A stretch of 64,000 nt of DNA. It comes from Halopiger goleimassiliensis. GTDB lineage: Archaea > Halobacteriota > Halobacteria > Halobacteriales > Natrialbaceae. A model generated the notes under the pieces. It had not been told where the DNA came from. It saw only the letters and a program-made list of their open reading frames with translations, and searched no databases. Both the position numbers and the translations under genes were made by a program. This document shows, piece by piece, positions 1 to 64,000 of the stretch. The stretch spans positions 62,001 to 126,000 of the forward strand of contig NZ_HG315690.1 of the NCBI RefSeq assembly GCF_000455345.1. The letters are read 5' to 3'. How positions within the stretch are numbered: the first letter of the stretch is position 1; the number at the start of each line of letters is the position of its first letter.

Positions 1-237
1 GTGGGTCGCGAAGACGGCGTCTGCCTCGTCGACGTCGGCCGGGTCGAACGGAACGGGGATCATGCGGATCGTCCGTGGCGGATCGCCGAGTCCGACGTAG
101 GGATCGACGAAGACCGTCGTCCCGTCGGCAGCCTTGAGCACGAAGCCGTTACAGCCGAGATACCAGACGGCGACGCCGTCGGGATCGGCTTCCTCGACGT
201 CTCGTACGAGCCAGTCTCCCCAGTCGCTACGAGTCAT
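1..237 (-). CDS. Metallo-beta-lactamase-fold hydrolase, 5' part only
   Basis: The first 79 residues of a protein whose remainder lies beyond the window edge. It begins with ATG at 237 and reads MTRSDWGDWLV, then a beta-rich stretch with the segments WYLGCNGFVLKA and TVFVDPYVG, and reaches ATH at base 1. This resembles the start of UlaG-like metallo-beta-lactamase proteins, where a strand-turn-strand is followed by an 'FVDP' loop and then the T-H-x-H-x-D-H metal site; the window ends just as that motif begins. The family hydrolyses ester, lactone or phosphodiester bonds with two metal ions. The substrate cannot be inferred. It is followed upstream on the same strand by a regulator gene ending at 291. 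Confidence 0.75.
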   Translation of the reverse strand, partial: MTRSDWGDWLVRDVEEADPDGVAVWYLGCNGFVLKAADGTTVFVDPYVGLGDPPRTIRMIPVPFDPADVDEADAVFATH

Positions 238-290
238 GTGCAGGGATGTGCGGAGGAACGGGGTAAGTGTTGTCGTCTCGTCACTCGGGC

Positions 291-1508
291 CTACAGCGGA
301 ATCTCGGAGCGGAACCCGGAGCGACCGCCCTCGAGGTGGTCGAACCGCGAGCCGAGCAGTTGCCGGACGAAGACGACGAGGCCGTTGTCGACGCCCTCCG
401 CGAGGATCGCCCGCTCGTCGAACGCGCGACCGTCGCTGCTCGAGCGGCCGAACGTGCCGAGTAATACGGCTTCCCGGTCGACGAGTACCAGTCGGCCGAC
501 GGCGTCCCGTTCGGGCGGCGGGGTGAGCCAGTCGAGTGCCGGTTCCCAGAGGTCGACCGACGGTGCCCGCTCGCGGACGAGTTCGCGAACGGTCGGGTCC
601 CGAGTGCCGAGGTAGACGTCGACGCCGCGATCCGCGGCATCTTCGATCCGACGGAGACAGCCCTCCTCGAGCAGACTCGAGGCCGTAACCAGAACGAACA
701 ACTCGTCGTCGGCCCGTTCGCACAGCGACTGGCCGGTCGTGACGATCGACTCCCGACCGTCGATCGTTTCGACGTCCGGCGTTTCGGCGAACGGGTCCGC
801 GTCGTCGTCGCTCGAGTCGCCGTCGTCACTCGACTCCGCAGTAGTCACGCCGTCGACGAGCCACTCGGCGCGAAGTTCGGGATGGCCCTGGTAGGAGACG
901 TGATCGTCTTCGGCGTCGTACGTGACGAGACCGCACTCCGCCAGCAGCGGCAGATGGGCGTGGACGAGCGAGGTTCGTACGCTGGCGACGCGCTCGCTCG
1001 AGACGTCGCGTTCGGTCGTGCCGGCCTCTCGAGCGGCGACGTCGCGGGCGAGGGTCTCGGTGGAAATCGGGTGGTACTGCGCACCGAGGACGCTCAGGAC
1101 CGTCCGTCGCCGCTCGTCGGCCAGCGCCTCGTACACCGCGTCGAGGTCCTCGTCGTCGTCCGTCGGACCCGCGACGACCGCGTCGAACGTCGGGTGGTCG
1201 TAGAGCCAGTGGTCGGTCGTGCGAACGGTCTCGTCCACGACCGTGACGAGGCCGGCGTCGCGCAACGCGGGGAGCGCGCTGTGGTGACACTCGAGGAGCG
1301 CGCGGCGGTGCTGGTCGTCCGTCACCGCGTCGGACGCTTCGTCGGAGGTTACCGCAGCGATTTTGGTCGCAAGGTCGCGTTTCCCGATTCCCTCGGGGGA
1401 TCGCTCGTGGGCCAGCCGAACGATCGCACGGCGCGTCGGGTCCGCCAGCGACTGGAAGCACTCGGTGCGAGCGTCGGCCGATCGTCCGCTGGGGGCTGAG
1501 GTAGTCAT
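291..1508 (-). CDS. Double winged-helix regulator with C-terminal TrmB/PLD-like sensor domain
   Basis: 405 residues. Two related winged-helix segments of the haloarchaeal DUF7344 type are visible: residues ~15-110 (ADPTRRAIVRLAHE... DAGLVTVVDET) and ~125-215 (LADERRRTVLSVLG... ECGLVTYDAEDD). An acidic, serine-rich linker (~225-245) leads to a C-terminal alpha/beta domain of ~150 residues (SIVTTGQSLCERADDELFVLVTAS... GRLVLVDREAVLLGTFG) that looks like the phospholipase-D-like sensor domain of TrmB-type regulators. The likely role is a DNA-binding transcription factor with an effector or protein-binding C-terminus. Start ATG at 1508. The 376 bases upstream hold no gene, so it has its own promoter. 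Domain calls are from reading the sequence; the regulated genes are unknown. Confidence 0.7.
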   Translation of the reverse strand: MTTSAPSGRSADARTECFQSLADPTRRAIVRLAHERSPEGIGKRDLATKIAAVTSDEASDAVTDDQHRRALLECHHSALPALRDAGLVTVVDETVRTTDHWLYDHPTFDAVVAGPTDDDEDLDAVYEALADERRRTVLSVLGAQYHPISTETLARDVAAREAGTTERDVSSERVASVRTSLVHAHLPLLAECGLVTYDAEDDHVSYQGHPELRAEWLVDGVTTAESSDDGDSSDDDADPFAETPDVETIDGRESIVTTGQSLCERADDELFVLVTASSLLEEGCLRRIEDAADRGVDVYLGTRDPTVRELVRERAPSVDLWEPALDWLTPPPERDAVGRLVLVDREAVLLGTFGRSSSDGRAFDERAILAEGVDNGLVVFVRQLLGSRFDHLEGGRSGFRSEIPL

Positions 1509-1884
1509 CGACTACTGGTCCGGGCTATCGGTCCAAAAGACCTCGCCCAAACCACATTGGAAGTAGTGCGATTTTGTCTCTGTTTAGGTGAAAATCATCT
1601 ACATAATAGCCACTCCATTTGAATATGGTCAGAATTCCTGTCGTTCAAAGATTCGAACGTCTACAGCGTAACGTCTGTGTTCGCGGTGGTTCCGGCTGGT
1701 GGGGAGGCGGTAATACGGCCGTACGATTCACTCGTTCGCCGATAACCTACCGAATCGGCGATCGACGAAGGCCGGCCAGCCGATCGGGCACGGCGACAGC
1801 GGTCGGCTCTCTGTTGGGTGTGGTACTGGAGGGCGGGGTTCGGAACTGTCGCGAATCCACCGGGCCGGACTCGGTCCGTGTCGA
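1509..1884. other. Intergenic gap, no convincing gene
   Basis: 376 bases between the start of the double winged-helix regulator and the end of dph2. The part next to the regulator (about 1555-1630) is distinctly AT-richer than the coding sequence and probably carries that gene's minus-strand promoter. Open frames crossing the gap have low-quality composition (Arg/Ser/Gly-rich shadows). I see no RNA gene. Confidence 0.5.
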
Positions 1885-2931
1885 CTACCAGGTGCCGTGG
1901 AAGGTGTCGAAGGAGAGTTCGTCCAGCGGCTTGTTGCCGACGGCGATCTCGTACTCGCCGGGCGTGAGCATCGGCTTGTGGAACTGCGGGCCGTCGTCGG
2001 TCGTGATCCGCGGACAGCCGGTGTTGACGAACGCGTCCATGTCGAAGTTCCGCAGGCGGTCCGGCGTCACTTCGTCCATCGTGATGAGGTAGGCGTCGTC
2101 GTTGTCCTCGAGGATGTCCTGGGCGACCTCCCAGCGACCCTGACCGATCTTGGTACAGAAGATGACGCCCCACTTCTCGGCGTCCATCGCCTTGTGGACC
2201 GCGGCGTACCGTTGTTTCATGAACTTCTCCGTGTCGGCGACGGTGACGACGTTGTTGACGGGGTCGGCGATGACGACGTGTTTGTTCGGGTGTTCCATCG
2301 CGAGTCCGAGGGGGTGGAACTTGCCGCCACCGACGTACAGCACTTGATCCGCGGGCACGTCCGCGCTCGCGTAGTTGCACCCGAGCACTTGCCCCTCGTG
2401 GGTCAGACGCTCGTCGCCGCGTCGGCTATGGACCTCGTAGCCCTGGTCCTCGAGGAACTCCCGCATCTCGTCGTACCGGTTCATGTGCTGGGCGGTCGTC
2501 ACGAGGCCGACGCCCGCCGTCTCGTCGGGATCCTCGAGCGTGTCCAGCGCCTCCTCCATGATCGGCGTGACCTCGACGTTCGAGAACAGCGGGACGTAGA
2601 TGACCTTGTCCGTGTCCTTCATCGGCGAGTGACCGAAGTGGACGAACACGTCCGTGCGTTTCATCAGGTAGGTGTCGAGGTCGCAGGCACCGTAACAGGG
2701 CTGGCCCGAGAGCATGAAGGTCACGTCGTCGGTTAACTCGCGGAGGTCGTCGGCGACGGCCGGGCCACGCCGCTTCAGCCCTTCGGGGAACTGGAGACCG
2801 ACTTTCTTCGCGTCCCGCTCCTCGATCGCGTCGACGATCCGCTCGAGTTCGTAATCCCACTCGCGATCGTGCTTGAGACGCATCCCCGTGTTGCGGAGGT
2901 CCCCCTCTGTGGTAGCCGAGTCCTGACTCAT
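1885..2931 (-). CDS. dph2: Diphthamide synthase Dph2 (2-(3-amino-3-carboxypropyl)histidine synthase)
   Basis: 348 residues. Archaeal Dph2 is a homodimeric radical enzyme. It uses a 4Fe-4S cluster to cleave S-adenosylmethionine and transfer a 3-amino-3-carboxypropyl group to a histidine of elongation factor aEF2, the first step of diphthamide synthesis. Three separated cysteines expected for the cluster are visible in the contexts GQPCYGACDLD, VLGCNYASAD and VNTGCPRITTDD. The segments KVGLQFPEGLKRR and VFVHFGHSPM are typical of the family. The ATG at 2931 (MSQDSATTEG) was chosen over a start at 3015, because the extra 28 residues are basic and unlike the family; translation might also begin at MRLKHDREW. 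The gene is divergent from the membrane protein at 3049. Confidence 0.93.
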   Translation of the reverse strand: MSQDSATTEGDLRNTGMRLKHDREWDYELERIVDAIEERDAKKVGLQFPEGLKRRGPAVADDLRELTDDVTFMLSGQPCYGACDLDTYLMKRTDVFVHFGHSPMKDTDKVIYVPLFSNVEVTPIMEEALDTLEDPDETAGVGLVTTAQHMNRYDEMREFLEDQGYEVHSRRGDERLTHEGQVLGCNYASADVPADQVLYVGGGKFHPLGLAMEHPNKHVVIADPVNNVVTVADTEKFMKQRYAAVHKAMDAEKWGVIFCTKIGQGRWEVAQDILEDNDDAYLITMDEVTPDRLRNFDMDAFVNTGCPRITTDDGPQFHKPMLTPGEYEIAVGNKPLDELSFDTFHGTW

Positions 2932-3048
2932 TAACCGCCCTAGCGGACGGGACGGTATAACGGCGGCGCTTTTCGACTCGGCGTCACGAACGACTCGTCC
3001 TGGGCGGTGACCCAACAGTCATAGTACTGGAGTTTCAACGGGAGGGTA

Positions 3049-3951
3049 ATGCCTGCGGAACAGCCCCTCGACGGTCGGCTATTCGACCTCTACCGCCGCT
3101 ACATCGGGGAACCGGAAAACAGGACCGACGTCTACGTCGGCTTCGGTCTGTTCCTCGGCGGCGTCGTCCTAGCGGTCCTGGCACTGGCCCTCTTCCTCTG
3201 GAGCAGTACCTTCAGCAGGTCCGATCCCGCGTACTTCCACTGGGTCGAACCGGCGTTCACCCTCGGCATGCTCTCATTGCCGACGCTGTTGCTGGGGGTC
3301 GTCGTCCTGTTGCCCTCGAGTCGGAAGGCGGTCGGTATCTCCGCGGCCGGCGGCGTCGTGACCCTCGCGGCCACGGGCGGATTCGTTCTCGCCTATCCGG
3401 AGAACTGGAACTTCATGTCCGACGTCGACTACACCGTGGAGATCACGGCGACGTACGCACTCGGTCTCGCCGGGCTGACGGCCTCGACCGGCGCGGCGCT
3501 CATCGCCCACTACCTCGACATCGCCCGCTCGGCCGACGCCGTGGAACTCGAGAGCGAGGAGGAAGAGACCGAATCGTACTCCGACGAGGAGATCCAGCGG
3601 GACATCGACGAGGCGATGGAAGGCGTCGAACTCTCCTGGGGTGGCGTCAGGGAATCCGACAACACCCGACTCGAGTTCTCGGAGGACGAGTTCAGCGACG
3701 TCGAAGTGAACGTCCAGGCGAAGACGACCCGCTCGTCGGGCGTCGACCAGCAGGTTGCCGGCCTCAAGGGGCTGAAGGGAGGCGAGACGAAGACGACGAC
3801 CTCGAGCGAAACGGTCGACGATCAGACGGCGAAACTGAAGGAACTGCGCGAACAGCAACGCTCCTCCGAGGACGGCCCGGCGGCCGCGAACGACGGCGGC
3901 CGCCTCGCGTCGGTGCTCGACCGGCTTCGATCGCTGGTAGGCCGCTCGTAA
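3049..3951 (+). CDS. Four-helix membrane protein with acidic cytosolic tail (DUF7139-like)
   Basis: 300 residues. The N-terminal half has about four membrane helices: residues ~28-50 (YVGFGLFLGGVVLAVLALAL), ~66-88, ~95-115 and ~128-150. The C-terminal half (~160-300) is hydrophilic and strongly acidic, with repeated E/D/T/S-rich stretches and two similar blocks around TTRSSGVDQQVAGLKGLKG and TTSSETVDDQTAKLKELRE that may form a coiled coil. Proteins of this layout are common and conserved in haloarchaea but have no known function. It is divergent from dph2 and runs in the same direction as the actin-like gene 98 bases downstream. Function unknown. Confidence 0.75.
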   Translation: MPAEQPLDGRLFDLYRRYIGEPENRTDVYVGFGLFLGGVVLAVLALALFLWSSTFSRSDPAYFHWVEPAFTLGMLSLPTLLLGVVVLLPSSRKAVGISAAGGVVTLAATGGFVLAYPENWNFMSDVDYTVEITATYALGLAGLTASTGAALIAHYLDIARSADAVELESEEEETESYSDEEIQRDIDEAMEGVELSWGGVRESDNTRLEFSEDEFSDVEVNVQAKTTRSSGVDQQVAGLKGLKGGETKTTTSSETVDDQTAKLKELREQQRSSEDGPAAANDGGRLASVLDRLRSLVGRS

Positions 3952-4017
3952 TCCGTTCTTACTGCCGGTAATTGGAAATTACTGGTGGCGATCGGCCGTT
4001 GGAATTAAGGCACATAG

Positions 4018-4025
4018 ATTTATGG
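4018..4025 (+). promoter_or_regulatory. TATA box of the actin-like gene
   Basis: The AT-rich element ATTTATGG is centred about 28 bases before the ATG at 4049. That is the spacing expected for a leaderless haloarchaeal transcript starting at or next to the start codon. No Shine-Dalgarno sequence is visible between it and the ATG, which agrees. Confidence 0.5.
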
Positions 4026-4048
4026 TCTATCGGTAACGTTGCCTCACT

Positions 4049-5083
4049 ATGGCCAAAGGCCTAGACGTCGGTACGATGAACATCCTGTCCGCACAGCAGG
4101 ATGGGAACGACACGGTATTCGTGCAACAGCGTAACTCCTTCGTCGAGATCGAGTACTCGGATATGGCCGAGCAGATGCTCTCGCGAAGCGAAGTCCTCCA
4201 CATCCGCAAGGACGACAAGGTCTACGTCGTCGGCGACGACGCCCTGAACTTCGCGAACATCTTCAACAAGGAGACCCGCCGGCCGATGAAACACGGGATC
4301 CTCTCGAACGACGAGCAGAGCGCGATCCCGATGATGAAGCTCATCATCGAGCAGGTCGTCGGCGAACCCGCCTATCCGGACGAGAAGCTCTACTTCTCGA
4401 CCCCGGCCGATCCGATCGACTCGGACCTCTCGACGCTGTACCACCAGAAGACGATCGAATCCTTCCTCAACGACATGGGCTACGACGCGGAACCCATCAA
4501 CGAGGGGATGTCCGTCATCTACAGCGAACTGGCGGACAACAACTTCACCGGACTCGGCATCTCCTTCGGTGCCGGCATGACGAACGTCTGTCTGGCGTAC
4601 TACGCCGTTCCGGTCATGAAGTTCTCCGTCGCGCGCGGTGGCGACTGGGTCGACCAGCAGGCCGCACAGGCGACCGGTACGCCCGTCGACAAGGTCACCT
4701 CCATCAAGGAGGACGACTTCGAACTCGACTTCACGACCGACGTTGGCGGCGTCGAAGGTGCGCTGTCGATCTACTACGAGAACCTGCTGGATTACGTCAT
4801 CGAGAACATCGTCGCCGAAGTCGACGAGGAAGACGTCGAGGAAGGGCTGGACGTCCCCGTGGTCGTCACCGGCGGCACCTCGAGCCCCGACGGCTTCGAG
4901 GAGCTGTTCCGTGACCACCTCGAGGACGCGACCATCCCGTTCTCGATCAGCGACGTCAGTCACGCCTCGGAACCGCTGTACAGCGTCGCCCGTGGTGGCC
5001 TCGTCGCCGCACGCTCCGACGAGGACGTCGACGAGGAAGAAGCAGCCGAGGCAGCCGAAGAAGCCGAAGCGGCCGCCGAATAA
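4049..5083 (+). CDS. Haloarchaeal actin homologue (salactin/volactin type)
   Basis: 344 residues of the actin/Hsp70/sugar-kinase ATPase fold. Phosphate-1 loop GLDVGTMN lies at residues 4-11, the phosphate-2 loop in [16 protein letters not shown] in the middle, and the adenosine-type motif [13 protein letters not shown] at ~270. The last ~18 residues are an Asp/Glu/Ala-rich tail. In Halobacterium the homologous salactin forms dynamically unstable filaments, and in Haloferax the related volactin is needed for disk-shaped cells; this assignment rests on sequence resemblance recalled from those families. The likely role is a polymerising ATPase in cell shape or DNA partition. It has its own promoter and is not in an obvious operon. 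Confidence 0.8.
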
Positions 5084-5125
5084 CCCGACACTCGCGTCCG
5101 TTTCTCTACGACGTCGAACGGTCAG

Positions 5126-5317
5126 CTACTCGTCCGACTGTGGTTTTTGGCTCCGGTAGAACCGGTTGAACGCGGTTTGCCAGGATTCGGGCTCCTCGAC
5201 CTGTCGTTCGTGTTCGACCGGGATGTCCGCGTACTCACAGTGCGGACAGGTGACGGTCGATGCATCGCCGAGCGAGAGCATCTCGAGCGATCCCTGGCAT
5301 CGGGGACACTCGTCCAT
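5126..5317 (-). CDS. Small zinc-ribbon protein
   Basis: 63 residues. A single zinc ribbon is formed by CPRC (residues 4-7) and CPHC (~24-27), followed by a charged helix (EHERQVEEPESWQTAFNRFYRSQ). Such small ribbons are abundant in haloarchaea and usually bind nucleic acid or protein partners; the specific role is unknown. Its start at 5317 lies ~160 bases from the divergent gene at 5479. Confidence 0.7.
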   Translation of the reverse strand: MDECPRCQGSLEMLSLGDASTVTCPHCEYADIPVEHERQVEEPESWQTAFNRFYRSQKPQSDE

Positions 5318-5478
5318 ACGTGACCTTTTTTCGGCCGGCTCTTAACTCTATTCGAACCTCGTGCCGACCGATCGTCGGTTTGGGCCGATGGACGGGCGGG
5401 GAACGCGAATCGAACGGCCGAATATTACTACTAAGCATTCACAAACATTTTTGTATGCAGACTATGTATGGTCGGGTA

Positions 5479-5880
5479 ATGAGTACGACCTCGTCCCCCG
5501 AACTGGAATCGACGATCGAGCGCTGTCGACCGGCCGACGTCACGCCCGTCGCGCTCGAGGCCGAGACCCTCGAGTCGACCGCGCCGGAGTACCTTCGCGA
5601 CCTGAAACGCGAACTCGCCGCCGAGGGGCTCTCGCCGTCGGATCTGAGGGTTCGTGCCTGCTTCGACGAGGACTGCTCGCTCGCGACCCAGGACGAGATC
5701 GATCGCGTCCGCTCGTACGTCCGGGCCGGCGCGTTCCTCGGCGTGGGTACCGTCTCCGTCGTCGTCGAGGAGGTCGCCGACGAACGGAAGGTCCAGCCGG
5801 CGCTCGCGGCCTGTGCCGAACGCGCCGAACGCGAAGGCATCGTCCTCGACCTCGAGGGACCGATCGCGCTCGAGCACTGA
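5479..5880 (+). CDS. Conserved haloarchaeal protein of unknown function upstream of METTL5-like gene
   Basis: 133 residues. I do not recognise a named domain. The N-terminal half is helical (PELESTIERCRPADVTPVALEAETL... YLRDLKRELAAEGLSPSDLRV), with a central CFDEDCSLATQDEIDRV, then two strands GTVSVVVEEVADERK and a short helix with CAER. Three of its four cysteines lie at CRP and CFDEDC. Start ATG 5479 (MSTTSSPE) gives a length consistent with the coding pattern; an upstream ATG at 5455 (MQTMYGRV) is possible. The stop at 5880 lies 4 bases before the METTL5-like start, so the two are almost certainly co-transcribed and may act in the same RNA-related process. Confidence 0.65.
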   Translation: MSTTSSPELESTIERCRPADVTPVALEAETLESTAPEYLRDLKRELAAEGLSPSDLRVRACFDEDCSLATQDEIDRVRSYVRAGAFLGVGTVSVVVEEVADERKVQPALAACAERAEREGIVLDLEGPIALEH

Positions 5881-5884
5881 GCGC

Positions 5885-6523
5885 ATGGCTGGCCCGTCGC
5901 GACGGGACCTCGCCCGCGCGCTCGAGGCGGTCGCCGATTTTCCCGATCCCTCGCCCGACCTCGAGCAGTACCTGACGCCGGCCGAACTCGCCGCCCACGT
6001 CTGCCATCACGCCGCCCTCCAGGGCGACCTCGAGCGCCGGGTGATCGACCTCGGCACGGGGACGGGGATGCTCGCCATCGCGGCGTCGTTGGCTGGAGCG
6101 CGGAGGGTCGTCGGGGTGGACGTCGACCGCGAGGCGCTGGGGACCGCACGGGAAAACGCCGAGCGAGTCGGCTCCGAAACCCGAATCGAGTGGGTTCGCG
6201 GCGACGTGAGACGACATCCGGTCTCGGCGAGCGGCGCGACCGTGGTCGCTAACCCCCCGTTCGGTGCCCAACGCGGGAACCGACACGCCGATCGGCCGTT
6301 TCTCGAGACCGCGAACGAACTCGGGGCCGTCTCCTATACGATCCACAACGGGGGGAGCCAGTCGTTCGTCGAGTCGTTCGCGAGCGACGCTGGTGGAGAG
6401 GTCACTCACGCGTTCCGCGCGGAACTCCCGATCGAGCACCGGTTCGCGTTCCACGACGCCGAACGCGAGACGCTCGAGGCGGAAGTATTCCGCATCGAGT
6501 GGGCGTCGGGAGACAGCCGTTAG
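5885..6523 (+). CDS. METTL5-family RNA adenine N6-methyltransferase
   Basis: 212 residues of the class I SAM-dependent fold. Motif I is DLGTGTGMLAIAA (~residues 49-61), the acidic loop after it is VVGVDVDREAL, and the catalytic N-P-P-F tetrad typical of N6-adenine methyltransferases occurs in VVANPPFGAQR. The N-terminus LEQYLTPAELAAHV matches the METTL5/RlmF-like lead-in in which a short helix precedes the SAM site. Eukaryotic METTL5 methylates 18S rRNA; the archaeal homologue probably modifies 16S rRNA or another structured RNA. No TRMT112-like partner gene is adjacent. Start ATG 5885, in an apparent two-gene operon with the preceding gene. Confidence 0.85.
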   Translation: MAGPSRRDLARALEAVADFPDPSPDLEQYLTPAELAAHVCHHAALQGDLERRVIDLGTGTGMLAIAASLAGARRVVGVDVDREALGTARENAERVGSETRIEWVRGDVRRHPVSASGATVVANPPFGAQRGNRHADRPFLETANELGAVSYTIHNGGSQSFVESFASDAGGEVTHAFRAELPIEHRFAFHDAERETLEAEVFRIEWASGDSR

Positions 6524-6551
6524 ACGGCGTTCACAAGGTCTCTCGAGGCGC

Positions 6552-7784
6552 TCACTCCTCGAGGTGTTCGACGCGCGCGTAGCGTCCCGCCCGCCAACCG
6601 GTGACGAGGGCGACGACCGACCCGACGAACAGCGCGAGCGCGAAGCCGATGGCGTACACCGCCGGTGGCGTTTGCAGCACGTCTTCGAAGCCGAGCACCG
6701 ACGCGGACAGGTGGTTGAGGCCGTGGACGGATGGTAGCGTCAGCGCGAGGCCGACCAGTCCACCCAGGAGGCCGATGACCACGCCCTGGGTACCGACCGT
6801 CCCCGCGAGCAGGCGCTTCGAGAGGCCCATCGCCCGGAGGGCGGCGAGGTCGTGGCGCTGCTGGACGGCGACGAGGACGAACAGGTTCGTCGTGAGGACG
6901 AGGCCCCCGACGACGGCGAGACCGACCAGCAGGAACCCGCTCGCGAGCACGAGCGGCCGTTCCTCGAGGAACGCGCCGACCTGGTCGTCGCTCGTCCGGA
7001 CGTCGTACTCCGGATACGCCTCGCTGAGAGCGGCCGCGACGGCGTCGCGATCGGCCCCGTCGGCGACGTCGGCGGTGACGAACGTGGCGCGATCGGTGCC
7101 GGTGGTGCCGGCCATCGCCTGCAGATCTCCCAGCGGAATCGTCGCGGCCTCCTCGCCGAGATACTGCGAGTAGTACGAGGACGTGCCGACGACCGTAAAC
7201 TCGTTGTCCGGCGCGGTCTGGGTGCTCGTCCCCACGTAGACGGTGTCGCCGGGTTCGACGCCCAGATCGTCGGCCATCCGTGGGTCGAGGACGATCTCCT
7301 CCCGGCGGGGTTCGGTCGGTCGACCCTGTTCGGCGATTTCCTGGTGGGTCTCGAAGCCGCGCCCATCGACGAAGTCGAACCCGTCGTGGGTCGACTGCAC
7401 GCCGATCGACGGCTGTAACTCGAGGTTGTCCGGCTCGGTCCCCACGTAGACGTCGTGGAGGGCGAGCGGCGCGGCCGCCCGGACGTCCTCGCGCTCGGCG
7501 AGGGTCGCGGCGACCTCGTGGGCACCGACGATCGGGTTCTCGGTGCCGCTGGCCGTCGGATCGATCGGATCGTTCGAGATCCAGATGTCCCGATCCGCGG
7601 TATCGAGTCCGTCCTCGCCCATCGCGACGACCCCCACGCCGAGACTCGCGAGGACCGTCACCGAAAGGACGGAGAGCGTCACCGCGGCGACAGCGAGGAC
7701 CGTCCGGCCGGGCGAGCGCCGGAGCACGGCCGAGGCGATGCCGACGACGGCACACAGTCGGACGAACCGACCGCTGAGGCTCAT
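6552..7784 (-). CDS. ABC transporter permease, FtsX/MacB type (second copy of operon)
   Basis: 410 residues with the MacB/LolC layout: one N-terminal membrane helix (~residues 27-52), a large external domain of ~200 residues (ISNDPIDPTASG... to about residue 280), then three C-terminal helices of the FtsX domain (~285-310, ~335-360, ~375-400). Start ATG at 7784 overlaps the stop of the upstream permease by four bases (ATGA), showing translational coupling. With the ATPase starting at 9800 it forms a three-gene tripartite transporter that probably exports or extracts a lipid-like or peptide substrate rather than importing one. Substrate unknown. Confidence 0.85.
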   Translation of the reverse strand: MSLSGRFVRLCAVVGIASAVLRRSPGRTVLAVAAVTLSVLSVTVLASLGVGVVAMGEDGLDTADRDIWISNDPIDPTASGTENPIVGAHEVAATLAEREDVRAAAPLALHDVYVGTEPDNLELQPSIGVQSTHDGFDFVDGRGFETHQEIAEQGRPTEPRREEIVLDPRMADDLGVEPGDTVYVGTSTQTAPDNEFTVVGTSSYYSQYLGEEAATIPLGDLQAMAGTTGTDRATFVTADVADGADRDAVAAALSEAYPEYDVRTSDDQVGAFLEERPLVLASGFLLVGLAVVGGLVLTTNLFVLVAVQQRHDLAALRAMGLSKRLLAGTVGTQGVVIGLLGGLVGLALTLPSVHGLNHLSASVLGFEDVLQTPPAVYAIGFALALFVGSVVALVTGWRAGRYARVEHLEE

Positions 7785-9046
7785 CGGCCCACCTCCTCGA
7801 GCACCGACGTTCGCGCGGCGATCGCGAGCGGGTACGGGAGCGCCAGCAATCCGGCGAGTAGCCCCACGCCGACTGCGTAGGGGAGAAACAGCGAGTGCGA
7901 GAGCGCGACGGTACCCGGCGCGACGGTCGCCGTCGCGAACTCGTTGAGCCCCTCGATTCCGACGATGCCCAGGCCGGCACCCAACAGAGCGCCACAGACG
8001 GTCGTGACGAGCGTCGAAACGGCGACGATCGTCAGTCGACTTCCCGTCGAGAGACCGACGGACTCGAGGACGGCGAGCGATCGTCGGTCGTCGTTGACGT
8101 TCATCCCCGCGGTCGTCGCGACGAAGGAGGCACAGATAACCAGCCCGACGAGCAGGGAGAGGACGCTCGTCGCCAGCGCCAGCCCGTCGTCGAACAGCGC
8201 CGTCGGGTCGACGCCGTCGCTGGATTCGACGACCGCGTCGGGGTAGGTGGTCGTCGCGACGGCGGTCGCCTCGTCCTCCTCGCCCCAGAGAACGATCCGA
8301 TCGGCGAGTTCGCCGTCCGCGGCCCCGGTGAACGACTGGAGTTCGCTCAGGTGGACGAGCGCGACGGGAACGTCCGTCTCCACCGCAGTCTCGGTTTCGA
8401 CGACGGCGCTAACCGATAACGACAGCGACCTGGCCTCCGTAGCTACCTCGGGTTCGGGGACCGCGACCTGGTCGCCCGCGTCGGCCTCGAGTCGCTCGGC
8501 TGCGGCGGCAGAGAGGACGATATCGCCCTCCGGCGGGCCGTCGAAGGAGCCGTCGGCGTAGTGGGGATCCCCGGACGCGAGTTCGTCGGTTGGGAGCCCG
8601 CCGACGGTTCGGGGCTCCCCGTCCGGGACGACGCCGACGAGCAGCACGGTCCGGCGCTCGCCGTCGGTCGTCCGCTCGAGTTGGCCCGGCTCCGCGAGGA
8701 CTGGTGAGGCGTGGGCGACGCCCTCGTGGGATCGCAACTCGGCAGCGCGCTCGTTCGTCGCGCCGAGGCGGGGGCGTTCGACGCCGTCGACGGTGGTCAG
8801 GGTCTCGCTCTGTGCCGGTTCGATCCAGACGTCGCCGTCGTCGTCGGTGACGGCACCGCCGTCGGCGAGCGCCAGCGCGACGCCGGTGACGATCACCAGC
8901 AGGGCGACGGTCATGGCGACGGAGACCAGCGTCGTCGCGACCCGTCGCGGCCGCGTTCTCGTCGCTCGCTTCCAGAGTCGCGCCAACGACAGCGAGACGA
9001 CGCCCGCCCACCGACTCCGGCGGGACGGCTCTCGGTCACCGACCAT
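7781..9046 (-). CDS. ABC transporter permease, FtsX/MacB type (first copy of operon)
   Basis: 421 residues. It has a basic N-terminus (RLWKRATRTRPRR), an N-terminal helix (~38-62), a large external domain rich in Asp and Glu (~63-270) and three C-terminal helices (~280-305, ~330-355, ~385-405), as in MacB/LolE. It is a diverged partner of the downstream permease, suggesting a heterodimeric channel. Its start ATG 9046 lies inside the end of the ATPase gene (11-base overlap), and its stop overlaps the next start by four bases. Confidence 0.85.
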   Translation of the reverse strand: MVGDREPSRRSRWAGVVSLSLARLWKRATRTRPRRVATTLVSVAMTVALLVIVTGVALALADGGAVTDDDGDVWIEPAQSETLTTVDGVERPRLGATNERAAELRSHEGVAHASPVLAEPGQLERTTDGERRTVLLVGVVPDGEPRTVGGLPTDELASGDPHYADGSFDGPPEGDIVLSAAAAERLEADAGDQVAVPEPEVATEARSLSLSVSAVVETETAVETDVPVALVHLSELQSFTGAADGELADRIVLWGEEDEATAVATTTYPDAVVESSDGVDPTALFDDGLALATSVLSLLVGLVICASFVATTAGMNVNDDRRSLAVLESVGLSTGSRLTIVAVSTLVTTVCGALLGAGLGIVGIEGLNEFATATVAPGTVALSHSLFLPYAVGVGLLAGLLALPYPLAIAARTSVLEEVGR

Positions 9047-9800
9047 CGTCGATCACCCGACCGTCGCGGAGCGTCACCACCCGGTCGGCGATCGAGAGGG
9101 TATCCTCGTCGTGCGAGGCCAGCACCACCGCCCGGTCCCGTCCGACGGTGGTCAGCAACTCGAGCACCTCCGCGCCCGTCCCCGTATCCAGTTCGCCCGT
9201 CGGCTCGTCGGCGACCAGCACGTCCGGGTCCGGCGCGAGTGCCCGTGCGATGGCGACGCGCTGGCGCTCCCCGCCGCTCAACTCGTTCGGCAGGTGCGTC
9301 GCGCGGTCACCGAGGCCGACGTCCTCGAGCAGTTCCGTCGCTCGCTTCCGTCGGTGGCGCTTCGGGACGCCGGCCTGCACGAGCGGCAACGCGACGTTTG
9401 CCCGCGCCGATAGCGAGGAGAGGAGGTAGAACCGCTGGAACACGATGCCGACGTGTTCCCGACGGACGCGGGTCCGCCCCCGATCGGACAGCGTCGAGAG
9501 GTCGGTATCCAGGAGTCGAACGGTGCCCTCCGTGGGGACCAGCAGGCCGGCGATCGCGTGCAGAATCGTCGACTTGCCGCTCCCGCTCGGCCCCTGGAGT
9601 CCGACGACCTCGTCCGGTCCGATCTCGAGCGTCACGTCCCGTAACGCGGTGACGGTCCGGTCGCGACTCGAGCGAAACCGGCTCCCGCTCGAGCCGTACT
9701 CGTGGGTGACGTCCGCGAGACGGACGGCTGCCGACGACGCGTCCTCGTCGTCCGTTCGGGACGTCGATCGGCCCGGAACCCGCAGTAGACGGTTGATCAT
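9036..9800 (-). CDS. ABC transporter ATP-binding protein, LolD/MacB type
   Basis: 254 residues. Walker A is GPSGSGKST (~residues 69-77), the signature motif is LSGGERQRVAIARAL (~165-179), and Walker B with the catalytic Glu is VLVADEPTGELD (~186-197). The H-loop is in ASHDEDTL. This arrangement is typical of the small ATPase subunits (LolD, MacB, FtsE) that power FtsX-type permeases through mechanical work rather than substrate passage. About 30 extra residues precede the usual domain start (MINRLLRVPGRSTSRTDDED). It is the first gene of the three-gene operon; the ATG at 9800 has a 407-base gene-free stretch upstream. Confidence 0.92.
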   Translation of the reverse strand: MINRLLRVPGRSTSRTDDEDASSAAVRLADVTHEYGSSGSRFRSSRDRTVTALRDVTLEIGPDEVVGLQGPSGSGKSTILHAIAGLLVPTEGTVRLLDTDLSTLSDRGRTRVRREHVGIVFQRFYLLSSLSARANVALPLVQAGVPKRHRRKRATELLEDVGLGDRATHLPNELSGGERQRVAIARALAPDPDVLVADEPTGELDTGTGAEVLELLTTVGRDRAVVLASHDEDTLSIADRVVTLRDGRVIDDGR

Positions 9801-10207
9801 GGTCTCCCGGTCAACTCGATCGATCGGACGCCGTGGCCGACTATTGTTTCCCGGCGGCTTCCCGTTCCCACGTGGCGGTTAACGCCTCGGACCCATCGCG
9901 GGAACACCCGAGGACAGAGTTTGACTCGAGAGCCGTCACAGCGGGGCGGGGCGGCCGTCAGCGCGGAATCGACGGCGGTCGTCCGGGTTGGACCGGCGTG
10001 AAACGTCACCGTACGAGAGACTGTTCGCGGAGCCTGACTGTTCGACCGGGTACCTCGGCGAATCTCGGCTGCGGGAGGTGTGGGCCGCGTTCGTGCGTTC
10101 CTTGACGGCTTCCGTCTGGTGGGCGACTCGAGAGGGGAGGTGCAACGACGAAATCGAGGCTTACAGCGGATGGGATCGCCGAGCGGGGCGACGAATCGCT
10201 CGCGTAG
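9801..10207. other. Intergenic gap, no convincing gene
   Basis: 407 bases between the ABC ATPase start and the rhomboid stop. One plus-strand frame from a TTG at 9988 reads through to the rhomboid gene on the opposite strand (it contains RLFAEPDCSTGYLGESRL and AAFVRSLTASVWW), but it lacks an ATG, has no ribosome site and ends as an antisense frame. I regard it as unproven; it could be a decayed gene remnant. Confidence 0.4.
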
Positions 10208-12052
10208 TTACCGGTAGGTCTCCTGTTCGGCGACGGCGACCTCGGTTCCGTCGACGCTCGCGTAGATCCGTGCGTCGTCGCGTTCGAAGGTGATCCCGTC
10301 GATCTCGACCGACGCGTTGGCTTCCGGAATCGGGGCCGTCTCGAACGGCTCCTCGTCGTCGCGAGAACCGACGCCGATGACGAACTCGCCCTCGTGTGGG
10401 ACGAGCGCGACGGAGCGATCGTCGATACGGACGTCCGCGTACTCGCCGCCGGATTCGTAGGCGAGTTGGGGCGCTTCACCGTCGGCCCAGAGGTGGATCT
10501 GGTAGACGGTGCCGTTTCCGACGGGGGTCCAGCCCCGCCGTTCGGCGTGGACCGTCTCGCGCCAGCCGGGGCCGCCGACGACGATCGACGCCTGGCCGGC
10601 GTACTCGAGGTAGTCGGCCGAGACCACCTCCCACCACATGTTGCGCTCCTCGCTCGAGACGATCACGCCGTAGGCCTCGAGACCGGCGTTGTCGGTGATC
10701 GCCTCGATCCCGATGCCGGAGACCAGCTGGTTCTCGACGCCTTCGCCGTACTCGACCGTGTAATCCGCGACGTCGACGGACGTCTCGCCGGCGGCGGCCG
10801 GATCCGAGAGCACGAACAGGTTCGTCGGGATCGCCATCCCTGCGACGATTGCGAGGACTACCACGACGGCGGTGAAGGCCGCGCCGCGGCAGGTCTTCGG
10901 TGAGAGCGGCTTGGCGAGGGACCGTCGGGTCCCGGTCGTCAGCGCCCGAACGCGCTCGAATCGCGGGGCGCTCGCGTCGTCTCGATAAGCCCCCTGGGCG
11001 AGCTCGAGCGGACGGACGACCGCCGAGCGAATCACGTCGGCCGACGCGGGGGTCTCGGGGTCCGAGACGTCGTCCCGGGACCGGAGAGGCCGTGTCGAAG
11101 CCGTGATCGCGACCGTGATGACGACGGCAAGCACGAGAACGACCACGATACCGGGTCCCCGAAGGAGGTAGAAGGCGTTGCCCTCGCCGAACCAGTAGAT
11201 CTGCCAGAGCCCCTTGTAGAACGCAAACAGCGCGATCGCGACCCAGAGGCGGACTGGATTCCCCTGCTCTCCGCGGCGCTGGAGCAACACGATGCCGAGC
11301 ACGAGTCCGACGAGAAAGCCCAGCGCGTGGCCCTGGATGGCGACGTTGGCCCACGACGGTGCCGTCGGGGGGCTCGGTTCGGCGACGTAGTAGAGGATCG
11401 GCGTCTCGAGCGTACGATAGAGCGTCAACACCGCACTCTGGACCAGGGTGGACGCGACCAGGGTCCCGATCGGATACCTGACGATGGCGAAGCCGGCGAA
11501 GGCGTAGACGACCCCGGAGAAGCCGATCACGGGGCCGAGCGAGAAGAGGCTGGTCACCAGTCCGATGGCGACGACGACCGCCGGAAACACCACGACTGCG
11601 CGAACCCAGGGGGTGTGCCACCGGGCGGTCGACGCTGCGGCGCTCGAACTGCCGGTCGCCTCGCCGTTCCGACCGTCGGGATAGTGGCCCCAGACGAACT
11701 CGGCGATCGGCGCGACGACGAGCGTCCCGGCGAGGTTGCCGATCAGGTGGCCGGCGTCGACGTGGGCGAACGAACCGACCGCCATCCCGAGCGGCGAGAA
11801 GTACGACCAGGCCCGGAACGGGATCGACACCGGGTCCGAGAACGCGGTGATGCCGTCCTGGACGAACAGATAGACAACCAGAACGAACGCCATCACGACG
11901 AACGTTCCCCAGGGAACCCCGTACACCAGCCGCGAGGACGCCACTTCGTACCAGCCGCGATCGGGGTCGTGAAGTCGCCTGACCACGGCGACCGAACCGA
12001 GCACGGTCAGGAGTGCCAGAGCCGTGAGTGCGACCCCAACGAGCGACGACAT
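10208..12052 (-). CDS. Large rhomboid intramembrane serine protease
   Basis: 614 residues. The catalytic serine lies in GFSGVVYA (the family G-x-S-G), and the partner histidine in [14 protein letters not shown]; an earlier H-x4-N-like segment, [11 protein letters not shown], matches the oxyanion helix. Extra helices surround the six-helix core: two before it (~1-25, ~45-68) and two after it (~280-350). A further helix (~415-435, [18 protein letters not shown]) leads to a ~175-residue soluble, probably external, beta-rich domain. Rhomboids cleave membrane helices inside the bilayer. The ATG at 12052 (MSSLVGVAL) was chosen because the 31 residues before it are charged and overlap the opposite gene's promoter. 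Divergent from rpoL. Confidence 0.85.
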
Positions 12053-12198
12053 GTCCCTGTGGTTCGCCCGAGGGCGTAAAGTGGTTACTTTCGTCGCCCC
12101 GTCTTCCGCCGATCGTTCCCGACGGTCTCGCGGCACCCGTCGCACGCTCGAGAACGTGCTTCGAAAGGTACAAGCACGCGACGAACGGATTCGATGAC

Positions 12199-12483
12199 AT
12201 GGAACTGCGGGTCACCGAGAGCACCGAGGACGAACTCTCGATCGAGATCGCCGGGGAGGATCACACGTTCATGAACGTCCTCAAGGGTGCCTTGCTCGAG
12301 CACGACGACGTCAGCGCCGCGACCTACGACGTCAACCCCGAACAGTCGGGCGGACAGACCGAGCCGATCCTGACGATCAAGACCGAGGGCGGCGTCGATC
12401 CGCTCGAGGCCCTCGAGGAGGCCGCCGCGGACGTCCGCGACAAGGCCGTCACCTTCCGCGAAACGTTCGAATCGGCTGCCTAA
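12199..12483 (+). CDS. rpoL: DNA-directed RNA polymerase subunit L (Rpo11)
   Basis: 94 residues, the usual length. Archaeal RpoL (eukaryotic RPB11/AC19) dimerises with subunit D to form the assembly platform of RNA polymerase. The core motif [26 protein letters not shown] matches the alpha-N-terminal-like dimerisation fold, in which the H-T-x-x-N-x-L element is invariant; the second half, ILTIKTEGG...[12 protein letters not shown], completes it. ATG 12199 begins exactly at the family N-terminus (MELRVTES). It stands alone, divergent from the rhomboid gene. Confidence 0.95.
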
Positions 12484-12605
12484 CGCGAGCGAAACGAGCA
12501 TTTTCGAGCGCTGCTTGTCCCCTCGAGCACCGGCTCCGGCGGGGTCGGTCATCGAACCGATCGATCCGGGGTTTCGACGGTGACTGAACCGCGCCAAAAA
12601 CAGCC

Positions 12606-13079
12606 CTACTCCCAGTAGTCGACCTCGTCGTCGAGATCGTAGTACCCGTGGATCGACCGATCGCCGCGACCCCCGGGTGGTGCGCCCACGAAGACGCCGA
12701 GTGTGTTCATCTCGGGGTAGACCGTCACGTCCGGTTCGTTCATCGTCGAGATGGCGAGGTAGCGAAGCGGTTCGTCGGTATCGTTGATCACCCGGTGGCC
12801 GCCCGATTCGTCGGCCGGGAAGGTCACGTAATCGCCCGCCCGAATCGACAGCGTCTCGTCCTCGAGGCGCAGACTCCCCGTCCCCTCGAGGACGTAGATG
12901 GCCTCCTCGTTGGCCGTGTGGTAGTGAAAGGGCCACGAGCGACTTTCCGGCGGTAACTCGTAGAGACTGCAGCCGATCTCCTCGCCGCCGGCCGCCTCGG
13001 CGAGTTGCTTCCGGTCGAATCGCGCCTCCCCGTCGTCGTACTCGGTCCACTCGAGGTCGGATTCGTTGACCCGTCCCAT
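12606..13079 (-). CDS. Cupin-fold protein
   Basis: 157 residues. The double-stranded beta-helix core carries a metal-binding cupin motif 1 as HYHTANEEAIYVLEGTG (two His and one Glu) and a motif 2 in GDYVTFPADESGGHRVIND (final His). The N-terminus LYELPPESRSWPFHYH is typical of haloarchaeal sugar-phosphate or stress cupins. Metal-dependent isomerase or binding protein is the broad expectation; the substrate is unknown. ATG 13079 (MGRVNES) was preferred over 13142, since the extra residues do not resemble cupins. Confidence 0.8.
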   Translation of the reverse strand: MGRVNESDLEWTEYDDGEARFDRKQLAEAAGGEEIGCSLYELPPESRSWPFHYHTANEEAIYVLEGTGSLRLEDETLSIRAGDYVTFPADESGGHRVINDTDEPLRYLAISTMNEPDVTVYPEMNTLGVFVGAPPGGRGDRSIHGYYDLDDEVDYWE

Positions 13080-13157
13080 ACGACTCGCGGATGGGCCAGC
13101 CACGTAGTCGTTGCGCTCGAGGGACCGATCAGTCGCCAGCACGGCACGGCTCGGCGA

Positions 13158-13949
13158 TCAGTCCTCGAGGGACACGACCCCCTCGGTCGAGTTGAAGTGT
13201 ACCCGACGGTCCGGACTGACGGTGAGGCTGGCACGGGCGTACGCGAGGTCGTCGGGGCGCTCGATGACCAGCACCGAGTGTCGGGTAGTCACGTCCGTCG
13301 TCCCCAAGGGAGGATCGGTCCGATACCCGTGGAGGTGGAGCGCGTCCCCGTCGGTCTCGACCCGGACCCACTGATCGACGATCGAACTCGAACCCCAGCC
13401 GGATTCGACGATGACGACGACCCGATCGTCGAAATCCACGGTCTCGAGGCCGTCCGTCTCGCTCGCCTCGAGATCCACGATCGACTCCAGGTCGTCCCGC
13501 GTCTCGAGGAGTCGGATGGCGTACTCGGCGTTCGTGAGCGCGCCGTCCCCATCGTCCGTTTCACCGTCGCCAGCCCAGGGTGGCTGGAGTGCCGGATCGG
13601 CGAGTTCGACGCCCTCGAGGACGTCGAACGCGAGCGTCGGCTCCCGGGACATCCCCGCGCCGAGGTACTCCTCGTCCCACTCGTCCGGTCCGGTATCGCC
13701 GGCCGGCCGGTCGATTTCGTGCGGCGGTTCGTCCACGCGGGGCGTCTCCGTGACCACTCCGGGGTCGTCCGTTTCCGCCCCATTGCCCTCTCGATCGTCT
13801 TCGTCGGTTTCACCCGGGGCCTCGTCCTCGGCACTCGAGTCGTCGCTGGTCTCCTCGGTCGTCGGGCCGGCGTCGAGACAGCCGGGAGCCAGTGCGACGA
13901 AGAATCCAGCCGCACCCGCGAGAAGGCGACGTCGTCCGCGATGAGTCAT
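13158..13949 (-). CDS. Secreted lipoprotein of unknown function
   Basis: 263 residues. The N-terminus MTHRGRRRLLAGAAGFF has a twin-arginine-like start and a lipobox APGC, so it is probably exported by Tat and lipid-anchored. An Asp/Glu/Thr-rich low-complexity spacer (~30-90) follows, then a compact domain (~100-263) with FDVLEGVELADP, YAIRLLETRDDLESIVDLE, DFDDRVVVIVESGWGS and VTTRHSVLVIERPDDLAYARASLTV. No family was recognised. The ATG at 13949 is nine codons inside a possible longer frame; it is preferred because the signal begins there. Confidence 0.7.
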   Translation of the reverse strand: MTHRGRRRLLAGAAGFFVALAPGCLDAGPTTEETSDDSSAEDEAPGETDEDDREGNGAETDDPGVVTETPRVDEPPHEIDRPAGDTGPDEWDEEYLGAGMSREPTLAFDVLEGVELADPALQPPWAGDGETDDGDGALTNAEYAIRLLETRDDLESIVDLEASETDGLETVDFDDRVVVIVESGWGSSSIVDQWVRVETDGDALHLHGYRTDPPLGTTDVTTRHSVLVIERPDDLAYARASLTVSPDRRVHFNSTEGVVSLED

Positions 13950-14012
13950 GCCCGTCCGTTCGGCGATTACCGACATATGCTTTCGGACCGGCCGGGTGCC
14001 CGCCCTCCGTGA

Positions 14013-14840
14013 TCAGCAGGTGGCGTAGGTCGCCGCCAGCGTCTCGTCGGGCGTCTCGTGGAGGTCCACGCCCTCGAGGGCGTACCTCCCCGTCGTAGCC
14101 GCCTCGACGTTCGTGGCCAGTCCCGTCGCTACCGCGTCGGCGAGGGCCGCCTCGTCGTCGATCGCCTCGAGATCGACCCCCGGGAACACCACGGACTGCG
14201 CGGTGACGCTCCCGGAGCAGTCGACGCCGAACTCGTCGGGGGAGGCCCCCTCGACTCGCTCCCCGTCGAACTCCGCGGCGACGAGCGCTCGGTTCCGGTA
14301 CTCCGCGTAGGCCGCCAGGTCGTCGTCGTAACTGCGGCTCTCGGATTCGCGTTTGGTCTCGAGTCGGTCGTGAATCACGGTCTCGGTCGCCTCGAGGTCG
14401 AGTCCGGCGGCCTCGACGGGATTGCCCGAGGCGTCGGGCGGCGACGGGGCACCGACGCCCGGGAGGATCGACGGCGGAACGATCCCCGTCGCGAACAGCG
14501 CGACGACGAGTCCGACGACGGCGATCACCGGGAGATACGGCTTCGCGACCTCGAACCAGCTCGGGGTGTCCAGGTCACGTTCGACGTCGTCGTATGTCTG
14601 TTCGATCTTCTCGAGGTCGTGATTGCCACACCGCGAGCAAGGCGGGGTGAACTTGACGTGATCGCGGCCGCAGTGCTGACAGCGCCAGACGTAGGTGGTC
14701 CCGGTGTCGACGGTTCCGTCGTCCGTCGCCGCCTCGTCGGCCCTGACGACCGCTTTCTCGAACGTGTTGTGCCCGCAGTTGTCACAGGGTGGGTCGTTCT
14801 CCGCGTGCGGTTTCCCACACCACGTACACCGCCACTTCAC
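14013..14840 (-). CDS. Zinc-ribbon membrane protein with CAP-like external domain, copy 1
   Basis: 275 residues. Two zinc ribbons lie at the N-terminus: CTWCGK...CDNCGH (~4-22) and CQHCGRD...CSRCGN (~50-70). A membrane helix follows at ~100-120 (YLPVIAVVGLVVALFATGIV), then a proline-rich spacer PGVGAPSPPDASG and a ~140-residue external domain ending in ATC. That domain (IHDRLETKRE...YDDDLAAYAEYRNRAL... and the final LAATYATC) resembles a diverged CAP/SCP domain, where 'IHxxxNxxR' and a closing 'xNFC' are usual. The catalytic-type histidines are not conserved, so the CAP call is tentative. The start is GTG at 14840 (reads VKWRCTWCG). Paralogue of the next gene upstream, 40 bases away. Confidence 0.75.
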   Translation of the reverse strand: MKWRCTWCGKPHAENDPPCDNCGHNTFEKAVVRADEAATDDGTVDTGTTYVWRCQHCGRDHVKFTPPCSRCGNHDLEKIEQTYDDVERDLDTPSWFEVAKPYLPVIAVVGLVVALFATGIVPPSILPGVGAPSPPDASGNPVEAAGLDLEATETVIHDRLETKRESESRSYDDDLAAYAEYRNRALVAAEFDGERVEGASPDEFGVDCSGSVTAQSVVFPGVDLEAIDDEAALADAVATGLATNVEAATTGRYALEGVDLHETPDETLAATYATC

Positions 14841-14883
14841 TGGTAGAAGGATCGATCGACGCGAGAAAAAACTGACGCTCCGG

Positions 14884-15744
14884 CTAACACGTCGCGTACA
14901 GCACGAAGAGTTCGTTCTCGTAGACGTGCACGTCGATCGCTTCGTAATCGTGCGCCGAGTAGACCGCCCGCTCACCCGACGGATCGAACTCGAGCGCGCT
15001 TGCGATCATCTCCGCCGCGTCGGACCCGTTCTGGTAGGCGGCGATTCCCCGCGGGTTCACGACGCCGGTCGAGTACGCCCTGACCGAGCGGCTGCACGGG
15101 AGATCGTACTCCCCGGGGTCCGGTTCGCCGACCGGGTCCCGACCGCTGGCAGCGCGAACGTCGTCCCGGTTCAGGAACGTCGCGAGGGACTCGAGTTCGG
15201 AATCGTAGCGCTTGCTCGGGTCTCCCCGTCGCTCGCGTTCGGCCTCGAGTCGCTCGTGGACCTCCCGGCCGACCGCATCCAGATCGACCTCGGTCGCGCT
15301 CTCGACGTCGGCGGTGGGATCGAGGTGGAGTTCGGTCACGGTATCGCCCTCACCGGGGGCGTCGGGCGGCGACGGCGGCCCGAGACCGGGAATCATCGAC
15401 GTGGAGACGATTCCCGTCGCCGTCAGCCCGATCACGACGACAAACAGGAGGATGATCGGCACGTAGGGTTTGATCGCCGTGAGGTAACTCGCCGACGGCG
15501 TCAACTCGTCGACGTCCTCGAAGGACGGTTCGCGCTGCTCGAGGCGCGCGTTCCCGCATCGCGAACAGGGCGGGTTGTTCTTGACGTGCTCCCGGCCACA
15601 GTCGGGACAGGCCCAGACGAGCGACTCCGGGGAGGCGACCTTCCCGTCACCGTTCGTTGGAACGAACGAGTCGTGGCCGCACGACCGACACGGCGGATCG
15701 TCGCGCTCGTGTTCGGCCCCACAGTTCTCACAGCGCCACGCCAC
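14884..15744 (-). CDS. Zinc-ribbon membrane protein with CAP-like external domain, copy 2
   Basis: 286 residues with the same plan as copy 1: ribbons CENCGA...CRSCGH (~5-23) and CPDCGRE...CSRCGN (~46-63), a single membrane helix (~92-112), the spacer PGLGPPSPPDAPGEG, and an external domain starting VGREVHERLEAERERRGDPSKRYDSEL and ending LFVLYATC. Each ribbon contains the same DPPC or NPPC element, so the ribbons themselves look like an internal duplication. The proteins would sense or bind something on the cytosolic side with zinc and something outside through the CAP-like fold. The two genes run head-to-tail in one transcription unit. Confidence 0.75.
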   Translation of the reverse strand: MAWRCENCGAEHERDDPPCRSCGHDSFVPTNGDGKVASPESLVWACPDCGREHVKNNPPCSRCGNARLEQREPSFEDVDELTPSASYLTAIKPYVPIILLFVVVIGLTATGIVSTSMIPGLGPPSPPDAPGEGDTVTELHLDPTADVESATEVDLDAVGREVHERLEAERERRGDPSKRYDSELESLATFLNRDDVRAASGRDPVGEPDPGEYDLPCSRSVRAYSTGVVNPRGIAAYQNGSDAAEMIASALEFDPSGERAVYSAHDYEAIDVHVYENELFVLYATC

Positions 15745-15860
15745 GGATCGTACGGATGGATGCAGTCAGCAATAAATAATCTTCCGGAGGAGAACAGGTG
15801 AACTGAATCCGTCGACGGTGAAACACGATCGAGACGACCGTTTTCGTGGTCCGCCTCCGG

Positions 15861-16676
15861 TTAGAGCCGAACCGGAACGCCGCGTTCGTCGAGGTACGCT
15901 TTCGTCTCCTCGATCGAGTACTCGCCGAAGTGGAAAATCGACGCCGCGAGGCCTGCGTCGGCACCGGCCTCGGTGAACACGTCGTACATGTCCTCGGGAC
16001 CGCCACAGCCGGAGGAGGCGATGACCGGCGTGTCGACGACGTCGCAGACGGCCTCGGTCAGCGGGAGGTCGTAGCCCTCCTTCGTGCCGTCCTTGTCGAT
16101 CGAGTTGACGAACAACTCGCCCGCGCCCCGCCGTTCGGCCTCGGCGGCCCACTCGAGGACGTCGATGCCGGTCCCTTCGCGGCCGCCTTTCTTGGTGCAC
16201 TCGAACCAGCAGGACTCGCCGTCGACCTCGACGTAGTATTCGCCGCCCTCGTCGAACCGGCGACGGGCGTCGACGCTGATGACGATACACTGACTGCCGA
16301 AGGCCGCAGCGCCCTCGTTGACGAGTTCCGGCCGCTCGAGCGCGCCGGTGGTGATCGAGACCTTGTCCGCTCCCGCGCGGAGCGTCTCCTTGATGTCCTC
16401 GGTGGTGCGGATGCCGCCGCCGACCGTGAGGGGGATGAACACCTCGTCGGCCACGTCGCGGACGACGTCGAGCATCGTCTCGCGCCCCTCCGCGGAGGCG
16501 GTGATGTCGAGGAAGACGAACTCGTCGGCACCGGCCTGGTTGTACGCGCGCGCCATCTCGACCGGATCGCCGGTATACTGGAGGTCCTCGAAGTTGACGC
16601 CCGTGTAGACCGCCGGGTTCCCGTCCTCGTCGAGGTCGACGTCGATGCAGGGGATGATTCGTTTCGTCAGCGCCAT
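15861..16676 (-). CDS. hisF: Imidazole glycerol phosphate synthase cyclase subunit HisF
   Basis: 271 residues, (beta/alpha)8 barrel. HisF takes ammonia from the HisH glutaminase and cyclises PRFAR to imidazole glycerol phosphate and AICAR, the fifth step of histidine synthesis. The N-terminal strand [10 protein letters not shown] holds the catalytic Asp (D12 here), the first phosphate loop is LTVGGGIRT, and the second catalytic Asp is in [23 protein letters not shown] and [13 protein letters not shown] complete the second phosphate site and C-terminus. hisH is not adjacent. Start ATG 16676. Monocistronic, with its own upstream region. Confidence 0.96.
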
Positions 16677-16810
16677 TTCCTACGGTCCCGTTCGCACTCG
16701 GCGTAGTAAAGGGGCCTGATCGAACAGGTGTTGCCTCGAGCCGCCGACGATCGGCGGCGTCCCGGCGCGGTGTAGGTGTCTTTAAGGGACCGAGACGGCA
16801 AGGAACGCGT

Positions 16811-16996
16811 ATGCCAGACGATACGGAACACGCCGACGACGATTCGGGTGCCGACGTGGGACACGACCTCGAGGCGGAACGGACGACCGCACCGATGAGC
16901 GACTACTCCTCGCGCGCCGTCGCGGTCGGGCTCGTCGTGATGGTGGTGGGCATCGCGGTCGCGTTCGGAATCCCGCTTCTGACGGTCGGCCTGTAG
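16811..16996 (+). CDS. Small single-span membrane protein (DUF7550-like)
   Basis: 61 residues. An acidic N-terminal half (DDTEHADDDSGADVGHDLEAERTT) is followed by SDYSSRAVAVGLVV and one membrane helix to the C-terminus. Short proteins with this MSDYSxR-AVxxGLxV pattern recur in haloarchaea as conserved orphans. Function unknown. It converges on the CopG-like gene, with 7 bases between stops. Confidence 0.65.
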   Translation: MPDDTEHADDDSGADVGHDLEAERTTAPMSDYSSRAVAVGLVVMVVGIAVAFGIPLLTVGL

Positions 16997-17003
16997 AACC
17001 GCG

Positions 17004-17231
17004 TTAGAAGACGTATTCGTCGTCGTGGCCCATCATTCCGTCGTCCTCGAGGCCACTCCCCGTCGCGGCCGGGTCCTCTTCGTCGGTCGGTCCGCTGGTC
17101 TTGTACGCCTTGATACCCGTCGACAGGAGGTCCTCGATCGCCTCTTCGCGGTTGACGAACTCCCCTCGCTCGACCATCTGGGCGATCTGCATCTCCAGGT
17201 GCTCCGGTATGGTGATCTCTACTTTCGGCAT
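17004..17231 (-). CDS. CopG-like ribbon-helix-helix protein
   Basis: 75 residues. The N-terminus MPKVEITIPEHLEMQIAQMV is the beta-strand and first helix of a ribbon-helix-helix fold, followed by the loop GEFVNREEAIEDLLSTGIKAY (second helix). The tail is acidic and disordered (DEEDPAATGSGLEDDGMMG). RHH proteins bind DNA as dimers, often as autorepressors. No toxin-like partner gene is adjacent, so a free-standing regulator is more likely than an antitoxin. Confidence 0.75.
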   Translation of the reverse strand: MPKVEITIPEHLEMQIAQMVERGEFVNREEAIEDLLSTGIKAYKTSGPTDEEDPAATGSGLEDDGMMGHDDEYVF

Positions 17232-17341
17232 CTGATTCGGCTTTCGGCGAGGGGGTATTTAGGTTTGACGGGGAACTGCGTCGGGAGGAACTGACCGAGA
17301 ACGGAGCGGCGAATCGGGACGCTGCGTGGCGCTGTCTCGAG

Positions 17342-17641
17342 TTATCGATTCCCCATGACCGAGTCCAGTGCGTTCTTCAGCGAGGTCCCCGGCTTGGTGA
17401 GCGTCTCGAGTTGCTGGGCCATCCGCCGCTGATTGAAGTAACTCGCGAACGCGAGGATCGTCGGCGGCCAAAGGCCGACGAACAGGCCGCGCTGTTTCTC
17501 GCCGCGGAGGAAGAAGTAGTACCACGACAGCCCGACCGACGCGGCTGCCGCGAGGAACGCGGGGCCCATCGCCTGTTCACCGACTTGCTCGGCTGCTTCT
17601 CCGGAGACCTCTCCTTCGGATAGCTGTTGTGTGCTCGCCAT
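17342..17641 (-). CDS. Small two-helix membrane protein
   Basis: 99 residues with two hydrophobic segments (~28-45, AFLAAAASVGLSWYYFFL, and ~53-70, LFVGLWPPTILAFASYF), followed by a basic/polar C-terminus (QRRMAQQLETLTKPGTSLKNAL). No family was recognised. The ATG at 17641 (MASTQQLSEG) was preferred over a frame start at 17791, whose extra 50 residues are Arg-rich shadow sequence. Confidence 0.6.
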   Translation of the reverse strand: MASTQQLSEGEVSGEAAEQVGEQAMGPAFLAAAASVGLSWYYFFLRGEKQRGLFVGLWPPTILAFASYFNQRRMAQQLETLTKPGTSLKNALDSVMGNR

Positions 17642-17867
17642 ACACTCCGATAGTGGGGGAACCGCCACTAAGGGGTGACGAGGGTTTCGCGAAGTAGGCC
17701 CGGACTTGTGATGCTGCTGTAACTCTTTCACTCCGTTTCGACCCCGTCGCCGTCGGCGAATTCGGCCCTTACGAGCGGATGGACGTGTCACGAGGACTGG
17801 TGCCCTCGGTTCGACCCGCCGTCGTCGGGAACGTCACACCTACGGTCGTCCACGCCAAGGCTCGCGT

Positions 17868-18464
17868 ATGGACCTCACCGACGTTACGGATCTCTACGAG
17901 GAGTTCGGCGACGAGCGCCTCCCGCCGGGACAGCGCGAGACCACGGGGTTCCCGGTGCTCTCGAAGGGGGACACCCCGGAGTTCGATCCCGACACCTGGG
18001 AGTTTTCCGTCACCGGCGCGGTCGATACCGAACTCTCGTTCTCCTGGGACGAGTTCCGCGACCTGCCGAGCGTCACCCAGCGCCAGGACTTCCACTGCGT
18101 GACCGGGTGGAGCAAGTTCGACTGCGAGTTCACGGGCGTCCCGTTCCCGGAACTCGCCGAGCGAGCCGGCGTCGACGACGACGCGGTTCACGTGATGTTC
18201 TCGGCGATGGACGGCTACACGACGGACCTCCCGCTCGAGGACTGCATGCGCGAGGAGGTGCTGTTCACCTGGGAGTACGACGGTGAACCGCTCCCGGCGG
18301 ACCACGGCGGACCGCTGCGGGTCGTGACGCCCCACAAGTACGCCTACAAGGGCGCGAAGTGGGTCGACGGCGTCGAGTTCCTGACGGAGTCCGAACCGGG
18401 GTACTGGGAGAAGCGCGGCTACTCGCAGACCGCCAACCCCTGGAAAGAAGAGCGATATAGTTAG
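17868..18464 (+). CDS. Sulfite-oxidase-like molybdopterin oxidoreductase
   Basis: 198 residues, the short MsrP/YedY-like form of the sulfite oxidase fold without haem or dimerisation domain. The molybdenum-ligating cysteine is expected at C77 in DFHCVTGWS. GVPFPELAERAG, GYTTDLPLEDC and DHGGPLRVVTPHKYAYKGAKWVDGVEF are characteristic of the family, the last carrying the molybdopterin-contact region. No signal peptide is seen, so it should be cytosolic; no membrane partner is adjacent. Substrate unknown (sulfoxide, sulfite or N-oxide are possible). Start ATG 17868; downstream menF follows 32 bases later on the same strand and could be co-transcribed. Confidence 0.85.
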   Translation: MDLTDVTDLYEEFGDERLPPGQRETTGFPVLSKGDTPEFDPDTWEFSVTGAVDTELSFSWDEFRDLPSVTQRQDFHCVTGWSKFDCEFTGVPFPELAERAGVDDDAVHVMFSAMDGYTTDLPLEDCMREEVLFTWEYDGEPLPADHGGPLRVVTPHKYAYKGAKWVDGVEFLTESEPGYWEKRGYSQTANPWKEERYS

Positions 18465-18496
18465 GCTGAAGGCCTGCCGGTCCTCACCTTTCGGCG

Positions 18497-19843
18497 ATGG
18501 ACCGTACGTCGGGTAAGAGAGGACTGACGACGACGTCGGGGGCCGGCGGCACGGAGCCGCTGGTCAGTCACAGTCGCCGACTCGGTGACGCCTCCGTCGG
18601 TTCGATCGTCGACGACGCGGACACTGCCCGCGTCCAGTGGGCGACGCCCGACGGCCTCGAGATCGTGGGTCGCGGTGTGGCTGCCCGGCTTACCGCGGCC
18701 GGATCGGACAGATTCGAACGGGTCCGTGAGCGGGCGAGGGAAGCGTTCGACGGCCTCGAACACGATGGGCCGTCGGTCGCCAGACCCCGCGCGTTCGGCG
18801 GGTTCGCCTTTCACGACGGGCACGAACCGAGGCCACCGTGGTCCGGGTTCGAGGCCGCGTCGTTCGTCGTGCCTCGCGTCCTCCTCGTTCGCCCCCCGGA
18901 CGCCGGTGAGCAGTGGTTGACCGTCGTGGCGACCGATCACGGCGCGGCCGAGGAGCTTCTCGAGGAGTGGACGGCACGGCTCACGGCAGGGCCGGCGATG
19001 CGCCCGACCGGGTCGACGCCGGGCGTCGCTGCCACACGACGGAGTACCTCGTGCGAAGAGTGGGCAGAGCAGGTCGAAACCGCACTCGAGGAAATAGCGG
19101 CCGGCCGGTTGACCAAGGTCGTCCTCGCGCAGGCCCTGACAGTTACGCTCGAGGACCCCATCGCCGTTCCCACGACGCTCGAGCGGTTGCGCCGGGAGTA
19201 CCCCAACTGTTACCGGTTCCTGCTCGGTGCGGACGACGGTGCGACCTTCTTCGGCGCGCCGCCGGAACGGCTGGTCTCGAAACGCGGTACCAACGTCGAC
19301 ACCGAGGCGCTCGCCGGATCGGTGCCCCGGGGTGACACGCGGGAGGCCGACCAGCGATACGTCGAGCGGATGCTCGAGGACGAGAAGTTCCGTCACGAAC
19401 ACGCGCTGGTGGTCGAGGCCATCCGCGACCAGCTGGAACCGGTCGCCAGCGAACTGACCGTCGACGACCGAACGGTCAGACGGCTGGCGACCATTCAGCA
19501 CCTCCAGACGCCGATCTCGGCAACGCTCGAGGCGGATCGCCACGTCCTCGAACTGGTCGAAGCCTTACACCCGACGCCGGCGGTCGGCGGCGTCCCGCCC
19601 GACGTTGCCTGGGAGACGATCCGCGAAACGGAATCGTTCGAACGGGGCCTCTACGCCGGGCCGATCGGCTGGTTCGACGCGGCCGGCGACGGCGAGTTCG
19701 CGGTCGGACTCCGCTCGGGCGTGGCCCACGACGGAACGGTCACCCTCTTCGCCGGCAACGGCATCGTCGCCGACAGCGACCCGGACGAGGAGTGGGACGA
19801 GGTCCAACTGAAGTTCCGACCGATCCTCGACGAACTCGAATGA
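18497..19843 (+). CDS. menF: Isochorismate synthase MenF
   Basis: 448 residues. Converts chorismate to isochorismate, committing it to menaquinone synthesis. The C-terminal chorismate-binding domain (~190-445) shows AAGRLTKVVLAQALTVT with the lysine-activated water region, NCYRFLLGADDGATFFGAPPERLV, LAGSVPRGDTREAD, and the Mg-binding HEHALVVEAIRDQLEP and YAGPIGWFDAAGDGEFAVGLR segments. The identity as MenF rather than an anthranilate or salicylate enzyme rests on the family pattern and on direct coupling with menD: its stop TGA overlaps the menD ATG by four bases. Confidence 0.93.
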   Translation: MDRTSGKRGLTTTSGAGGTEPLVSHSRRLGDASVGSIVDDADTARVQWATPDGLEIVGRGVAARLTAAGSDRFERVRERAREAFDGLEHDGPSVARPRAFGGFAFHDGHEPRPPWSGFEAASFVVPRVLLVRPPDAGEQWLTVVATDHGAAEELLEEWTARLTAGPAMRPTGSTPGVAATRRSTSCEEWAEQVETALEEIAAGRLTKVVLAQALTVTLEDPIAVPTTLERLRREYPNCYRFLLGADDGATFFGAPPERLVSKRGTNVDTEALAGSVPRGDTREADQRYVERMLEDEKFRHEHALVVEAIRDQLEPVASELTVDDRTVRRLATIQHLQTPISATLEADRHVLELVEALHPTPAVGGVPPDVAWETIRETESFERGLYAGPIGWFDAAGDGEFAVGLRSGVAHDGTVTLFAGNGIVADSDPDEEWDEVQLKFRPILDELE

Positions 19844-21657
19844 CCGCACCGAATCGCTCGACCCTGTGGGGCCGTACGCTCGTCGACGAACTCGCCGCGA
19901 GCGGCCTCGAGGCGGTCTGTCTCGCCCCCGGAAGTCGATCGACGCCGCTGACGGTCGCGTTCGCCGAACACCCCGACGTACGGGTCTATTCGCACCTCGA
20001 CGAGCGATCTGCCGCGTACTTCGCGCTCGGCCGCGCGCGTCGGACCGGCGAGCCGACGGCACTCGTTTGTACGTCCGGAACGGCTGCTGCGAACTTCCAC
20101 CCGGCCGTGCTCGAGGCCGACCGCGCGCGGGTGCCCCTGCTCGTGCTGACGGCGGATCGCCCGCACGAACTCCGTGACAGCGGGGCGAACCAGACGGTCG
20201 ACCAGGTCAAACTCTACGGCGACGCCGTCCGCTGGTACGCCGAACTCCCGGACCCGGAAGCCGACGAGCGAAAGGTTCGTAGCCTCCGGACGACCGCAGC
20301 GCGTGCCCTCTCGGAAACCGTCGGCGTTGATCCCGGGCCGGTTCACCTGAACTGCCCGTTCCGCAAACCCCTCGAGCCGCTCGAGCGGGACGACCACGTC
20401 CCCGAGGAGTTCGGTGAGACGCTCGCCGGACGAGGCCGCGATGGTCCGTTCGTCGGGACGACGAACGGTCGACGAACGCTCGAGGGCAACCCGTACGACG
20501 CCCTCGTCACCGCCCTCGAGCGGGCGACCAGGCCGTTGATCGTCGCCGGGCCGGCCGATCCGGTCACCCTGTCGCGGCTCGAGCCGGACGCCGTCGTCGC
20601 CGTCGCCGACCGTCTCGGAGCACCGATCCTCGCCGATCCGCTCTCGGACCTGCGCTTCGGTTCCCACCTCCCCTCGAGCGACCACTCCGGCTCCTCGCCC
20701 GTGTACGCGGGCTACGACAGCTACGTCGACCGACTTCCCGAACCGGACGTCGTCCTTCGGGTCGGCGCGTCACCCACGTCCAAACGGTTGCGCCACTACC
20801 TTCGGGACGCCGACGCCCGGCAGTTCCTGCTCGATCCAGCCGGTCAGTGGCGGGAGGCGACGTTCACCGCGACCGATCTGATCGGGGTCGCCCCCGACGC
20901 CGCGTTCGACCGCCTCCGCGACGGTCTCACGGAAAGGGACCGAACGGGGGACGCAGGTGCCGACGACTGGCTCGAGGCCTTCGCCGACGCGGAACGTCGC
21001 CACTGGAACGTCCTCGACGATGCGCTCGGGACCGAGACGCTCGAGTCGGCACCCTTCGAGGGAAGCGTCCTCGCGTCAGTGTTCGACGGCGCGCCCGATC
21101 CGGCGACCGTGTTCGTCTCGAACAGCATGCCGATCCGGGACGCCGATCGGTTCGCACGGCCGCGGACGGCCGACCTGACGGTTCTCGCGAACCGTGGTGC
21201 CAGCGGCATCGACGGAATCACGAGCACGGCCCTCGGAGCCGGCAGCACGACCGACGACCCGCTCGTGCTCGTTACCGGCGACCTCGCGTTCTACCACGAC
21301 GCGAACGGCCTGCTGGCGATCGATCGCTGTGGGATCGACGCCACTATCGTCCTGCTCGACAACGACGGCGGCGGCATCTTCCACAAACTCCCGATCGAGG
21401 CGTTCGACCCGCCGTTTACGGACCAGTTCAGGACGCCACACGGCCTCGAGTTCGACGCGCTGGGGGACCTGTACGACATCGCGTTCGACCGCGTTCACCC
21501 CCACGACTTCGAGGAGGCGTATCGCCGCTCGCTCGAGCGGGAGGGCACGCAGGTCCTCGCGGTCGAGTTCGACGCAGAACGGAGCCACCGGCGTCGCGAG
21601 GAACTCGAAGAACGGGTCCGCGACGCGCTCGAAGACGACCAGCCAGGAGATTCGTAA
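19840..21657 (+). CDS. menD: SEPHCHC synthase MenD
   Basis: 605 residues. Thiamine-diphosphate enzyme joining isochorismate and 2-oxoglutarate to 2-succinyl-5-enolpyruvyl-6-hydroxy-3-cyclohexene-1-carboxylate. N-terminal pyrimidine-binding domain has LAPGSRSTPLTVAFAEH and the catalytic Glu region HLDERSAAYFALG; ANQTVDQVKLYGD and GPVHLNCPFRKPLEP follow. The C-terminal diphosphate domain has NSMPIRDADRF, NRGASGIDGI, and the Mg site GDLAFYHDANGLLA...LLDNDGGGIF. The ATG at 19840 is chosen over 19792 because of the four-base overlap with menF. The next menaquinone enzymes are encoded at 27.5 and 31.5 kb. Confidence 0.95.
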   Translation: MTAPNRSTLWGRTLVDELAASGLEAVCLAPGSRSTPLTVAFAEHPDVRVYSHLDERSAAYFALGRARRTGEPTALVCTSGTAAANFHPAVLEADRARVPLLVLTADRPHELRDSGANQTVDQVKLYGDAVRWYAELPDPEADERKVRSLRTTAARALSETVGVDPGPVHLNCPFRKPLEPLERDDHVPEEFGETLAGRGRDGPFVGTTNGRRTLEGNPYDALVTALERATRPLIVAGPADPVTLSRLEPDAVVAVADRLGAPILADPLSDLRFGSHLPSSDHSGSSPVYAGYDSYVDRLPEPDVVLRVGASPTSKRLRHYLRDADARQFLLDPAGQWREATFTATDLIGVAPDAAFDRLRDGLTERDRTGDAGADDWLEAFADAERRHWNVLDDALGTETLESAPFEGSVLASVFDGAPDPATVFVSNSMPIRDADRFARPRTADLTVLANRGASGIDGITSTALGAGSTTDDPLVLVTGDLAFYHDANGLLAIDRCGIDATIVLLDNDGGGIFHKLPIEAFDPPFTDQFRTPHGLEFDALGDLYDIAFDRVHPHDFEEAYRRSLEREGTQVLAVEFDAERSHRRREELEERVRDALEDDQPGDS

Positions 21658-21770
21658 CTCGGCGATGGGCGATCGAACGTCGACCGTACTCGTAGAGACT
21701 ACTGAACGACATTTCTGGACAACTGCGATCGTTCGGCGGTCGCGCCGAGCAATCGGCACGACAATCCCTC

Positions 21771-23273
21771 TCAGTCGTCGTTAGTCGACGCGGCGTTCGA
21801 TCCGACTCCCTCGGGGGAGGGACCGCTCTCGGTGAGGTTGCCGTCGCGCCAGGTGCCGCGTTTGAACCAGAGGTACGCGACGACTCCGCCGACGACGTTC
21901 GAGATCGGGAACGCGATCCAGAGGCCCATCGCATCGAGTGGGCCGGAGGCGATCCAGGCGACCGGGAGCCGAACGAACCCGAGCGCGATGAGCGAGATAA
22001 CGGCCGCGATCATCGTGTGGCCAGCCCCGCGGAATCCACCGGTGTAGGCGCGCATGACGCCGATGAAACCGAAGCTGAGCCCGGCCACGCGGAGGAACGT
22101 CGTGGCGTGGTCGACCACCGCTGGATCGGGCGAGAAGACGGTAGCGACGGGTCTCGCAGCGAGCACGATGAGCCCACCACCGATCGTGAGGAGCACGAGC
22201 ATAGAGCGTGCGCCGAAGTGGTTCGTCTCGGCGGCGCGGTCTATCTCCTCGGCTCCGATGTTCTGGCCGGTCATCGTCTCGATCCCCTGGGAGACGGCGA
22301 GCGCCGGGAGGAAGATCACCGAGAAGACGCGCGTCCCGATGCCGTACGCGCCGCTGACTGCGTTCGGGAAGGTCGCGACGACGACCAGAAGCAGGGTGAT
22401 GGAGATCGATCGAGCCGCCCCTTCGATGGAGGCCGGAAGCCCGATCTCGAAGACGGTCCGCCCGAACGCTGGGTCCGGAACCATCTCCGAGAGGCGGATC
22501 TGGACGCCGTGATTCCCCCGGAACATGATCGCCAGTCCGACGGCGAGGGCGAGCGCCCGGGACCCTACGGTCGCGATCGCAGCACCGCCGATTCCCCAGC
22601 CGGTGAAGCCAGTTGCCTCGAGTGCCGACGCTTCCAGTCCGCCGAGTCCGAGGGCGGTGAACATCGGGTTCGCCTCGAACCCGAAGATGAAGATCGGATC
22701 GAGGACGATGTTGAGAATCACCGAGCCGGCCATGACGTACATCGGCGTCACCGTGTCGCCGTAGCCGCGCATGAGCGACATGAAGACCGCGAAGCCGAAG
22801 ACGGCGAACAGGCCGACGGCGTAGACTCGCATGTACTCGACGACCAGCGGCGCGACGGTGTCGTTGACCCCGAGGAGCGCGGTGATGTCGTCGACGAAGA
22901 CGTATCCCAGGACGCCGAGGACGATGGAGATGACGGCCGCATAAGCCATCGTCTGCGAGGCGGCGTACGCGGCGCGCTTCTCGTTGCCGGCCCCGATGTG
23001 CTGAGCGACGAGTACGCTGCCCGCGACGGAGACCCCGAGAGCGAGCGAGATCATCAGGAAGACGACCGGGAACGCGAACGTAATCGCGGACAGTGCCTCG
23101 GTGCTGTGGCGGCCGAGCCAGAAGGTGTCGGCCAGGTTGTACAGGACCTGAAAGAGGTTCTGGACGACGATCGGTAACGAGAGGAAAAACAGCGGCCAAC
23201 CGATGTCGCCGGAGGTGAGATCCAGGTCCTCGGGTCCCTTGAACAACGAGTCCACGGAATCTCTGAGCCCCAT
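21771..23273 (-). CDS. MATE-family multidrug/drug efflux transporter
   Basis: 500 residues with about 12 membrane helices in two homologous six-helix halves. The first helix pair LFFLSLPIVVQNLFQVLYNLADTFWLG is the MATE signature, and the second half repeats it around FEIGLPASIEGAARSISITLL. The NorM/DinF family exchanges Na+ or H+ for cationic or amphipathic compounds. It follows the TetR gene with a one-base overlap (TGATG), so the two form a regulator-exporter operon in which the substrate probably induces expression. The last ~25 residues are polar. Confidence 0.92.
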   Translation of the reverse strand: MGLRDSVDSLFKGPEDLDLTSGDIGWPLFFLSLPIVVQNLFQVLYNLADTFWLGRHSTEALSAITFAFPVVFLMISLALGVSVAGSVLVAQHIGAGNEKRAAYAASQTMAYAAVISIVLGVLGYVFVDDITALLGVNDTVAPLVVEYMRVYAVGLFAVFGFAVFMSLMRGYGDTVTPMYVMAGSVILNIVLDPIFIFGFEANPMFTALGLGGLEASALEATGFTGWGIGGAAIATVGSRALALAVGLAIMFRGNHGVQIRLSEMVPDPAFGRTVFEIGLPASIEGAARSISITLLLVVVATFPNAVSGAYGIGTRVFSVIFLPALAVSQGIETMTGQNIGAEEIDRAAETNHFGARSMLVLLTIGGGLIVLAARPVATVFSPDPAVVDHATTFLRVAGLSFGFIGVMRAYTGGFRGAGHTMIAAVISLIALGFVRLPVAWIASGPLDAMGLWIAFPISNVVGGVVAYLWFKRGTWRDGNLTESGPSPEGVGSNAASTNDD

Positions 23274-23869
23274 CAGGCGGTCACCTCCGACGCGCTCTCG
23301 TCGACGAGGTACGCGTCGACGTACGTGCGCGCTGCCTCGTAGGAACGGTCGATCGGGTGTCCAGCGGCGACCTGTCGCGTGTGCGCGCCACTGATCGCCG
23401 TCGTCAGGAGGTCGGCGGCCAGCTCTGGATCGACGCGATCGTCGAACTCGCCCGCGTCGACCCCGTCAGCGATCACCTCCCGCAGTCTCGAGACCAGGGC
23501 GTCGTCGAACGCGCGCAGTCTCTCCTGGATCGTCTCGTCGTACGGTGCCTGCGCACGTACCTCGAGCATCGCGGTCTGAAAGTCGATGCCCGGATCTGCC
23601 TCCGGGTCCGCGAGTTCCATGGTGAGCAACGTGTCGAGCCGCTCGCGTGCGGTTTCGCCCGACGCACCGTCCAGTCGGTCGCAGTACTGCTCGTAGAGGT
23701 ACTCCAGAAACGCTTCGAAGAGGCGTTCCTTGCTGTCGTAGTGGTAGTGGAGGCCCGCCTTGCTCAACTCCGATTCGTCTGCAATCCGTTGCATCGTCAG
23801 GTCCGCGTAGCCGTGTTCGCAGAGGGCGCGGTAGGTCGATTCGAGAATCGCTCGTTCCGTATCGTCCAT
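23273..23869 (-). CDS. TetR/AcrR-family repressor of the MATE exporter
   Basis: 198 residues. The N-terminal helix-turn-helix domain (AILESTYRALCEHGYADLTMQRIADESELSKAGLHYHY, read as three successive helices) is typical: the recognition helix is SKAGLHYHYDSKE. The C-terminal ligand domain is helical (ERLDTLLTMELAD... AADLLTTAISGAHTRQVA). The ATG at 23869 (MDDTERAIL) is preferred to a GTG at 23881. It lies first in an operon with the MATE exporter and directly beside an operator-like inverted repeat, which suggests autoregulation. Confidence 0.88.
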   Translation of the reverse strand: MDDTERAILESTYRALCEHGYADLTMQRIADESELSKAGLHYHYDSKERLFEAFLEYLYEQYCDRLDGASGETARERLDTLLTMELADPEADPGIDFQTAMLEVRAQAPYDETIQERLRAFDDALVSRLREVIADGVDAGEFDDRVDPELAADLLTTAISGAHTRQVAAGHPIDRSYEAARTYVDAYLVDESASEVTA

Positions 23870-23883
23870 TCGATACGACACTT

Positions 23884-23897
23884 ACTAACCAGTCAGT
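23884..23897 (-). promoter_or_regulatory. Possible TetR operator
   Basis: ACTAACCAGTCAGT is an imperfect inverted repeat (10 of 14 positions symmetrical; consensus ACTRACYRGTYAGT) lying just upstream of the TetR gene. Its form resembles the ACTGAC-GTCAGT operators of haloarchaeal TetR regulators. A repressor bound there would cover the promoter of the regulator-exporter operon. Assigned by pattern and position only. Confidence 0.4.
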
Positions 23898-24009
23898 CAA
23901 AAGTGTTGGGAAGACGGACGACTCCGTTCCGGCGGGTTCGAGTTCTACGGCAAAGCAATCAGAGAGTCCGATCGACTCGGCAGCAGGTTCAACACCCGAT
24001 CTTGTCCGT

Positions 24010-25011
24010 TCAGGGCCGCAACACCCACCAGAACGCGACGGCGTAGCCGAACGGAAGCCACGCGGCCCCGAGCACCACGGCACCGACGACCGTCGCGGGC
24101 GAGAGGCCGAACTGAGAGAGACCGATCGGGAACAGCAGGCTCCAGGAGCCGAACGCTGCGATGGCGACTCGAGGCTTCGTTAGCACGTACGCGACCAGAA
24201 CGAGCGTACACGCGGCGACGACCGCGTTCACGGTGGGCGGGAACGCGGGCGTGAGGCTAGCGACCACGAGGATCGGATAACAGAGCCAGAGACAGCCCAG
24301 CAGAACCAGCGTACTGTGGGAGAACCGTTCGCCGGTCCACTCGAGTTCGACGTCGTTCTCCCAGTCGTGGACGGCGTATCGGAACGCGGACGACTCGCCG
24401 TCGGCGTCGGAACTCGAAACGGACGAGGACGAGTCGAACGGCCGCCCCCGACGCGTTTCGTCGTCGGTCGTCGATTCGTCGGTCCGACGCTGGCGTTCGG
24501 TCGCTGCTCGAGCGTAGCGGCGATAGCGTTCCTCGGCCGTCGTTCTGGTACGGTGGCGACCACGCTGCCGTCGACGTCGGCGATCCGACCCTGACGATTC
24601 GGTTCCGGTCGCCTCTCGAGAGGCGGTTCCGCCGGTCGCGTGAGCGGCGGCGGAGTCACCGCCGTGCTGGTCGGTCGTTTCCGTCGCCCGTCGTCGCCCG
24701 TCCGTTGCCGTTCCAGGTTCGCTCGGCCCTCGATCGGCGGTCGATTCCGTGGACTGATCGGGTTCAGCCGCAGCGTCGCCCTCGATAAATCGAACGTACG
24801 AATCGTGGTCGAGTCGATCGTAGCGGGCGCGTTCCGCCTCGTCGGTGAGGACGCCCTCGGCCCGAGCGACCCGTTTGAACTGCTCGGCTGCGTCATCGTC
24901 GTCGTTGTGGTCCGGATGCGTCTCGAGGACCCGTTCCCGGTAGGCGGCTCGAATCTCCTCCTGGGTCGCGTCGGTATCGACCCCGAGGATCTCGTAGTAG
25001 GTCTCGCCCAT
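24010..25011 (-). CDS. Membrane J-domain protein
   Basis: 333 residues. The N-terminus is a complete J domain (~3-65): YYEILGVDTDATQEEIRAAY, the H-P-D tripeptide in LETHPDHND, and LTDEAERARYDRLDHDSY. A long low-complexity region rich in Ser, Thr, Glu and Arg (~75-215) includes SDRRRRRQRGRHRTR. The C-terminus has three or four membrane helices (~250-330). J domains recruit DnaK-type chaperones, so this probably brings Hsp70 to the membrane; dnaK is not in the window. The ATG at 25011 (MGETYYE) was chosen because the J domain begins there. Confidence 0.85.
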   Translation of the reverse strand: MGETYYEILGVDTDATQEEIRAAYRERVLETHPDHNDDDDAAEQFKRVARAEGVLTDEAERARYDRLDHDSYVRFIEGDAAAEPDQSTESTADRGPSEPGTATDGRRRATETTDQHGGDSAAAHATGGTASREATGTESSGSDRRRRRQRGRHRTRTTAEERYRRYARAATERQRRTDESTTDDETRRGRPFDSSSSVSSSDADGESSAFRYAVHDWENDVELEWTGERFSHSTLVLLGCLWLCYPILVVASLTPAFPPTVNAVVAACTLVLVAYVLTKPRVAIAAFGSWSLLFPIGLSQFGLSPATVVGAVVLGAAWLPFGYAVAFWWVLRP

Positions 25012-25117
25012 CGAGCGATGCGGAGTTCGTACTCGGACGAGAAAATCTCTCCGTCCGGTAGTCGTTCCGCTAACCACCGTTCCGACAGTGGGGACGAACG
25101 GGACGTGATCGAACGTC

Positions 25118-25789
25118 TCAGAACGGACCGCCGTCGACGAGGGCCTGCATCACGGTCCGTTCCGCGCGACGGAGCAACTCGCCCGCCGTCCCGCTCGAAC
25201 AGTCCAGTCGGTCGGCGACGTCCTCGAGAGACGCGTCCCGGGTCGCGTGATAGTACCCACAGTCGACGGCCACGGAGACGGCCTCGTACTGACGCTGGGT
25301 GAGATCAGCGCGTGCGTCGATTCGTCCCGCCCGGTAGTCGCCGACCGACTGAACTTCCACGTGCATTCGCTCGGCGGCGTCTTCGACGGCCGCCTGGATC
25401 GCATCGTCTGGTCCGATCGCCCGCAGTCGAATCGTGCCGTCGGATCGGTACTCTAGCGGCGGAATGACGATCAGTCCCGGCTGTTCGAACGCCGTCGCGT
25501 ACATTCGAACGGAATCGGTCAGCGGCTCCCGAACGTGGACGTACAGGTAGAAGGACTCGTCCCGACAGGGTGCCAGTTCGTAGTCGAACACCGACGAGAC
25601 CTCTTCGAAGGTGCTCTCGTAGGGCTCCCGCGGCCCGTCGACGTAGAACAAGACTGCGTACTCGTCGGTCTCGTATCGTTGGTTGTAGAGCAGTCTGGAT
25701 GCGTCGTACTCGTCGTGGTCGACGATAAACTGGTGCATCGGATACCGTTGATCCGGCGGTTGGTGGATACGCACCTCGAGGTAGCGCAT
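25118..25789 (-). CDS. HTH-10 (bacterio-opsin-activator type) regulator
   Basis: 223 residues. The N-terminal ~155 residues (RYLEVRIHQPPDQRYPMHQFI... SVRMYATAFEQPGLIVIPPLEY) form a mixed alpha/beta input region without a named domain. The C-terminal HTH_10 domain is clear: DLTQRQYEAVSVAVDCGYYHATRDASLEDVADRLDCSSGTAGELLRRAERTVMQAL, read in successive helices. Regulators of this kind act at single haloarchaeal promoters, often in energy metabolism. Its start at 25789 is 183 bases from the divergent PduS-like gene, which is a plausible target. Other functions cannot be inferred. Confidence 0.8.
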   Translation of the reverse strand: MRYLEVRIHQPPDQRYPMHQFIVDHDEYDASRLLYNQRYETDEYAVLFYVDGPREPYESTFEEVSSVFDYELAPCRDESFYLYVHVREPLTDSVRMYATAFEQPGLIVIPPLEYRSDGTIRLRAIGPDDAIQAAVEDAAERMHVEVQSVGDYRAGRIDARADLTQRQYEAVSVAVDCGYYHATRDASLEDVADRLDCSSGTAGELLRRAERTVMQALVDGGPF

Positions 25790-25971
25790 TCGTTGGCTCC
25801 GTCTTCGTGCAGTTCCGTCTACAACGTATCGGTTCGGCAACTCGAGAACGGGGTCGAGCGGTTTACAGGTATCGCGTTCCCCGGTTCTGTTTCCGACGAC
25901 GCCCTCGTATAAACCCTCCTCAAATATGCGGACGAAGCCGTACGATCGCTTCGGCCCACCATTTACCCGCT

Positions 25972-27093
25972 ATGACGACACCGAGCACGCCATCGATTCG
26001 ATCGACGGAATGGCCGGCCATACGTACGCACGGGAGCGAACGTATTCGAGCGGCCGGCGTTGCGGGCGCGGGAGGTGCCGGATTTCCCTCCTACGCGAAG
26101 TGGCAGGACCTCGAGACGGTCGATTCCCTGCTGGTGAACCATCAGGAGAGCGAGCCGAACTACGTCGCCGACAAGTGGCTCGGGGACACCCACGCGGCGG
26201 CGTTCGCAACGCTGTTCGAGACGTTACTCGAGCAGGCGTTCGACCTGATCGTCGTCAGCGCGAAATGGATAGACCGTACGGAGTACCTGCAGGAACTCGA
26301 GGCCGAAACCGGTGGAACCGTGATTCCACCGGGGGAACTCCCGCTGGATCGGGAGGCCGAATCGGGCGTCGTGTTCGCCTACACGGACGACGAGTACCAG
26401 TACGGCATGGAGAGCGTCCTGCTGAACGTCGTCGACGGAACGGTTATCGGGGACGATCTCCCGACGGACCACGGCTGGCTGGTCCAAAACACGGAGACGA
26501 TGTACAACATCTACCGGGCACTCTCCGAGGGGGTACCCGTGACGCGGACGTACGTCCACGTCAGCGGCGACGTTCCGCGAGATCGGTTCCTCGAGGTACC
26601 GGTCGGAACGCCCGCGAACGACCTCCTGAACGCGGCCGGACTCTCTGCCGAGGCACTTCCCTCGGAGACGGTACTCGCGGATGGCGGTCCTGGCTGGTGT
26701 TTCCCGATCGACACGTCGCCGGCGGAGTACGGCGTCACCAAGAGTACGAACGGACTCCTCGCTCTCGACGAACGGACGGTCGACGGGAGCGAACTCGGTA
26801 CCGGTCGACTCGACGTCCGCGACGAGTACGAATGGGATCGTCGGACGGTTCCACCCGAACCGACGGAAATCGAACCGACGTCCGTTCGGATCCCGTTGAT
26901 TACGAATCCGGAATACGACGTCGTCGAGCCAGGGGTCCCATCCGTCAGCGTCGGCGACCGTGTGGAACGCGGCGAGCGCATTGCGAACCCCAGCCCAGAC
27001 GGGATCAGTATTCCCCATCACGCGTCGATCGACGGGACGGTTTCGGCGGTCACCGAGACGGTCATCGAGATCGAATCCCCCTCGAGTGGGTAG
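25972..27093 (+). CDS. PduS/RnfC-like protein lacking iron-sulfur motifs
   Basis: 373 residues. GAGGAGFPSYAKW (~32-44) is the signature of the NADH/FMN-binding fold of RnfC, NuoF and PduS. Next come LLVNHQESEPNYVADKWL (nucleotide-site region), GMESVLLNVVDGTV, and an SLBB domain at ~190-225 (YVHVSGDVPRDRFLEVPVGTP). The C-terminus (~300-373) is a barrel-sandwich domain resembling RnfC-N (VSVGDRVERGERIANPSPDGISIPHHASIDGTVSAV...). The order matches PduS, but the ferredoxin-like Cys pairs are absent; only one Cys (GWCFPID) is visible. It may bind flavin without passing electrons to clusters. ATG 25972 begins MTTPSTPS. Role unknown; it stands beside an HTH-10 gene. Confidence 0.75.
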   Translation: MTTPSTPSIRSTEWPAIRTHGSERIRAAGVAGAGGAGFPSYAKWQDLETVDSLLVNHQESEPNYVADKWLGDTHAAAFATLFETLLEQAFDLIVVSAKWIDRTEYLQELEAETGGTVIPPGELPLDREAESGVVFAYTDDEYQYGMESVLLNVVDGTVIGDDLPTDHGWLVQNTETMYNIYRALSEGVPVTRTYVHVSGDVPRDRFLEVPVGTPANDLLNAAGLSAEALPSETVLADGGPGWCFPIDTSPAEYGVTKSTNGLLALDERTVDGSELGTGRLDVRDEYEWDRRTVPPEPTEIEPTSVRIPLITNPEYDVVEPGVPSVSVGDRVERGERIANPSPDGISIPHHASIDGTVSAVTETVIEIESPSSG

Positions 27094-27468
27094 GAAGACC
27101 CCAACGTGGAGGGGTACCGCGAGCGTCCGTAGTGGCCGACCCGGTCACCGTCCGGTTCGTTTCTTGGACCGCAAAGTTCCTTCTTTCCGCGTACGTGTCC
27201 GGGATGGACCGAAATCATGGACAATCGATCCGGACCCGGAGCCATTCGTTCGTGACCCGTTTCAACCCGATAAATCAGATATCGCTATACGAAATTGGGT
27301 GATGATCCGGCCGTCTCGGAGCTGTCCGAAGGTGGTCGCTCGACTCCGAAATCTAGCTCCTGGTGTAGTCCTCCTACCGGCGCACTCGCAGTCCGTCTCG
27401 ACGCCTCGTCGCCGCATTGTGCCGACGACGCGAACCTATATCTGCCGCCGCCGACCACATGCGACCAA
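27094..27468. other. Gap upstream of menB; no gene seen
   Basis: 375 bases. The only feature I can support is the menB promoter near its end. The middle part (about 27270-27300, CCGATAAATCAGATATCG) is AT-rich but no coding pattern fits either strand. Frames that run through it read Arg/Ser-rich and lack a start with a ribosome site. Confidence 0.45.
27436..27441 (+). promoter_or_regulatory. TATA box of menB
   Basis: CTATAT lies 33 bases before the menB ATG at 27469, which places the transcription start within a few bases of the start codon. This supports ATG 27469 over in-frame starts further upstream and suggests a leaderless or near-leaderless transcript. Confidence 0.5.
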
Positions 27469-28362
27469 ATGGTTTCGGAACTCTTCGACCCCGACCAGTG
27501 GGAACCGGTCACGGAACTACACGACGACTTTCGTGACATCACCTACCACCGCGCAGTCGATTCCGGGACGGTTCGAATCGCGTTCGACAGGCCGGAGGTC
27601 CGCAACGCGTTTCGGCCGGGAACGGTCGACGAACTGTACGACGCGCTCGAGCACGCCAAACGCCAGACGGACGTCGGCTGCGTGCTGCTGACGGGGAACG
27701 GACCGTCGCCCAAAGATGGGGGCTGGGCGTTCTGCTCGGGGGGCGATCAGACGATCCGGGGTGAAGACGGATATCAGTACGAGGGGAGCGAAGAACGTGC
27801 CTCCGAGCAGGGGCGACTTCACATTCTCGAGGTACAGCGGTTGATCCGCCACATTCCCAAGGTCGTCGTCTGCGTCGCTCCAGGATGGGCCGTCGGCGGC
27901 GGTCACTCGCTGCACGTCGTCTGCGACCTCACGCTCGCCAGCGAGGAACATGCGAAGTTCCTCCAGACCGATCCCGACGTCGCGAGCTACGACGCCGGCT
28001 TCGGCTCCGCGTACCTCGCCAAACAGATCGGCCAGAAGAAAGCCCGCGAGGTGTTCTTCCTCGGGAAGACCTACGACGCCGAGGAGGCCGCCGAGATGGG
28101 GATGGTCAACGAGGTCGTCCCTCACGAGGAGCTCGAGGAAACGGCCCTCGAGTGGGGCGAGCGGATCAACTCGAAGAGCCCGACGGCGATGCGGATGCTC
28201 AAGTACGCGTTCAACATGACCGACGACGGCATGATCGGCCAGCAGGTCTTCGCCGGCGAAGCGACGCGACTCGGATACATGACCGACGAGGCCAAGGAGG
28301 GCCGCGACGCCTTCGTCGAGGGCCGCGAACCGGATTTCGACGACTACCCGTGGCATTACTGA
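27469..28362 (+). CDS. menB: 1,4-Dihydroxy-2-naphthoyl-CoA synthase MenB
   Basis: 297 residues of the crotonase fold. MenB closes the second ring of o-succinylbenzoyl-CoA to DHNA-CoA. Oxyanion-hole and bicarbonate-type motifs are visible: WAFCSGGDQTIRG, VAPGWAVGGGHSLHVVCDLTLA, and SYDAGFGSAYLAKQIGQKKAREVFFLG, whose Asp/Gly pattern is specific to MenB rather than generic enoyl-CoA hydratases. The C-terminus (PTAMRMLKYAFNMTDDGMIGQQVFAGEATRLGYM, read as separate segments) is also MenB-like. It stands alone, between menF-menD and menA-menC-menE. Confidence 0.94.
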   Translation: MVSELFDPDQWEPVTELHDDFRDITYHRAVDSGTVRIAFDRPEVRNAFRPGTVDELYDALEHAKRQTDVGCVLLTGNGPSPKDGGWAFCSGGDQTIRGEDGYQYEGSEERASEQGRLHILEVQRLIRHIPKVVVCVAPGWAVGGGHSLHVVCDLTLASEEHAKFLQTDPDVASYDAGFGSAYLAKQIGQKKAREVFFLGKTYDAEEAAEMGMVNEVVPHEELEETALEWGERINSKSPTAMRMLKYAFNMTDDGMIGQQVFAGEATRLGYMTDEAKEGRDAFVEGREPDFDDYPWHY

Positions 28363-28583
28363 GCCGACGCAAATCGTGGGCTTCGGCGAACGGTTGCGAA
28401 CCGTCTCGTTGACGACCACGCGAACAGAAACCGGTCCCCTGGACGAACGCGTGACTGTCTGGGACGAGACCCCGACGACTTCAGTCGCGTGAGGCAGTCA
28501 GAGACGCGAACTCCGTCCTCCACTACCGCACATTCGACGCAGAAGCGCAACGTTTTGGGTGTGTCAGGTGTGATACTCGACTA

Positions 28584-29852
28584 GTGACGGCACCGAACAA
28601 TTCCACGCTCGGGCGTCGGGAGTACGTTCGAGCACTCGTTGCGGCCGGGGGGATGTCCGCCCTCGGGGCGTGTCTCGAGCTATCCGACGACGAGAGCCCG
28701 GACGTGCCGTCCGGGACCGACGACCCTGGGTCCCTGCCGGAGCGCCAGCACGCCTGGAACGAGTCCCTCGCGACCGACGAGGACGGGAACGTGCTGTTGC
28801 CGGAACACCACGTGTTGGTGCCGCTGTCGCTGACCACGTCGATCGACGACGACGCACGCGAGACGGTCGAAACGTCGCTGCGAACGCTCGAACGGGCCTA
28901 CGAGTGGAGCAACGCGGGACTGGTGTTTACGATCGGCTACACGCCGGCGTACTTCGAGCGGTTCGACGCGTCGCTCCCCGACGCGGTCGATTTGCCGGCA
29001 CCGGAGCCGCTGGCACCGGGGGAGGACCCGGCATTCGACGAGTACGACGCCCTCCTGCATCTGGCCAGCGACGACCCGGCAGTCGTCCTCGAAGCCGAAG
29101 AGGGGCTGTTCGGCGACCGGAAGAAAGTCAACGATCACGACGTCGAGACCGACCTCGCGGACGTCTTCGATCGGCTCGAGGACCGACGTCGAACCGGGTT
29201 CGTCGGCGAGGGGCTGCCCGCCGAACACGCGGACGTGGACGGCGTCCCCGAGTCGATCCCGGAGGAGGCACCCTTCTTCATGGGCTTTCGATCGGGCTTT
29301 TCGGCCTCCCAGGCCAGCGAGGACCGCGTGACGATCGAAGCGGGGCCGTTCGCGGGCGGGACGACCCAGCACGTCGAGTCGATGGACGTCAACCTCACCC
29401 AGTGGTTCGAACAGGAGAACCACTACCAGCGGGTGTCGAAACTGTTCAGCCCCGAACACGCCCGGGAGGAACTGGTCGGCCAGGTCGGGGAGAAACTGGG
29501 GACGTCGAACGGGCTGACCACCGAACGGATCGAGGCGACGGATGCCGACGCTCGCGATCCCGGCGTCGTCGGCCACGCACAGAAGACCGCTCGAGCACGG
29601 GAGGACGGCTCCCCGTTGCTGTTGCGCCGTGATTTCAACACGGTCGACGGCGACCGACCGGGCGTGCACTTCCTCTCGCTTCAGCGACGGATCGGCGAGT
29701 TCGTCCGCGTTCGCGACGAGATGACCGGTGCGGACCTCGAGGTCCCGGAGGCGAACAACGGGATCCTCCATTACGTCTTCGTCGAACGACGGGGGAACTA
29801 CCTCGTCCCACCGCGGTCGTTGCGGGCGCTGCCGCCGGCGATCCCGGGCTGA
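28584..29852 (+). CDS. Tat-exported DyP-peroxidase-like lipoprotein (DUF7405-like)
   Basis: 422 residues. GRREYVRALVAAGG is a twin-arginine signal and LGAC (C30) the lipobox, so the protein is probably anchored outside the membrane. The body matches the dye-decolorising peroxidase/EfeB fold: TGFVGEG (205-210) sits where DyP enzymes have G-x-x-D-G, QHVESMDVNL (H263) where they have the proximal haem His, and RRDFNTVDGDRPGVHFLSLQR plus the closing NYLVPPRSLRALPP match the C-terminal half. The catalytic Asp of GxxDG is replaced by Gly, so normal peroxidase chemistry is doubtful. The start is GTG 28584. It is 83 bases upstream of an iron-binding lipoprotein, recalling the EfeB-EfeO pairing. Confidence 0.75.
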   Translation: MTAPNNSTLGRREYVRALVAAGGMSALGACLELSDDESPDVPSGTDDPGSLPERQHAWNESLATDEDGNVLLPEHHVLVPLSLTTSIDDDARETVETSLRTLERAYEWSNAGLVFTIGYTPAYFERFDASLPDAVDLPAPEPLAPGEDPAFDEYDALLHLASDDPAVVLEAEEGLFGDRKKVNDHDVETDLADVFDRLEDRRRTGFVGEGLPAEHADVDGVPESIPEEAPFFMGFRSGFSASQASEDRVTIEAGPFAGGTTQHVESMDVNLTQWFEQENHYQRVSKLFSPEHAREELVGQVGEKLGTSNGLTTERIEATDADARDPGVVGHAQKTARAREDGSPLLLRRDFNTVDGDRPGVHFLSLQRRIGEFVRVRDEMTGADLEVPEANNGILHYVFVERRGNYLVPPRSLRALPPAIPG

Positions 29853-29935
29853 CAGCCCTCTACAGGTCGTTTCAGGACTTCGAATAGCCGATACCGAACC
29901 ACCAGACGACGGATGCAACAGACGGACCCCAACAC

Positions 29936-31258
29936 ATGCAGGAGAGAGACGCCATAGATCGACGCTCGTTCGTTCGCGCAACGGCCGCCACGTCGGCGAT
30001 GCTCGCGGTCGCGGGCTGTGCCGGTGACGACGGCCCCGAGGACGATAACGAAACCGACGCCGACGACGACGGATCGGCGGGCGATCCGAACGACGACGAT
30101 CCGTCGGTCCCGCAGTTCATCGAGGTCGAAGACCCGCCGGACGCGGTGTACGTCCCGACCCATCGGGAGTCGATGCGGATGCTCGAGCCGGTCGAATCGG
30201 GCGATATCGCCGTTGCACCGATGCTCTCGTATCCCCACCCGTTCTGGATCGTGGCAGGGGGCGACGAGGAGTCCGTCGAGCAGGAGCAGGTCGACGACGG
30301 GTCGGGCGTCCACCTCATGCTGACGATCTGGGACCGCGAGACCGGCGTCGTTCTGCCGGTGGACGAGGGATTGCAGGTCCGCGTCTACGACGAGGACGGC
30401 GACGAGGTCGCCGACTCCCCGCTGTCGCCCTGGACGATGATCTCTCAGGGGATGGGCTTTCACTTCGGGGACAACGTCTCGCTTCCCGACGACGGCACCT
30501 ACACGGTCGAACTCACGGTCCCACCGCTGTCGACCCGGACGACTGGCGACCTCGAGGGGCGACTCGAGGAGACCGAGACGGTGCGCTTCGAGTTCGTCTA
30601 CGACGACGAGTTCCGCGATGAGGTCGTCGGCGGCGTCGAGTACTTCGACGAGGAGTACTGGGGCCAGCGCGACGCCATCGAACCGATGCACCACGGCGAC
30701 CACGGCGGCGAAGACGAGAGTCACGAACACGACGACGATGACAGCGGTGACGGGGACCACAGCGAACACGACGGTGACGCCGACCAGGGACACGGACACG
30801 GGATCCCTTACTCGGAGTTGCCAGAGATCGACGCCTATCCGGGCACCCTCCTCGTCGATCCGGAGGCGAGCGAGGATCCCGAGGAGACCACGGACTTGCC
30901 GGAGAGCGGCGACGCCCGGTTGCTAGTGAGCCTCCTCGAGTCGGACCATCGCCTCGCGGACGACGGCAGCTACCTGCTGGTCTCGCCGCGGACGCCGTAC
31001 AACCGGGTACCGCTTCCCGACATGGCGCTGGCCGCGACGGTCGAACGCGACGGCGAGACCGTCGCGGAGACGCCGCTCGAGCAGACGATCGACGGAGAGT
31101 TCGGGCACCACTACGGAGCGCCCGTCTCCGACGTCCGACCGGGCGATTCGGTGACCATCGAGATCCAGTCGCCGCCGCAGGTCGCACGCCACCAGGGCTA
31201 CGAGACGGCGTTTCTCGAGATGCCGTCGGTCGAACTCGAGGTGCCAGCGGAGCACTGA
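29936..31258 (+). CDS. P19/Tp34-like iron-transport lipoprotein
   Basis: 440 residues. Signal: RRSFVRATAATSAM, with lipobox VAGC, giving a Tat lipoprotein. Asp/Glu-rich spacer (~28-60), then a beta-sandwich domain with AVAPMLSYPHPFWIV, VHLMLTIWDRETGVVLPVD and SQGMGFHFGDNVSLPDDGTYTV. This is the Fe2+ periplasmic family in which a Met and His ligate metal (MGFHFGDN). A His/Asp-rich insert (~258-295, MHHGDHGGEDESHEHDDDD...) may gather metal, and a second, related domain follows (LPDMALAATVERDG, GEFGHHYGAPVSDV). Likely a surface iron or copper binding protein working with the DyP-like neighbour. No EfeU/FTR1 permease is present here. Confidence 0.72.
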   Translation: MQERDAIDRRSFVRATAATSAMLAVAGCAGDDGPEDDNETDADDDGSAGDPNDDDPSVPQFIEVEDPPDAVYVPTHRESMRMLEPVESGDIAVAPMLSYPHPFWIVAGGDEESVEQEQVDDGSGVHLMLTIWDRETGVVLPVDEGLQVRVYDEDGDEVADSPLSPWTMISQGMGFHFGDNVSLPDDGTYTVELTVPPLSTRTTGDLEGRLEETETVRFEFVYDDEFRDEVVGGVEYFDEEYWGQRDAIEPMHHGDHGGEDESHEHDDDDSGDGDHSEHDGDADQGHGHGIPYSELPEIDAYPGTLLVDPEASEDPEETTDLPESGDARLLVSLLESDHRLADDGSYLLVSPRTPYNRVPLPDMALAATVERDGETVAETPLEQTIDGEFGHHYGAPVSDVRPGDSVTIEIQSPPQVARHQGYETAFLEMPSVELEVPAEH

Positions 31259-31537
31259 GCGACGAACGAGTCGTTCGGGTGGTCGCCGCGTCGTCCCTTG
31301 CCGTAGATACCTCGAGTCCGACGACGTAGCCGCCGAGGTGACCAGGCCGAACGCGAATCGATGGTCGCGCAGGCGACTCCGACGTGGGTAACGTTGGGAC
31401 CGACGACGCCGAGAAGACTCACGGAACGGATTACGGATCACGTGACGACAGGGACGAAACCGATCCAGCCGACGGCCCGGGGAAGCGCCGGCCGCAATGC
31501 CAACGTTGACACTCTCTCGAGTGGGACACTCGAGTAA

Positions 31538-32482
31538 ATGAGCACCGCCGAGTCAGAGACTTCGCGAACGAAAGCGTGGCTGATGGCCGCCCGGCCCCAG
31601 ACGTTGCCGGCGGCCGCGGCCCCGGTGATCGTGGGGACGGGGCTGGCGATCCACGACGGGACGTTCGCCCCGTTGCCGGCGCTGTTTGCCTTCGTGGGCG
31701 CGGCGTTGATCCAGGTCGGAACGAACTTTGCGAACGACTACTACGACGCGATCAAGGGTGCGGATACCGAGGAACGGGACGGATTTACCCGGGTCACACA
31801 GTCCGGACTCATTCCGCCCGAACGGGTCAAACAGGCCACGATCGCCACCTTCGGGCTGGCGATCCTCTCGGGGACCTATCTCGTCTACGAGGGCGGCCTC
31901 CCGATCCTGGTGATCGGACTCGTCAGCGTCCTCTGTGGGTGGGCCTACACCGGTGGCCCCTATCCGCTCGGCTACCACGGTCTCGGCGATCTGTTCGTCT
32001 TCGTCTTCTTCGGGGTCGTCGCCGTCGTCGGGACCTTCTACGTCCAGGCTGCGGCGGTCGTCGCCGAACCGTTCACGACGACGATTCCGGAGTACACGGT
32101 CACGCGGGAGGCCTTGCTCGCGAGTCTCCCGGTCGCCGGCATCTCGACGGCGATCCTCGTCGTCAACAACGTCCGCGACCTCGAGACCGACGCCGAAGCC
32201 GGGAAGCGAACCCTCGCGGTTCGGTTCGGCTACGGGTTCAGTCGCCTCGAATACGTCGCGCTGCTCGGCCTCGCGTACGTGGTTCCGGCGTGGCTCTGGG
32301 TCCGCGAGGGGTTCGGCCCCGGCGTCCTGGCCCCGCTGATCACGATTCCGTACGCGGCCGTCCTCGCCCGGACCGTCTGGACGCGGACCGACGGCGACGC
32401 GCTGAACCCCGCGCTCGAGGGAACGGGGAAACTGCTCGCGCTGTACGCGGTCCTGTTCGCGGCCGGTATGGTGGTGGTATGA
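31538..32482 (+). CDS. menA: 1,4-Dihydroxy-2-naphthoate polyprenyltransferase MenA
   Basis: 314 residues, UbiA superfamily with about eight or nine membrane helices. Prenylates DHNA to demethylmenaquinone. The first Asp-rich motif is FANDYYDAIKGADT (~residues 65-78) and the second is VNNVRDLETDAEAGKRTLAV (~205-224), both binding the Mg-diphosphate of the prenyl donor. The N-terminus WLMAARPQTLPAAAAPVIVG is typical of MenA. First gene of the menA-menC-menE operon; its stop overlaps the menC ATG by four bases. Confidence 0.95.
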   Translation: MSTAESETSRTKAWLMAARPQTLPAAAAPVIVGTGLAIHDGTFAPLPALFAFVGAALIQVGTNFANDYYDAIKGADTEERDGFTRVTQSGLIPPERVKQATIATFGLAILSGTYLVYEGGLPILVIGLVSVLCGWAYTGGPYPLGYHGLGDLFVFVFFGVVAVVGTFYVQAAAVVAEPFTTTIPEYTVTREALLASLPVAGISTAILVVNNVRDLETDAEAGKRTLAVRFGYGFSRLEYVALLGLAYVVPAWLWVREGFGPGVLAPLITIPYAAVLARTVWTRTDGDALNPALEGTGKLLALYAVLFAAGMVVV

Positions 32483-33558
32483 ACCTGGCGACGACCGACG
32501 ACCTCCGGCTCGAGTACCGGCCGTTCTCGCTGTCGCTCGCGGAGTCGCTCGAGACGGCCCACGGGACGATCGACAGCCGCGACGGCTTTCTGGTTCGCAT
32601 CGTCGACGCCGGCGGCGACGCGGCGGACGAGGCGGTCGGCTACGGCGAGGCGACGCCGCTGCCCGGGTGGACCGAATCGCGAGCCGACTGCGAGGACGCC
32701 CTCGAGCGCGCCCGCTCGGCGCTGGAAAACGGCGGTCCGGAGGCGGCCCTCGACGCGGTGGATCGCCAGGTCGCGGCGCGACACGGCGTGACGCTCGCGC
32801 TCGCGGACCTGCAGGCCAGGCGGAAGGCCACGCCGCTGTATCGCTACCTCGGACAGGGGCCGATGATCGCGCGCATCCCGGTCAACGCGACCATCGGGGA
32901 CGTCTCGGCCGACGACGCGGCTGAACGTGCTCGTGAGGCTGCCGATCGAGGGGTCCCCTGCTGCAAAGTGAAAGTCGGCGCGCGATCGATCGAGGAGGAC
33001 GTCGAACGCGTCCGCCGCGTTCGCGACGCGATCGGACCGGACGTCGAACTGCGGGCCGACGCCAACGAGGCCTGGACCTACGACGAGGCCGCGCGGGCCG
33101 TCGACGCGTTCGCCGACCTCGACGTCGCGGTACTCGAGCAGCCCCTTCCCGCGGGTGCGCTCGAGGGCCACGCTGCGCTCCGCGGAGACGGCGTCGACAT
33201 CGCGCTCGACGAAGGGGTGCTCGAACACGGCGTCGACGCGATCTGTTCCGCGGACGCCGCGGACGCCGTCGTCCTGAAACCGATGGCCCTGGGCGGCATC
33301 GACGTCGCGCGTCGCATCGCGGCCTGGGTGTACGAACTCGAGGTGACGCCGCTGGTGACGACGACAATCGACGCCGTCGTCGCGCGAACGGGGGCCGTCC
33401 ACCTCGCGGCGGCGATTCCCGACCTCCCGCCGGCGGGCGTCGCCACGGCCGATCGGCTGGCCGAGGACCTCGGCAGCGATCCGGTGCTGTTCGAACGCGG
33501 CTCGGCGGTCGTTCCGCAGGCGAAGGGCCTCGGCGTCGAGGGGGTGTGGGAGTCGTGA
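32479..33558 (+). CDS. menC: o-Succinylbenzoate synthase MenC
   Basis: 359 residues, enolase superfamily, muconate-lactonizing subgroup. Dehydrates SHCHC to o-succinylbenzoate. The catalytic lysine pair is in CCKVKVGARS (K-x-K) and VVLKPMALGG; the three Mg ligands are the Asp in ELRADANEAW, the Glu in VAVLEQPLP and the Asp in IALDEGV. ATG 32479 overlaps the menA stop by four bases (ATGA), so the two are translationally coupled. The last codons overlap menE. Confidence 0.93.
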   Translation: MNLATTDDLRLEYRPFSLSLAESLETAHGTIDSRDGFLVRIVDAGGDAADEAVGYGEATPLPGWTESRADCEDALERARSALENGGPEAALDAVDRQVAARHGVTLALADLQARRKATPLYRYLGQGPMIARIPVNATIGDVSADDAAERAREAADRGVPCCKVKVGARSIEEDVERVRRVRDAIGPDVELRADANEAWTYDEAARAVDAFADLDVAVLEQPLPAGALEGHAALRGDGVDIALDEGVLEHGVDAICSADAADAVVLKPMALGGIDVARRIAAWVYELEVTPLVTTTIDAVVARTGAVHLAAAIPDLPPAGVATADRLAEDLGSDPVLFERGSAVVPQAKGLGVEGVWES

Positions 33559-35105
33559 CGCCCCTCGAGTGGCCCGCGCGGGACCTCCTTTCCCACCGCG
33601 TCGACGCGACGCCCCAGCGGACGGCGCTGATCGACGCCGACGAGGGGACGCAGTGGACGTACCGGGAGTTCGACCGCCGGGTCGAGGCCGCCGTCGCAGC
33701 GCTCGAGCGCGAGGGAATCGGTCGCGGCGACCGCGTCGGGACGCTGCTCGATACGCGGCCCGCGTTCGCCGTCCTCGTCTTCGCCGCGATGCGACGGGGC
33801 GCGACGCTCGTCCCGTTCCACGCGCGCGAAACGGTCCCGGAACTCGTCTCGAAGGCGTCCCGGACGGATCTCGCGGCCCTCGTCTGCGGGCGGGAGACGG
33901 AATCGACCGCGCTCGAGGTGGCCAGGGGGCTCGATGAGGCTCCGACGCTCCGTTCGGTCGACGAACCGACGGACGGGGCGGTGTCGCCGGTACCGACGTC
34001 CCCAGAGACTGGTGAGAACACGGCTTCGGAGCCCGCCTCGCTCGCTCGCGAGGACACCGCCGTGATCATGTTCACTTCCGGGACGACGGGCCGGCCGAAG
34101 GGCGTCCGACTGACGGTCGGCAACCTGGTCGCGAGCGCGACTGCCTCGGCGTTGCGACTGGGCGTCGATCCGGACGACCGGTGGCTCTGCTGTCTCCCGA
34201 TGTTCCACATGGGCGGGCTCGCGCCGGTCCTCCGGTCGACGCTGTACGGGACGACCGTCGTGATCCAGCGCGCGTTCGATCCCGCCGAGACGGCCCGTGT
34301 GATCGAGCGCGAGGCCGTCACGGGCGTCTCGCTGGTTCCGACGATGTGCAAGCGGCTGCTCGAGGTCGGCTGGGAGCCCACCGACGCGTTGCGATTCGTC
34401 CTCCTCGGCGGCGCTCCCGCGTCGGAATCGTTGCTCGAGCGCTGTCGCGAGCGAAACGTCCCGGTGTATCCGACCTACGGAATGACCGAGACGGCCTCGC
34501 AGATCGCGACGGCGACCCCCGAAGAGACGGCCACTCACGAAGGGACGGTCGGCCAGCCGCTCGTGAACACCGACGTAACGATCGTCGACGAGGAAGGGCA
34601 ACCGGTCGAGACGGGCGTACCCGGCGAGATCGTCGTCTCCGGGCCGACCGTGACGCCGGGGTACCTCGAGGCCGAACACACCGAGTCGGCCGTCTCCGAT
34701 CGGGGACTCCGGACGGGAGATATCGGCCGTCGGGACGAGGACGGCCGACTCTGGATCCTCAACCGGCGCAGCGACCGGATCGTCACCGGCGGCGAGAACG
34801 TCGATCCCGGCGAGGTGATCGAGGTCCTGCGATCGCATCCGAACGTCGCGGACGCGTCGGTCGTCGGACTCGCCGATCCCGAGTGGGGCGAACGCGTCGC
34901 CGCGCTCGTGGTTCCCGCCGAGGACGGTGCTCTCGAGCCCGAATCGATCCTGGCCCACTGCGAGGATCGACTCGCCGGCTTCAAACGCCCGAAGACGGTC
35001 GCCGTCGCGGACGCACTCCCACGGACGGCCTCGGGGACCGTCGATCGCGAGGCGGTCCGCGATCGGTTGCGCGAGGACGGCGTGGACGTCGCGAGCCGCA
35101 GTTGA
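33555..35105 (+). CDS. menE: o-Succinylbenzoate-CoA ligase MenE
   Basis: 516 residues, acyl-adenylate (ANL) superfamily. Activates o-succinylbenzoate with ATP and CoA. The P-loop is MFTSGTTGRPKGVRLT (~173-188), A5 is YPTYGMTETASQ, A7 LRTGDIGRRDEDG, and A8 RSDRIVTGGENVDPGEV; the A10 lysine is in GFKRPKTVAV...PRTASGTVDR. Start chosen as GTG 33555, whose GTGA overlaps the menC TGA; the GTG at 33546 would add three residues. The catalytic lysine expected near PRTASGK is replaced by Thr (SGT) in this reading, so a check is worthwhile, although the genome context is unambiguous. Confidence 0.9.
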   Translation: MTPLEWPARDLLSHRVDATPQRTALIDADEGTQWTYREFDRRVEAAVAALEREGIGRGDRVGTLLDTRPAFAVLVFAAMRRGATLVPFHARETVPELVSKASRTDLAALVCGRETESTALEVARGLDEAPTLRSVDEPTDGAVSPVPTSPETGENTASEPASLAREDTAVIMFTSGTTGRPKGVRLTVGNLVASATASALRLGVDPDDRWLCCLPMFHMGGLAPVLRSTLYGTTVVIQRAFDPAETARVIEREAVTGVSLVPTMCKRLLEVGWEPTDALRFVLLGGAPASESLLERCRERNVPVYPTYGMTETASQIATATPEETATHEGTVGQPLVNTDVTIVDEEGQPVETGVPGEIVVSGPTVTPGYLEAEHTESAVSDRGLRTGDIGRRDEDGRLWILNRRSDRIVTGGENVDPGEVIEVLRSHPNVADASVVGLADPEWGERVAALVVPAEDGALEPESILAHCEDRLAGFKRPKTVAVADALPRTASGTVDREAVRDRLREDGVDVASRS

Positions 35106-35443
35106 GGCCCTCACCTCGAGCGTCCCCACTCGAGTGTGTCATAGAATCGTTCGCGTGGATTTTGAACCGATCAATTCCCTCTTACATGCGGTGGCGCGCG
35201 CTGTCGACTGGCCGAACAACTGTGAGGCCAGTCAACGAAGCCGTGCGAGGGATGAGCGACCAGCGGGAGCGAATCGGCTGGGGAGGGCGTGGCTACTCCC
35301 CGTGTCCACGATAGCAGGACACTTCGTTTCACACCGATCGACTGCTAGCACCCCGTATAATAAGCAACTCTACTAACCGCTGTGGACGATTCTACGACAC
35401 GCTGTCCCCACTCGGCTGTATCCCGGACCCGTAGAGACCACCG
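35106..35443. other. Gene-free stretch containing a possible dispersed repeat fragment
   Basis: 338 bases between menE and the amphi-Trp-like gene. From about 35230 to 35320 the plus strand reads VRGMSDQRERIGWGGRGYSPCP in one frame. Very similar short sequences recur in haloarchaeal intergenic regions as I remember them, so this may be a dispersed palindromic or repeat remnant rather than a gene. No ribosome site or start is attached. The rest shows nothing. Confidence 0.35.
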
Positions 35444-35686
35444 ATGCCGGTAGAAGTACTGTTTAAAACCGAGGAACGGACGACGAGATCAGAAAGAGCC
35501 GAGACGTTGCGTGACGCCGCGGATCGGATCGAATCCCGAGAGGTCACCCTGGGAAGCGCCAGTGAGGAACGCACCGAGATCGTCCCGGAACGTCCACGAT
35601 TCGAGGTCGAACTCGAACGACTCACGGATTCGGAAACCGGGGATCGACGGTACGAACTCGAATACGAAATTCGGCGGGTGGAGTAG
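35444..35686 (+). CDS. Small amphi-Trp-like protein
   Basis: 80 residues: MPVEVLFKTEERTTRSERAE, then helix LRDAADRIESREVTLG, then strands RPRFEVELERLTDSETGDRRYELEYEI. This fits the 'amphi-Trp' small domain of archaea and bacteria: an EVLF-type start, an alpha helix, and two or three strands with a charged turn. Function unknown. Monocistronic; start ATG 35444. Confidence 0.65.
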   Translation: MPVEVLFKTEERTTRSERAETLRDAADRIESREVTLGSASEERTEIVPERPRFEVELERLTDSETGDRRYELEYEIRRVE

Positions 35687-35864
35687 CGCTCGAGCGACTC
35701 GTTCCGCACGTCGGAGCGCCCCGGCGCGGAGGGATGAGACCGGTTCCTGTCCCGGCGTCCCGACGGACCCGGGACCTGGGCAATGGGCGTGACGGAACTG
35801 GCGGACGGGAAACCGTACGCCGATCCGGACCGAAGTTAAGACGCTGGCGCTCCTACCTGCGTGC

Positions 35865-36632
35865 GTGTGTACCCTGACGCTCGCCTGGCAAGCCTTCGAG
35901 GAAGCGCCGGTCGCCGTGGCCGCGAACCGTGACGAGGCGCTCGAGCGCGAGTCGCTGCCGCCGTCGGTCTACAGCGAGGAGCCGCTGGTCGTCGCCCCGC
36001 AGGACGCCGAAGCCGGCGGGACGTGGATCGGTTGCAACGAGTTCGGCGTGGTCGCCGGCATCACGAACAAGTGGACCGACAGGGACCTCGCGGGCGAGCG
36101 CTCGCGCGGACGCCTCGTCGCCGACGTACTCGAGGCCCGATCGGCGGCCGAAGCGGCGACACTCGTCGAACGCGAGACGACCACCACCGAGTACGAGGGG
36201 TTCTACCTGACCGTCGCCGACTCGCGGGACGCCTACTGCTACGCGTGGGACGGCGACCTCGAGCGGATCGATTTCGATCCCGGGGTCCACGTGATCGTCA
36301 ACGCCGCCGTCGACGATCACCGCGACGTGCCGTCGCATCGACGCGACGCGGCCCGAACCCAGGCCGAGAACGCTGGCCGGGTCCGGGAGGACCTCGCAGT
36401 CGGGGACGAGGAGTCCGTCGACGAGTGGCTCGAGCGGGCCGGCGACGTGCTCGGCGATCACGAGTACGGCGTCTGCATCCACGGCGACGGGTTCGGCACG
36501 CGGTCGTCGTCGCTGCTCGCCCTCGGCGAGACGGCGACCTACCGGTACGCGGACGGCCCACCCTGTCGGACGACCTACGAGCCGGTCGCACTACCCGATC
36601 GGCTCGCGGCTGACTGCGAAAGCCACATTTAA
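35865..36632 (+). CDS. NRDE/TANGO2-family protein
   Basis: 255 residues. The N-terminus reads MCTLTLAWQ with AANRDEALERES, the N-R-D-E tetrapeptide that names the family, and Cys2 would become the N-terminal nucleophile after methionine removal (Ntn-hydrolase-like fold). AGGTWIGCNEFGVVAGITNKW and SRGRLVADVLE follow; the C-terminus ends SSLLALGETATYRYADGPPC, matching family layout. The start is GTG at 35865, fixed by the conserved Met-Cys. Proteins of this family are linked to haem or lipid handling in eukaryotes (TANGO2); the archaeal role is unknown. Confidence 0.88.
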   Translation: MCTLTLAWQAFEEAPVAVAANRDEALERESLPPSVYSEEPLVVAPQDAEAGGTWIGCNEFGVVAGITNKWTDRDLAGERSRGRLVADVLEARSAAEAATLVERETTTTEYEGFYLTVADSRDAYCYAWDGDLERIDFDPGVHVIVNAAVDDHRDVPSHRRDAARTQAENAGRVREDLAVGDEESVDEWLERAGDVLGDHEYGVCIHGDGFGTRSSSLLALGETATYRYADGPPCRTTYEPVALPDRLAADCESHI

Positions 36633-36704
36633 GCGGCTCCCCCTCACTCGTGTACGTATGGACGGATTCCCGCCTGTCGTCTCGCGTCCGGAGAGGTGGT
36701 CACC

Positions 36705-37055
36705 GTGAGCGTCCCTGCGTCCGAAGCGGAGCTGTCCGAGGACGAACGCGCCGGCCTCGAACTGGTTCGCGAGACCGGTGGTATCCACCAGAGCGACTTC
36801 TGGAAGGAACTCGACGTCTCCTCGCGGAAGGGCAGCCGGATCGTCGAATCGCTCGTCGAGAAGGGACTCGTCGAGCGCGAGGAGACGGTCTACGACGGTC
36901 ACAACACCTACTACATCGCACCGACCGCACGCGATCTCGATTTCACGCTGTTGATGGCCGGCGACATGCTGTCGCCGTTCATCGGCGAGGAGGAAGTCGA
37001 CCCCAACAGCGACGCCTTCTCGCAGTGGATCATGAACCTCGCGTACGAAGAGTGA
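36705..37055 (+). CDS. Winged-helix transcription regulator (RosR/MarR-like)
   Basis: 116 residues. Helices SEDERAGLELVRETGG, HQSDFWKELDVSSRKGSRIVESLVEKGLVERE (recognition helix in SRKGSRIVES) and the wing YDGHNTYYIAP define a winged helix; the C-terminus DLDFTLLMAGDMLSPFIGEEE may dimerise. It resembles the redox-responsive haloarchaeal regulator RosR, but I rely on memory for that, so treat it as tentative. The GTG at 36705 was chosen over the GTG at 36696 because GGAGAGG lies eight bases before it as a ribosome site. Divergent from nothing; NRDE gene ends 72 bases upstream. Confidence 0.75.
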   Translation: MSVPASEAELSEDERAGLELVRETGGIHQSDFWKELDVSSRKGSRIVESLVEKGLVEREETVYDGHNTYYIAPTARDLDFTLLMAGDMLSPFIGEEEVDPNSDAFSQWIMNLAYEE

Positions 37056-37084
37056 GTTGTTGACGACGGCTCGTTTTTACGGAA

Positions 37085-37495
37085 TCAGTCGCGTCGGATC
37101 GCCCGTTCGATCCGAACGAACGGATCTCGATCCGACTCGTAGTGTGTGACGTCGCCGTCGACGGCCTCGAGGATCCGCCTGTGGACCTCGCGTGCGGCTC
37201 GCTGTTCGTCGGGCGAGAGGTCGTGGTGGCTGGCGAGGTCGGTCCAGAAGCTCCCCTCGAGCCAGGACAGCGTCTCCCGATCGGATCGGTAGACGACCGT
37301 CCGGTCCCGTGCGTCGTCGAACGAGAGGTGACAGCCCGTGAGCTGAGCTCTCGCGAGGACGGCGACCAGCTGGCGTCGCGAGACCGGCGCGTGGAGGGCG
37401 ACGTCGTCGATCGTTTCGCCGAAGTAGGCGTCGACGAGGTCGCAGGTCCGCGAAAATTCGTCGAAGGGAACGTCAGTGTCTCGTGTCCGGATCAT
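37085..37495 (-). CDS. Haloarchaeal protein of unknown function
   Basis: 136 residues. Helical, with CDLVDAYFGETIDDVALHAPVSRRQLVAVLARAQLTG near the N-terminus, reading in separate segments like a winged-helix or small alpha domain, then TVVYRSDRETLSWLEGSFW and DLSPDEQRAAREVHRRILEAVDG. No family was recognised. ATG 37495 (MIRTRDTD) was preferred over a start at 37534. Convergent with the winged-helix gene (29 bases between stops). Confidence 0.55.
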   Translation of the reverse strand: MIRTRDTDVPFDEFSRTCDLVDAYFGETIDDVALHAPVSRRQLVAVLARAQLTGCHLSFDDARDRTVVYRSDRETLSWLEGSFWTDLASHHDLSPDEQRAAREVHRRILEAVDGDVTHYESDRDPFVRIERAIRRD

Positions 37496-37566
37496 GGCAA
37501 CTCCTGCGGGAACCGTTACCTGATCGGACTTCAACGGGCGGCAAATACTTGGTGGCCGACGGCCCC

Positions 37567-38835
37567 TCAGGCCAGGGCGCTGGCAGCACGGATCAGGGTC
37601 CGCTCGCCGAAGGCGGGACCGACCAGCTGGAGGCCGACGGGGAGGCCGTCGGTCTCCCCGGCGGGGACCGAGATGGCGGGGAGGTCGGCGAGGTTGACCG
37701 GCGTCGTGTTGGCGTCCGCGAGGTACATCTGGAGCGGGTCGTCGAGGCTCTCGCCGAGTTCGAACGGCGGGACGGGCATCGTCGGCGAGGCCAGCACGTC
37801 CGCGTCCGAGAGCGCCTCGTCGAAGTCCTGTTTGACCCAGGCGCGGGCGTCCTGGGCTTTCTTGTAGTACTTGTCGTGGTAGCCGGCCGAGAGGGCGTAG
37901 GTGCCAAGCAGGATGCGTCGTTTGACCTCGTCACCGAAGCCCTCCTTGCGTGCCTGGGAGAAGGCCTCGTTCCAGTTGCCGTCGTAGCCACCCGAGGTTC
38001 CGTACCGGACGCCGTCGAACCGGGCGAGGTTGGAGGACGCTTCGGACATGGCGATCACGTAGTAGGCCTCGACGGCGTGTTCGACCGACGGCAGCGAGAC
38101 CTCGTGGTAGGAGGCACCCCGGTCCTCGAGGTCGGCGATGGCGTCCCAGAACGTCTCGCGGACGCCCTCGTCGGCCCCCTCGAGCAGTTCCGTGGGAACG
38201 CCGATGGTGAGTCCGTCGACGTCGCCCGTCGCGGCGTCCGCGTAAGTGGTCTCGTCGCCTTCCGACCGAGTAGTAGCATCGTTTTCGTCGCTGCCGGCGA
38301 TCACGTCGAGCAGTTCGGCGGCGTCCTCGACGGTATTCGCGAGGGGACCGATCTGCTCGAGGCTGTTGGCGTAGGCGACGAGGCCGTATCGGGAGACGAG
38401 GCCGTAGGTGGGTTTGATACCGACGACGCCGCAGAACGCGGCGGGACAGCGGATCGAGCCGCCGGTATCCGACCCGAGCGCGAGGTCCGCCTCGCCGGCC
38501 GCCACCGCCGCTGCCGAGCCGCCCGAGGAGCCGCCGGGGACGTGGCCGGGTGCGGCCGGGTTATCCGTCGGACCGAAGTAGGACGTCTCGGTCGTCGTCC
38601 CCATCCCGAACTCGTCCATGTTGGCCTTGCCGACGATGGTCGCGCCGGCATCTTTGAGTCGGGAGACGACCGTCGCGTCGTACGGCGGGACGTACTCCTC
38701 GAGCATGGCCGACCCGCAGGTCGTCCGGACGCCCGCCGTCGAGATGTTGTCCTTGACCGCGACGGTGCGGCCGGCGAGCGGGCCGTCCTCGGCCCCCTCG
38801 ATCGTCTCCTCGGTGATGAATACGTTCGCAGCCAT
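37567..38835 (-). CDS. gatA: Asp-tRNA(Asn)/Glu-tRNA(Gln) amidotransferase subunit A
   Basis: 422 residues of the amidase-signature family. GatA hydrolyses glutamine or asparagine and feeds ammonia to GatB for tRNA-dependent amidation, needed because most haloarchaea lack a full set of direct synthetases. The Lys-cisSer-Ser triad is visible in VAVKDNIST (Lys), GGSSGGSAAAVAAG and SDTGGSIRCPAAFCG (nucleophile serine and partner). It begins two bases after the gatC stop (ATG 38835, gatC ends 38837), so the two form one operon in the order gatC-gatA; gatB is not nearby. Confidence 0.95.
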   Translation of the reverse strand: MAANVFITEETIEGAEDGPLAGRTVAVKDNISTAGVRTTCGSAMLEEYVPPYDATVVSRLKDAGATIVGKANMDEFGMGTTTETSYFGPTDNPAAPGHVPGGSSGGSAAAVAAGEADLALGSDTGGSIRCPAAFCGVVGIKPTYGLVSRYGLVAYANSLEQIGPLANTVEDAAELLDVIAGSDENDATTRSEGDETTYADAATGDVDGLTIGVPTELLEGADEGVRETFWDAIADLEDRGASYHEVSLPSVEHAVEAYYVIAMSEASSNLARFDGVRYGTSGGYDGNWNEAFSQARKEGFGDEVKRRILLGTYALSAGYHDKYYKKAQDARAWVKQDFDEALSDADVLASPTMPVPPFELGESLDDPLQMYLADANTTPVNLADLPAISVPAGETDGLPVGLQLVGPAFGERTLIRAASALA

Positions 38836-38836
38836 A

Positions 38837-39115
38837 TCAGGAGACGTTCGGACCTTTGAAGTAGCCGTCCTCGGTTTCGGGGGCGTTACGCAGCGCGTCC
38901 TCGCTGTCGAGGGAGTCGCGTTCCTCGTCGGGTCGCATCACGTTCGCGAGGTCGGCCTCGCGGTCGACCTCGGGTACCTCGTCAAGCGTCTCGAAGTACT
39001 CGAGGATGTCCGCGAACTGCCGGGAGAACTGATCGACCTCGTCGTCGTCGAGATCGACCCGGGCGAGTTCCGCGACGTGACGGACCTCCTCGGGACTGAC
39101 GGCGTCGTCGCTCAT
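38837..39115 (-). CDS. gatC: Asp-tRNA(Asn)/Glu-tRNA(Gln) amidotransferase subunit C
   Basis: 92 residues, the normal GatC length. The N-terminal helix VSPEEVRHVAELARVDLDDDE and the following QFSRQFADILEYFETLDEV match the belt that wraps around the GatA-GatB interface and stabilises GatA. The C-terminus EDGYFKGPNVS carries the conserved '(Y/F)FxxPxV' ending. ATG 39115; gatA follows directly. Confidence 0.93.
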   Translation of the reverse strand: MSDDAVSPEEVRHVAELARVDLDDDEVDQFSRQFADILEYFETLDEVPEVDREADLANVMRPDEERDSLDSEDALRNAPETEDGYFKGPNVS

Positions 39116-39342
39116 ACCTGTTCGAACCGCCTTCCGGAGAGTAAGGGTTTCGATGTGTGATACGACCCGTCGTGGTTTGACCGAGGATCGACGGGCCTGT
39201 CCCGACGACGGGGCCGATACCCCCCGGACCCGTCGACGTATCGGTCCGGAGTCGTGATCGCCCCGGCGACGACGTCGCGGATTCGGGTCGGAAACCGGGT
39301 ATTATCGCGGGACCCCCAGTTCGGCGGTCGTATACTATCGCC

Positions 39343-39350
39343 AATTTTAA
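39343..39350 (+). promoter_or_regulatory. TATA-like element upstream of tfb
   Basis: AATTTTAA is the only strongly AT-rich block in the 296-base gap before the TFIIB gene. It lies 62-69 bases before the ATG at 39412, which would give a 5' leader of roughly 35-40 bases. Assigned by pattern only. Confidence 0.4.
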
Positions 39351-39411
39351 GTGACCGAGGCCGATTACTTCTTCCAGAGGTTTTCGACCGACGTTCGATC
39401 CGCCCGAGACA

Positions 39412-40386
39412 ATGACCGATTCCCCGATCCGAACTCGCAGCGACGAGCGACGTCAGACGGAACGCGCGGAGTCCGTCGACGAGCAAGACGAACGCGAACA
39501 GTGTCCGGAGTGTGGTGGCCGTCTCGTCTCGGACGCGGAACACGCGGAGACGGTCTGTGAGGACTGTGGGCTCGTCGTCGAAGCAGACGAGATCGACCGC
39601 GGCCCCGAGTGGCGCGCGTTCGACGCCGCCGAGAAGGACGAGAAGTCTCGCGTCGGCGCGCCGACGACGAAGATGATGCACGATCAGGGACTCTCGACGA
39701 ACATCGGCTGGCAGGACAAAGACGCCTACGGGAAGTCCCTCTCGAGCCGGCAGCGACAGAAGATGCAGCGCCTGCGCACCTGGAACGAGCGGTTCCGAAC
39801 CCGCGACTCAAAGGAGCGCAACTTGAAGCAGGCGCTGGGCGAGATCGACCGCATGGCGAGCGCGCTCGGCCTCCCCGAGAACGTCCGCGAAACCGCCAGT
39901 GTGATCTACCGCCGGGCGCTCGAGGAGGATCTCCTCCCCGGACGCTCGATCGAGGGCGTCGCCACGGCCGCGCTGTACGCCGCCGCGCGCCAGGCCGGCA
40001 CCCCGCGCAGCCTCGACGAAATCGCCGCCGTCTCCCGGGTCGAGAAGGACGAGGTCGCCCGCACCTACCGGTACGTCATCCGGGAACTCGGCCTCGAGGT
40101 CCAACCGGCCGATCCCGAGAGCTACGTGCCCCGGTTCGCGAGCGACCTCGACCTCTCCGAGGAGACCGAACGCCGCGCCCGACAGCTGCTCAAATCCGCG
40201 AAGGACGCGGAGATCCACAGCGGCAAGTCGCCGGTCGGGCTGGCCGCCGCGGCGGTGTACGCGGGTGCTCTGTTGACCAACGAGAAGGTGACCCAGAACG
40301 ACGTCAGCGACGTGGCGAACATCTCCGAGGTCACCATTCGCAACCGCTATCACGAACTCCTCGAGGTCGAGGAAGCGCCGGTCTGA
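39412..40386 (+). CDS. tfb: Transcription initiation factor IIB (TFB)
   Basis: 324 residues. The zinc ribbon CPECGGRL...CEDCGLVV (~28-50) recruits RNA polymerase; the B-reader/linker follows (DRGPEWRAFDAAEKDEKSRVGAP), and two cyclin folds occupy ~125-320 (SALGLPENVRETASVIYRRAL, then DLSEETERRARQLLKSAKDAEIHSGKSPVGLAAAAVY read in parts). Contacts BRE and TBP. Haloarchaea usually carry several TFB paralogues with overlapping regulons, so this may not be the only one. ATG 39412. Confidence 0.95.
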   Translation: MTDSPIRTRSDERRQTERAESVDEQDEREQCPECGGRLVSDAEHAETVCEDCGLVVEADEIDRGPEWRAFDAAEKDEKSRVGAPTTKMMHDQGLSTNIGWQDKDAYGKSLSSRQRQKMQRLRTWNERFRTRDSKERNLKQALGEIDRMASALGLPENVRETASVIYRRALEEDLLPGRSIEGVATAALYAAARQAGTPRSLDEIAAVSRVEKDEVARTYRYVIRELGLEVQPADPESYVPRFASDLDLSEETERRARQLLKSAKDAEIHSGKSPVGLAAAAVYAGALLTNEKVTQNDVSDVANISEVTIRNRYHELLEVEEAPV

Positions 40387-40476
40387 TGACCCAGGGATCG
40401 ACAATCACTCGTTAATCCGGACGTTCACGTCGGTAGTCAGGTCATACTGAACAGTACGTCACGCGTTGCGAACAGT

Positions 40477-40602
40477 ATGGAATGCGATAACTGCTACGCG
40501 GACGAGGTAGCGTACACGCTGCGGACGTATCCCGAGTCGGACGCGAGCGATCACGTCGAGTTGCACTTCTGTTCGACGGACTGTTTGCGCGTCTGGACGT
40601 AA
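40477..40602 (+). CDS. 41-residue zinc-finger protein
   Basis: A short gene read directly from the sequence: MECDNCYADEVAYTLR at the N-terminus and LHFCSTDCLRVWT at the end. Four cysteines in CDNC and CSTDC form a small treble-clef-like zinc finger resembling the DUF7576-type micro-proteins that are common in haloarchaea. The ATG at 40477 and TAA at 40600-40602 bound an uninterrupted frame with normal codon use. It lies between tfb and the denitrification island. Function unknown. Confidence 0.65.
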   Translation: MECDNCYADEVAYTLRTYPESDASDHVELHFCSTDCLRVWT

Positions 40603-40678
40603 CCGGCTCCGTCACTGGCGGGTGTAGAACAGCAGGTCCCGCGTGGAACGCCTCGAGGGGTCGCCGGCTGCCGTGGGC

Positions 40679-41263
40679 TTACGGCCCGTCCTCGAGGACG
40701 GGGCGGGTCTCCTCGTTGAACAGGTCGATCGCCCGGACGACCTGGGTCGGCAGTTCGGGTTGGGGGTCGGCCATCGCGGGTTCGTCGTCGGGGTCGGGCC
40801 AGCCGACGACCACCCGGCCGACGTTGCCGGCGACCTCGTGGGAGGTACAGACCTGCTGGGTGTCGACGTAGTCGTAGACGCCCGCCTGGTCGAACGTCCG
40901 CTCGTAGGACGAACCGACGCCCGACAGCCGTTCGCTCCCCCAGGGGTCGACCCCGTCGGGCGTTCGGTGCGGCCCGTGGCCGTCCTCGTGGTAGCCGGTG
41001 ACGTCGTGGCGGCCGGTCTCGACGAGCCACTCGACGGTCCCGCCTTCGACGACGTGGACCACCTGCGGTTCGAACTCCGGGTGTGGCTGGGAGTTCGCCG
41101 TCACCGTGATCCGGTGGGTTGGCGAGCCCAGTTCGCCCGTGCCGTCACCGTCCGTTTGCCACTCCTCGAGGCGTCGCTCCGCGTCCTCGAGACAGCCCGC
41201 GAGGGCGAGTCCGACCGCGGATGCGGACGCCTGCAGGACGGTACGACGGGAGACGTGGGTCAT
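40679..41263 (-). CDS. Halocyanin-domain blue copper lipoprotein, copy 1
   Basis: 194 residues. SRRTVLQASASAVG is a Tat signal with lipobox LAGC (C24). The plastocyanin-like domain begins TVTANSQPHPEFEPQVVHVVEGGTVEW; type 1 copper ligands are expected at H86 (GRHDVTG), C139 (QVCTSH) and H142. The axial Met of halocyanins (C-x2-H-x4-M) is replaced by Asn (N147, AGNVG). A 12-residue loop (DGVDPWGSERLSG) precedes the ligand loop. The acidic C-terminus ends NEETRPVLEDGP. It follows nirK1 by 57 bases, so the pair is probably co-transcribed, and halocyanin would donate electrons to NirK. Its 3' 210 bases are almost identical to copy 2. Confidence 0.88.
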   Translation of the reverse strand: MTHVSRRTVLQASASAVGLALAGCLEDAERRLEEWQTDGDGTGELGSPTHRITVTANSQPHPEFEPQVVHVVEGGTVEWLVETGRHDVTGYHEDGHGPHRTPDGVDPWGSERLSGVGSSYERTFDQAGVYDYVDTQQVCTSHEVAGNVGRVVVGWPDPDDEPAMADPQPELPTQVVRAIDLFNEETRPVLEDGP

Positions 41264-41320
41264 GGTTCTGGGGTGTCGGTAGTCGTGTTCGATGCGGCAC
41301 GAGCGAACGAGGACGCCGGG

Positions 41321-42403
41321 TTACTGCGGGTCCTCGTCGTAGATCTCGGGGTTCTCCTCGCCCTGGACGTCGACCACGGCGAGTGCGCCCTTGTGGACGA
41401 CCCGGCTGAGCGCGTGGTCGACGATTTTGACCGGGCCGGGGACGTGGAACTCCATCTCGCCGACCGTGGTCGTTCCGGGGGTGACCGGTGCCGTCTCGAT
41501 GTTCTTGTCGGGTTCCGATAGCAGGTCGCCGTCGCGGTAGTAGTTGCTCCAGACGTTGCCGATCGGGTGGAGCGCGCTGGTCAGGTTGGGACCGCCGTTG
41601 GCGAAGTAGACCCGGGCGGTTTCGCCGACTTCGGCCTCCATCGGTCCGACGCCGTCCTCGGTGAGCCCGTAGGCCTGGCCGTTGAACACCACGTACGTCG
41701 GATCTTCGCGTTTCATCGCGTCGAAGTCGAAGCCGTGGTGACCCTCTTCGCCGACTTTGCCGTCGGTGTAGAGCTCGTGCTGGCCGAGGTAGTACTCGTT
41801 GTCCACCTCGGGCAGGCCCTCCTCGGGTTCGACGAGGATCGTGCCGAACATGCCGGAGCTGATGTGGTGGTCCATGTTCGGGACCGCACAGTGGTAGATG
41901 AACGCCCCGGCGTACTCGGCCGTGAAGCTGATCTCGGCCGCCTTCTCGCCCGGTGTGATGGTGGTGGCGTCGGCACCACCACCGGGGCCGTAGACCGCGT
42001 GGAAGTCCACGTTGTGGAGGGTCATGTTCATCTCCTCCGGCACCTCGAATCGGAGGTTGACCCTGTCGCCCCGGCGGACGCGGACCATCGGCCCGGGCAC
42101 CTGGCCGCCGAAGGTCATGAAGTCGAACGTGACTCCAGGTTCGATCTCGGCGGTCACGCGCTCCGTCTCGAGCGTGATGTCGTGTTCCCGGGGTTCGTCC
42201 CAGTCGACCGGCGGCGGGATGTCGGTCGGATCGCGAGCGATCCTGTCGGCGTCCACAGGTTCGGCCGGAGCCAGCCCCTCGTCGGTCGGTTCGGGCTCTG
42301 GCTCTTCGGTGGTCGGACTGCCGAGGCAGCCGGCGACTGCCGCGATGCCGGTGATTCCTGCGCCCTTTACGAACGTTCGACGGTTGAGCCGGTTTTGGGT
42401 CAT
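41321..42403 (-). CDS. nirK: Copper nitrite reductase NirK, copy 1
   Basis: 360 residues. Reduces nitrite to nitric oxide outside the membrane. NRRTFVKGAGITGI is a Tat signal with lipobox VAGC (C26). Two cupredoxin domains: HNVDFH (130-135) carries the type 1 His, catalytic Asp (D133) and a type 2 His; YHCAVPNMDHHISSGMFG carries the type 2 His, the type 1 Cys (C172), His and Met; LHPIGNVW the active-site His; VDHALSRVVHKGAL the last type 2 His. ATG 42403 has GAGGAG as ribosome site; the 9 residues upstream in frame are rejected. A palindrome CGAACATGTTCG lies 77 bases before it. It is first in an operon with halocyanin 1. Confidence 0.93.
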   Translation of the reverse strand: MTQNRLNRRTFVKGAGITGIAAVAGCLGSPTTEEPEPEPTDEGLAPAEPVDADRIARDPTDIPPPVDWDEPREHDITLETERVTAEIEPGVTFDFMTFGGQVPGPMVRVRRGDRVNLRFEVPEEMNMTLHNVDFHAVYGPGGGADATTITPGEKAAEISFTAEYAGAFIYHCAVPNMDHHISSGMFGTILVEPEEGLPEVDNEYYLGQHELYTDGKVGEEGHHGFDFDAMKREDPTYVVFNGQAYGLTEDGVGPMEAEVGETARVYFANGGPNLTSALHPIGNVWSNYYRDGDLLSEPDKNIETAPVTPGTTTVGEMEFHVPGPVKIVDHALSRVVHKGALAVVDVQGEENPEIYDEDPQ

Positions 42404-42770
42404 TGTCTTTCTCCTCATTCCCATATACACCTCTCATATGTACACCAATTTCGTCTTTTCCTGAATGGTGGGAACTATCCGAACATGTTCGGCATGGGGG
42501 TCGTCAACGGCTCCATCGTCAACGGCTCTCGTCGAGGCTCCGCTGCTCGTGCGCTCCCTCGTCGAAACCGGTCCGAGACCCTCCGCTTTCGTCCGACGAG
42601 GAACCCGATCTCCGTGCGCGCCGTCCGTAACGCCCTCGACTAGCCGAACACGCCGACGTGGGATGGCTCCCACCAGCGGGTACCCGCGGAACGTACTCGC
42701 GTGATGGATCGTGGCTCGAACTCGACGATCGTGGACGCTGCTCCCGCCGAACCGTCGAGTCGGCCGAAAA
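42404..42770. other. Regulatory gap between nirK1 and DUF2249 gene 1
   Basis: 367 bases with no gene. It holds the nirK1 ribosome site and the palindrome at 42480-42491. Frames in it (for example from 42465 on the plus strand) have Ser/Arg-rich shadow composition. Confidence 0.5.
42480..42491. promoter_or_regulatory. Palindromic site CGAA-N4-TTCG upstream of nirK1
   Basis: CGAACATGTTCG, a perfect palindrome (perfect over 14 bases as CCGAACATGTTCGG), 77 bases before the nirK1 ATG. It is one of six exact copies in this island. Likely binding site of an HTH-10 regulator such as the one encoded at 48190. Confidence 0.65.
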
Positions 42771-43046
42771 TCAGTCGCCGGCCGCCGGGTTCCAGATAAC
42801 CGTCACGACTTCAGACTCGAATTCGACCGACTCGTAGGCGTAACCACGGTCGTCGAGTTTCGGGAAGAGGAACTGCGGGACGCGGTCGTTCCGCTGGACG
42901 AGGACCGTCTCGTCCGGGAGTTCCTCGAGCGTCTCGAGGGTGTTCTTCAGGGGTTCCGGCGGTCCCAGCGTTCGGACGTCGATCACCTCGCGCGGCCGTT
43001 CGGTCGGTGCGTCGGTGCGTTCGACGACGGTCGACGGTGACTGCAT
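42771..43046 (-). CDS. DUF2249 protein 1
   Basis: 91 residues. The DUF2249 (SirA/TusA-like) core is EVIDVRTLGPPEPLKNTLETLEELPDETVLVQRNDRVPQFLFPKLDDRGYAY, seen in parts as a VDVR-x-L-x-P strand-helix, a 'L-P' turn, and a helix before the second strand pair. TusA-like folds carry sulfur or bind metals, and DUF2249 genes often sit in denitrification clusters; the function is not settled. Its start ATG at 43046 has a near-copy of the island palindrome 39 bases upstream. Confidence 0.8.
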   Translation of the reverse strand: MQSPSTVVERTDAPTERPREVIDVRTLGPPEPLKNTLETLEELPDETVLVQRNDRVPQFLFPKLDDRGYAYESVEFESEVVTVIWNPAAGD

Positions 43047-43084
43047 ACAGCGAGGTTCGTGGGCTCGCTCCCTGTGTTTCGTCC

Positions 43085-43096
43085 CGGACGTGTTCG
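43085..43096. promoter_or_regulatory. Near-copy of the palindrome before DUF2249 gene 1
   Basis: CGGACGTGTTCG has one mismatch to CGAA-N4-TTCG and lies 39 bases before the DUF2249-1 start, the same distance as the exact sites before DUF2249-2, DUF2249-3 and the HTH-10 gene. The match in spacing supports it. Confidence 0.5.
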
Positions 43097-43212
43097 GGTA
43101 CGCGTATCGAGCGATCGCGTGGGTAGCGGAGGGGGAACCGCTCGAGGCTCGACGGTGAGTCGGAGAAAGGGAACGGTGCGAGAACCGAACGAAAACGGGT
43201 GTATCGAACGGC

Positions 43213-43881
43213 TCACAGCGCGACGTACAGCTGTCCGATGCCGGCGAGCACGAGCACGACGCCGGCGATGCGGATCACTCGATCGACGTGTTCGGCGATC
43301 CGCCCGGCGCTTATCGCGTACCCCGACGCCGTCGCGACCGTGGCGGCGACCATGAGCGCTCCGAACCCGGCGGCGTACGTCCCGAGCACCAGCGCTGCCT
43401 CGAACGGCGGCATGGTGAGCGATCGAAACGCCAGCCCCAGGAAAACGGGGAGGACGCAGGCTGTCGCCGCCAGGGCGTACATCGCGCCGAAGAGCCCGAA
43501 TCCGAGGACGGTCGATCGCCGTTCGGGCAGGAGGACGTGCACGGCACCGCTACCGCCGTACAGCACCCACAGCCCGAAGCCGATCAGGGCGACGCCGACG
43601 CCGTACTCGAACAGCGGCAGCGCCCGCTCGACCGTCTCGCCGGCCACGATCGCCGCGATCGACAGCACGCCGAGGACGGCCATCGCGCCGACGGCCGCCG
43701 CGATCCCGCGAGCGAGCGTCCCGGATAGCGGCGGCCTCGTCTCCTCGCCGGTCGCGGCGACGTAGTAACCGACGTACCCCGGAAGCAGGGCGTAGGCACA
43801 CGGCGAGAAGAACGTCGCCACGCCGACGCCGAGGGCGAACGCCATCGTCCCGAGGAGTTCGCCGCTCACCATCTCACCCAC
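43213..43881 (-). CDS. CcdA/DsbD-like transmembrane disulfide carrier
   Basis: 222 residues, six membrane helices. CcdA moves reducing power across the membrane by a pair of membrane cysteines, seen here in FFSPCAYALLPGYVGYY and ATACVLPVFLGLAF. It would reduce a thioredoxin-like partner outside the cell for copper-site or cofactor assembly. It overlaps the end of the TlpA gene by 8 bases, so the order SCO-TlpA-CcdA is one operon. Confidence 0.9.
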   Translation of the reverse strand: MGEMVSGELLGTMAFALGVGVATFFSPCAYALLPGYVGYYVAATGEETRPPLSGTLARGIAAAVGAMAVLGVLSIAAIVAGETVERALPLFEYGVGVALIGFGLWVLYGGSGAVHVLLPERRSTVLGFGLFGAMYALAATACVLPVFLGLAFRSLTMPPFEAALVLGTYAAGFGALMVAATVATASGYAISAGRIAEHVDRVIRIAGVVLVLAGIGQLYVAL

Positions 43882-44404
43882 CTCCCGCCGCGTCGATCGC
43901 CGATCGGATCTCTTCGGCGGACTTCCGGCCGCGCCCGGACCAGGTGACGACGTTGTTCTCGTCGAGGACGTACGCGTACGGGACCCCGGAGCCGTCGAGC
44001 GCCTCGGTCAGTTCGAGGTCGGTGTCGAGGGCGACCGGCCAGTCGCCGTCGTGTTCGCGCCACCACTCCGCGACGTCCTCGCGAGTGGTTGTGTTGCCGA
44101 TCGGCTCGCCCGTCACCGAGACGAACTGGACGTCGTCGCCGACCTCCTCGTGGACCCGGCCCAGCGGCTCCATCATGTCCTGGCAGACGCCACACCAGGT
44201 GGCGAACAGTTCGACGAACGTCACCCGGCCGGGTTCGGGGATCGTCGCGGTGCCGGCCTCGCTCCCGGGGGCGTCGATCGTCTCGAGGTCGACCGGTTCG
44301 ACGACCGCGTCGTCCTCGAGCAGGTCCCAGTCGCTGGCGGCGATCGCGCCGCCGCCGAGGGCGGCGAGGCCGGCGGCTCCGGCGATGACCTCGCGACGGC
44401 GCAT
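43874..44404 (-). CDS. TlpA-like thioredoxin, exported
   Basis: 176 residues. The N-terminus MRRREVIAGAAGLAALGGG is a Tat-like signal. The thioredoxin fold follows: VTFVELFATWCGVCQDMMEPLGRVHEEV gives the active C-G-V-C pair, and ALDTDLELTEALDGSGVPYAYVLDENN supplies the cis-Pro region. Probably keeps the SCO or cupredoxin cysteines reduced, with reductant from CcdA. Start ATG 44404 is three bases after the SCO stop (44408). Confidence 0.9.
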   Translation of the reverse strand: MRRREVIAGAAGLAALGGGAIAASDWDLLEDDAVVEPVDLETIDAPGSEAGTATIPEPGRVTFVELFATWCGVCQDMMEPLGRVHEEVGDDVQFVSVTGEPIGNTTTREDVAEWWREHDGDWPVALDTDLELTEALDGSGVPYAYVLDENNVVTWSGRGRKSAEEIRSAIDAAGGG

Positions 44405-44407
44405 GGG

Positions 44408-45193
44408 TTACCACCCCTCGACGACCGCGCGGGCGGCGTCGACGATCTCGTTCCCGCCCGGGGAGCCGCCCGTCCAGGCCCGTTCGACGAGCCCGTCCTT
44501 GTTCACGAGCAGGATGAGCGACGTGTGCGTGATGTGTCGCTCGTGATCGTCGTGCCCGTCGTCCATCTCGTCGTCGTCCATCTCGTCGTCCATCTCGTCG
44601 TCCTCCATCTCCTCGTCCATCCCGCCGTTCGACTCGCCGTGTTCGAACGCCACGCCGAAGGTCTCCTCGACGACTTCCTTGGCGTCCTCGTGGCTCTCCG
44701 GCCGCAGGAAGTACCAGTTCCCGGCGTCGAAGTCGACGCCCATCCGCTCGCCGTACTCCTCGAGCACCTCGGCCGTGTCGTACTCGGGGTCGAAGGTGAT
44801 GGGGAGAAACGCCATCTCGTCTTCGTAGCCCTCCTCGTGGGCGTCCGCCTGCACGCGCTGGAGGGCGGCAGTCAGCCCCGGACAGACGGTCGGACAGGCG
44901 GTGTAGATGAACGTTAGCATGCAGTGACGTTCTCCCTCGAACTCCGCGGTCGAGACCGTCCGGTCGTGTAGCGGGGCCGGTACGGTCACCTCGGGAATCG
45001 CCTCGCCGTAGATCGGATGCGGAATGTCCGACTCCTGGATCCGATCGTGGTTCTCCGGCGGCTCGAGAACGACCCCCTCGGGCGCGTCGCTGGTGCTGCG
45101 TTGCAAGCAGCCGGCCAGCGACGCGCCGAGCGCGACCGTCCCCGCCGCGCGCAGCACGGTTCGCCTGTCTATGGACGTAGATTTCGGGCTCAT
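44408..45193 (-). CDS. SCO-family copper chaperone with a Met/Asp/Glu-rich insert
   Basis: 261 residues. IDRRTVLRAAGTVALGASLAGC is a Tat lipoprotein signal read as two parts (RR at 10-11, lipobox C29). The SCO1/SenC fold carries the copper cysteines in YTACPTVCPG (C100 and C104) and the conserved His in ITHTSLILLV (H223). Immediately before that His is a 27-residue insert, 192-218, made of repeated M-D-E-E and M-D-D units plus HDDH, probably a copper-gathering arm. SCO proteins deliver Cu to CuA or cupredoxin sites; here NirK or halocyanin are obvious clients. ATG 45193 chosen; a GTG at 45220 is possible and places the upstream palindrome 42 bases away. Confidence 0.9.
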   Translation of the reverse strand: MSPKSTSIDRRTVLRAAGTVALGASLAGCLQRSTSDAPEGVVLEPPENHDRIQESDIPHPIYGEAIPEVTVPAPLHDRTVSTAEFEGERHCMLTFIYTACPTVCPGLTAALQRVQADAHEEGYEDEMAFLPITFDPEYDTAEVLEEYGERMGVDFDAGNWYFLRPESHEDAKEVVEETFGVAFEHGESNGGMDEEMEDDEMDDEMDDDEMDDGHDDHERHITHTSLILLVNKDGLVERAWTGGSPGGNEIVDAARAVVEGW

Positions 45194-45250
45194 GATCTCA
45201 GGTATCTCTCGGCTCTCCACGGGCTAAAGCGCGATCTGGATTCCCATTCG

Positions 45251-45273
45251 CTTAGAAAAGGCGAATATGTTCG
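45251..45273 (-). promoter_or_regulatory. Palindrome plus TATA-like element before the SCO operon
   Basis: CGAATATGTTCG at 45262-45273 is an exact copy of the island motif. Directly downstream on the minus strand is CTTTTCTAAG (45251-45260), a plausible TATA box, so a regulator bound to the palindrome would touch the basal factors. The distance to ATG 45193 is 69 bases, and 42 to the GTG at 45220. Confidence 0.6.
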
Positions 45274-45322
45274 TCCTGGTGGGTCGTTCGCCGGGCCGGC
45301 ACGATCGTCGCTGATCGAATCG

Positions 45323-45910
45323 TTACGGCCCGTCCTCGAGGACGGGGCGGGTCTCCTCGTTGAACAGGTCGATCGCCCGGACGACCTGGGTTGGCAGTTC
45401 GGGTTGGGGGTCGGCCATCGCGGGTTCGTCGTCGGGGTCGGGCCAGCCGACGACCACCCGGCCGACGTTGCCGGCGACCTCGTGGGAGGTACAGACCTGC
45501 TGGGTGTCGACGTAGTCGTAGACGCCCGCCTGCTCGAAGGTCTGCTCGTACGAGGAGCCGACACCGGACAGTCGTTCGCTCCCCCAGGCGTCGACGCCGT
45601 GCGGGGACCGGTGTGGGCCGTGCCCGTCCTCGTGGTAGCCGGTGACGTCGTGGCGGCCGGTCTCGACGAGCCACTCGACGGTCCCGCCCTCGACGACGTG
45701 GACGACCTGCGGCTCGAACTTCGGGTGTGGCTGGGAGTTCGCCGTCACCGTGGTGCGTTCGGCAGGCGTTCCCAACGCTCCTGCGTCCTCCGGCGGCTGT
45801 CCGTCGCCGTCGCTGCCTCGATCGGTCGTGCCCTCGAGACAGCCCCCGAGAGCGACGCCGACCGCGATCGCTGCCGATCGGAGCGCGGTTCGGCGGGAGA
45901 CGTGGGTCAT
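45323..45910 (-). CDS. Halocyanin-domain blue copper lipoprotein, copy 2
   Basis: 195 residues, same plan as copy 1: Tat signal SRRTALRSAAIAVG with lipobox LGGC, an acidic linker (GSDGDGQPPEDAG), then the cupredoxin domain TVTANSQPHPKFEPQVVHVV, ligand His in GRHDVTG, and QVCTSHEVAGNVG with Asn in place of the axial Met. It follows nirK2 by 42 bases in the same direction and presumably is its electron donor. The last 210 bases match copy 1 with a single difference, while the 5' half is clearly diverged. Confidence 0.88.
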   Translation of the reverse strand: MTHVSRRTALRSAAIAVGVALGGCLEGTTDRGSDGDGQPPEDAGALGTPAERTTVTANSQPHPKFEPQVVHVVEGGTVEWLVETGRHDVTGYHEDGHGPHRSPHGVDAWGSERLSGVGSSYEQTFEQAGVYDYVDTQQVCTSHEVAGNVGRVVVGWPDPDDEPAMADPQPELPTQVVRAIDLFNEETRPVLEDGP

Positions 45911-45952
45911 GGGTTGGATCGTGGGTGGCCCGTCTCGCGTTAGATTGCGGCT

Positions 45953-47050
45953 CTAGGGATCCTCGTCGTAGACGTCGGGGTTCTCTTCGCCCTGGACGTC
46001 GATGACGCCGAGTGCGCCCTTGTGGACGACCCGGCTGAGCGCGTGGTCGACGATCTTGACCGGGCCAGGGACGGGGAACTCCATCTCGCCGGCGGCAGTC
46101 GTCCCGGGGGCGACCGGTGCCGTCTCGATGTTCTTGTCGGGTTCCGACAGCAGGTCGCCGTCGCGGTAGAAGTCGCTCCAGACGTTGCCGATCGGGTGCC
46201 AGGAACTCATGAGGTTCGGACCGCCGTTGGCGAAGTAGACCCGGGCGGTCTCGCCGACCTCGGCTTCCATCGGCCCGACGCCGTCCCCGGTGAAGGCGTA
46301 GGCCTGCCCGTTGAACACCACGTAGGTGGGATCTTCGCGTTTCATCGCGTCGAAGTCGAAGCCGTGGTGACCCTCTTCGCCGACTTTGCCGTCGGTGTAG
46401 ATCTCGTGTTGACCGAGGTAGAACTCGTGGTCGACCTCGGGGAGCCCGTCTTTCGGTTCGACGAGGATCGATCCGAACATGCCGGAGCTGATGTGGTAGT
46501 CCATGTTCGGGACCGCACAGTGGTAGATGAACACGCCCGGGTATTCGGCCGAGAAGCTGATCTCGGCGGGGTCGTCGCCCGGCGCGATCGTCGTCGCGTC
46601 CGCACCGCCACCGGGACCGTAGACGGCGTGGAAGTCCACGTTGTGCATTTCCATGTTCATGTCGTCCGGGACGTCGAACGTCAGGTTGACCCGGTCACCC
46701 TGGCGGACGCGGACCATCGGCCCCGGAATCTGCCCGCCGAAGGTCATGAAGTCGAACGTGACACCAGGTTCGATCTCGGCGGTCACGCGCTCCGTTTCGA
46801 TCGTGATGTCGTGTTCGCGGGGCTCGTTCCAGGTGACCGGATCGGGGACGTCCGTGGGATCGCGGGCGATCCGATCGGCGTCGACGTCCTCGGCCGGCGG
46901 TAGTCCGTCGTCCGAACCACCCTCGGTGCCCTCGTCGGGATCTTCCGATCCGTCGCCGCCGAGACAGCCGGCAACCGCGATTGCGCTTCCCGCACCCACC
47001 GTTGTCAGGAACCGTCGTCGGGTCGAGTCGTTTCGGGTCATTGTCCTCAT
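45953..47050 (-). CDS. nirK: Copper nitrite reductase NirK, copy 2
   Basis: 365 residues. Signal TRRRFLTTVGAGSAIA with lipobox VAGC; an acidic Gly/Asp spacer follows. Copper ligands match copy 1: HNVDFH, YHCAVPNMDYHISSGMFG, SWHPIGNVW and VDHALSRVVHKGAL. The main differences are Y for H in the C-loop and a different spacer. Both copies keep the catalytic Asp of HNVDFH, so both should be active. It is coupled with halocyanin 2. No exact palindrome precedes it; only a half-site TGTTCG lies near 47119. Two start codons are possible (47050, 47041). Confidence 0.93.
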   Translation of the reverse strand: MRTMTRNDSTRRRFLTTVGAGSAIAVAGCLGGDGSEDPDEGTEGGSDDGLPPAEDVDADRIARDPTDVPDPVTWNEPREHDITIETERVTAEIEPGVTFDFMTFGGQIPGPMVRVRQGDRVNLTFDVPDDMNMEMHNVDFHAVYGPGGGADATTIAPGDDPAEISFSAEYPGVFIYHCAVPNMDYHISSGMFGSILVEPKDGLPEVDHEFYLGQHEIYTDGKVGEEGHHGFDFDAMKREDPTYVVFNGQAYAFTGDGVGPMEAEVGETARVYFANGGPNLMSSWHPIGNVWSDFYRDGDLLSEPDKNIETAPVAPGTTAAGEMEFPVPGPVKIVDHALSRVVHKGALGVIDVQGEENPDVYDEDP

Positions 47051-47514
47051 TCTGGGATAGCTGCCGATAACAGTTCAAAAGAGACAACGGTTCTCGCTGA
47101 CCGGTAAACGATTGTAGATGTTCGGTGGGCACATGAGTTTATATCCCGGCACCAGCAAACGTCGGTCGTTTTTACGTCCGTCCCCGTTTCTCCGTCGGTG
47201 TCGCTCGTACGGACCGGTCAGGGACTGTTCGGACGTCCATTCCGGGCCTTTCGCTGACGCCGTGACCGGACGGAGCTTATCCGTCGATCACGATTCGGGC
47301 CTGATCGCACACGCTTTATCGACCCTGGCGGGCGAGTACGCACGCAAAGGTCCAACGTTGACCGACAGTCGAGGAGCCGGAATCGACGTTCGGTCCCTGT
47401 GGAACGATAGACTCGTGGTTGACACCGTGCGATTCCGATTCGAAGACGCATGCGTAGCCGAAGCAGGTGCTCCCCGCGACGAAGACGGGCTGCTACGAAC
47501 GACGGGGTCGCAGG
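47051..47514. other. Long gap upstream of nirK2, unexplained
   Basis: 464 bases. It contains the nirK2 promoter (CTTTTGAA near 47078-47085 on the minus strand and a half-site TGTTCG at about 47119-47124) and a TATA-like TTTATATCC (about 47138-47146) that would drive transcription to the right, into no recognised gene. A plus-strand frame through 47260-47480 reads DHDSGLIAHALSTLAGEYAR and LWNDRLVVDTVRFRFEDACV but has no start with support. Could be a decayed gene or a non-coding RNA. Confidence 0.4.
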
Positions 47515-47748
47515 TTACGCCTCTACTTTCGGGAACCGGGCGACGAACTCCTCGGGGCCGACTTTCTCGACCTCGTACGCGTCGGCGTCGAAGCTGTCGA
47601 CCTCCGCCTGGAACTCGTAGAACAGCGGTTTGGGTTCGTGGTCGTTGACGATGGTCAACGTCTCGCCGGGCTCGAGCTGTTCGAACTCCTCGTGGATGGT
47701 CGGATGGCGCTTCACCGGTGGGATGTCCCTGACGTCGAGTCGGGTCAT
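47515..47748 (-). CDS. DUF2249 protein 2
   Basis: 77 residues. Core MTRLDVRDIPPVKRHPTIHE, then FEQLEPGETLTIVNDHEPKPLFYEF, the recurring 'L-x-P-G-E-x-L-x-I-x-N-D-H-x-P-x-P-L' pattern of DUF2249, and a second strand pair ending FVARFPKVEA. It probably binds metal or another redox-pathway component via the H-x-P-x-P-L loop. The exact palindrome CGAATACGTTCG lies 41 bases before its ATG. Confidence 0.8.
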   Translation of the reverse strand: MTRLDVRDIPPVKRHPTIHEEFEQLEPGETLTIVNDHEPKPLFYEFQAEVDSFDADAYEVEKVGPEEFVARFPKVEA

Positions 47749-47788
47749 GTACTCGACGGTGGGGTCGCCTGATGGATCGGTATTCGCA

Positions 47789-47800
47789 CGAATACGTTCG
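47789..47800. promoter_or_regulatory. Palindrome before DUF2249 gene 2
   Basis: CGAATACGTTCG, an exact CGAA-N4-TTCG match 41 bases upstream of the DUF2249-2 ATG at 47748. It is followed on the minus strand by a second, overlapping dyad ATTCGTGCGAAT (47782-47793). Confidence 0.6.
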
Positions 47801-47826
47801 GGAGGAGGTGACGCCGGCCCGAGCGG

Positions 47827-48054
47827 CTAGGCAGCGTGTTCGATGTGAACGTGCCAGAGATCGTCGGACTGGTGACTCTCGTGGTCGAACCCGCGGCTCT
47901 CGAGTACTTCGTAGAGGGGCTTCGGTTCGAACGGGGCGATCAGGTGAAGGCGTTCGCCCGGGTCGAGCGACTCGAGGGCGTTCATGATGTCCTCGAACGG
48001 CGGGCCGTCGATCTCGCGAACGTCGATCGTCAGGTCGGCGGATTCGGTTGCCAT
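47827..48054 (-). CDS. DUF2249 protein 3
   Basis: 75 residues. TIDVREIDGPPFEDIMNALESLDPGERLHLIAPFEPKPLYEVLESRGF, read in parts, has the same VDVR, L-D-P-G-E and P-K-P-L elements as copy 2. ATG 48054 with GAGGTG just before it is preferred over an in-frame ATG at 48159, which would place the start inside the divergent gene's regulatory region. The exact palindrome at 48094-48105 is 40 bases upstream. Divergent from the HTH-10 regulator gene. Confidence 0.78.
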   Translation of the reverse strand: MATESADLTIDVREIDGPPFEDIMNALESLDPGERLHLIAPFEPKPLYEVLESRGFDHESHQSDDLWHVHIEHAA

Positions 48055-48093
48055 CACCTCGATAGTCGGCCGCCCGACGATTGGAATTTCGTC

Positions 48094-48105
48094 CGAACGT
48101 GTTCG
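48094..48105. promoter_or_regulatory. Palindrome before DUF2249 gene 3
   Basis: CGAACGTGTTCG, exact match, 40 bases upstream of the DUF2249-3 start and 36 bases left of the second palindrome. The two sites share the 135-base divergent gap with the HTH-10 gene. Confidence 0.62.
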
Positions 48106-48140
48106 TAGCGGGTGCAATTCCCAGGTCGTAGGAATTCTGC

Positions 48141-48152
48141 CGAATATATTCG
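48141..48152. promoter_or_regulatory. Palindrome before the HTH-10 regulator gene
   Basis: CGAATATATTCG, exact match, ends 38 bases before the regulator ATG at 48190. A TATA element ATATA (48164-48168) lies between, 22-26 bases before the start codon, so the site abuts the basal promoter as expected of an activator. It implies autoregulation. Confidence 0.65.
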
Positions 48153-48189
48153 TAGCCATGTGGATATAGGTTCAGTTAGAAGATCCCCT

Positions 48190-48864
48190 ATGGCCCAGGC
48201 AACCCTCACGATCACGATGCCGGAACAGGTCTGGATCCAGCAGCTATCCACCTCGTATCCGGACGCGACCTTCCGCGTGCTCGCGGCCGTTCCCGGCTCC
48301 AACTCCGGGTTCGCGCTGGTACGGATCACCGGTCCCGACGTGGCCGAGGTCGTCGACGAGATGAACGACCACGCCCAGATCACCGAACTCACCCTCGCCC
48401 AGTGGAGCGAAAACGAGGCGACGGTCCACTTCGAGACCACCCAGCCGCTGTTGCTGTTCTCCTCGAAGGAGTCCGGCATGCCGATCGAACTCCCCGTCGA
48501 AATAACCGACGGCGAGGCGACCATCGAGGTCACCGGCTCCAGGGAACGGCTCGCGGAACTGGCCGAACAACTCGAGCGCTTCGGCCTGAAGTACCGGATC
48601 GAGCACGTGCGCGAGCGCCTCCACGAGAGCCAACTCCTCTCGGAGCGACAACTGGAAGTCATCGCGGCCGCCGTCGAGGAGGGCTACTACGACACTCCAC
48701 GACGGTGTTCGCTGACCGAACTCGCCGAACAGCTCGGCATCGCGAAATCGACCTGCAGCGAGACGCTCCACCGCGCCGAAGAGGCGATCATCAAGCGGTT
48801 CGTCGAGGACGTCCCCGGGCTCGAGGACGAACAGTCCCTCGAGGAACAGCTGGCGACGAGTTAA
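48190..48864 (+). CDS. HTH-10 family regulator of the denitrification island (DmsR/NarO-like)
   Basis: 224 residues. The N-terminal region (~1-150) starts MAQATLTITMPEQVWIQQLS and has two alternating alpha/beta units (FRVLAAVPGSNSGFALVRI; TVHFETTQPLLLF). The C-terminal HTH_10 domain is LLSERQLEVIAAAVEEGYY, DTPRRCSLTELAEQLGIAK and STCSETLHRAEEAIIKRF. Related haloarchaeal regulators DmsR and NarO activate anaerobic respiration; NarO carries an N-terminal cysteine-rich sensor, absent here, so this one is closer to DmsR-type. Its gap carries two palindromes and it stands among the target-like promoters, so I infer it binds CGAA-N4-TTCG. ATG 48190 fits its TATA box. Confidence 0.82.
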   Translation: MAQATLTITMPEQVWIQQLSTSYPDATFRVLAAVPGSNSGFALVRITGPDVAEVVDEMNDHAQITELTLAQWSENEATVHFETTQPLLLFSSKESGMPIELPVEITDGEATIEVTGSRERLAELAEQLERFGLKYRIEHVRERLHESQLLSERQLEVIAAAVEEGYYDTPRRCSLTELAEQLGIAKSTCSETLHRAEEAIIKRFVEDVPGLEDEQSLEEQLATS

Positions 48865-49020
48865 CCGTTCGCGCCCGGAGCGCGCGGTCGACGAGGCGCG
48901 CCAGCGGGTGATCGTCCTCCATGCCTGGGTACACATTCCGGATCGGTTTCTCCCGTAGTCGTCGTTCCAGCGATGGTCGACGCGTCGGGATCCGCGTTCG
49001 GGCGGCGTCTTAATTTAGTT

Positions 49021-49038
49021 GGGCGAATATGTTCGCCC
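49021..49038. promoter_or_regulatory. Extended palindrome upstream of the FeS-NrfD operon
   Basis: GGGCGAATATGTTCGCCC is a perfect 18-base inverted repeat around the exact motif CGAATATGTTCG (49024-49035). It lies about 150 bases before the first gene, farther than the others, so it may act through the nearer site at 49115 or a more distant start. Confidence 0.6.
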
Positions 49039-49114
49039 CCATTCTCACGACCTGGAAATCGGAGCGACACTTCATCGGGATCTAGTTGTGAGTGCTGAGT
49101 AGAGTAGTCGCAAA

Positions 49115-49126
49115 TGAACGTATTCA
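49115..49126. promoter_or_regulatory. Symmetrical near-copy TGAA-N4-TTCA
   Basis: TGAACGTATTCA differs from the island motif at both outer positions but keeps dyad symmetry. It lies 63 bases before the FeS gene start. Assigned as a weaker site by position. Confidence 0.4.
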
Positions 49127-49188
49127 AGTACGCATCGTTCGCTAACCACTGGGTGAAGGACTAGTATGACAAGAGGTGTTGTGCGGAA

Positions 49189-50787
49189 ATGAGCGCGGAC
49201 GACGAATCGTTCCACCCGCTCGGCAGTGAGTGGGAAGGTGAACTCGAGTCGATGCTCGACGAGACCGAGTACGACACGGATCTCGGTCTCGAGATGGCCA
49301 AGGACGCCATGCGCGTCACGAAGGGCGAACTGTCCGAGGCCGAATTCCACGAGAAGTACCACGAGGACGTGATGGCGGAGTTCGGCGAGGACCAGCGCCC
49401 GACCCAGGAGGCCTTCGAGGAGGCCCAGGCCGTCGAGGAGGGCACGTTCTCCCGGATGCTCGAGAAGTTCGACGGCGACGGCGAGGAAGGCCGTCGCGAC
49501 GTGATGAAGAAGATGGGTGCCGGCGCGGCGTTCCTCGGTCTCGGTGCGTGGGGAGCCGCCGACGGCTCCGACCCCGAACCGAACGTCGCCGCCGCAGAGG
49601 ACGACCACGGCGACGACGACGGCCTCCAGTGGGGGATGACGATCGACCTCGAGCAGTGTGACGGCTGTCTCTCCTGCATGCAGGCCTGTGGAATGGAGAA
49701 CAACCTCGACCAGGGGGTCAACTGGATGTACGTCCTCGATTACGAGGACGGCGGCCCGGACACCAGCCAGAACCGTCTCGTCCGGCCGTGTCAGCACTGT
49801 ACCGACGCGCCGTGTGAGAAGGTCTGTCCGACGACGGCCCGGCACACCCGCGACTCGGACGGCCTCGTGCTGACCGACTACGACGTCTGTATCGGCTGCC
49901 GGTACTGCCAGGTCGCCTGTCCCTACGGCGTCAACTACTTCCAGTGGGACGAACCCGACATCTCGACGGACGAGATCGCCGCGCAGGCCGAGCGAGAAGG
50001 GATGAACGGCGATCACATGACCGACGAACGCGGTCGCTGGGTCGACAGCCGTGCGCCTCGCGGCGTGATGAGCAAGTGTACCATGTGCCCGACGCGCCAG
50101 GACGGCCACATGGGCGATGAGAAACGCGGAACGACGGCCTGTGAGGACGCCTGTGACCCTGGTGCGATCCAGTTCGGCGACGTGAACGACGAGCGCAGCG
50201 ACGCCGGCATGTACAAGAAGAACCCCAGCCGTGGTCGCGCCCTGTGGGGCCTCCACGGGGACGTCCCCGATCCGGACGCCCTCGCCGAAGAACTCTCCGA
50301 CTCCGACGACGACCTCGAGTCGATCGTCGAGGCCTCGGAGGAACTCGACGAGGACCTGATCGCCCGCGCTATCGCCATCGAGATGACCGGCGAAGAGATG
50401 GGCGAAGGGCCGGAACACGGCACGAGCAACCTCGCCGAGACCGAACGCGACATCCTCGAGTTCCTCGAGTTCCTCTCCGACCAGGGGCTCGACCTCGAGG
50501 ACGAGGAACTGCTCGACGAACTCGGTATCTCGGACCCGCAGGACTACCTCGAGGCTCAGGAAGGCAACCCCGAGTCGAACTTCAACCTGCTCGACGACAT
50601 CGGGACGAACCCGAACGTTCAGTACCTCGGCAACGAGCCCGGACCACACGCCGAGCAGGTCGAGGGTCCCGTGGCGTACGAGGACGTGATCTACCCGCGC
50701 GCTGACGAGGAAACCGTGAACCTGGTCGACAAGCGCCAGGAGGTCCTCAACGAAGGGACCGTCGGAGACGCGGGGGTGTCGCTATGA
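49189..50787 (+). CDS. Four-cluster 4Fe-4S electron-transfer protein (DmsB/NrfC/PsrB type) with long N-terminus
   Basis: 532 residues. The core (~150-345) has four cysteine groups as in DmsB and PsrB: CDGCLSCMQACGMENN, CQHCTDAPCEKVCP, CIGCRYCQVACPYG, and CTMC...CEDACDPGA. Before it is a ~100-residue acidic helical preamble, then GRRDVMKKMGAGAAFLGLGAWG (102-122), which looks like a Tat signal placed unusually deep in the chain. After the clusters comes a ~190-residue acidic, helical C-terminal extension. It should pass electrons between a quinol site in the next gene's protein and a soluble partner. No molybdopterin subunit is encoded beside it. Its stop overlaps the NrfD start by four bases (ATGA). 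Confidence 0.85.
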   Translation: MSADDESFHPLGSEWEGELESMLDETEYDTDLGLEMAKDAMRVTKGELSEAEFHEKYHEDVMAEFGEDQRPTQEAFEEAQAVEEGTFSRMLEKFDGDGEEGRRDVMKKMGAGAAFLGLGAWGAADGSDPEPNVAAAEDDHGDDDGLQWGMTIDLEQCDGCLSCMQACGMENNLDQGVNWMYVLDYEDGGPDTSQNRLVRPCQHCTDAPCEKVCPTTARHTRDSDGLVLTDYDVCIGCRYCQVACPYGVNYFQWDEPDISTDEIAAQAEREGMNGDHMTDERGRWVDSRAPRGVMSKCTMCPTRQDGHMGDEKRGTTACEDACDPGAIQFGDVNDERSDAGMYKKNPSRGRALWGLHGDVPDPDALAEELSDSDDDLESIVEASEELDEDLIARAIAIEMTGEEMGEGPEHGTSNLAETERDILEFLEFLSDQGLDLEDEELLDELGISDPQDYLEAQEGNPESNFNLLDDIGTNPNVQYLGNEPGPHAEQVEGPVAYEDVIYPRADEETVNLVDKRQEVLNEGTVGDAGVSL

Positions 50788-52151
50788 GCACGAAGACGCC
50801 CTCGGAGGAGGACATCCTCCGTCCGGTCAACCTGTTCACGAAGAAGTACCTGATCCTGTTTGGCATCTGCGCCCTGGCGTTCGGAGCGTACCTCGTCGCG
50901 TGGGCCTACCAGCTCCAGCAAGGGCTGATCGTCACCGGCCTCGGCGACTGGGGGACCGGCGGCGGCGCGACGTGGGGCCTGTACATCGGCGCGTTCATCT
51001 GGTGGGTCGGCATCGCCCACGGGGGGATCATCCTCTCGGCTGCGGTGCGCCTGCTCGGGATGGACCGCTACATGCCGGTCGCACGACTGGCCGAGATGTT
51101 GACGCTGGCCGGCCTCTCTGCCGCCGGCTTCTACATCCTGGTCCACATGGGTCGACCGGACCGGATGGTGACGAGCATCATCGGTCACTACCACATCACG
51201 GTCAACAACTCGCCGCTGGTGTGGGACGTGACGGTCATCACGGCCTACTTCGTGATGACGGCGACCTACCTCGGGCTGACGTTGCGCTACGACGTCAACC
51301 GCCTGCGCGATCAGCTGCCGGACCGCTTCGAGCCGATCTACAAGATCATGACGATCGGCTACACGAAAGAGGAAGACGAGGTCATCGAGCGGATGGTCTG
51401 GTGGCTGGCCGCTGCGGTCATCATCATGGCCCCGCTCCTGCTCCACGGTGGCGTCATTCCGTGGCTGTTCTCGCTGCTGCCGGCGATGCCGGCCTGGACC
51501 GGGGCGATCCAGGGGCCGCAGTTCCTCTCGATCGCACTGACCTCGGCGATCAGCGGCGTGATCCTCGTCGCCGCGGCGTTCCGCCGCGCCTACGACTGGG
51601 ACCACATCATTACGGACGACATCTTCCGTGGCCTGCTGCTGTGGCTCGGATTCTTCTGCCTGCTGTTCCTGTGGTTCCAGCTGCAACAGCTGGTCAACGG
51701 CTCGTTCCTCGGGCCGGTCGACCAGGCCGAGGCCACCGCGCACAAGCTCGAGCACCCGATCTACATCATCTCGATGCTGATGGTGCTTGGAGTGCTCGTG
51801 TTCATCTTCCTGCAGGGGATCCGTCCCGCGCTGTTCAGCAAGGCCCGCGCCATCGGTGCCGGCCTCGTCGTGCTGACGGCGACCTTCCTCGAGAAACTGC
51901 TGTTCGTCGTGGAAGGGTTCATGGATCCGCACTTCAACATCTACGCTGCCACGCCCGGAGAGTACTTCCCGAGCGCGATCGAGTGGATGTCGCTGGCCGG
52001 CACGATCGGGTTGGTCGTGCTGTTCTTCATGGTTCTCTCGCGGTTCGTCCCAGTGGTCGAACTCCACGCGATCGAACACCTCCGGGGCGACCACGGCCAC
52101 GGCCACGAAGAACCGGCTGACTCAGCTACCGAACAAGAGGTGAAAGCATGA
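50784..52151 (+). CDS. NrfD/PsrC-family quinol-binding membrane subunit
   Basis: 455 residues with about ten membrane helices. Typical NrfD features: the N-terminal helix (KYLILFGICALAFGAYLVAWAY) and a quinone-site segment (WWVGIAHGGIILSAAVRLLGMDRYMPVARLAEMLTLAGL, read in parts), plus PDRMVTSIIGHYHITVNNSPLVWDVTVITAYFVM. Its fold matches PsrC and ActC, which oxidise or reduce quinols in the membrane and hand electrons to an iron-sulfur partner, here the upstream gene product. It is coupled upstream (ATGA) and downstream: its stop overlaps the first small membrane protein by four bases. With menaquinone genes in the same window, menaquinol is the likely substrate. Confidence 0.88.
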   Translation: MSTKTPSEEDILRPVNLFTKKYLILFGICALAFGAYLVAWAYQLQQGLIVTGLGDWGTGGGATWGLYIGAFIWWVGIAHGGIILSAAVRLLGMDRYMPVARLAEMLTLAGLSAAGFYILVHMGRPDRMVTSIIGHYHITVNNSPLVWDVTVITAYFVMTATYLGLTLRYDVNRLRDQLPDRFEPIYKIMTIGYTKEEDEVIERMVWWLAAAVIIMAPLLLHGGVIPWLFSLLPAMPAWTGAIQGPQFLSIALTSAISGVILVAAAFRRAYDWDHIITDDIFRGLLLWLGFFCLLFLWFQLQQLVNGSFLGPVDQAEATAHKLEHPIYIISMLMVLGVLVFIFLQGIRPALFSKARAIGAGLVVLTATFLEKLLFVVEGFMDPHFNIYAATPGEYFPSAIEWMSLAGTIGLVVLFFMVLSRFVPVVELHAIEHLRGDHGHGHEEPADSATEQEVKA

Positions 52152-52462
52152 GCGTCACTACCACGTTCGCGGCCGCACTCTCGTCGATCCTCTACCACGG
52201 ATACGACGGGACCGAAGGGTTCACCGGATTCGTCAACGAGGGTACCTGGGTCATCTTCGCGTTGATCCTGGTGCCCATCTACATCATGGTCATCGCCTGG
52301 TTTACCGGTACACCGCGCGATACCAAGTCCGGGTTCCTGGGCATCTCGTACCTCGTCGGCTTCACGACGTCGATGTGGGTCGGGATGTTCTTCCTGACGG
52401 TCCTGATCGGGATCGTCTTCTACGGCGGTGCGCCGGAACCGATCGGCGCTACCGGCCCGTAA
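52148..52462 (+). CDS. Small two-helix membrane protein A of the FeS-NrfD operon
   Basis: 104 residues: LSSILYHGYDGTEGFTGFVN at the N-terminus, helix ~33-55 (WVIFALILVPIYIMVIAWF), loop TGTPRDTKSGFLG, helix ~70-92 (GFTTSMWVGMFFLTVLIGI), and the tail GAPEPIGATGP. Start ATG 52148 overlaps the NrfD stop (ATGA), so it belongs to the same complex. Role unknown; position suggests an accessory membrane subunit stabilising NrfD or contacting the donor. It is closely similar to the next gene. Confidence 0.8.
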   Translation: MSVTTTFAAALSSILYHGYDGTEGFTGFVNEGTWVIFALILVPIYIMVIAWFTGTPRDTKSGFLGISYLVGFTTSMWVGMFFLTVLIGIVFYGGAPEPIGATGP

Positions 52463-52622
52463 TACCGGTCCACAGACGGTTCGTCTTTTTTCGCGCTCAC
52501 GTCCGAAACGACCGTTCCGTACTTCTCGCGTCCTACTGCGACACCATCCACTCCGCCGAGGACGTTAACCGCTTGAACATCCATGCACCAGCACCACCGT
52601 CCAGCAAGTGATCCGTCGTGGT

Positions 52623-52928
52623 ATGGTTTCAGTCTCCGCCCTCGAGACGGTCCTCTATCACGGCTACGAGGGGACTGCCGGATTAACGGGCTTTCCGAAC
52701 ACGGGGACGTGGCTCATCTTCGGCGTCGTCCTGTTGCCGATCTACGTGATGGTCGTCGCGTGGTTCACGGGCGTTCCACGTGATCCGAAAACCGGGCTCA
52801 TCGGTGTCACCTATCTCGTGGGGCTGGTGACGTCGATGTGGGTCAGCATGCTGATCCTGACGGTCCTGCTCGGCATCGTCTTCTTCGGCGGCGCGCCCGA
52901 ACCGCTCGGGCCGACCGGCCCGACCTGA
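52623..52928 (+). CDS. Small two-helix membrane protein B, tandem paralogue
   Basis: 101 residues with the same plan as A: ALETVLYHGYEGTAGLTGFP, helix (WLIFGVVLLPIYVMVVAWF), loop TGVPRDPKTGLIG, helix (GLVTSMWVSMLILTVLLGI), tail GAPEPLGPTGPT. ATG 52623 was preferred over 52608, giving the same N-terminal form. The 160-base gap from copy A is unexplained; the copy may have its own promoter. A two-gene array of such short subunits suggests a heterodimer or alternative subunits used under different conditions. Confidence 0.8.
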   Translation: MVSVSALETVLYHGYEGTAGLTGFPNTGTWLIFGVVLLPIYVMVVAWFTGVPRDPKTGLIGVTYLVGLVTSMWVSMLILTVLLGIVFFGGAPEPLGPTGPT

Positions 52929-53014
52929 GGCCGCAGCGAATCCGGCGTTCGCGTAGCGAACCATCACACGTATCCCGTTCGGCGACCTTCTCTCGGATAA
53001 CGCAAACGCCTACC

Positions 53015-54106
53015 ATGAGTATCACCGAACACGAACTCAAGATCAGACTCGAGGAGATCGAGGATCCCGACATCGGCGAGGACATCGTCTCCCTGGGGCT
53101 GGTCAACGACGTCACCATCGAGGACGAAACCGCCAGGATCTCGCTGGCGTTGAACGCACCCTACGCCCCGTCAGAGATGGAACTGGGGAACGAAATCCGC
53201 GACCTCTGTGACGAGGTCGGCCTCGAGGCCGACCTCCGCGCACACGTCGGCGAGGAACACGGGTTCGACGATACGGTCCTCCCCCGGGTTCGCAACGTCA
53301 TCGCCGTCTCCTCCGGGAAGGGCGGCGTCGGCAAGACCACCGTCGCGGCCAACCTCGCGGCCGGCCTCGAAAAGCGCGGCGCGATGGTCGGCATCCTCGA
53401 CGCGGACATTCACGGCCCGAACGTGCCCCGCATTCTGCCGGTCGAGGGCGAACCGGGCGTCATGCCCAACGAGGACATCGTCCCGCCGCGCTCCGACGGC
53501 GTCCGCGTCATCAGCATGGGCTTCATGACCGAGGAGGAGGACGACCCCGCCATCCTGCGGGGACCGATGGTCAACAAGTTCATGATGAAGTTCCTCGAGG
53601 GCGTCGAGTGGGGCCGCCTCGACTACCTCATCGTCGACCTGCCCCCGGGCACCGGCGACGCGACGCTAAACCTGCTGCAGTCGATGCCCGTGACGGGATC
53701 GGTCGTCGTCACGACGCCTCAGGAGATGGCTTTAGACGACACCCGAAAGGGGATCCAGATGTTCAACAAGCACGATACGCCGGTACTGGGCGTCGTCGAA
53801 AACATGAGCTCGTTCGTCTGTCCATCCTGTGGCGATCAGCACGGCCTGTTCGGGACGGAAGGAGCCGACGCCATCGTCGAGAACTACGACGTGCCGCTGC
53901 TGGGCCGCATCCCGATCCACCCCGACTTCGGCGCGGACGACACGGCCGGCCCGCTCGTCAAGGACGACGACAGCCCGGTCCAGGAGTACGTCGAGGACGT
54001 CGTCGGCGAGGTCGCCGACCGGATCGGCGAGACGAACCGACGCATCGTCGCCGAACACACCGACGACGAACCGTTCGACACGCTCCCGACCGAGACCGAG
54101 GACTGA
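53015..54106 (+). CDS. Mrp/NBP35-family iron-sulfur scaffold ATPase
   Basis: 363 residues. The N-terminal ~90 residues are a DUF59 (MIP18-like) domain (ELKIRLEEIEDPDIGEDIVSLGLV...). The deviant Walker P-loop is VSSGKGGVGKTTVAANLA (~98-115), with switch ILDADIHGPNVPRIL and DLPPGTGDATL. The cluster-binding Cys pair lies in VCPSCGDQ (~270). The family holds and transfers 4Fe-4S clusters; next to a four-cluster protein it may assemble that subunit. Starts at ATG 53015, 86 bases after small protein B, the same strand, so it may be last in the operon. Confidence 0.92.
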   Translation: MSITEHELKIRLEEIEDPDIGEDIVSLGLVNDVTIEDETARISLALNAPYAPSEMELGNEIRDLCDEVGLEADLRAHVGEEHGFDDTVLPRVRNVIAVSSGKGGVGKTTVAANLAAGLEKRGAMVGILDADIHGPNVPRILPVEGEPGVMPNEDIVPPRSDGVRVISMGFMTEEEDDPAILRGPMVNKFMMKFLEGVEWGRLDYLIVDLPPGTGDATLNLLQSMPVTGSVVVTTPQEMALDDTRKGIQMFNKHDTPVLGVVENMSSFVCPSCGDQHGLFGTEGADAIVENYDVPLLGRIPIHPDFGADDTAGPLVKDDDSPVQEYVEDVVGEVADRIGETNRRIVAEHTDDEPFDTLPTETED

Positions 54107-54200
54107 TCGGTTCGCCGACCACGCCGTCGATCTCGGGTTTCGTCTCCGCTTTAGTTTCTCAGGACGAGTTCGCACGGACTGGAGCGACCAGCCTGCGGAG

Positions 54201-54974
54201 TCAGACGATCAGGTAGAGCCCGGTCGGGAGCAACACGACGCCCAGAACCGCCTCGAGGGCGTCGGGATCGACGCGGTGGGCGATCACCCAGCCGCCGACG
54301 GCACCGAAAACGATCGGCACGCCGGTGACGAGCGCGAACGGGACCGAAATCGCGTCCTGAAACGCGTAGCCGCCGGCGGCGAATCCGGAGAGGAAAATCG
54401 CCTGCGTCTGGGCGACGCCGAGCGCGACGAGCATCGGGACGCCGAGCACGACCAGCGCCGGAACCGCGATCACCGGGCCGCCGATGCCGACGAGGCCGGC
54501 CGCCGCGCCGAGGACGACGCCGACCGCGCCGAAGGTGACCTGCCCCCGTCGCGTCGCCGCGTCGACGCGTGTCACGCGTGGTAGTTCGCGGACTCGCCTG
54601 TAGACGAGGACGATCCCGGTGCCGGCCGTGAGCACGCCCAGCAGGACGCCGAAGAGCCGCCGCGAGACGGAGGCGTTGAGTGCGGTGCCGGCCAGCGCAC
54701 CGAACACGCTGGTCGCGCTCAGCAGGATCGCCAGCAGCCGTCCCTCGTCGCCGAGCAGTTCCCCCGAGCGGGCGTAGCCGACCGCGCCGACGATGCCGAC
54801 GGCGACGAACAGAACGTGAGCCGTGCCGGCGACCTCCGCCGAGGATAGCGGCGTCCCCAGATAGAGGGCGATGGTGACGAAGATGCCGCCCGCGCCGATC
54901 GTCGTACAGCCGATCCCCGCCAGTACGGAGACGGCGACCAGCGCGAGCAGGCCCTCGAGCGGGATCGGAACCAC
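54201..54974 (-). CDS. TauE/SafE-family permease
   Basis: 257 residues, about eight membrane helices in two halves. ALVAVSVLAGIGCTTIGAGGIFVTIALYL and AAAGLVGIGGPVIAVPALVV, in parts, are the two Gly-rich repeats of the TauE/SafE family, which moves sulfonates, sulfite or small acids. The last helix ends LLPTGLYLIV. The start is GTG at 54974 (VVPIPLEGLL); upstream frame sequence is polar and unlike the family. It lies 43 bases after the asparagine-synthase-like gene on the same strand and may be co-transcribed. Confidence 0.85.
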   Translation of the reverse strand: MVPIPLEGLLALVAVSVLAGIGCTTIGAGGIFVTIALYLGTPLSSAEVAGTAHVLFVAVGIVGAVGYARSGELLGDEGRLLAILLSATSVFGALAGTALNASVSRRLFGVLLGVLTAGTGIVLVYRRVRELPRVTRVDAATRRGQVTFGAVGVVLGAAAGLVGIGGPVIAVPALVVLGVPMLVALGVAQTQAIFLSGFAAGGYAFQDAISVPFALVTGVPIVFGAVGGWVIAHRVDPDALEAVLGVVLLPTGLYLIV

Positions 54975-55017
54975 TGTACCGGCCGTTCCACGACTGACGT
55001 GAAAACGTTCCCTGCCG

Positions 55018-56160
55018 TCAGTCGGTGCGTCGGTCGTCGTCCTCGAGCAGGGATTCGACGTACTTCGTGACGTGGTCGTCCATTCGCCGCTTGAAGCCGT
55101 TCTGACGCGCCAACCGATCGAGTTCCCGGGCCACGAGACTGCCGTACTGGACGGCTTTCTTGTCCCGCGTCGCCACCTCGTCGGGGAGGAAGTCGGCGGC
55201 GACGGTGCGGAAGCCACGTTTTCGGGTCTCGTCGTCGGCGAGGAGTTCCGTAGGCAAACGCAGGGCGGCCGCTACGACGGCGTCGTGCAACAACGGTGCG
55301 ACGGGCTCGAGGCCGGTCGCCCGAATCGTGAGCACGTCACGGGGGAGTTGCTCGGGGAGACTGCGGATCCCTTCGCGGACGGCCCCACGGGTCGTCTCGG
55401 CCTCGACGCGGTGGTCGAGTCGGACGACCTTCTCGTAGCCGCCGAACAGTTCGTCGGCCCCCTGACCGACCGCCAGTCCGTCGAAGCCGTCCGCGGCGAC
55501 CCGCTCGCCGACCAGATACAGCGGGAGGGCGATCTGGACGTCCATCGCGTTCGTTCGCCCCGTCGCGCGAGCGATGTCGGGTACCGCACGCTCGAGGTCC
55601 GCTGGCTCGAGTTCGACGACCGTCAGGTCCCGCCCCATCACGTCCGCGGCCGTACGAGCAGCCTCGACGTCGTGGCTGTCCGGGAAGCCGACGACGTAGA
55701 GCGGCGCGTCGAGTAGTTCGGCCACGAACGCGGAGTCGACGCCGCCGGAGAAGGCGACCGCGACCTCGAGGTCGGACGCACGGACGGCCTCGGCCGCTGA
55801 TCGGATCGCCGCCTCGAGCGCCTCGAGTGCGGCCTCGGCGTCGGTCTCCGGGTCGGGGTCCGGCAGCGTCCACTGTGTGTCGAACGCGGCCTCGGTCCCT
55901 CGGTCGTCCTCGAGCGACGCCACGTCGGTCGCCGTTCCCGGGGGCACGGGAACCGGCTCCTCGAGGTCGCCGGGCCGGAACGCCCAGCCGCGAGACGCCG
56001 TCACGGGACCGGTTCGTTCGACGAACAGCGGCTCGCGGCCCAGCACGTCACGCACGAGCGTCCCATCGACGACGCCAGCGAAGCCGGTCGTCCCCGGGAA
56101 TGGCTCGCCGTCCTTGATCGCTTCGCGGATGAGGTCGGGATCCGCCCCCCGCAGCGTCAT
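55018..56160 (-). CDS. Asparagine-synthase-like PP-loop ATPase without a working glutaminase domain
   Basis: 380 residues. The ATP pyrophosphatase loop is VAFSGGVDSAFVAELL (~142-157), and GQGADELFGGYEKVVRLDHR is the asparagine-synthase C-domain signature; RKRGFRTVAADFLPDEVATRDKKAVQYGS also fits. The N-terminal ~110 residues look like a shortened, cysteine-free Ntn domain (GFAGVVDGTLVRDVLGREPLF), so it cannot use glutamine itself. Its substrate could be a tRNA, amide or modified base, as in several AsnB-like enzymes. Its ATG overlaps the PHP-domain stop by four bases, so the two are co-translated. Confidence 0.82.
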   Translation of the reverse strand: MTLRGADPDLIREAIKDGEPFPGTTGFAGVVDGTLVRDVLGREPLFVERTGPVTASRGWAFRPGDLEEPVPVPPGTATDVASLEDDRGTEAAFDTQWTLPDPDPETDAEAALEALEAAIRSAAEAVRASDLEVAVAFSGGVDSAFVAELLDAPLYVVGFPDSHDVEAARTAADVMGRDLTVVELEPADLERAVPDIARATGRTNAMDVQIALPLYLVGERVAADGFDGLAVGQGADELFGGYEKVVRLDHRVEAETTRGAVREGIRSLPEQLPRDVLTIRATGLEPVAPLLHDAVVAAALRLPTELLADDETRKRGFRTVAADFLPDEVATRDKKAVQYGSLVARELDRLARQNGFKRRMDDHVTKYVESLLEDDDRRTD

Positions 56161-56843
56161 TGGAACAACCCCATGATGCCGCTTCGGACCCGTCGGCTGA
56201 CGCCGCCGGCCGCCTGTCGGAAGCTGATCCGCCAGGGCGTGCGCTTTCCTTCGACCGACGTCTTCCCCTCGCGGATCGCCTCGAGGATCGCGTCGGCGGA
56301 GCGTTCGTCGGCGTCGACCCGGGTGACGGCCTGACCAACCATCTCGCTGATGTGGGCGTCGCTCCCGGCGGTCATCGGCAGGTTCCGCGTCCGGGCGTAG
56401 CGCCGGGCCTGTCTGTTCGAGCGCCCGGTCAACAGCCGGGAGTTGTACACCTCGATCGCGTCGCCGTTGGCCAGTTCCTCCCGTGAGATGCGCGCGATGA
56501 CGCCGTGTCGCGACTCCTGAAACGGATGGGGGATCACCGCCAACCCACCCAGATCGTGGATCGCTTCGATCGTCGTCTCGAAGGAGAGGCCGGGCGGGAT
56601 AGGTTCCTCGATGCCCAGTCCGAGCACGTGGCCGGCCTTGCTCGAGATCTCCATCCCGGGGATTCCGACGAGGTCGTACTCCGGGGCCAGGGCAGCGGCC
56701 TCGAGGCTCGCGTCGATTTCGTCGTGATCGGTGATCGCGATCGCGTCGAGGCCGACCGCCTGTGCCTGCTCGAGGATGAGTTCGACGGGGTCACGGCCGT
56801 CGTACGACAGCTCGGAGTGGGCGTGGAGTTCGACCGACAGCAC
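56157..56843 (-). CDS. PHP-domain metal-dependent phosphoesterase
   Basis: 228 residues. Metal ligands are placed as in the PHP family: ELHAHSELSYDG (H-x-H at the start), AITDHDEID, GMEISSKAGHVLG, VIPHPF and AGSDAH. Such proteins hydrolyse phosphate esters, often nucleotides, using three metals. The start is a GTG at 56843 (reads VLSVELHAHS), so the metal motif is at the extreme N-terminus as the family requires; a longer frame to 57074 is rejected. The C-terminal ~40 residues (GKRTPWRISFRQAAGGVSRRVRSG) are basic. First gene of an operon with the AsnB-like gene. Confidence 0.88.
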   Translation of the reverse strand: MLSVELHAHSELSYDGRDPVELILEQAQAVGLDAIAITDHDEIDASLEAAALAPEYDLVGIPGMEISSKAGHVLGLGIEEPIPPGLSFETTIEAIHDLGGLAVIPHPFQESRHGVIARISREELANGDAIEVYNSRLLTGRSNRQARRYARTRNLPMTAGSDAHISEMVGQAVTRVDADERSADAILEAIREGKTSVEGKRTPWRISFRQAAGGVSRRVRSGIMGLFQ

Positions 56844-57067
56844 ACCCGTTCGTTTATCACGCCTGATGAAAAGCGCCCCGGTCCGACCGTTGGCTCGCGA
56901 AATCGGATCACCGACTGCTGCTCGCTCGACCCGGATCGCGCTCGGCCATCGATTCATCTGAACCGCTGGCGACTGTGATCGAACTGATGGATTAGTCCTT
57001 GACTCTTTCAATGAATATCCGACTGAAACGATGGGGGTCCGGGAAGAATGGAAGATCACTGTTTTTA

Positions 57068-57885
57068 GCTTCAACCCAACAAGGCTTCATCTGAAACCGT
57101 GAGCGGGGCAAGCCAGTCGATCGTCCACGACGGCTTCAACCCAACAAGGGTTCGTCTGAAACCCGTCCAGATCGGGTCCGCGAGGTTGTAGCCGCCGCTT
57201 CAACCCAACAAGGGTTCGTCTGAAACCGGCCTTGAGGCTCTGTATCCCTTCGTAGATCGACAAGCGCTTCAACCCAACAAGGGTTCGTCTGAAACCAATA
57301 CAGGCTATGGTGACGTCGATCTCACGGTTGCTTCAACCCAACAAGGGTTCGTCTGAAACCCCCATGGATTTCGCTCGATCGAGCAGACGGTGATTTGCTT
57401 CAACCCAACAAGGGTTCGTCTGAAACTCTGTCATTCCCTTGTACTGGATTGCCAGTATAGGGGCTTCAACCCAACAAGGGTTCGTCTGAAACCAGCAGTC
57501 GCGTGACCCGTCGTCAGCGTGTAGTCGAGCTTCAACCCAACAAGGGTTCGTCTGAAACCCGGCGCAGTCATGCGGTTAGTGCCTCCACCCTGTGCTTCAA
57601 CCCAACAAGGGTTCGTCTGAAACCATTCTCGATTGACCCAGCGGGTCAGTAACTTGTGAGCTTCAACCCAACAAGGGTTCGTCTGAAACGGCTGGCGTGT
57701 ACTTCGGGCGCGTGAGTGGGATGGAGCTTCAACCCAACAAGGGTTCGTCTGAAACTCGATCGTCTCCTCCTGGACCGAGGTCGGTCGGGGCTTCAACCCA
57801 ACAAGGGTTCGTCTGAAACCGTCGGCATGGCCTACGGCGTCCGTCGGTACAAAATGCTTCAACCCAACAAGGGTTCGTCTGAAAC
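57068..57885 (-). CRISPR. CRISPR array, 13 repeats and 12 spacers, type I-B-like haloarchaeal repeat
   Basis: Thirteen copies of a 30-base repeat beginning GCTTCAACCCAACAAGGG and ending GTCTGAAAC on the plus strand. Starts are at 57068, 57133, 57197, 57266, 57330, 57397, 57463, 57529, 57594, 57660, 57726, 57790 and 57856. The twelve spacers are 34-39 bases (35, 34, 39, 34, 37, 36, 36, 35, 36, 36, 34, 36 from left). On the minus strand the repeat begins GTTTCAGACGAACCC, the familiar orientation of haloarchaeal I-B arrays, so transcription is probably leftward from a leader near 57886-58060. The leftmost repeat (57068) has two substitutions, the usual decay at the leader-distal end. No cas gene lies within the window. 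Confidence 0.97.
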
Positions 57886-58060
57886 CATGGCCGATTTCGG
57901 GCCGTCAGGCTGGCTAAAGGCCGCATTCCTCAAAGGCTTTCCGTCGACCTGCAATAGCAGGTCACTCCCGGGGGGTCGATGGAATGAAGGGACCACCGAG
58001 AGAAACCAGAATTCAGTTCGACTAGTGAATACACAAATGTGCATATGGAAACCCCTTTAC
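57886..58060 (-). promoter_or_regulatory. Probable CRISPR leader and purL promoter region
   Basis: About 200 bases separate the intact leader-proximal repeat from purL. The half next to purL is AT-rich (about 58005-58050, ACTAGTGAATACACAAATG) and should contain both the leftward CRISPR promoter and the rightward purL promoter. No gene fits. The leader assignment follows from the repeat orientation and the decayed repeat at the other end. Confidence 0.6.
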
Positions 58061-58085
58061 CCCCCGACTTCCACCACCGACATGA

Positions 58086-60257
58086 ATGAGTCTTGCCGAG
58101 TCGGATCGCGAACTCGTCGTCGAGGAACTGGGGCGTGAGCCGACCCCAGCCGAGGCGGCGCTGTTCGAGAACCTCTGGAGCGAACACTGCGCGTACCGCT
58201 CCTCGAGACCCCTCCTCTCCGCGTTCGAGAGCGAGGGCGAGCAGGTCGTCGTCGGGCCGGGTGACGATGCGGCGGTCGTCGCGCTACCGAATGGCGAGGA
58301 CGCCGAGAGCGACGCGGAGACGTACATTACGCTCGGGATCGAGAGCCACAACCACCCCTCGTACGTCGACCCGTTCGACGGGGCCGCGACGGGCGTCGGC
58401 GGCATCGTCCGGGACACCATGTCGATGGGTGCCTACCCCATCGCGCTGGCGGATTCGCTGTACTTCGGCGAGTTCGACCGCGAGCACTCGAAGTACCTCT
58501 TCGAGGGCGTCGTCGAAGGGATCAGCCACTATGGCAACTGCATCGGCGTCCCCACCGTCGCGGGGAGCGTCGACTTCCACCCCGACTACGAGGGCAATCC
58601 GCTCGTGAACGTCGCCTGCGTCGGCCTGACGGACGAAGACCGACTCGTCACCGCGGAAGCCCAGGAACCGGGGAACAAGCTCGTGCTGGTCGGCAACGCT
58701 ACCGGCCGCGACGGCCTCGGCGGGGCCTCCTTCGCTAGCGAGGACCTCTCGGAGGACGCCGAGACCGAGGACCGGCCAGCAGTCCAGGTCGGCGACCCCT
58801 ACGCCGAGAAACTGCTCATCGAAGCCAACGAGCAACTGATCGAAGAGGGCCTGATCGAGTCCGCTCGCGACCTCGGGGCGGCCGGCCTGGGTGGGGCCTC
58901 GAGCGAGATGGTCGCCAAGGGCGGCCTCGGCGCGCACATCGAACTCGAGCGGGTCCACCAGCGCGAACCGAACATGAACGCCCTCGAGATCCTGCTCGCG
59001 GAGTCTCAGGAGCGGATGTGTTACGAGGTCGAACCGGAGAACGTCGACCGAGTGCGCGAGATCGCGGAGCGGTTCGACCTCGGCTGTTCGGTCATCGGCG
59101 AAGTGACCGACGGTAACTACGTCGCCACGTTCGAAGGCGAGACGGTCGTCGACGTGGATGCCTACTTCCTCGGCGAGGGCGCGCCGATGAACGACCTCGA
59201 GAGCGAGGAACCGGCCCAGCCCGAGACGGACCTTCCCGACGCTGACCTCGAGGAAGCCTTCGAGACCGTCGTCTCGAGCCCGAACACGGCCTCGAAACGG
59301 TGGGTCTACCGCCAGTACGATCACGAGGTCGGCGTCCGGACGAGCGTCGGGCCGGGCGACGACGCGGCGATCGTCGCGGTCCGCGAAGCGGGACAGGGAC
59401 TCGCCATCTCCTCGGGTGCCGCGCCGAACTGGACCGACGTCGCGCCGTACGAGGGTGCCCGCGCGGTCGCCCTCGAGAACGCGACGAACGTCGCGGCCAA
59501 GGGCGCGACACCCCACGCGGCGGTCGACTGCCTGAACGGTGGCAACCCCGAGAAGCCCGGCGTCTACGGCGGCTTCGAGGGCATCGTCGACGGTCTGGCC
59601 GACATGTGCGCGACGCTCGAGACGCCGGTCGTCGGGGGCAACGTCTCGCTGTACAACGACTCCGCGGCCGGCCCGATCCCGCCGACGCCGACGCTCGCGC
59701 TCGTCGGGACGAAGGACGGCTACGACGCGCCGCCGCTGTCGGTCACGTCCGCCGACGGCGAACTCCTCCTGATCGGCGACGTCGGTCTCGAGTCGGGGGA
59801 CGTACGCCTCGGCGGCTCCGAGTACCTCGCGCAGTTCGGCGGGAGCGACCGGTTCCCGGCGCTGCCGGACGGCTCCGCCGCGTTCGTCGAGACGCTCGCG
59901 TCCGTCGCCGACGCGGACGCGACGCTCGCCACCCACGACGTCAGCCACGGCGGGCTGGCGGTGTCGCTGGCCGAGATGGTGACTCCCGAGGCCGGTCTCG
60001 AGGTGTCGATTCCCGTTCCCGACGGGACGGCCGGTGCTGCTGGCGCGCTGTTCCACGAACAGCCCGGCCGCGCGCTCGTCCAGACGACCGACCCCGGGGA
60101 AGTCCGCGAGGCGTTCGAGGGCGTCGCGCCGGTCGTCTCGCTCGGGTCGGCGACGACGGACGGCCGACTCGGGATTTCGGTGGCCGACGACACCATCGAG
60201 ACCGACGCGGCGACGATCGCCGACTATCGCTCGACGATCGACGTGGAACTCGAGTAG
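58086..60257 (+). CDS. purL: Phosphoribosylformylglycinamidine synthase subunit PurL
   Basis: 723 residues, the short (purS/purQ-dependent) form. Makes FGAM from FGAR with ATP and ammonia delivered by PurQ. Two AIRS-related ATP-binding halves: [39 protein letters not shown] and [22 protein letters not shown] in the first half, and [22 protein letters not shown] with [15 protein letters not shown] in the second. All features are intact. Start ATG 58086 ([11 protein letters not shown]). purS and purQ are not in view. Monocistronic. Confidence 0.96.
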
Positions 60258-60442
60258 CCACTGATCGTCGGCGTACACCCGTTCGGAAGCCGACGGCCAG
60301 TTCGGAACGATCGTTCCTCGCGAGCGGTCCACTCTCAATCGTCGTGAGCGCTCCGATCGTGCCAGTTGCGTAACCCGTAGCTTATTGTAATCTCGGTACC
60401 CAGTGTCGAGCAACCGACAGCCGTACCGGGGTGATACGATCG

Positions 60443-61030
60443 ATGACGACGGAGTCTCCACGCGTGCTGGTAGTCGAGGACGAGCCCGATCTGGCCAACC
60501 TCTACGTCGCCTGGCTCGAGGGTGCCGCCGAACCGACCGCGGTGTACGACGGTACGGAGGCCCTCGAGGCGATCGACGAGGACGTCGACATCCTCCTGCT
60601 CGACCGGCGAATGCCCGGCCTTTCGGGGGATACCGTCCTCGAGACGATCCGCGAGCGTGACCTCGACTGTCGGGTCGCGATGGTGACGGCGATCGAACCC
60701 GACTTCGAAATCGTGGGGATGGGCATCGACGACTACCTCGTCAAACCCGTCACGAAGGAGGAACTCGTCGAGACGATCGAGGGGCTTCACCTGCGCTCCC
60801 GGTACGACGAACAGCTACAGGAGTTCTTCGCGCTCGCGTCGAAGAAAGCGTTGCTCGACCGGGAGAAACCGGACGCCGAACGGAAGGCGAGCCACGAGTA
60901 CGACCGGCTCGAGGACCGACTGGCCGTCTTGCGTGCCCAGTTGGACGAAACGGTCGAGGAACTGCTCGCGGCAGACGACTACCGGGAACTCTGTCGCGAT
61001 CTGACGCGAGAGACCGTCCTGAAGGAGTGA
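60443..61030 (+). CDS. HalX response regulator
   Basis: 195 residues. The receiver domain (~8-120) has the phospho-acceptor Asp in ILLLDRRMPGLSG, the acidic pair VEDEPDLANL and the conserved Lys in DYLVKPVTKEEL. The C-terminal HalX domain (~130-195) is a helical, coiled-coil-like hairpin (EFFALASKKALLDREKPDAERK; EYDRLEDRLAVLRAQLDETVEELL) with no DNA-binding fold. HalX proteins are haloarchaea-specific signalling outputs of unknown effect. It converges on a kinase gene (21 bases between stops); the two may be functionally linked but are not one operon. ATG 60443 (MTTESPRV) is preferred over 60431. Confidence 0.9.
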   Translation: MTTESPRVLVVEDEPDLANLYVAWLEGAAEPTAVYDGTEALEAIDEDVDILLLDRRMPGLSGDTVLETIRERDLDCRVAMVTAIEPDFEIVGMGIDDYLVKPVTKEELVETIEGLHLRSRYDEQLQEFFALASKKALLDREKPDAERKASHEYDRLEDRLAVLRAQLDETVEELLAADDYRELCRDLTRETVLKE

Positions 61031-61051
61031 GTTCGAGGCTCGGCTGCGAAC

Positions 61052-62911
61052 TCAGTGGGTCTCGGCCGCCGGCTCGAGGGTGGTGACCTCGCGGAGTTCG
61101 ATCCGCGTGGTCTCGCCGTCGGCCTCGACGAACAGTTTCCAGTCGTGGGCTTCGGCGATGGCCCGGACGAGCGCGAGGCCGAGCCCCCGGATCGTTCCTT
61201 CTCGCTTCCCGGATGGATCGAGCAACTGCTCGTGGGGGTCCGGCGGCGGTTCCGCCGCGTCGTCGACCAGCACGATACCCCGCGTCCGACCCTCGGCCGG
61301 GCCGACGACGTCGATCCGTACGGTTACGTCGTCGGCCGCGCGAGCCTCGACGTCGTCGAACACCGTCTCGAGCAGGTGGACGAACCGATCTGCGTCGGCC
61401 CGGAGCGTGGCCGAGTGATCGACCGTAACGGCGTCGTCGTCGAGTCCCGACGCTGCGATGGCTTCCTCGACCGCACGTTCGAGGTCGATCCGACTGCGGG
61501 TTCGGACGGCGGTGGCGTTACGGGCGAACTCGCGGACGTCGTCGACGAGTTGCTCCGCGCGATCCAGCGTGGTCTCGACCGACTCGTCCGCGAGCGGAAA
61601 CTCCCAGTCGTCGTCGGTGCCGACCGCGTCGGCGACCTCCTCGAGGCGGGCCTTGAGGTCGTTCGAGAGGACGGTCGCGACTCCCTCGAGTCGCTCGGTT
61701 TGTCGCTCGAGTTCCTCCGTGCGTTCCCGCAGCACGCGTTCGCGGTCGGCACGGTCGAGCGCGGCGCGGGTGTTCTCCGCCAGCGTCGAGACGAGTTCGA
61801 CGTCGGTCTCCTCGAAGCGGTGCGGATCGAGCGATCCGGTCATCATCACCCCGTGGGTGCCGATCGGTGCGATGATCTCCGAGCGGATCGGCGTGTCGGG
61901 GTTGTAGATCCCGTCGACGTCCTCGAGGTTGTCGAAGTGTTCGACCTCGCCGGACTCGAAGACGTCCCAGACGAGCCCCTCGTTCGGATGAAATCGCGGA
62001 AGGCCGCCGAACTCCTCGTGTGCGCCCGCGGTCCCGGCGACGGGATCGAGATAGCCGTGTTCCTGTTCGAGCAACCAGACGCCGCTGATAGGGAGATCGA
62101 GCAGATCGCTGCCCGCGTGGACGGCGATGGCACAGATCTCTTCGGGATCGTCGGACTCGAGGAGCCAGCGCGTGACCTCGTGCAGCGAGGCGGCGACGCG
62201 TTCGTACTCGTGGCGGTCTGTCACGTCCCTGATGACGACGGCGACCGTCGCCGTGTTGTCCTCCACGGGGACGACGCGGAACTCGCCCATCCGTTCGATC
62301 CCGTCGTCGTCGGTGAACGGGATCTCGAGTTGACGCCCCTCCGCGGTACCGATGTCGACGTCGGTGATCGCGCGCCCGAGTTCGATGGCGTCGCCGTCGT
62401 CGATGGCGGCGAGTTCGGGGACGACCTCGACGTGTTCGCCGACGAGGGCGTCGCGGTCCTCCCCGAGGAACCCCTCGAGGGCGTCGTTGACGGTGACGAT
62501 CTCCCGGTTCCGATCGAGCGTGAACACGCCATCGTTGATGGCCTCGATGACGGCGGCGTGCTGGGCCAGCGTGGTCTCCTGGCGCTTCCGGTCCGTGATA
62601 TCGCGCATGAAGACCGACAGCCCCGACTCGGAGGGGTAGGCCCGCGTCTCGAACCACGTCTCGACCTGCGTGTGATAGATCTCGAAGGAGACGGGAACCT
62701 GCTCGTCCATCGCCCGGTGGAAACCGTCGGGGAACTGCGTCTCGACGGTCTGGGGGAACTCGTCCCACATCACTCGGCCGATCAGCTCCTTGCGCGAGCG
62801 CTCGAGCAAGTCCTCGGCCCGTTCGTTGAGATACGTAAAGCGGAAGTCGGTGTCGAGGGCGAAGAAGGCGTCCGTGACGCGGTCGACGACGGGGATCGAG
62901 TGCGGCGTCAC
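61052..62911 (-). CDS. PAS-PAS-GAF sensor kinase with a degenerate histidine kinase core
   Basis: 619 residues. PAS domains at ~8-108 (DRVTDAFFALDTDFRFTYLNERAEDLL) and ~115-235 (VIEAINDGVFTLDRNREIVTVND), then a GAF domain at ~240-390 (LLESDDPEEICAIAVHAGSDLL; IRSEIIAPIGTHGVMM). The dimerisation region reads VATVLSNDLKARLEEV, where haloarchaeal kinases have S-H-D-L; the phospho-acceptor His is therefore Asn417. The ATPase domain keeps GLGLALVRAIAEAHDW (G2), but the N-box is LLETVFDDVEA rather than L-x-N-x-x-x-N-A. It may therefore sense redox or light without autophosphorylation, or inhibit a partner kinase. No membrane helix, so cytosolic. ATG 62911. Confidence 0.85.
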   Translation of the reverse strand: MTPHSIPVVDRVTDAFFALDTDFRFTYLNERAEDLLERSRKELIGRVMWDEFPQTVETQFPDGFHRAMDEQVPVSFEIYHTQVETWFETRAYPSESGLSVFMRDITDRKRQETTLAQHAAVIEAINDGVFTLDRNREIVTVNDALEGFLGEDRDALVGEHVEVVPELAAIDDGDAIELGRAITDVDIGTAEGRQLEIPFTDDDGIERMGEFRVVPVEDNTATVAVVIRDVTDRHEYERVAASLHEVTRWLLESDDPEEICAIAVHAGSDLLDLPISGVWLLEQEHGYLDPVAGTAGAHEEFGGLPRFHPNEGLVWDVFESGEVEHFDNLEDVDGIYNPDTPIRSEIIAPIGTHGVMMTGSLDPHRFEETDVELVSTLAENTRAALDRADRERVLRERTEELERQTERLEGVATVLSNDLKARLEEVADAVGTDDDWEFPLADESVETTLDRAEQLVDDVREFARNATAVRTRSRIDLERAVEEAIAASGLDDDAVTVDHSATLRADADRFVHLLETVFDDVEARAADDVTVRIDVVGPAEGRTRGIVLVDDAAEPPPDPHEQLLDPSGKREGTIRGLGLALVRAIAEAHDWKLFVEADGETTRIELREVTTLEPAAETH

Positions 62912-63111
62912 GACTCCTCACCCCCCGCCGACCCCGTGACGCGATTCGTTCTCTCCGGAGAACGACCACCTGTGTGACCCATCGGCTGCCAGTACTGTTC
63001 CGTTTCGGTAAGCGGGTATTTCAGTGTCGCGGCCACGGTCGACGATCGAGCAGCGGCCGTCGTGGCGAACGCCCGGTCGATCGAGGAGCCCGTCATGCCG
63101 ATCGACTCGAT

Positions 63112-63999
63112 TCAGAAGAACTCCCCGAGGTAGACGGTCGTCGACGGGAAGAGCGCATCGAGCGTCTCCAGTGCCGTCCCCGAGTCGACCGTCAGGTCGC
63201 CCGTCCGCTCGAGAGTGCTCGCGGACCGCGTACCGACGACGAGTTGCGAGAGGGCGGCCACGTCGAGGCTGACGTCCGCCCGATCTTCGGCCGTCGGCTC
63301 GCAGGCGGCCGTTCCGTCGCTCACGGATAGCTCGAACGTACCGCGGTTCCAGTCGGCGAGCGGGTCGTCGACGGCGAACGTGATCGAGGCGTCGACGTCG
63401 GGATAGGCCAGCGCGGAGAGCGTCGCCGCGACGTCGACGATCCGGACCATCGGCCCCGTCTCGAGCGTCGTCTCGACCTCGTCGGGGTCGGCGACGGTCG
63501 CGTGAAACGGTTCGCTTTCGGGCAGTTGGAACTCGACCCGGGCGACTTGCGAGTCGTGATCGGCACAGAACGCGAGCAGGGAGAGCAACGCCTCGTGGTC
63601 GGCAGCGACGAGTTCGTCGACGGCCATCGTCCGACCGTCGTCTGACTCGTCGGCGGTTCGATTCGTGATCGCGTACACGAGGTAGCCGCGAACCGTGCCG
63701 TCGCGTTCGTACGCGTAAACGTACGGATCGTCGTCGTGGCCGGCGAAGACCCGGTGTCGCCACCACGATTCGTCGCGCTCGAGCGCGAGGGCGTGGCGCT
63801 TCCGATACTCCTCGTAGACGGGTTCGAGCTCTCCGTACTCGTCGGCCGTGAGTCGGCGGTACCGACCGGATGCGGAACCGTCAGTGTCCGACTCGAGTCG
63901 ATCGCGGGCGAAGGACAGGACGGACGGCGCGCACTCGTGGACGGCGATCCGGTTTGCCGCCTCCCAGCCGTACTGCCGGTAGAAGGCGTACTGGAACGG
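63112..63999 (-). CDS. Eis-like GNAT acetyltransferase, 3' part
   Basis: About 295 residues are visible; the 5' end lies beyond the window. The frame reads QYAFYRQYGWEAANRIAVHE at the window edge, a stretch typical of Eis-type N-acetyltransferases after the acetyl-CoA loop. The middle segment ESWWRHRVFAGH and YVYAYERDGTVRGYLVYAI fits the second GNAT domain, and the C-terminal ~110 residues (VRIVDVAATLSALAYPDVDAS, FELSVSDGTAACEP, VSLDVAALSQLVVGTRS) form the sterol-carrier-like domain that closes the active site. Mycobacterial Eis acetylates aminoglycosides and proteins; the archaeal role is unknown. The reading frame is continuous to base 63999. Confidence 0.85.
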   Translation of the reverse strand, partial: PFQYAFYRQYGWEAANRIAVHECAPSVLSFARDRLESDTDGSASGRYRRLTADEYGELEPVYEEYRKRHALALERDESWWRHRVFAGHDDDPYVYAYERDGTVRGYLVYAITNRTADESDDGRTMAVDELVAADHEALLSLLAFCADHDSQVARVEFQLPESEPFHATVADPDEVETTLETGPMVRIVDVAATLSALAYPDVDASITFAVDDPLADWNRGTFELSVSDGTAACEPTAEDRADVSLDVAALSQLVVGTRSASTLERTGDLTVDSGTALETLDALFPSTTVYLGEFF

Positions 64000-64000
64000 C

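Follow-up and report, generated by a model that had tools for sequence, protein, structure and literature searches.

The nirK island of this Natrialbaceae haloarchaeon is part of a 64-kb stretch of DNA (the window) and contains two genes for the copper nitrite reductase NirK on the minus strand, the first copy at positions 45953 to 47050 (TIGR02376, E value of 8.5e-112) and the second copy at 41321 to 42403 (TIGR02376, 5.1e-111). Also on the minus strand are the genes for a DUF2249 protein (42771 to 43046, PF10006), for the copper chaperone SCO1/SenC (44408 to 45193, PF02630), for a small protein assigned by gene call and homology and DUF2249-like by resemblance (47515 to 47748), and for another DUF2249 protein (47827 to 48054, PF10006), the start of which was set by its homologues. 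The latter is divergently oriented to a plus-strand gene for an HTH_10 regulator (48190 to 48864). Further downstream, the gene for a DsrO/NrfC-like Fe-S subunit (49189 to 50787, plus strand) is located behind a conserved 5′ leader. A mini-ORF in this leader, MNVFKYASFANHWVKD, was discarded because its reading frame is not conserved.

Six exact copies of the palindrome CGAA-N4-TTCG, designated box 1, are positioned in gaps of this island within 6.6 kb, as had been listed in a sequence-only reading of the same DNA. The copy CGAACATGTTCG at 42480 to 42491 is in the promoter of the second nirK copy, 76 bases before the ATG at 42403; the region upstream of the first nirK copy possesses only a degenerate box 1, CGAACATCTACA, with a gap of 62 bases. 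The sequence CGAATATGTTCG occurs twice, at 45262 to 45273 in the SCO1/SenC promoter, 41 bases before a GTG at 45220 and 68 bases before the ATG at 45193, and at 49024 to 49035, 153 bases before the Fe-S gene, a gap conserved at 152 to 155 bases. The copy CGAATACGTTCG at 47789 to 47800 is 40 bases before the small gene (38 to 40 in homologues), CGAACGTGTTCG at 48094 to 48105 is 39 bases before the DUF2249 start at 48054, and CGAATATATTCG at 48141 to 48152 is 37 bases before the HTH-10 start and is followed by the TATA-like GATATAG. A longer DUF2249 open reading frame starting at 48159 would cover the copies at 48094 and 48141, but the homologues begin at an ATG equivalent to that at 48054, so that both copies are intergenic. 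A near copy with one mismatch was also verified at 43085 to 43096, 38 bases before the DUF2249 start at 43046; the homologous genes are likewise preceded by box 1 at a gap of 38. A further near copy proposed at 49115, with two mismatches and located inside the long 5′ leader of the 49189 gene, was dropped as a box 1 site. The claimed spacing of 38 to 42 bases before five starts was remeasured as 38, 40, 39, 37, and 41 bases, the last of these depending on use of the GTG at 45220.

Evaluation of these sites needs to consider how often box 1 occurs by chance. The window contains 13 exact copies instead of the 7 counted before, and shuffles of the window yield 2.9 copies (standard deviation of 1.9) instead of an expected value of about one; none of 100 shuffles reached 13. 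Seven exact copies are outside the island, six of them in genes, where formerly one at 26038 had been found, and the seventh, at 12182, is just ahead of 12199. Together with 234 copies of CGAA-N4-TTCG in the genome, these could point to the dyads as a mere by-product of base composition or coding, the DNA being GC-rich and abundant in CGAA and TTCG. The center of the palindrome argues against this: it is CGAA-YRYR-TTCG in all six island copies but in only one of the seven others in the window (26037), and in 25 of the 234 in the genome. With six of 25 YRYR sites within 6,556 bases of 3.906 Mb, the island cluster is far from chance (binomial P = 3.9e-12, to be read with the caveat that the YRYR class was chosen after these sites had been seen). 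Since intergenic position, a fixed gap, and conservation across many genera point in the same direction, the by-product explanation is refuted for the island copies and is hardly credible at all. The raw genome count was not used as evidence because most copies are genic, and a backward pattern was too rare to be a fair control, so that RTAY and shuffled-arm controls were taken instead. The same genome contains three further YRYR sites within 1.3 kb (C1:580075-581336), two of them exactly 38 bases ahead of starts.

Box 1 is conserved in the surroundings of 48190 orthologues: 43 named loci of this kind contain 111 YRYR sites, compared to 6 RYRY sites and at most 2 sites for each of 11 composition-matched control palindromes. 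Of the YRYR sites, 105 are in the intergenic 17% of the sequence, and 17 loci surrounding other HTH_10 genes contained none. The gap to the start peaks at 37 to 45 bases, plus 152 to 155 for the Fe-S gene, and in the aligned promoters, counted from the start of the site, AA follows at positions 17 to 18 and a TATA-like rise at 22 to 26. Ahead of the 48190-like gene itself, box 1 is present exactly in 30 of 43 cases and with one mismatch in another 5, the 11 control palindromes in none; 31 of 60 nirK promoters contain an exact box 1 and about half do not.

The 12-bp dyad has been published as the semi-palindrome CGAAYATDKTYG for denitrification promoters of Haloferax mediterranei and was studied by mutagenesis and RNA-seq (PMC10062603, PMC11218638); its mutation reduces the anaerobic activity of the nos and nor promoters in reporters of this species (PMC10062603). 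Four of the six island sites agree exactly with this consensus, while those at 47789 and 48094 fit only CGAA-YRYR-TTCG, and the sites are located at promoters of denitrification genes. The claim that a box 1 regulon exists is strongly supported and, for Haloferax, has been published before. As late as 2024, its regulator was described as unknown (PMC11218638), and according to PMC10062603, haloarchaea do not possess homologues of the regulators that control denitrification in bacteria.

The protein encoded at 48190 contains the HTH_10 domain (PF04967, E value of 1.5e-20) as do NarO and DmsR, and its match to BAT (PF15915) reaches 23.7 bits, below the cutoff of 25.8. A profile scan did not find DmsR_N (PF24277) in it, and it has no N-terminal cysteines, which indicates that it is not a NarO/DmsR protein. 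The N-terminal CXnCXCX7C motif defining this family reportedly goes back to Hattori in 2016. Repeated beta-alpha-beta elements precede the HTH in the AF2 model; a Foldseek comparison of the model with the PDB gave no informative match, and no sequence relatives were found there. The recognition helix, AKST-SETLHR-E, is nearly invariant in 48190-like proteins. A paralogue at C2:379685 (L135) could bind box 1, too, because its recognition helix is identical.

Alternatively, box 1 may be the site of the NarO/DmsR family, in this genome the protein with DmsR_N and HTH_10 domains at C1:1295064, with the 48190 gene being merely a target. According to genetic evidence cited in PMC10062603, H. volcanii needs NarO to denitrify, the genome studied here encodes a NarO/DmsR-type protein with CXnCXCX7C (L121, PF24277, E value of 1.5e-50), the sequence CGAACGTGTTCG is found 76 bases upstream of a paralogue one cysteine short (L114), and box 1 precedes a Halomarina NarO-like gene at a gap of 38. 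However, H. mediterranei was reported to be without NarO and uses box 1 nevertheless (PMC10062603), and the nar/narO intergenic region of H. larsenii has no box 1. Among 145 genomes, which are not independent of one another, the mean number of CGAAYATRTTCG was 3.85 with and 1.64 without nirK (P = 2e-9), that of a control pattern 3.69 and 3.33 (not significant). It was 3.15 with a strong 48190-like gene and 0.87 without (P = 4e-7; 5e-5 at the genus level), compared to 2.98 and 1.73 with and without a NarO-like gene (P = 0.01; 0.06 at the genus level). Both effects are hard to separate because both genes are common (NarO-like in 123, 48190-like in 130 of 145). Ten nirK-positive genomes without a NarO-like match retain a mean of 2.7 sites, and two nirK-positive genomes of one genus with a NarO-like but without a 48190-like gene have none. 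Raw counts over all genomes were 2.79 and not above the control pattern with 3.52; the signal of box 1 resides in its location and its link to nirK and HTH-10. The former suggestion of a general NarO/DmsR site is unsupported in this form, and NarO/DmsR binding appears improbable. That the 48190-type proteins are the best candidates for the box 1 binder, as had also been proposed, is supported by motif abundance following 48190-like genes more closely than NarO-like ones and by retention of the sites in denitrifiers without NarO-like genes. Judged by the position of box 1, the 48190 gene is a candidate for autoregulation.

A second palindrome, TTCYCA-N5-TGRGAA (box 2), which had escaped the sequence-only reading, is centered about 20 bp from box 1 (19.5 to 21.5 bp) in nirK, qnor, nosZ, SCO, cox, and HTH-10 promoters. 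In the island, TTCCTGAATGGTGGGAA at 42458 to 42474 is between box 1 and nirK, 5 bases from box 1; TTCTAAGCGAATGGGAA on the minus strand at 45241 to 45257 is 4 bases from box 1 and 47 bases before the ATG at 45193, a start that agrees better with the two-box geometry than the GTG at 45220; and TTCCCAGGTCGTAGGAA at 48118 to 48134 is flanked by the two divergently oriented copies of box 1, at a distance of 6 bases from that at 48141, and is conserved at about −72 of the HTH-10 orthologues. Of 38 thinned nirK promoters, 11 contained TTC-N11-GAA at +17/+18, compared to 0.21 per offset, and 11 of 27 HTH-10 promoters contained it at −22/−23. Of 391 genomes, 85 contain the composite of both boxes, as opposed to 1 for the backward control, mostly ahead of qNor, NirK, cox, radical SAM, and related genes; some promoters do not possess box 2. 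Literature searches gave no match to box 2 sequences for haloarchaea, and box 2 is apparently new. NarO presence was considered as an explanation of box 2, with no association by eye among the composite-positive genomes.

The HTH-10 protein might also bind box 2, with lower affinity, so that two dimers of a single regulator would occupy a tandem operator. The boxes share their palindromic form, TTC/GAA-rich arms, and this center distance, and they swap their order relative to the gene between HTH-10 and nirK or SCO. Their arms differ, CGAA..TTCG versus TTCYCA..TGRGAA, box 1 stands by itself in several DUF2249 promoters, and box 2 occurs in some nirK, halocyanin, and narO promoters that do not contain an exact box 1, which makes a single regulator unlikely. 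Binding of box 2 by a small HTH_20 (ArsR-like) regulator as second input is somewhat less doubtful, albeit still a minority view: in H. larsenii and Halomarina, such a gene adjoins nirK and the 48190-like gene, in Halostagnicola and in the genome studied here it is next to NarO-like genes, and the composite is upstream of HTH_20 genes in several genomes. This link is one of gene neighborhood.

On the basis of the observed sequence, position, conservation, and spacing of the boxes, box 1, best with a YRYR center, would be the upstream activating site of a haloarchaeal regulon responsive to anaerobiosis or NO, comprising nirK, qnor, nosZ, halocyanin, SCO, DUF2249, a radical SAM and COX1-like pair, cox, and the regulator itself. 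Box 1 is directly upstream of BRE and TATA, its end about 38 bases before the start in the presumably leaderless genes, so that a dimer on it could recruit TBP/TFB. Most likely, this dimer is a 48190-family HTH-10 protein that also controls its own gene. A second dimer on box 2 would probably cooperate or compete with the first because box 2 is on the same face of the DNA at a distance of about two turns. This joint model is regarded as probable. Its extension to a composite operator for two regulators, a Cys-less 48190-family HTH-10 on CGAA-N4-TTCG and a different dimer on TTCYCA-N5-TGRGAA, with the proximal box setting the contact to the basal factors, is conceivable but tentative. If true, archaea would possess a logic gate with two inputs, for instance oxygen and NO or nitrite, independent of FNR/NNR-type regulators.

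While box 1 is largely published, the comparative evidence for the type of regulator reading box 1 is new, and box 2 apparently so. One protein family can now be named as a candidate to test for the haloarchaeal denitrification motif, the position of the site would be explained by its neighborhood to BRE and TATA, and a second box with fixed phasing, apparently unreported, was outside the scope of the earlier single-site mutants. Who senses oxygen and NO in haloarchaea becomes a directly testable question.

Compared to known systems, HTH_10 is common to the 48190 protein and to Bat, the bacterio-opsin activator, with a partial BAT match below the cutoff, but PAS and GAF domains are missing, and box 1 differs from the bop upstream site. 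NarO and DmsR of H. volcanii and Hbt. salinarum, the regulators of anaerobic respiration, share HTH_10 but differ by DmsR_N and the N-terminal cysteines, and NarO-like proteins are encoded by separate genes in this genome. A further protein to be compared is E6P09_00735 of H. mediterranei, a bacterio-opsin activator-like protein of the HTH-10 type, which is encoded in the nirK-nor cluster behind a copy of the motif and was named as a possible main regulator there; a 48190-like gene occupies the same setting in H. larsenii. The H. mediterranei system shares with the island, which belongs to another family, the CGAAYATDKTYG dyad, the targets nirK, nor, nos, DUF2249, halocyanin, and a bacterio-opsin-activator-like gene, and the clustering of copies in the nirK-nor region. 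Added to it here are the fixed position adjacent to BRE/TATA, box 2 at about 20 bp from center to center, and the class-wide association with 48190-like genes.

All six exact copies of the palindrome CGAA-N4-TTCG (box 1) that the sequence-only reading had placed in the 6.6-kb nirK island (42480, 45262, 47789, 48094, 48141, and 49024) were found at these positions, as was the near copy at 43085. Its claim that only one copy is located inside a gene was wrong, since six of the seven exact copies elsewhere in the window are genic. The window contains 13 exact copies versus 2.9 expected, and a YRYR center is present in all six island copies versus one of the seven others. The complete genome contains 234 CGAA-N4-TTCG sites, only 25 of them with YRYR center, and six of these 25 are in the island (P = 4e-12, for a class that was set up with the sites already seen). 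A second cluster of three YRYR sites at C1:580075-581336 on contig C1 adjoins genes for radical SAM, ThiS-like, and COX1-like proteins, with two of the sites ending 38 b upstream of starts; the remaining YRYR sites are mostly genic, above all those centered on CGCG. The exact copy at 12182-12193 (CGAACGGATTCG), 5 b upstream of the gene start at 12199, is probably a chance occurrence.

With the protein of the HTH_10 regulator gene 48190 (48190..48864, plus strand) as query, 60 loci were retrieved, 43 orthologous and 17 around other HTH_10 genes. The orthologous loci contained 111 YRYR sites, 105 of them intergenic, versus 6 RYRY sites and 0 to 2 sites for each of 11 palindromes of the same composition; no YRYR site occurred in the 17 other loci. 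HTH-10, DUF2249, cupin, and further genes showed gaps to the start that clustered at 37 to 45; at the Fe-S gene they clustered at 152 to 155. Exact box 1 was present in 31 of 60 nirK promoters, usually 78 to 82 b upstream of the ATG. Aligned promoters showed box 1, 5 b further on a BRE-like AA, then a TATA-like rise and the start at about +51. In this arrangement, the position of box 1 would allow an archaeal activator to contact TFB/TBP. Several relatives have one more box 1-like site, a third, across the HTH-10 start (-13) (loci L054-L081, e.g., L075, L076, L080, and L081), where it could mediate auto-repression; it is absent from the window.

The window corresponds to C1:62001-126000 of a 3.9-Mb haloarchaeal genome, with Natrialbaceae as the closest named relatives. 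The island encodes two copper nitrite reductases, DUF2249 proteins, a CcdA-like protein, a redoxin, SCO1/SenC, halocyanins, the HTH_10 regulator, and an Fe-S/NrfD-like operon. Upstream of the first NirK copy (45953-47050), unlike the second, box 1 is only degenerate (CGAACATCTACA), and regulation may differ between the two nirK genes. The leader of the Fe-S gene 49189, in the interval 49036-49188, is conserved over about 115 nt with the pattern TTCTCACG..TGGAAATCG..TCTAGTTGTGAG..GAGGTG, with GAGGTG being Shine-Dalgarno-like in relatives; the 5' UTR may be structured or regulated. A 16-aa open reading frame within this leader was not conserved and was rejected.

The 48190 protein, the candidate binder of box 1, contains HTH_10 with a BAT match below threshold and possesses neither DmsR_N nor the N-terminal cysteines, both of which are present in the product of C1:1295064 (L121). 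This is one of two DmsR/NarO-like regulators of the genome, the other being C1:2766152 (L114); one of the two is without the fourth cysteine, and a box 1 site is positioned 76 b upstream of its gene. Among 145 genomes, motif counts were higher where nirK or a strong 48190-like gene was present, and the link to NarO-like genes was less clear (joint quasi-Poisson fit, z = 5.2, 3.3, and 2.3, respectively). Sites were kept in ten nirK-positive genomes without a NarO-like match, in which a looser search yielded partial, HTH-level matches only (best E 5e-28, in genome G121), and there were no sites in two nirK-positive genomes, both from the same genus, that had no 48190-like match. This associates a 48190-type protein with box 1 without being proof of binding; the genomes have common ancestry, for which genus averages corrected only in part. 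The recognition helix is near-invariant across 24 relatives, including the paralogue C2:379685 (L135; 40% identity, same helix), and because of this common helix the paralogue is a possible co-binder. No exact YRYR box 1 was found near C2:379685.

A second palindrome, TTCYCA-N5-TGRGAA (box 2), is located at 48118-48134 (TTCCCAGGTCGTAGGAA) between the sites 48094 and 48141, at 42458-42474 (TTCCTGAATGGTGGGAA) adjoining 42480, and on the minus strand at 45241-45257 (TTCTAAGCGAATGGGAA) adjoining 45262. The form TTCCY-N6-TRGGAA, expected 0.02 times in the window, occurs at 8 places in the genome, two of which outside the window pair at the same offset with a box 1-like site containing one mismatch each, at cox (C1:1945290) and at nosZ (C2:248201, assigned by PF18793 and PF18764). 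Box 2 is kept at about -72 in the HTH-10 promoter in most Natrialbaceae loci, and among 38 unselected nirK promoters 11 had a TTC-N11-GAA beginning at +17/+18 relative to box 1, versus 0.21 per offset. The two-box pattern matched in 85 of 391 genomes, with 1 match for the backward control; box 2, at its fixed distance from box 1, occurs class-wide in promoters of nirK, qnor, nosZ, cox, and HTH-10 genes. Downstream of 30 retrieved two-box loci were mainly qNor, NirK, cox II, radical SAM, HTH_20, and Fe-S genes, with identities taken from N-terminal sequence and not in every case from a Pfam scan; a few of these loci were chance matches inside genes. The centers of both boxes are 19.5 to 21.5 bp apart, two helical turns, from which we infer that two dimers occupy one face of the DNA. 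The box nearer to the promoter is box 2 at nirK, SCO, qnor, and nosZ but box 1 at HTH-10, with the other box distal in each case. Box 2 could be bound by HTH_20 proteins, whose genes adjoin those of 48190-like or NarO-like regulators, by NarO, or by the HTH-10 protein proposed for box 1. A box 2-type palindrome is also located 40 b upstream of a protoglobin/MCP (HemAT-like aerotaxis) gene, C1:2997268 (L255). No report of box 2 was found in a literature search that took in few subscription journals.

Starting from the observed sequences, positions, spacing, and conservation of the sites, an HTH-10 dimer at box 1 would recruit basal factors under low oxygen or with nitrogen oxides, the site at 48141 would provide positive autoregulation of the HTH-10 gene, and box 2 would contribute a second input.

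The motif CGAAYATDKTYG has been published for H. mediterranei, so box 1 is known and the genome studied here is a further example. There, mutation of box 1 in the nos and nor promoters lowered promoter activity, and the nirK-nor cluster contains CGAAYATDKTYG repeats together with a co-located bacterio-opsin-activator-like gene, E6P09_00735 (PMC10062603, PMC11218638). As cited in these papers, Hattori 2016 had reported a similar motif in other haloarchaea, and the 2024 paper describes the binder as undisclosed (PMC11218638). The motif is real and mostly known; what is new is that a second box lies in phase with it and that a candidate binder family open to testing is named. The published H. mediterranei gap of 79 b agrees with the most frequent gap, 78 to 82 b, in the nirK promoters that have an exact site.

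Follow-up and report, generated by a model that had tools for sequence, protein, structure and literature searches.

A conserved FeS–NrfD operon as a candidate haem-free, molybdenum-free menaquinol oxidoreductase of haloarchaea lacking cytochrome b

Analysis of a 64,000-nucleotide stretch of the Halopiger goleimassiliensis genome (contig NZ_HG315690.1, positions 62,001 to 126,000; the whole stretch is referred to here as the window) points to an operon that probably encodes a haem-free, molybdenum-free menaquinol oxidoreductase working as complex III, with halocyanin or HiPIP as its acceptor; we place the probability of this reading at about 0.7. Across haloarchaeal genomes, the operon tracks the absence of cytochrome b; within the window's family, it does not track the presence of nirK. 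A passage of PMC8305020 describes roughly one-third of haloarchaea, notably the Natrialbales, as having no petABC or complex III equivalent and calls their electron flow unresolved, and a gap between menaquinol and halocyanin is likewise stated for three species, including N. pharaonis, in a passage of PMC3403918. Our search of the open-licence PMC literature found no earlier paper in which NrfD of haloarchaea is connected to halocyanin or to complex III.

The operon, its conservation, and its surroundings

Five closely packed open reading frames make up the operon, which we compared across 59 A-type loci, including that of the window, from Halobacteria genomes of several families; neighborhoods were delimited with a simple gene caller. 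The features of the operon and its surroundings are as follows (window coordinates).

49189..50787, + strand: FeS subunit gene, 532 amino acids (ORF list, Pfam, NCBIfam, and alignment); Ferredoxin_N domain at residues 9-73, internal twin arginine at 102-103, and 16 cysteines for four 4Fe-4S clusters
50784..52151, + strand: NrfD/ActC-like membrane quinol subunit, 455 amino acids (Pfam, profile, model, and residue comparison)
52148..52462, + strand: small two-helix membrane subunit A, 104 amino acids
52623..52928, + strand: small subunit B, a second copy of A (ATG 52623; 62% identical to A)
53015..54106, + strand: Mrp/NBP35-type P-loop Fe-S carrier (PF10609), fourth gene of the conserved order
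45953..47050, - strand: NirK copper nitrite reductase (TIGR02376, above cut-off), a possible electron acceptor branch
45323..45910, - strand: halocyanin-like copper protein (PF00127) adjoining NirK, a possible carrier
41321-42430: second NirK (TIGR02376, above cut-off)
40679-41263: second halocyanin-like copper protein (PF00127), a possible carrier
48112..48864, + strand: HTH_10 regulator, which adjoins the operon in many relatives
49024..49035, no strand: palindrome CGAATATGTTCG, fitting CGAAYATDKTYG and lying 165 bases upstream of the start of FeS

ATGA overlaps join FeS to NrfD and NrfD to small subunit A, and small subunit B lies 160 bases beyond A. The likely start of Mrp, which is probably an assembly factor, is ATG 53015 rather than 52838. 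In Pfam, the N terminus of the FeS protein matches Ferredoxin_N (PF16947, 1.8e-35) and the protein also has 4Fe-4S domains, while NrfD matches PF03916 (2.2e-20); the nearest NCBIfam models are DsrO and DsrP, respectively, each under its cut-off. No relative of small subunits A and B was found in Pfam, NCBIfam, or PDB. R102-R103 and all 16 cluster-type cysteines of the FeS protein of this operon (FeS-A) do not vary among the 17 sequences aligned; its predicted structure (mean pLDDT 54.3) was too poor and was left out of comparisons. The Pfam scan of the operon proteins gave no molybdopterin (PF00384) match, the 532-amino-acid FeS protein being without a Mo-like ActB domain, and no cytochrome c family, that is, no counterpart of the ActA pentahaem or ActE monohaem subunit. 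Open reading frames and Pfam/NCBIfam matches thus bear out the composition given in the original prediction, an FeS protein, NrfD, paired small subunits, and Mrp, a molybdenum subunit being absent.

The four-gene order singled out in that prediction also recurs across haloarchaea. FeS, NrfD, and a small protein are present in 59/59 A-type loci, and Mrp lies downstream in 58, so the conserved unit is FeS-NrfD-small-Mrp, kept in order in 58/59 loci, with Mrp as constant as the others. Across the 17 aligned sequences, NrfD is between 50% and 87% identical to the window copy. Relatives among the matches listed (80 loci) belong mostly to Natrialbaceae (Natrinema, Natrialba, Natronococcus, Natronorubrum, and Halostagnicola), with one Natronomonas; a phylum-wide search gave a match in 28 of 392 genomes, and one match from the same phylum but outside the order was partial (E value, 3.7e-34). 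Each operon holds one NrfD and no ActF counterpart. A second NrfD of the window's genome lies 2.36 Mb from the operon, and a second Ferredoxin_N Fe-S gene is distant from both. The two copies in Natrialbaceae, the window's family, consist of the A operon and a B pair (FeS-B and NrfD-B) that is mostly dispersed; among the family members examined, the two B genes mostly lie apart and have no neighbors of the HiPIP or oxidase type. Asp replaces one Cys in FeS-B of seven loci (L053, L103-L107, and L110), whereas FeS-A keeps all 16.

The nirK-halocyanin island sharing palindromes that had been described for the window is present: besides two NirK and two PF00127 proteins, there are six copies of the palindrome CGAAN4TTCG between 42480 and 49035, the one listed above included. 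The window as a whole holds 13 copies against 2.9 expected, and 0 of 100 shuffles reached 13. A protein at 43213, labelled CcdA-like here, has no Pfam or NCBIfam match. We scanned upstream of FeS in 57 of the 59 A-type loci (L052 and L089 left out) and in 3 B loci, 60 in all, and found the same palindrome within 400 bases of FeS in 25 (background, 0.062 per 400 bases); it is absent at the three linked B loci tested. In a passage of PMC10062603, CGAAYATDKTYG is reported as the motif of Haloferax mediterranei denitrification promoters, and its mutation significantly lowered nos and nor promoter activity in that species; regulator names such as NarO are those of papers. Because this denitrification-type palindrome stands upstream in 25 of the 60 loci, the A operon is probably induced without oxygen. 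Menaquinone genes (isochorismate synthase, MenD, MenA, and MenE, all above cut-off) are likewise in the window, as the original prediction had it.

Distribution against cytochrome b and COX2

The search of 292 genomes covered NrfD, Ferredoxin_N, NirK, and cytochrome b (PF00033), with NrfD counted as present at an E value of ≤1e-100; 49 genomes with only weaker matches were scored as without the operon. NrfD is present in 67 of 69 genomes without cytochrome b versus 29 of 223 with it (kinship ignored). Within the window's family, the counts are 56/56 versus 8/18, and outside it 11/13 versus 21/205; a hand tally by genus gave 21/23 versus 14/56, with two genera on both sides. The genomes with weak NrfD matches, which are of the DMSO-reductase type in those inspected, do not follow this pattern: cytochrome b is absent from 2 of these 49, versus 0 of 147 among genomes without any NrfD match. 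The 29 cytochrome-b-bearing genomes that also carry the operon are a counterpoint to the complex III reading. COX2 (PF00116) was matched in 66 of the 69 cytochrome-b-less genomes, all 66 of which carry NrfD, although PF00116 can also catch NosZ, so that the match in a few of these genomes might reflect NosZ alone. Of the three without a match, G128 has NrfD, and G007 and G092 are the two of the 69 that do not. The window's genome has no PF00033 cytochrome b match and has five COX2-type proteins, all with the C-x3-C-x3-H-x2-M CuA motif, one of them resembling NosZ. The CuA proteins need a one-electron donor, and with two NirK in the genome as well, one would expect it to encode a route from quinol to a carrier of single electrons.

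Kinship with ActC and partner genes

When the PDB was searched with a profile of the 17 haloarchaeal NrfD sequences, the sole match was ActC, in four alternative complex III (ACIII) structures (1.1e-29 to 1.5e-27). A control profile built from six haloarchaeal proteins in the DmsC position likewise matched ActC alone, with weaker scores; overall similarity to ActC therefore does not set the operon NrfD apart and is weakened as proof of ACIII kinship, and we relied instead on the ActC residues listed for the quinone site and channel in PMC8076601, a passage of which groups haloarchaeal DmsC with ActC, ActF, and DsrP. Quinone-site residues H139, S164, and D169 of ActC are identical in all 17 haloarchaeal NrfD, that of the window included, and D253 of ActC is L in all 17. 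On the inner side of the channel, 10 of 13 ActC residues are identical in the window NrfD; on the outer side, E394 is unchanged, R395 is K, and Y270, Y323, E326, and E338 are changed. The six DmsC-position proteins keep S164 and D169 and carry D in place of H139, A or V in place of H97, V in place of E122 (5/6), and G in place of R395 (5/6). By this residue comparison, then, ActC-type positions are mostly kept in the operon NrfD and less so in DmsC, and they discriminate better than the overall match. The predicted structure of NrfD (mean pLDDT 67.6) is closest in fold to ActC (TM 0.77-0.79) and then to ActF. For the Fe-S profile, the best PDB match was 6cz7_B, which we take to be an ArrB-type chain of arsenate reductase, slightly above ActB, whose chains in four structures gave 1.8e-37 to 2.2e-29.

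The likeness to ACIII, listed as a quinol:cytochrome c/HiPIP oxidoreductase in PMC8076601, thus lies in the ActC-like NrfD and in an FeS protein that matches the Fe-S part of ActB. ACIII, however, has the ActA and ActE cytochromes, a Mo-like, cofactor-less ActB domain, and ActF, all four of which are missing from the haloarchaeal operon. ActB has one 3Fe-4S cluster, a type that FeS-B may hold as well; the A copy has 16 Fe-S cysteines, and the candidate carriers of the operon are copper proteins or HiPIP. The DMSO reductase operons of haloarchaea (Ferredoxin_N gene, DmsA, DmsB, and DmsC) likewise have Ferredoxin_N, a related Fe-S protein, and a subunit of the NrfD type, but they include a molybdopterin subunit, and their Ferredoxin_N has a gene to itself, of about 80-120 amino acids, whereas here it is fused to FeS. 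NrfCD, DsrOP, and QrcCD likewise place a four-cluster Fe-S protein and NrfD between quinone and a carrier, but they work with multihaem cytochromes or other subunits, and Pfam finds no such partner in the haloarchaeal operon. The haloarchaeal cytochrome bc complex (petABD), presumed in a passage of PMC8305020 to pass electrons from quinol to halocyanin, would do the same task with unrelated proteins, and it and the NrfD operon are largely complementary across genomes.

Copper proteins and HiPIP recur beside the operon. A halocyanin with copper ligands (His, Cys-x2-His, and an axial Met/Gln) lies directly upstream of FeS in 10 of the 57 A-type loci scanned, and the four upstream copper proteins submitted to Pfam (L034, L039, L040, and L048) are all PF00127, with a second one in L048. 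Eight genomes of the window's family combine cytochrome b with NrfD, and 7 of them show this arrangement; the FeS gene of the window has no halocyanin directly beside it. HiPIP adjoins FeS-B in five loci (L060, L113, L114, L061, and L112), the first three sharing the order HiPIP, membrane protein, FeS-B, NrfD-B, small protein. The L112 protein combines HiPIP with a cupredoxin stretch whose E value of 0.0017 is under the Pfam cut-off but in which H, C-x2-H, and M are present. A 137-amino-acid protein upstream of FeS-B in L060, once taken as a copper protein, is HiPIP by sequence and Pfam. Three other matches were not counted: a tblastn halocyanin match upstream in L042 that has lost its copper ligands, one in L099 that does not resemble halocyanin, and a HiPIP-like match in L044 under the Pfam cut-off. 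Several kilobases upstream of the operon, L042 also has a separate molybdenum operon, confirmed by Pfam and with its own FeS-like gene, and L041 has one judged from its translation alone.

Competing explanations and proposed electron path

The original prediction described a menaquinol:halocyanin oxidoreductase feeding NirK. Its quinol module, without molybdenum and related to ACIII, and halocyanin as a plausible acceptor stand; dedication to NirK does not. Much in the window would suit a complex passing electrons from menaquinol through halocyanin exclusively to NirK, namely, the NirK-halocyanin island, the HTH_10 regulator, and the denitrification-type palindrome, which recurs upstream of FeS in the 25 loci given above, and NirK is divergent beside FeS in L083 and L084 and lies near NrfD-B in L115 and L116. 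In the window's family, however, for which alone nirK was tabulated, a strong nirK is found in 34 of 64 genomes with NrfD and in 5 of 10 without it (Fisher P = 1, kinship ignored), so that 30 of the 64 have the operon without strong nirK and the predicted co-occurrence fails; cox genes, moreover, lie near FeS-B in L061 (PF00115 and PF00510) and in L108 and L112 (by similarity to L061). We therefore dropped an exclusive NirK role as unlikely. Electrons might instead run the other way, with the pair acting as a quinone reductase fed by a pseudo-periplasmic donor in the manner of QrcCD or DsrOP. The best NCBIfam models, DsrO/DsrP and QrcC, are of that kind, though all under cut-off; against it, no conserved dehydrogenase, hydrogenase, or sulfur enzyme accompanies the operon in the neighborhoods examined, and the recurring neighbors are high-potential carriers (halocyanin and HiPIP), NirK, and oxidases, which makes such a reversal quite improbable.

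A molybdenum enzyme encoded elsewhere could use the FeS-NrfD pair in the fashion of DmsABC or PsrABC. Ferredoxin_N also stands alone before molybdopterin-enzyme genes, which argues for shared ancestry of the FeS-NrfD module with molybdoenzyme operons. Yet both PF00384 genes of the window's genome are accounted for, one as haloarchaeal NasA beside a ferredoxin-nitrite-reductase-like gene and the other as a type II enzyme that has a beta subunit of its own, and no molybdenum gene belongs to the conserved order of the 59 loci. Nor, in keeping with the original prediction, is a conserved molybdopterin gene found adjoining the operon among the nearest genes of the relatives' loci listed. An orphan molybdenum partner was accordingly dropped as very unlikely. 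It has also been proposed, with proteomics for AArc strains, that quinol oxidases serve natronoarchaea, which have neither complex III nor its alternative homologues (a passage of PMC6176080). Were the oxidases of bc1-less haloarchaea to take electrons directly from menaquinol, complex III would be unneeded and the operon would do something else; but the CuA motif is kept in all five COX2-type proteins of the window's genome, and the presence of NrfD in every cytochrome-b-less genome with COX2 (66/66) would be left unexplained. We give this explanation very little weight.

In the menaquinol oxidoreductase reading that we prefer, the products would form one complex in which menaquinol is oxidized at the ActC-like NrfD near the outer face, and the electrons would move on through the four Fe-S clusters of the exported FeS subunit, which NrfD and the small two-helix subunit would keep in place. 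Electrons would exit singly to halocyanin, and probably to HiPIP or the HiPIP-cupredoxin fusion in some lineages, and pass from there to CuA oxidases, NosZ, or NirK; for Haloferax, passages of PMC11218638 and PMC7754194 point to halocyanins as the probable electron donors to NirK or NosZ. Mrp would supply the Fe-S clusters, and the N-terminal Ferredoxin_N domain may, at a guess, act in export or assembly. Proton pumping is a possibility, the inner half-channel being kept and the outer partly so.

We lean toward the broader view that the operon encodes a third type of complex III, free of haem throughout: an archaeal menaquinol:halocyanin/HiPIP oxidoreductase of two to three subunits, which took the place of the cytochrome bc complex in Natrialbaceae, Natronomonas, and other haloarchaea and may translocate protons via its ActC-like channel. 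The operon is a strong, concrete candidate for the link from menaquinone to halocyanin in bc1-less haloarchaea. If this is true, a haem-free, molybdenum-free member joins the quinol:carrier oxidoreductases, and ACIII-like machinery, for which a passage of PMC10100899 reports 0 archaeal representatives of ActB, would reach the archaea.

Surroundings and cluster ligands of the FeS-B and NrfD-B paralogues

The second copies of the operon's Fe-S and NrfD proteins, FeS-B and NrfD-B, are found in several settings among the Halobacteria loci retrieved.

L053:8016-9404 (-), FeS-B paralogue with one fourth-cluster cysteine replaced by Asp
L112:6646-7413 (+), 255-aa protein in which a HiPIP domain is fused to a cupredoxin-like one
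L033:9375-10715, NrfD-B apart from FeS-B

The Cys-to-Asp replacement at the fourth cluster is shared by FeS-B of L103 to L107 and L110; judging from the sequences, it recalls the 3Fe-4S cluster of ActB, the Fe-S subunit of bacterial alternative complex III. The L112 fusion is encoded close to FeS-B and a cox gene, and we know of no description of a HiPIP-cupredoxin fusion like it. NrfD-B also stands apart from FeS-B in L119, and in some genomes it is preceded by a Pyr_redox_2 oxidoreductase gene.

Copper sites of halocyanins and their relatives

45323-45910 and 40679-41263, halocyanin-like proteins in the window
L042:11336-11770 (-), degenerate cupredoxin-like ORF without copper ligands, just 5' of FeS

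Both window proteins keep Cys-x2-His, but the place normally taken by the axial ligand holds no Met (CTSHEVAGN). Among the halocyanins encoded directly upstream of FeS, 5 of 10 (L039, L040, L066, L070, and L087) carry Gln in place of the expected axial Met; in stellacyanin, an axial Gln lowers the potential.

Molybdoenzyme genes and stand-alone Ferredoxin_N proteins

L218:6222-10984 (-), alpha and beta pair of the type II DMSO-reductase family in the window's genome

The alpha subunit of this pair scores far below the narG cut-off. In L054 to L059 and L062, Ferredoxin_N occurs as stand-alone proteins of ~80 to 120 aa, with molybdopterin-enzyme genes directly 3'; because the domain also exists as a separate protein, the name that Pfam gives it (ferredoxin N-terminal region) misleads.
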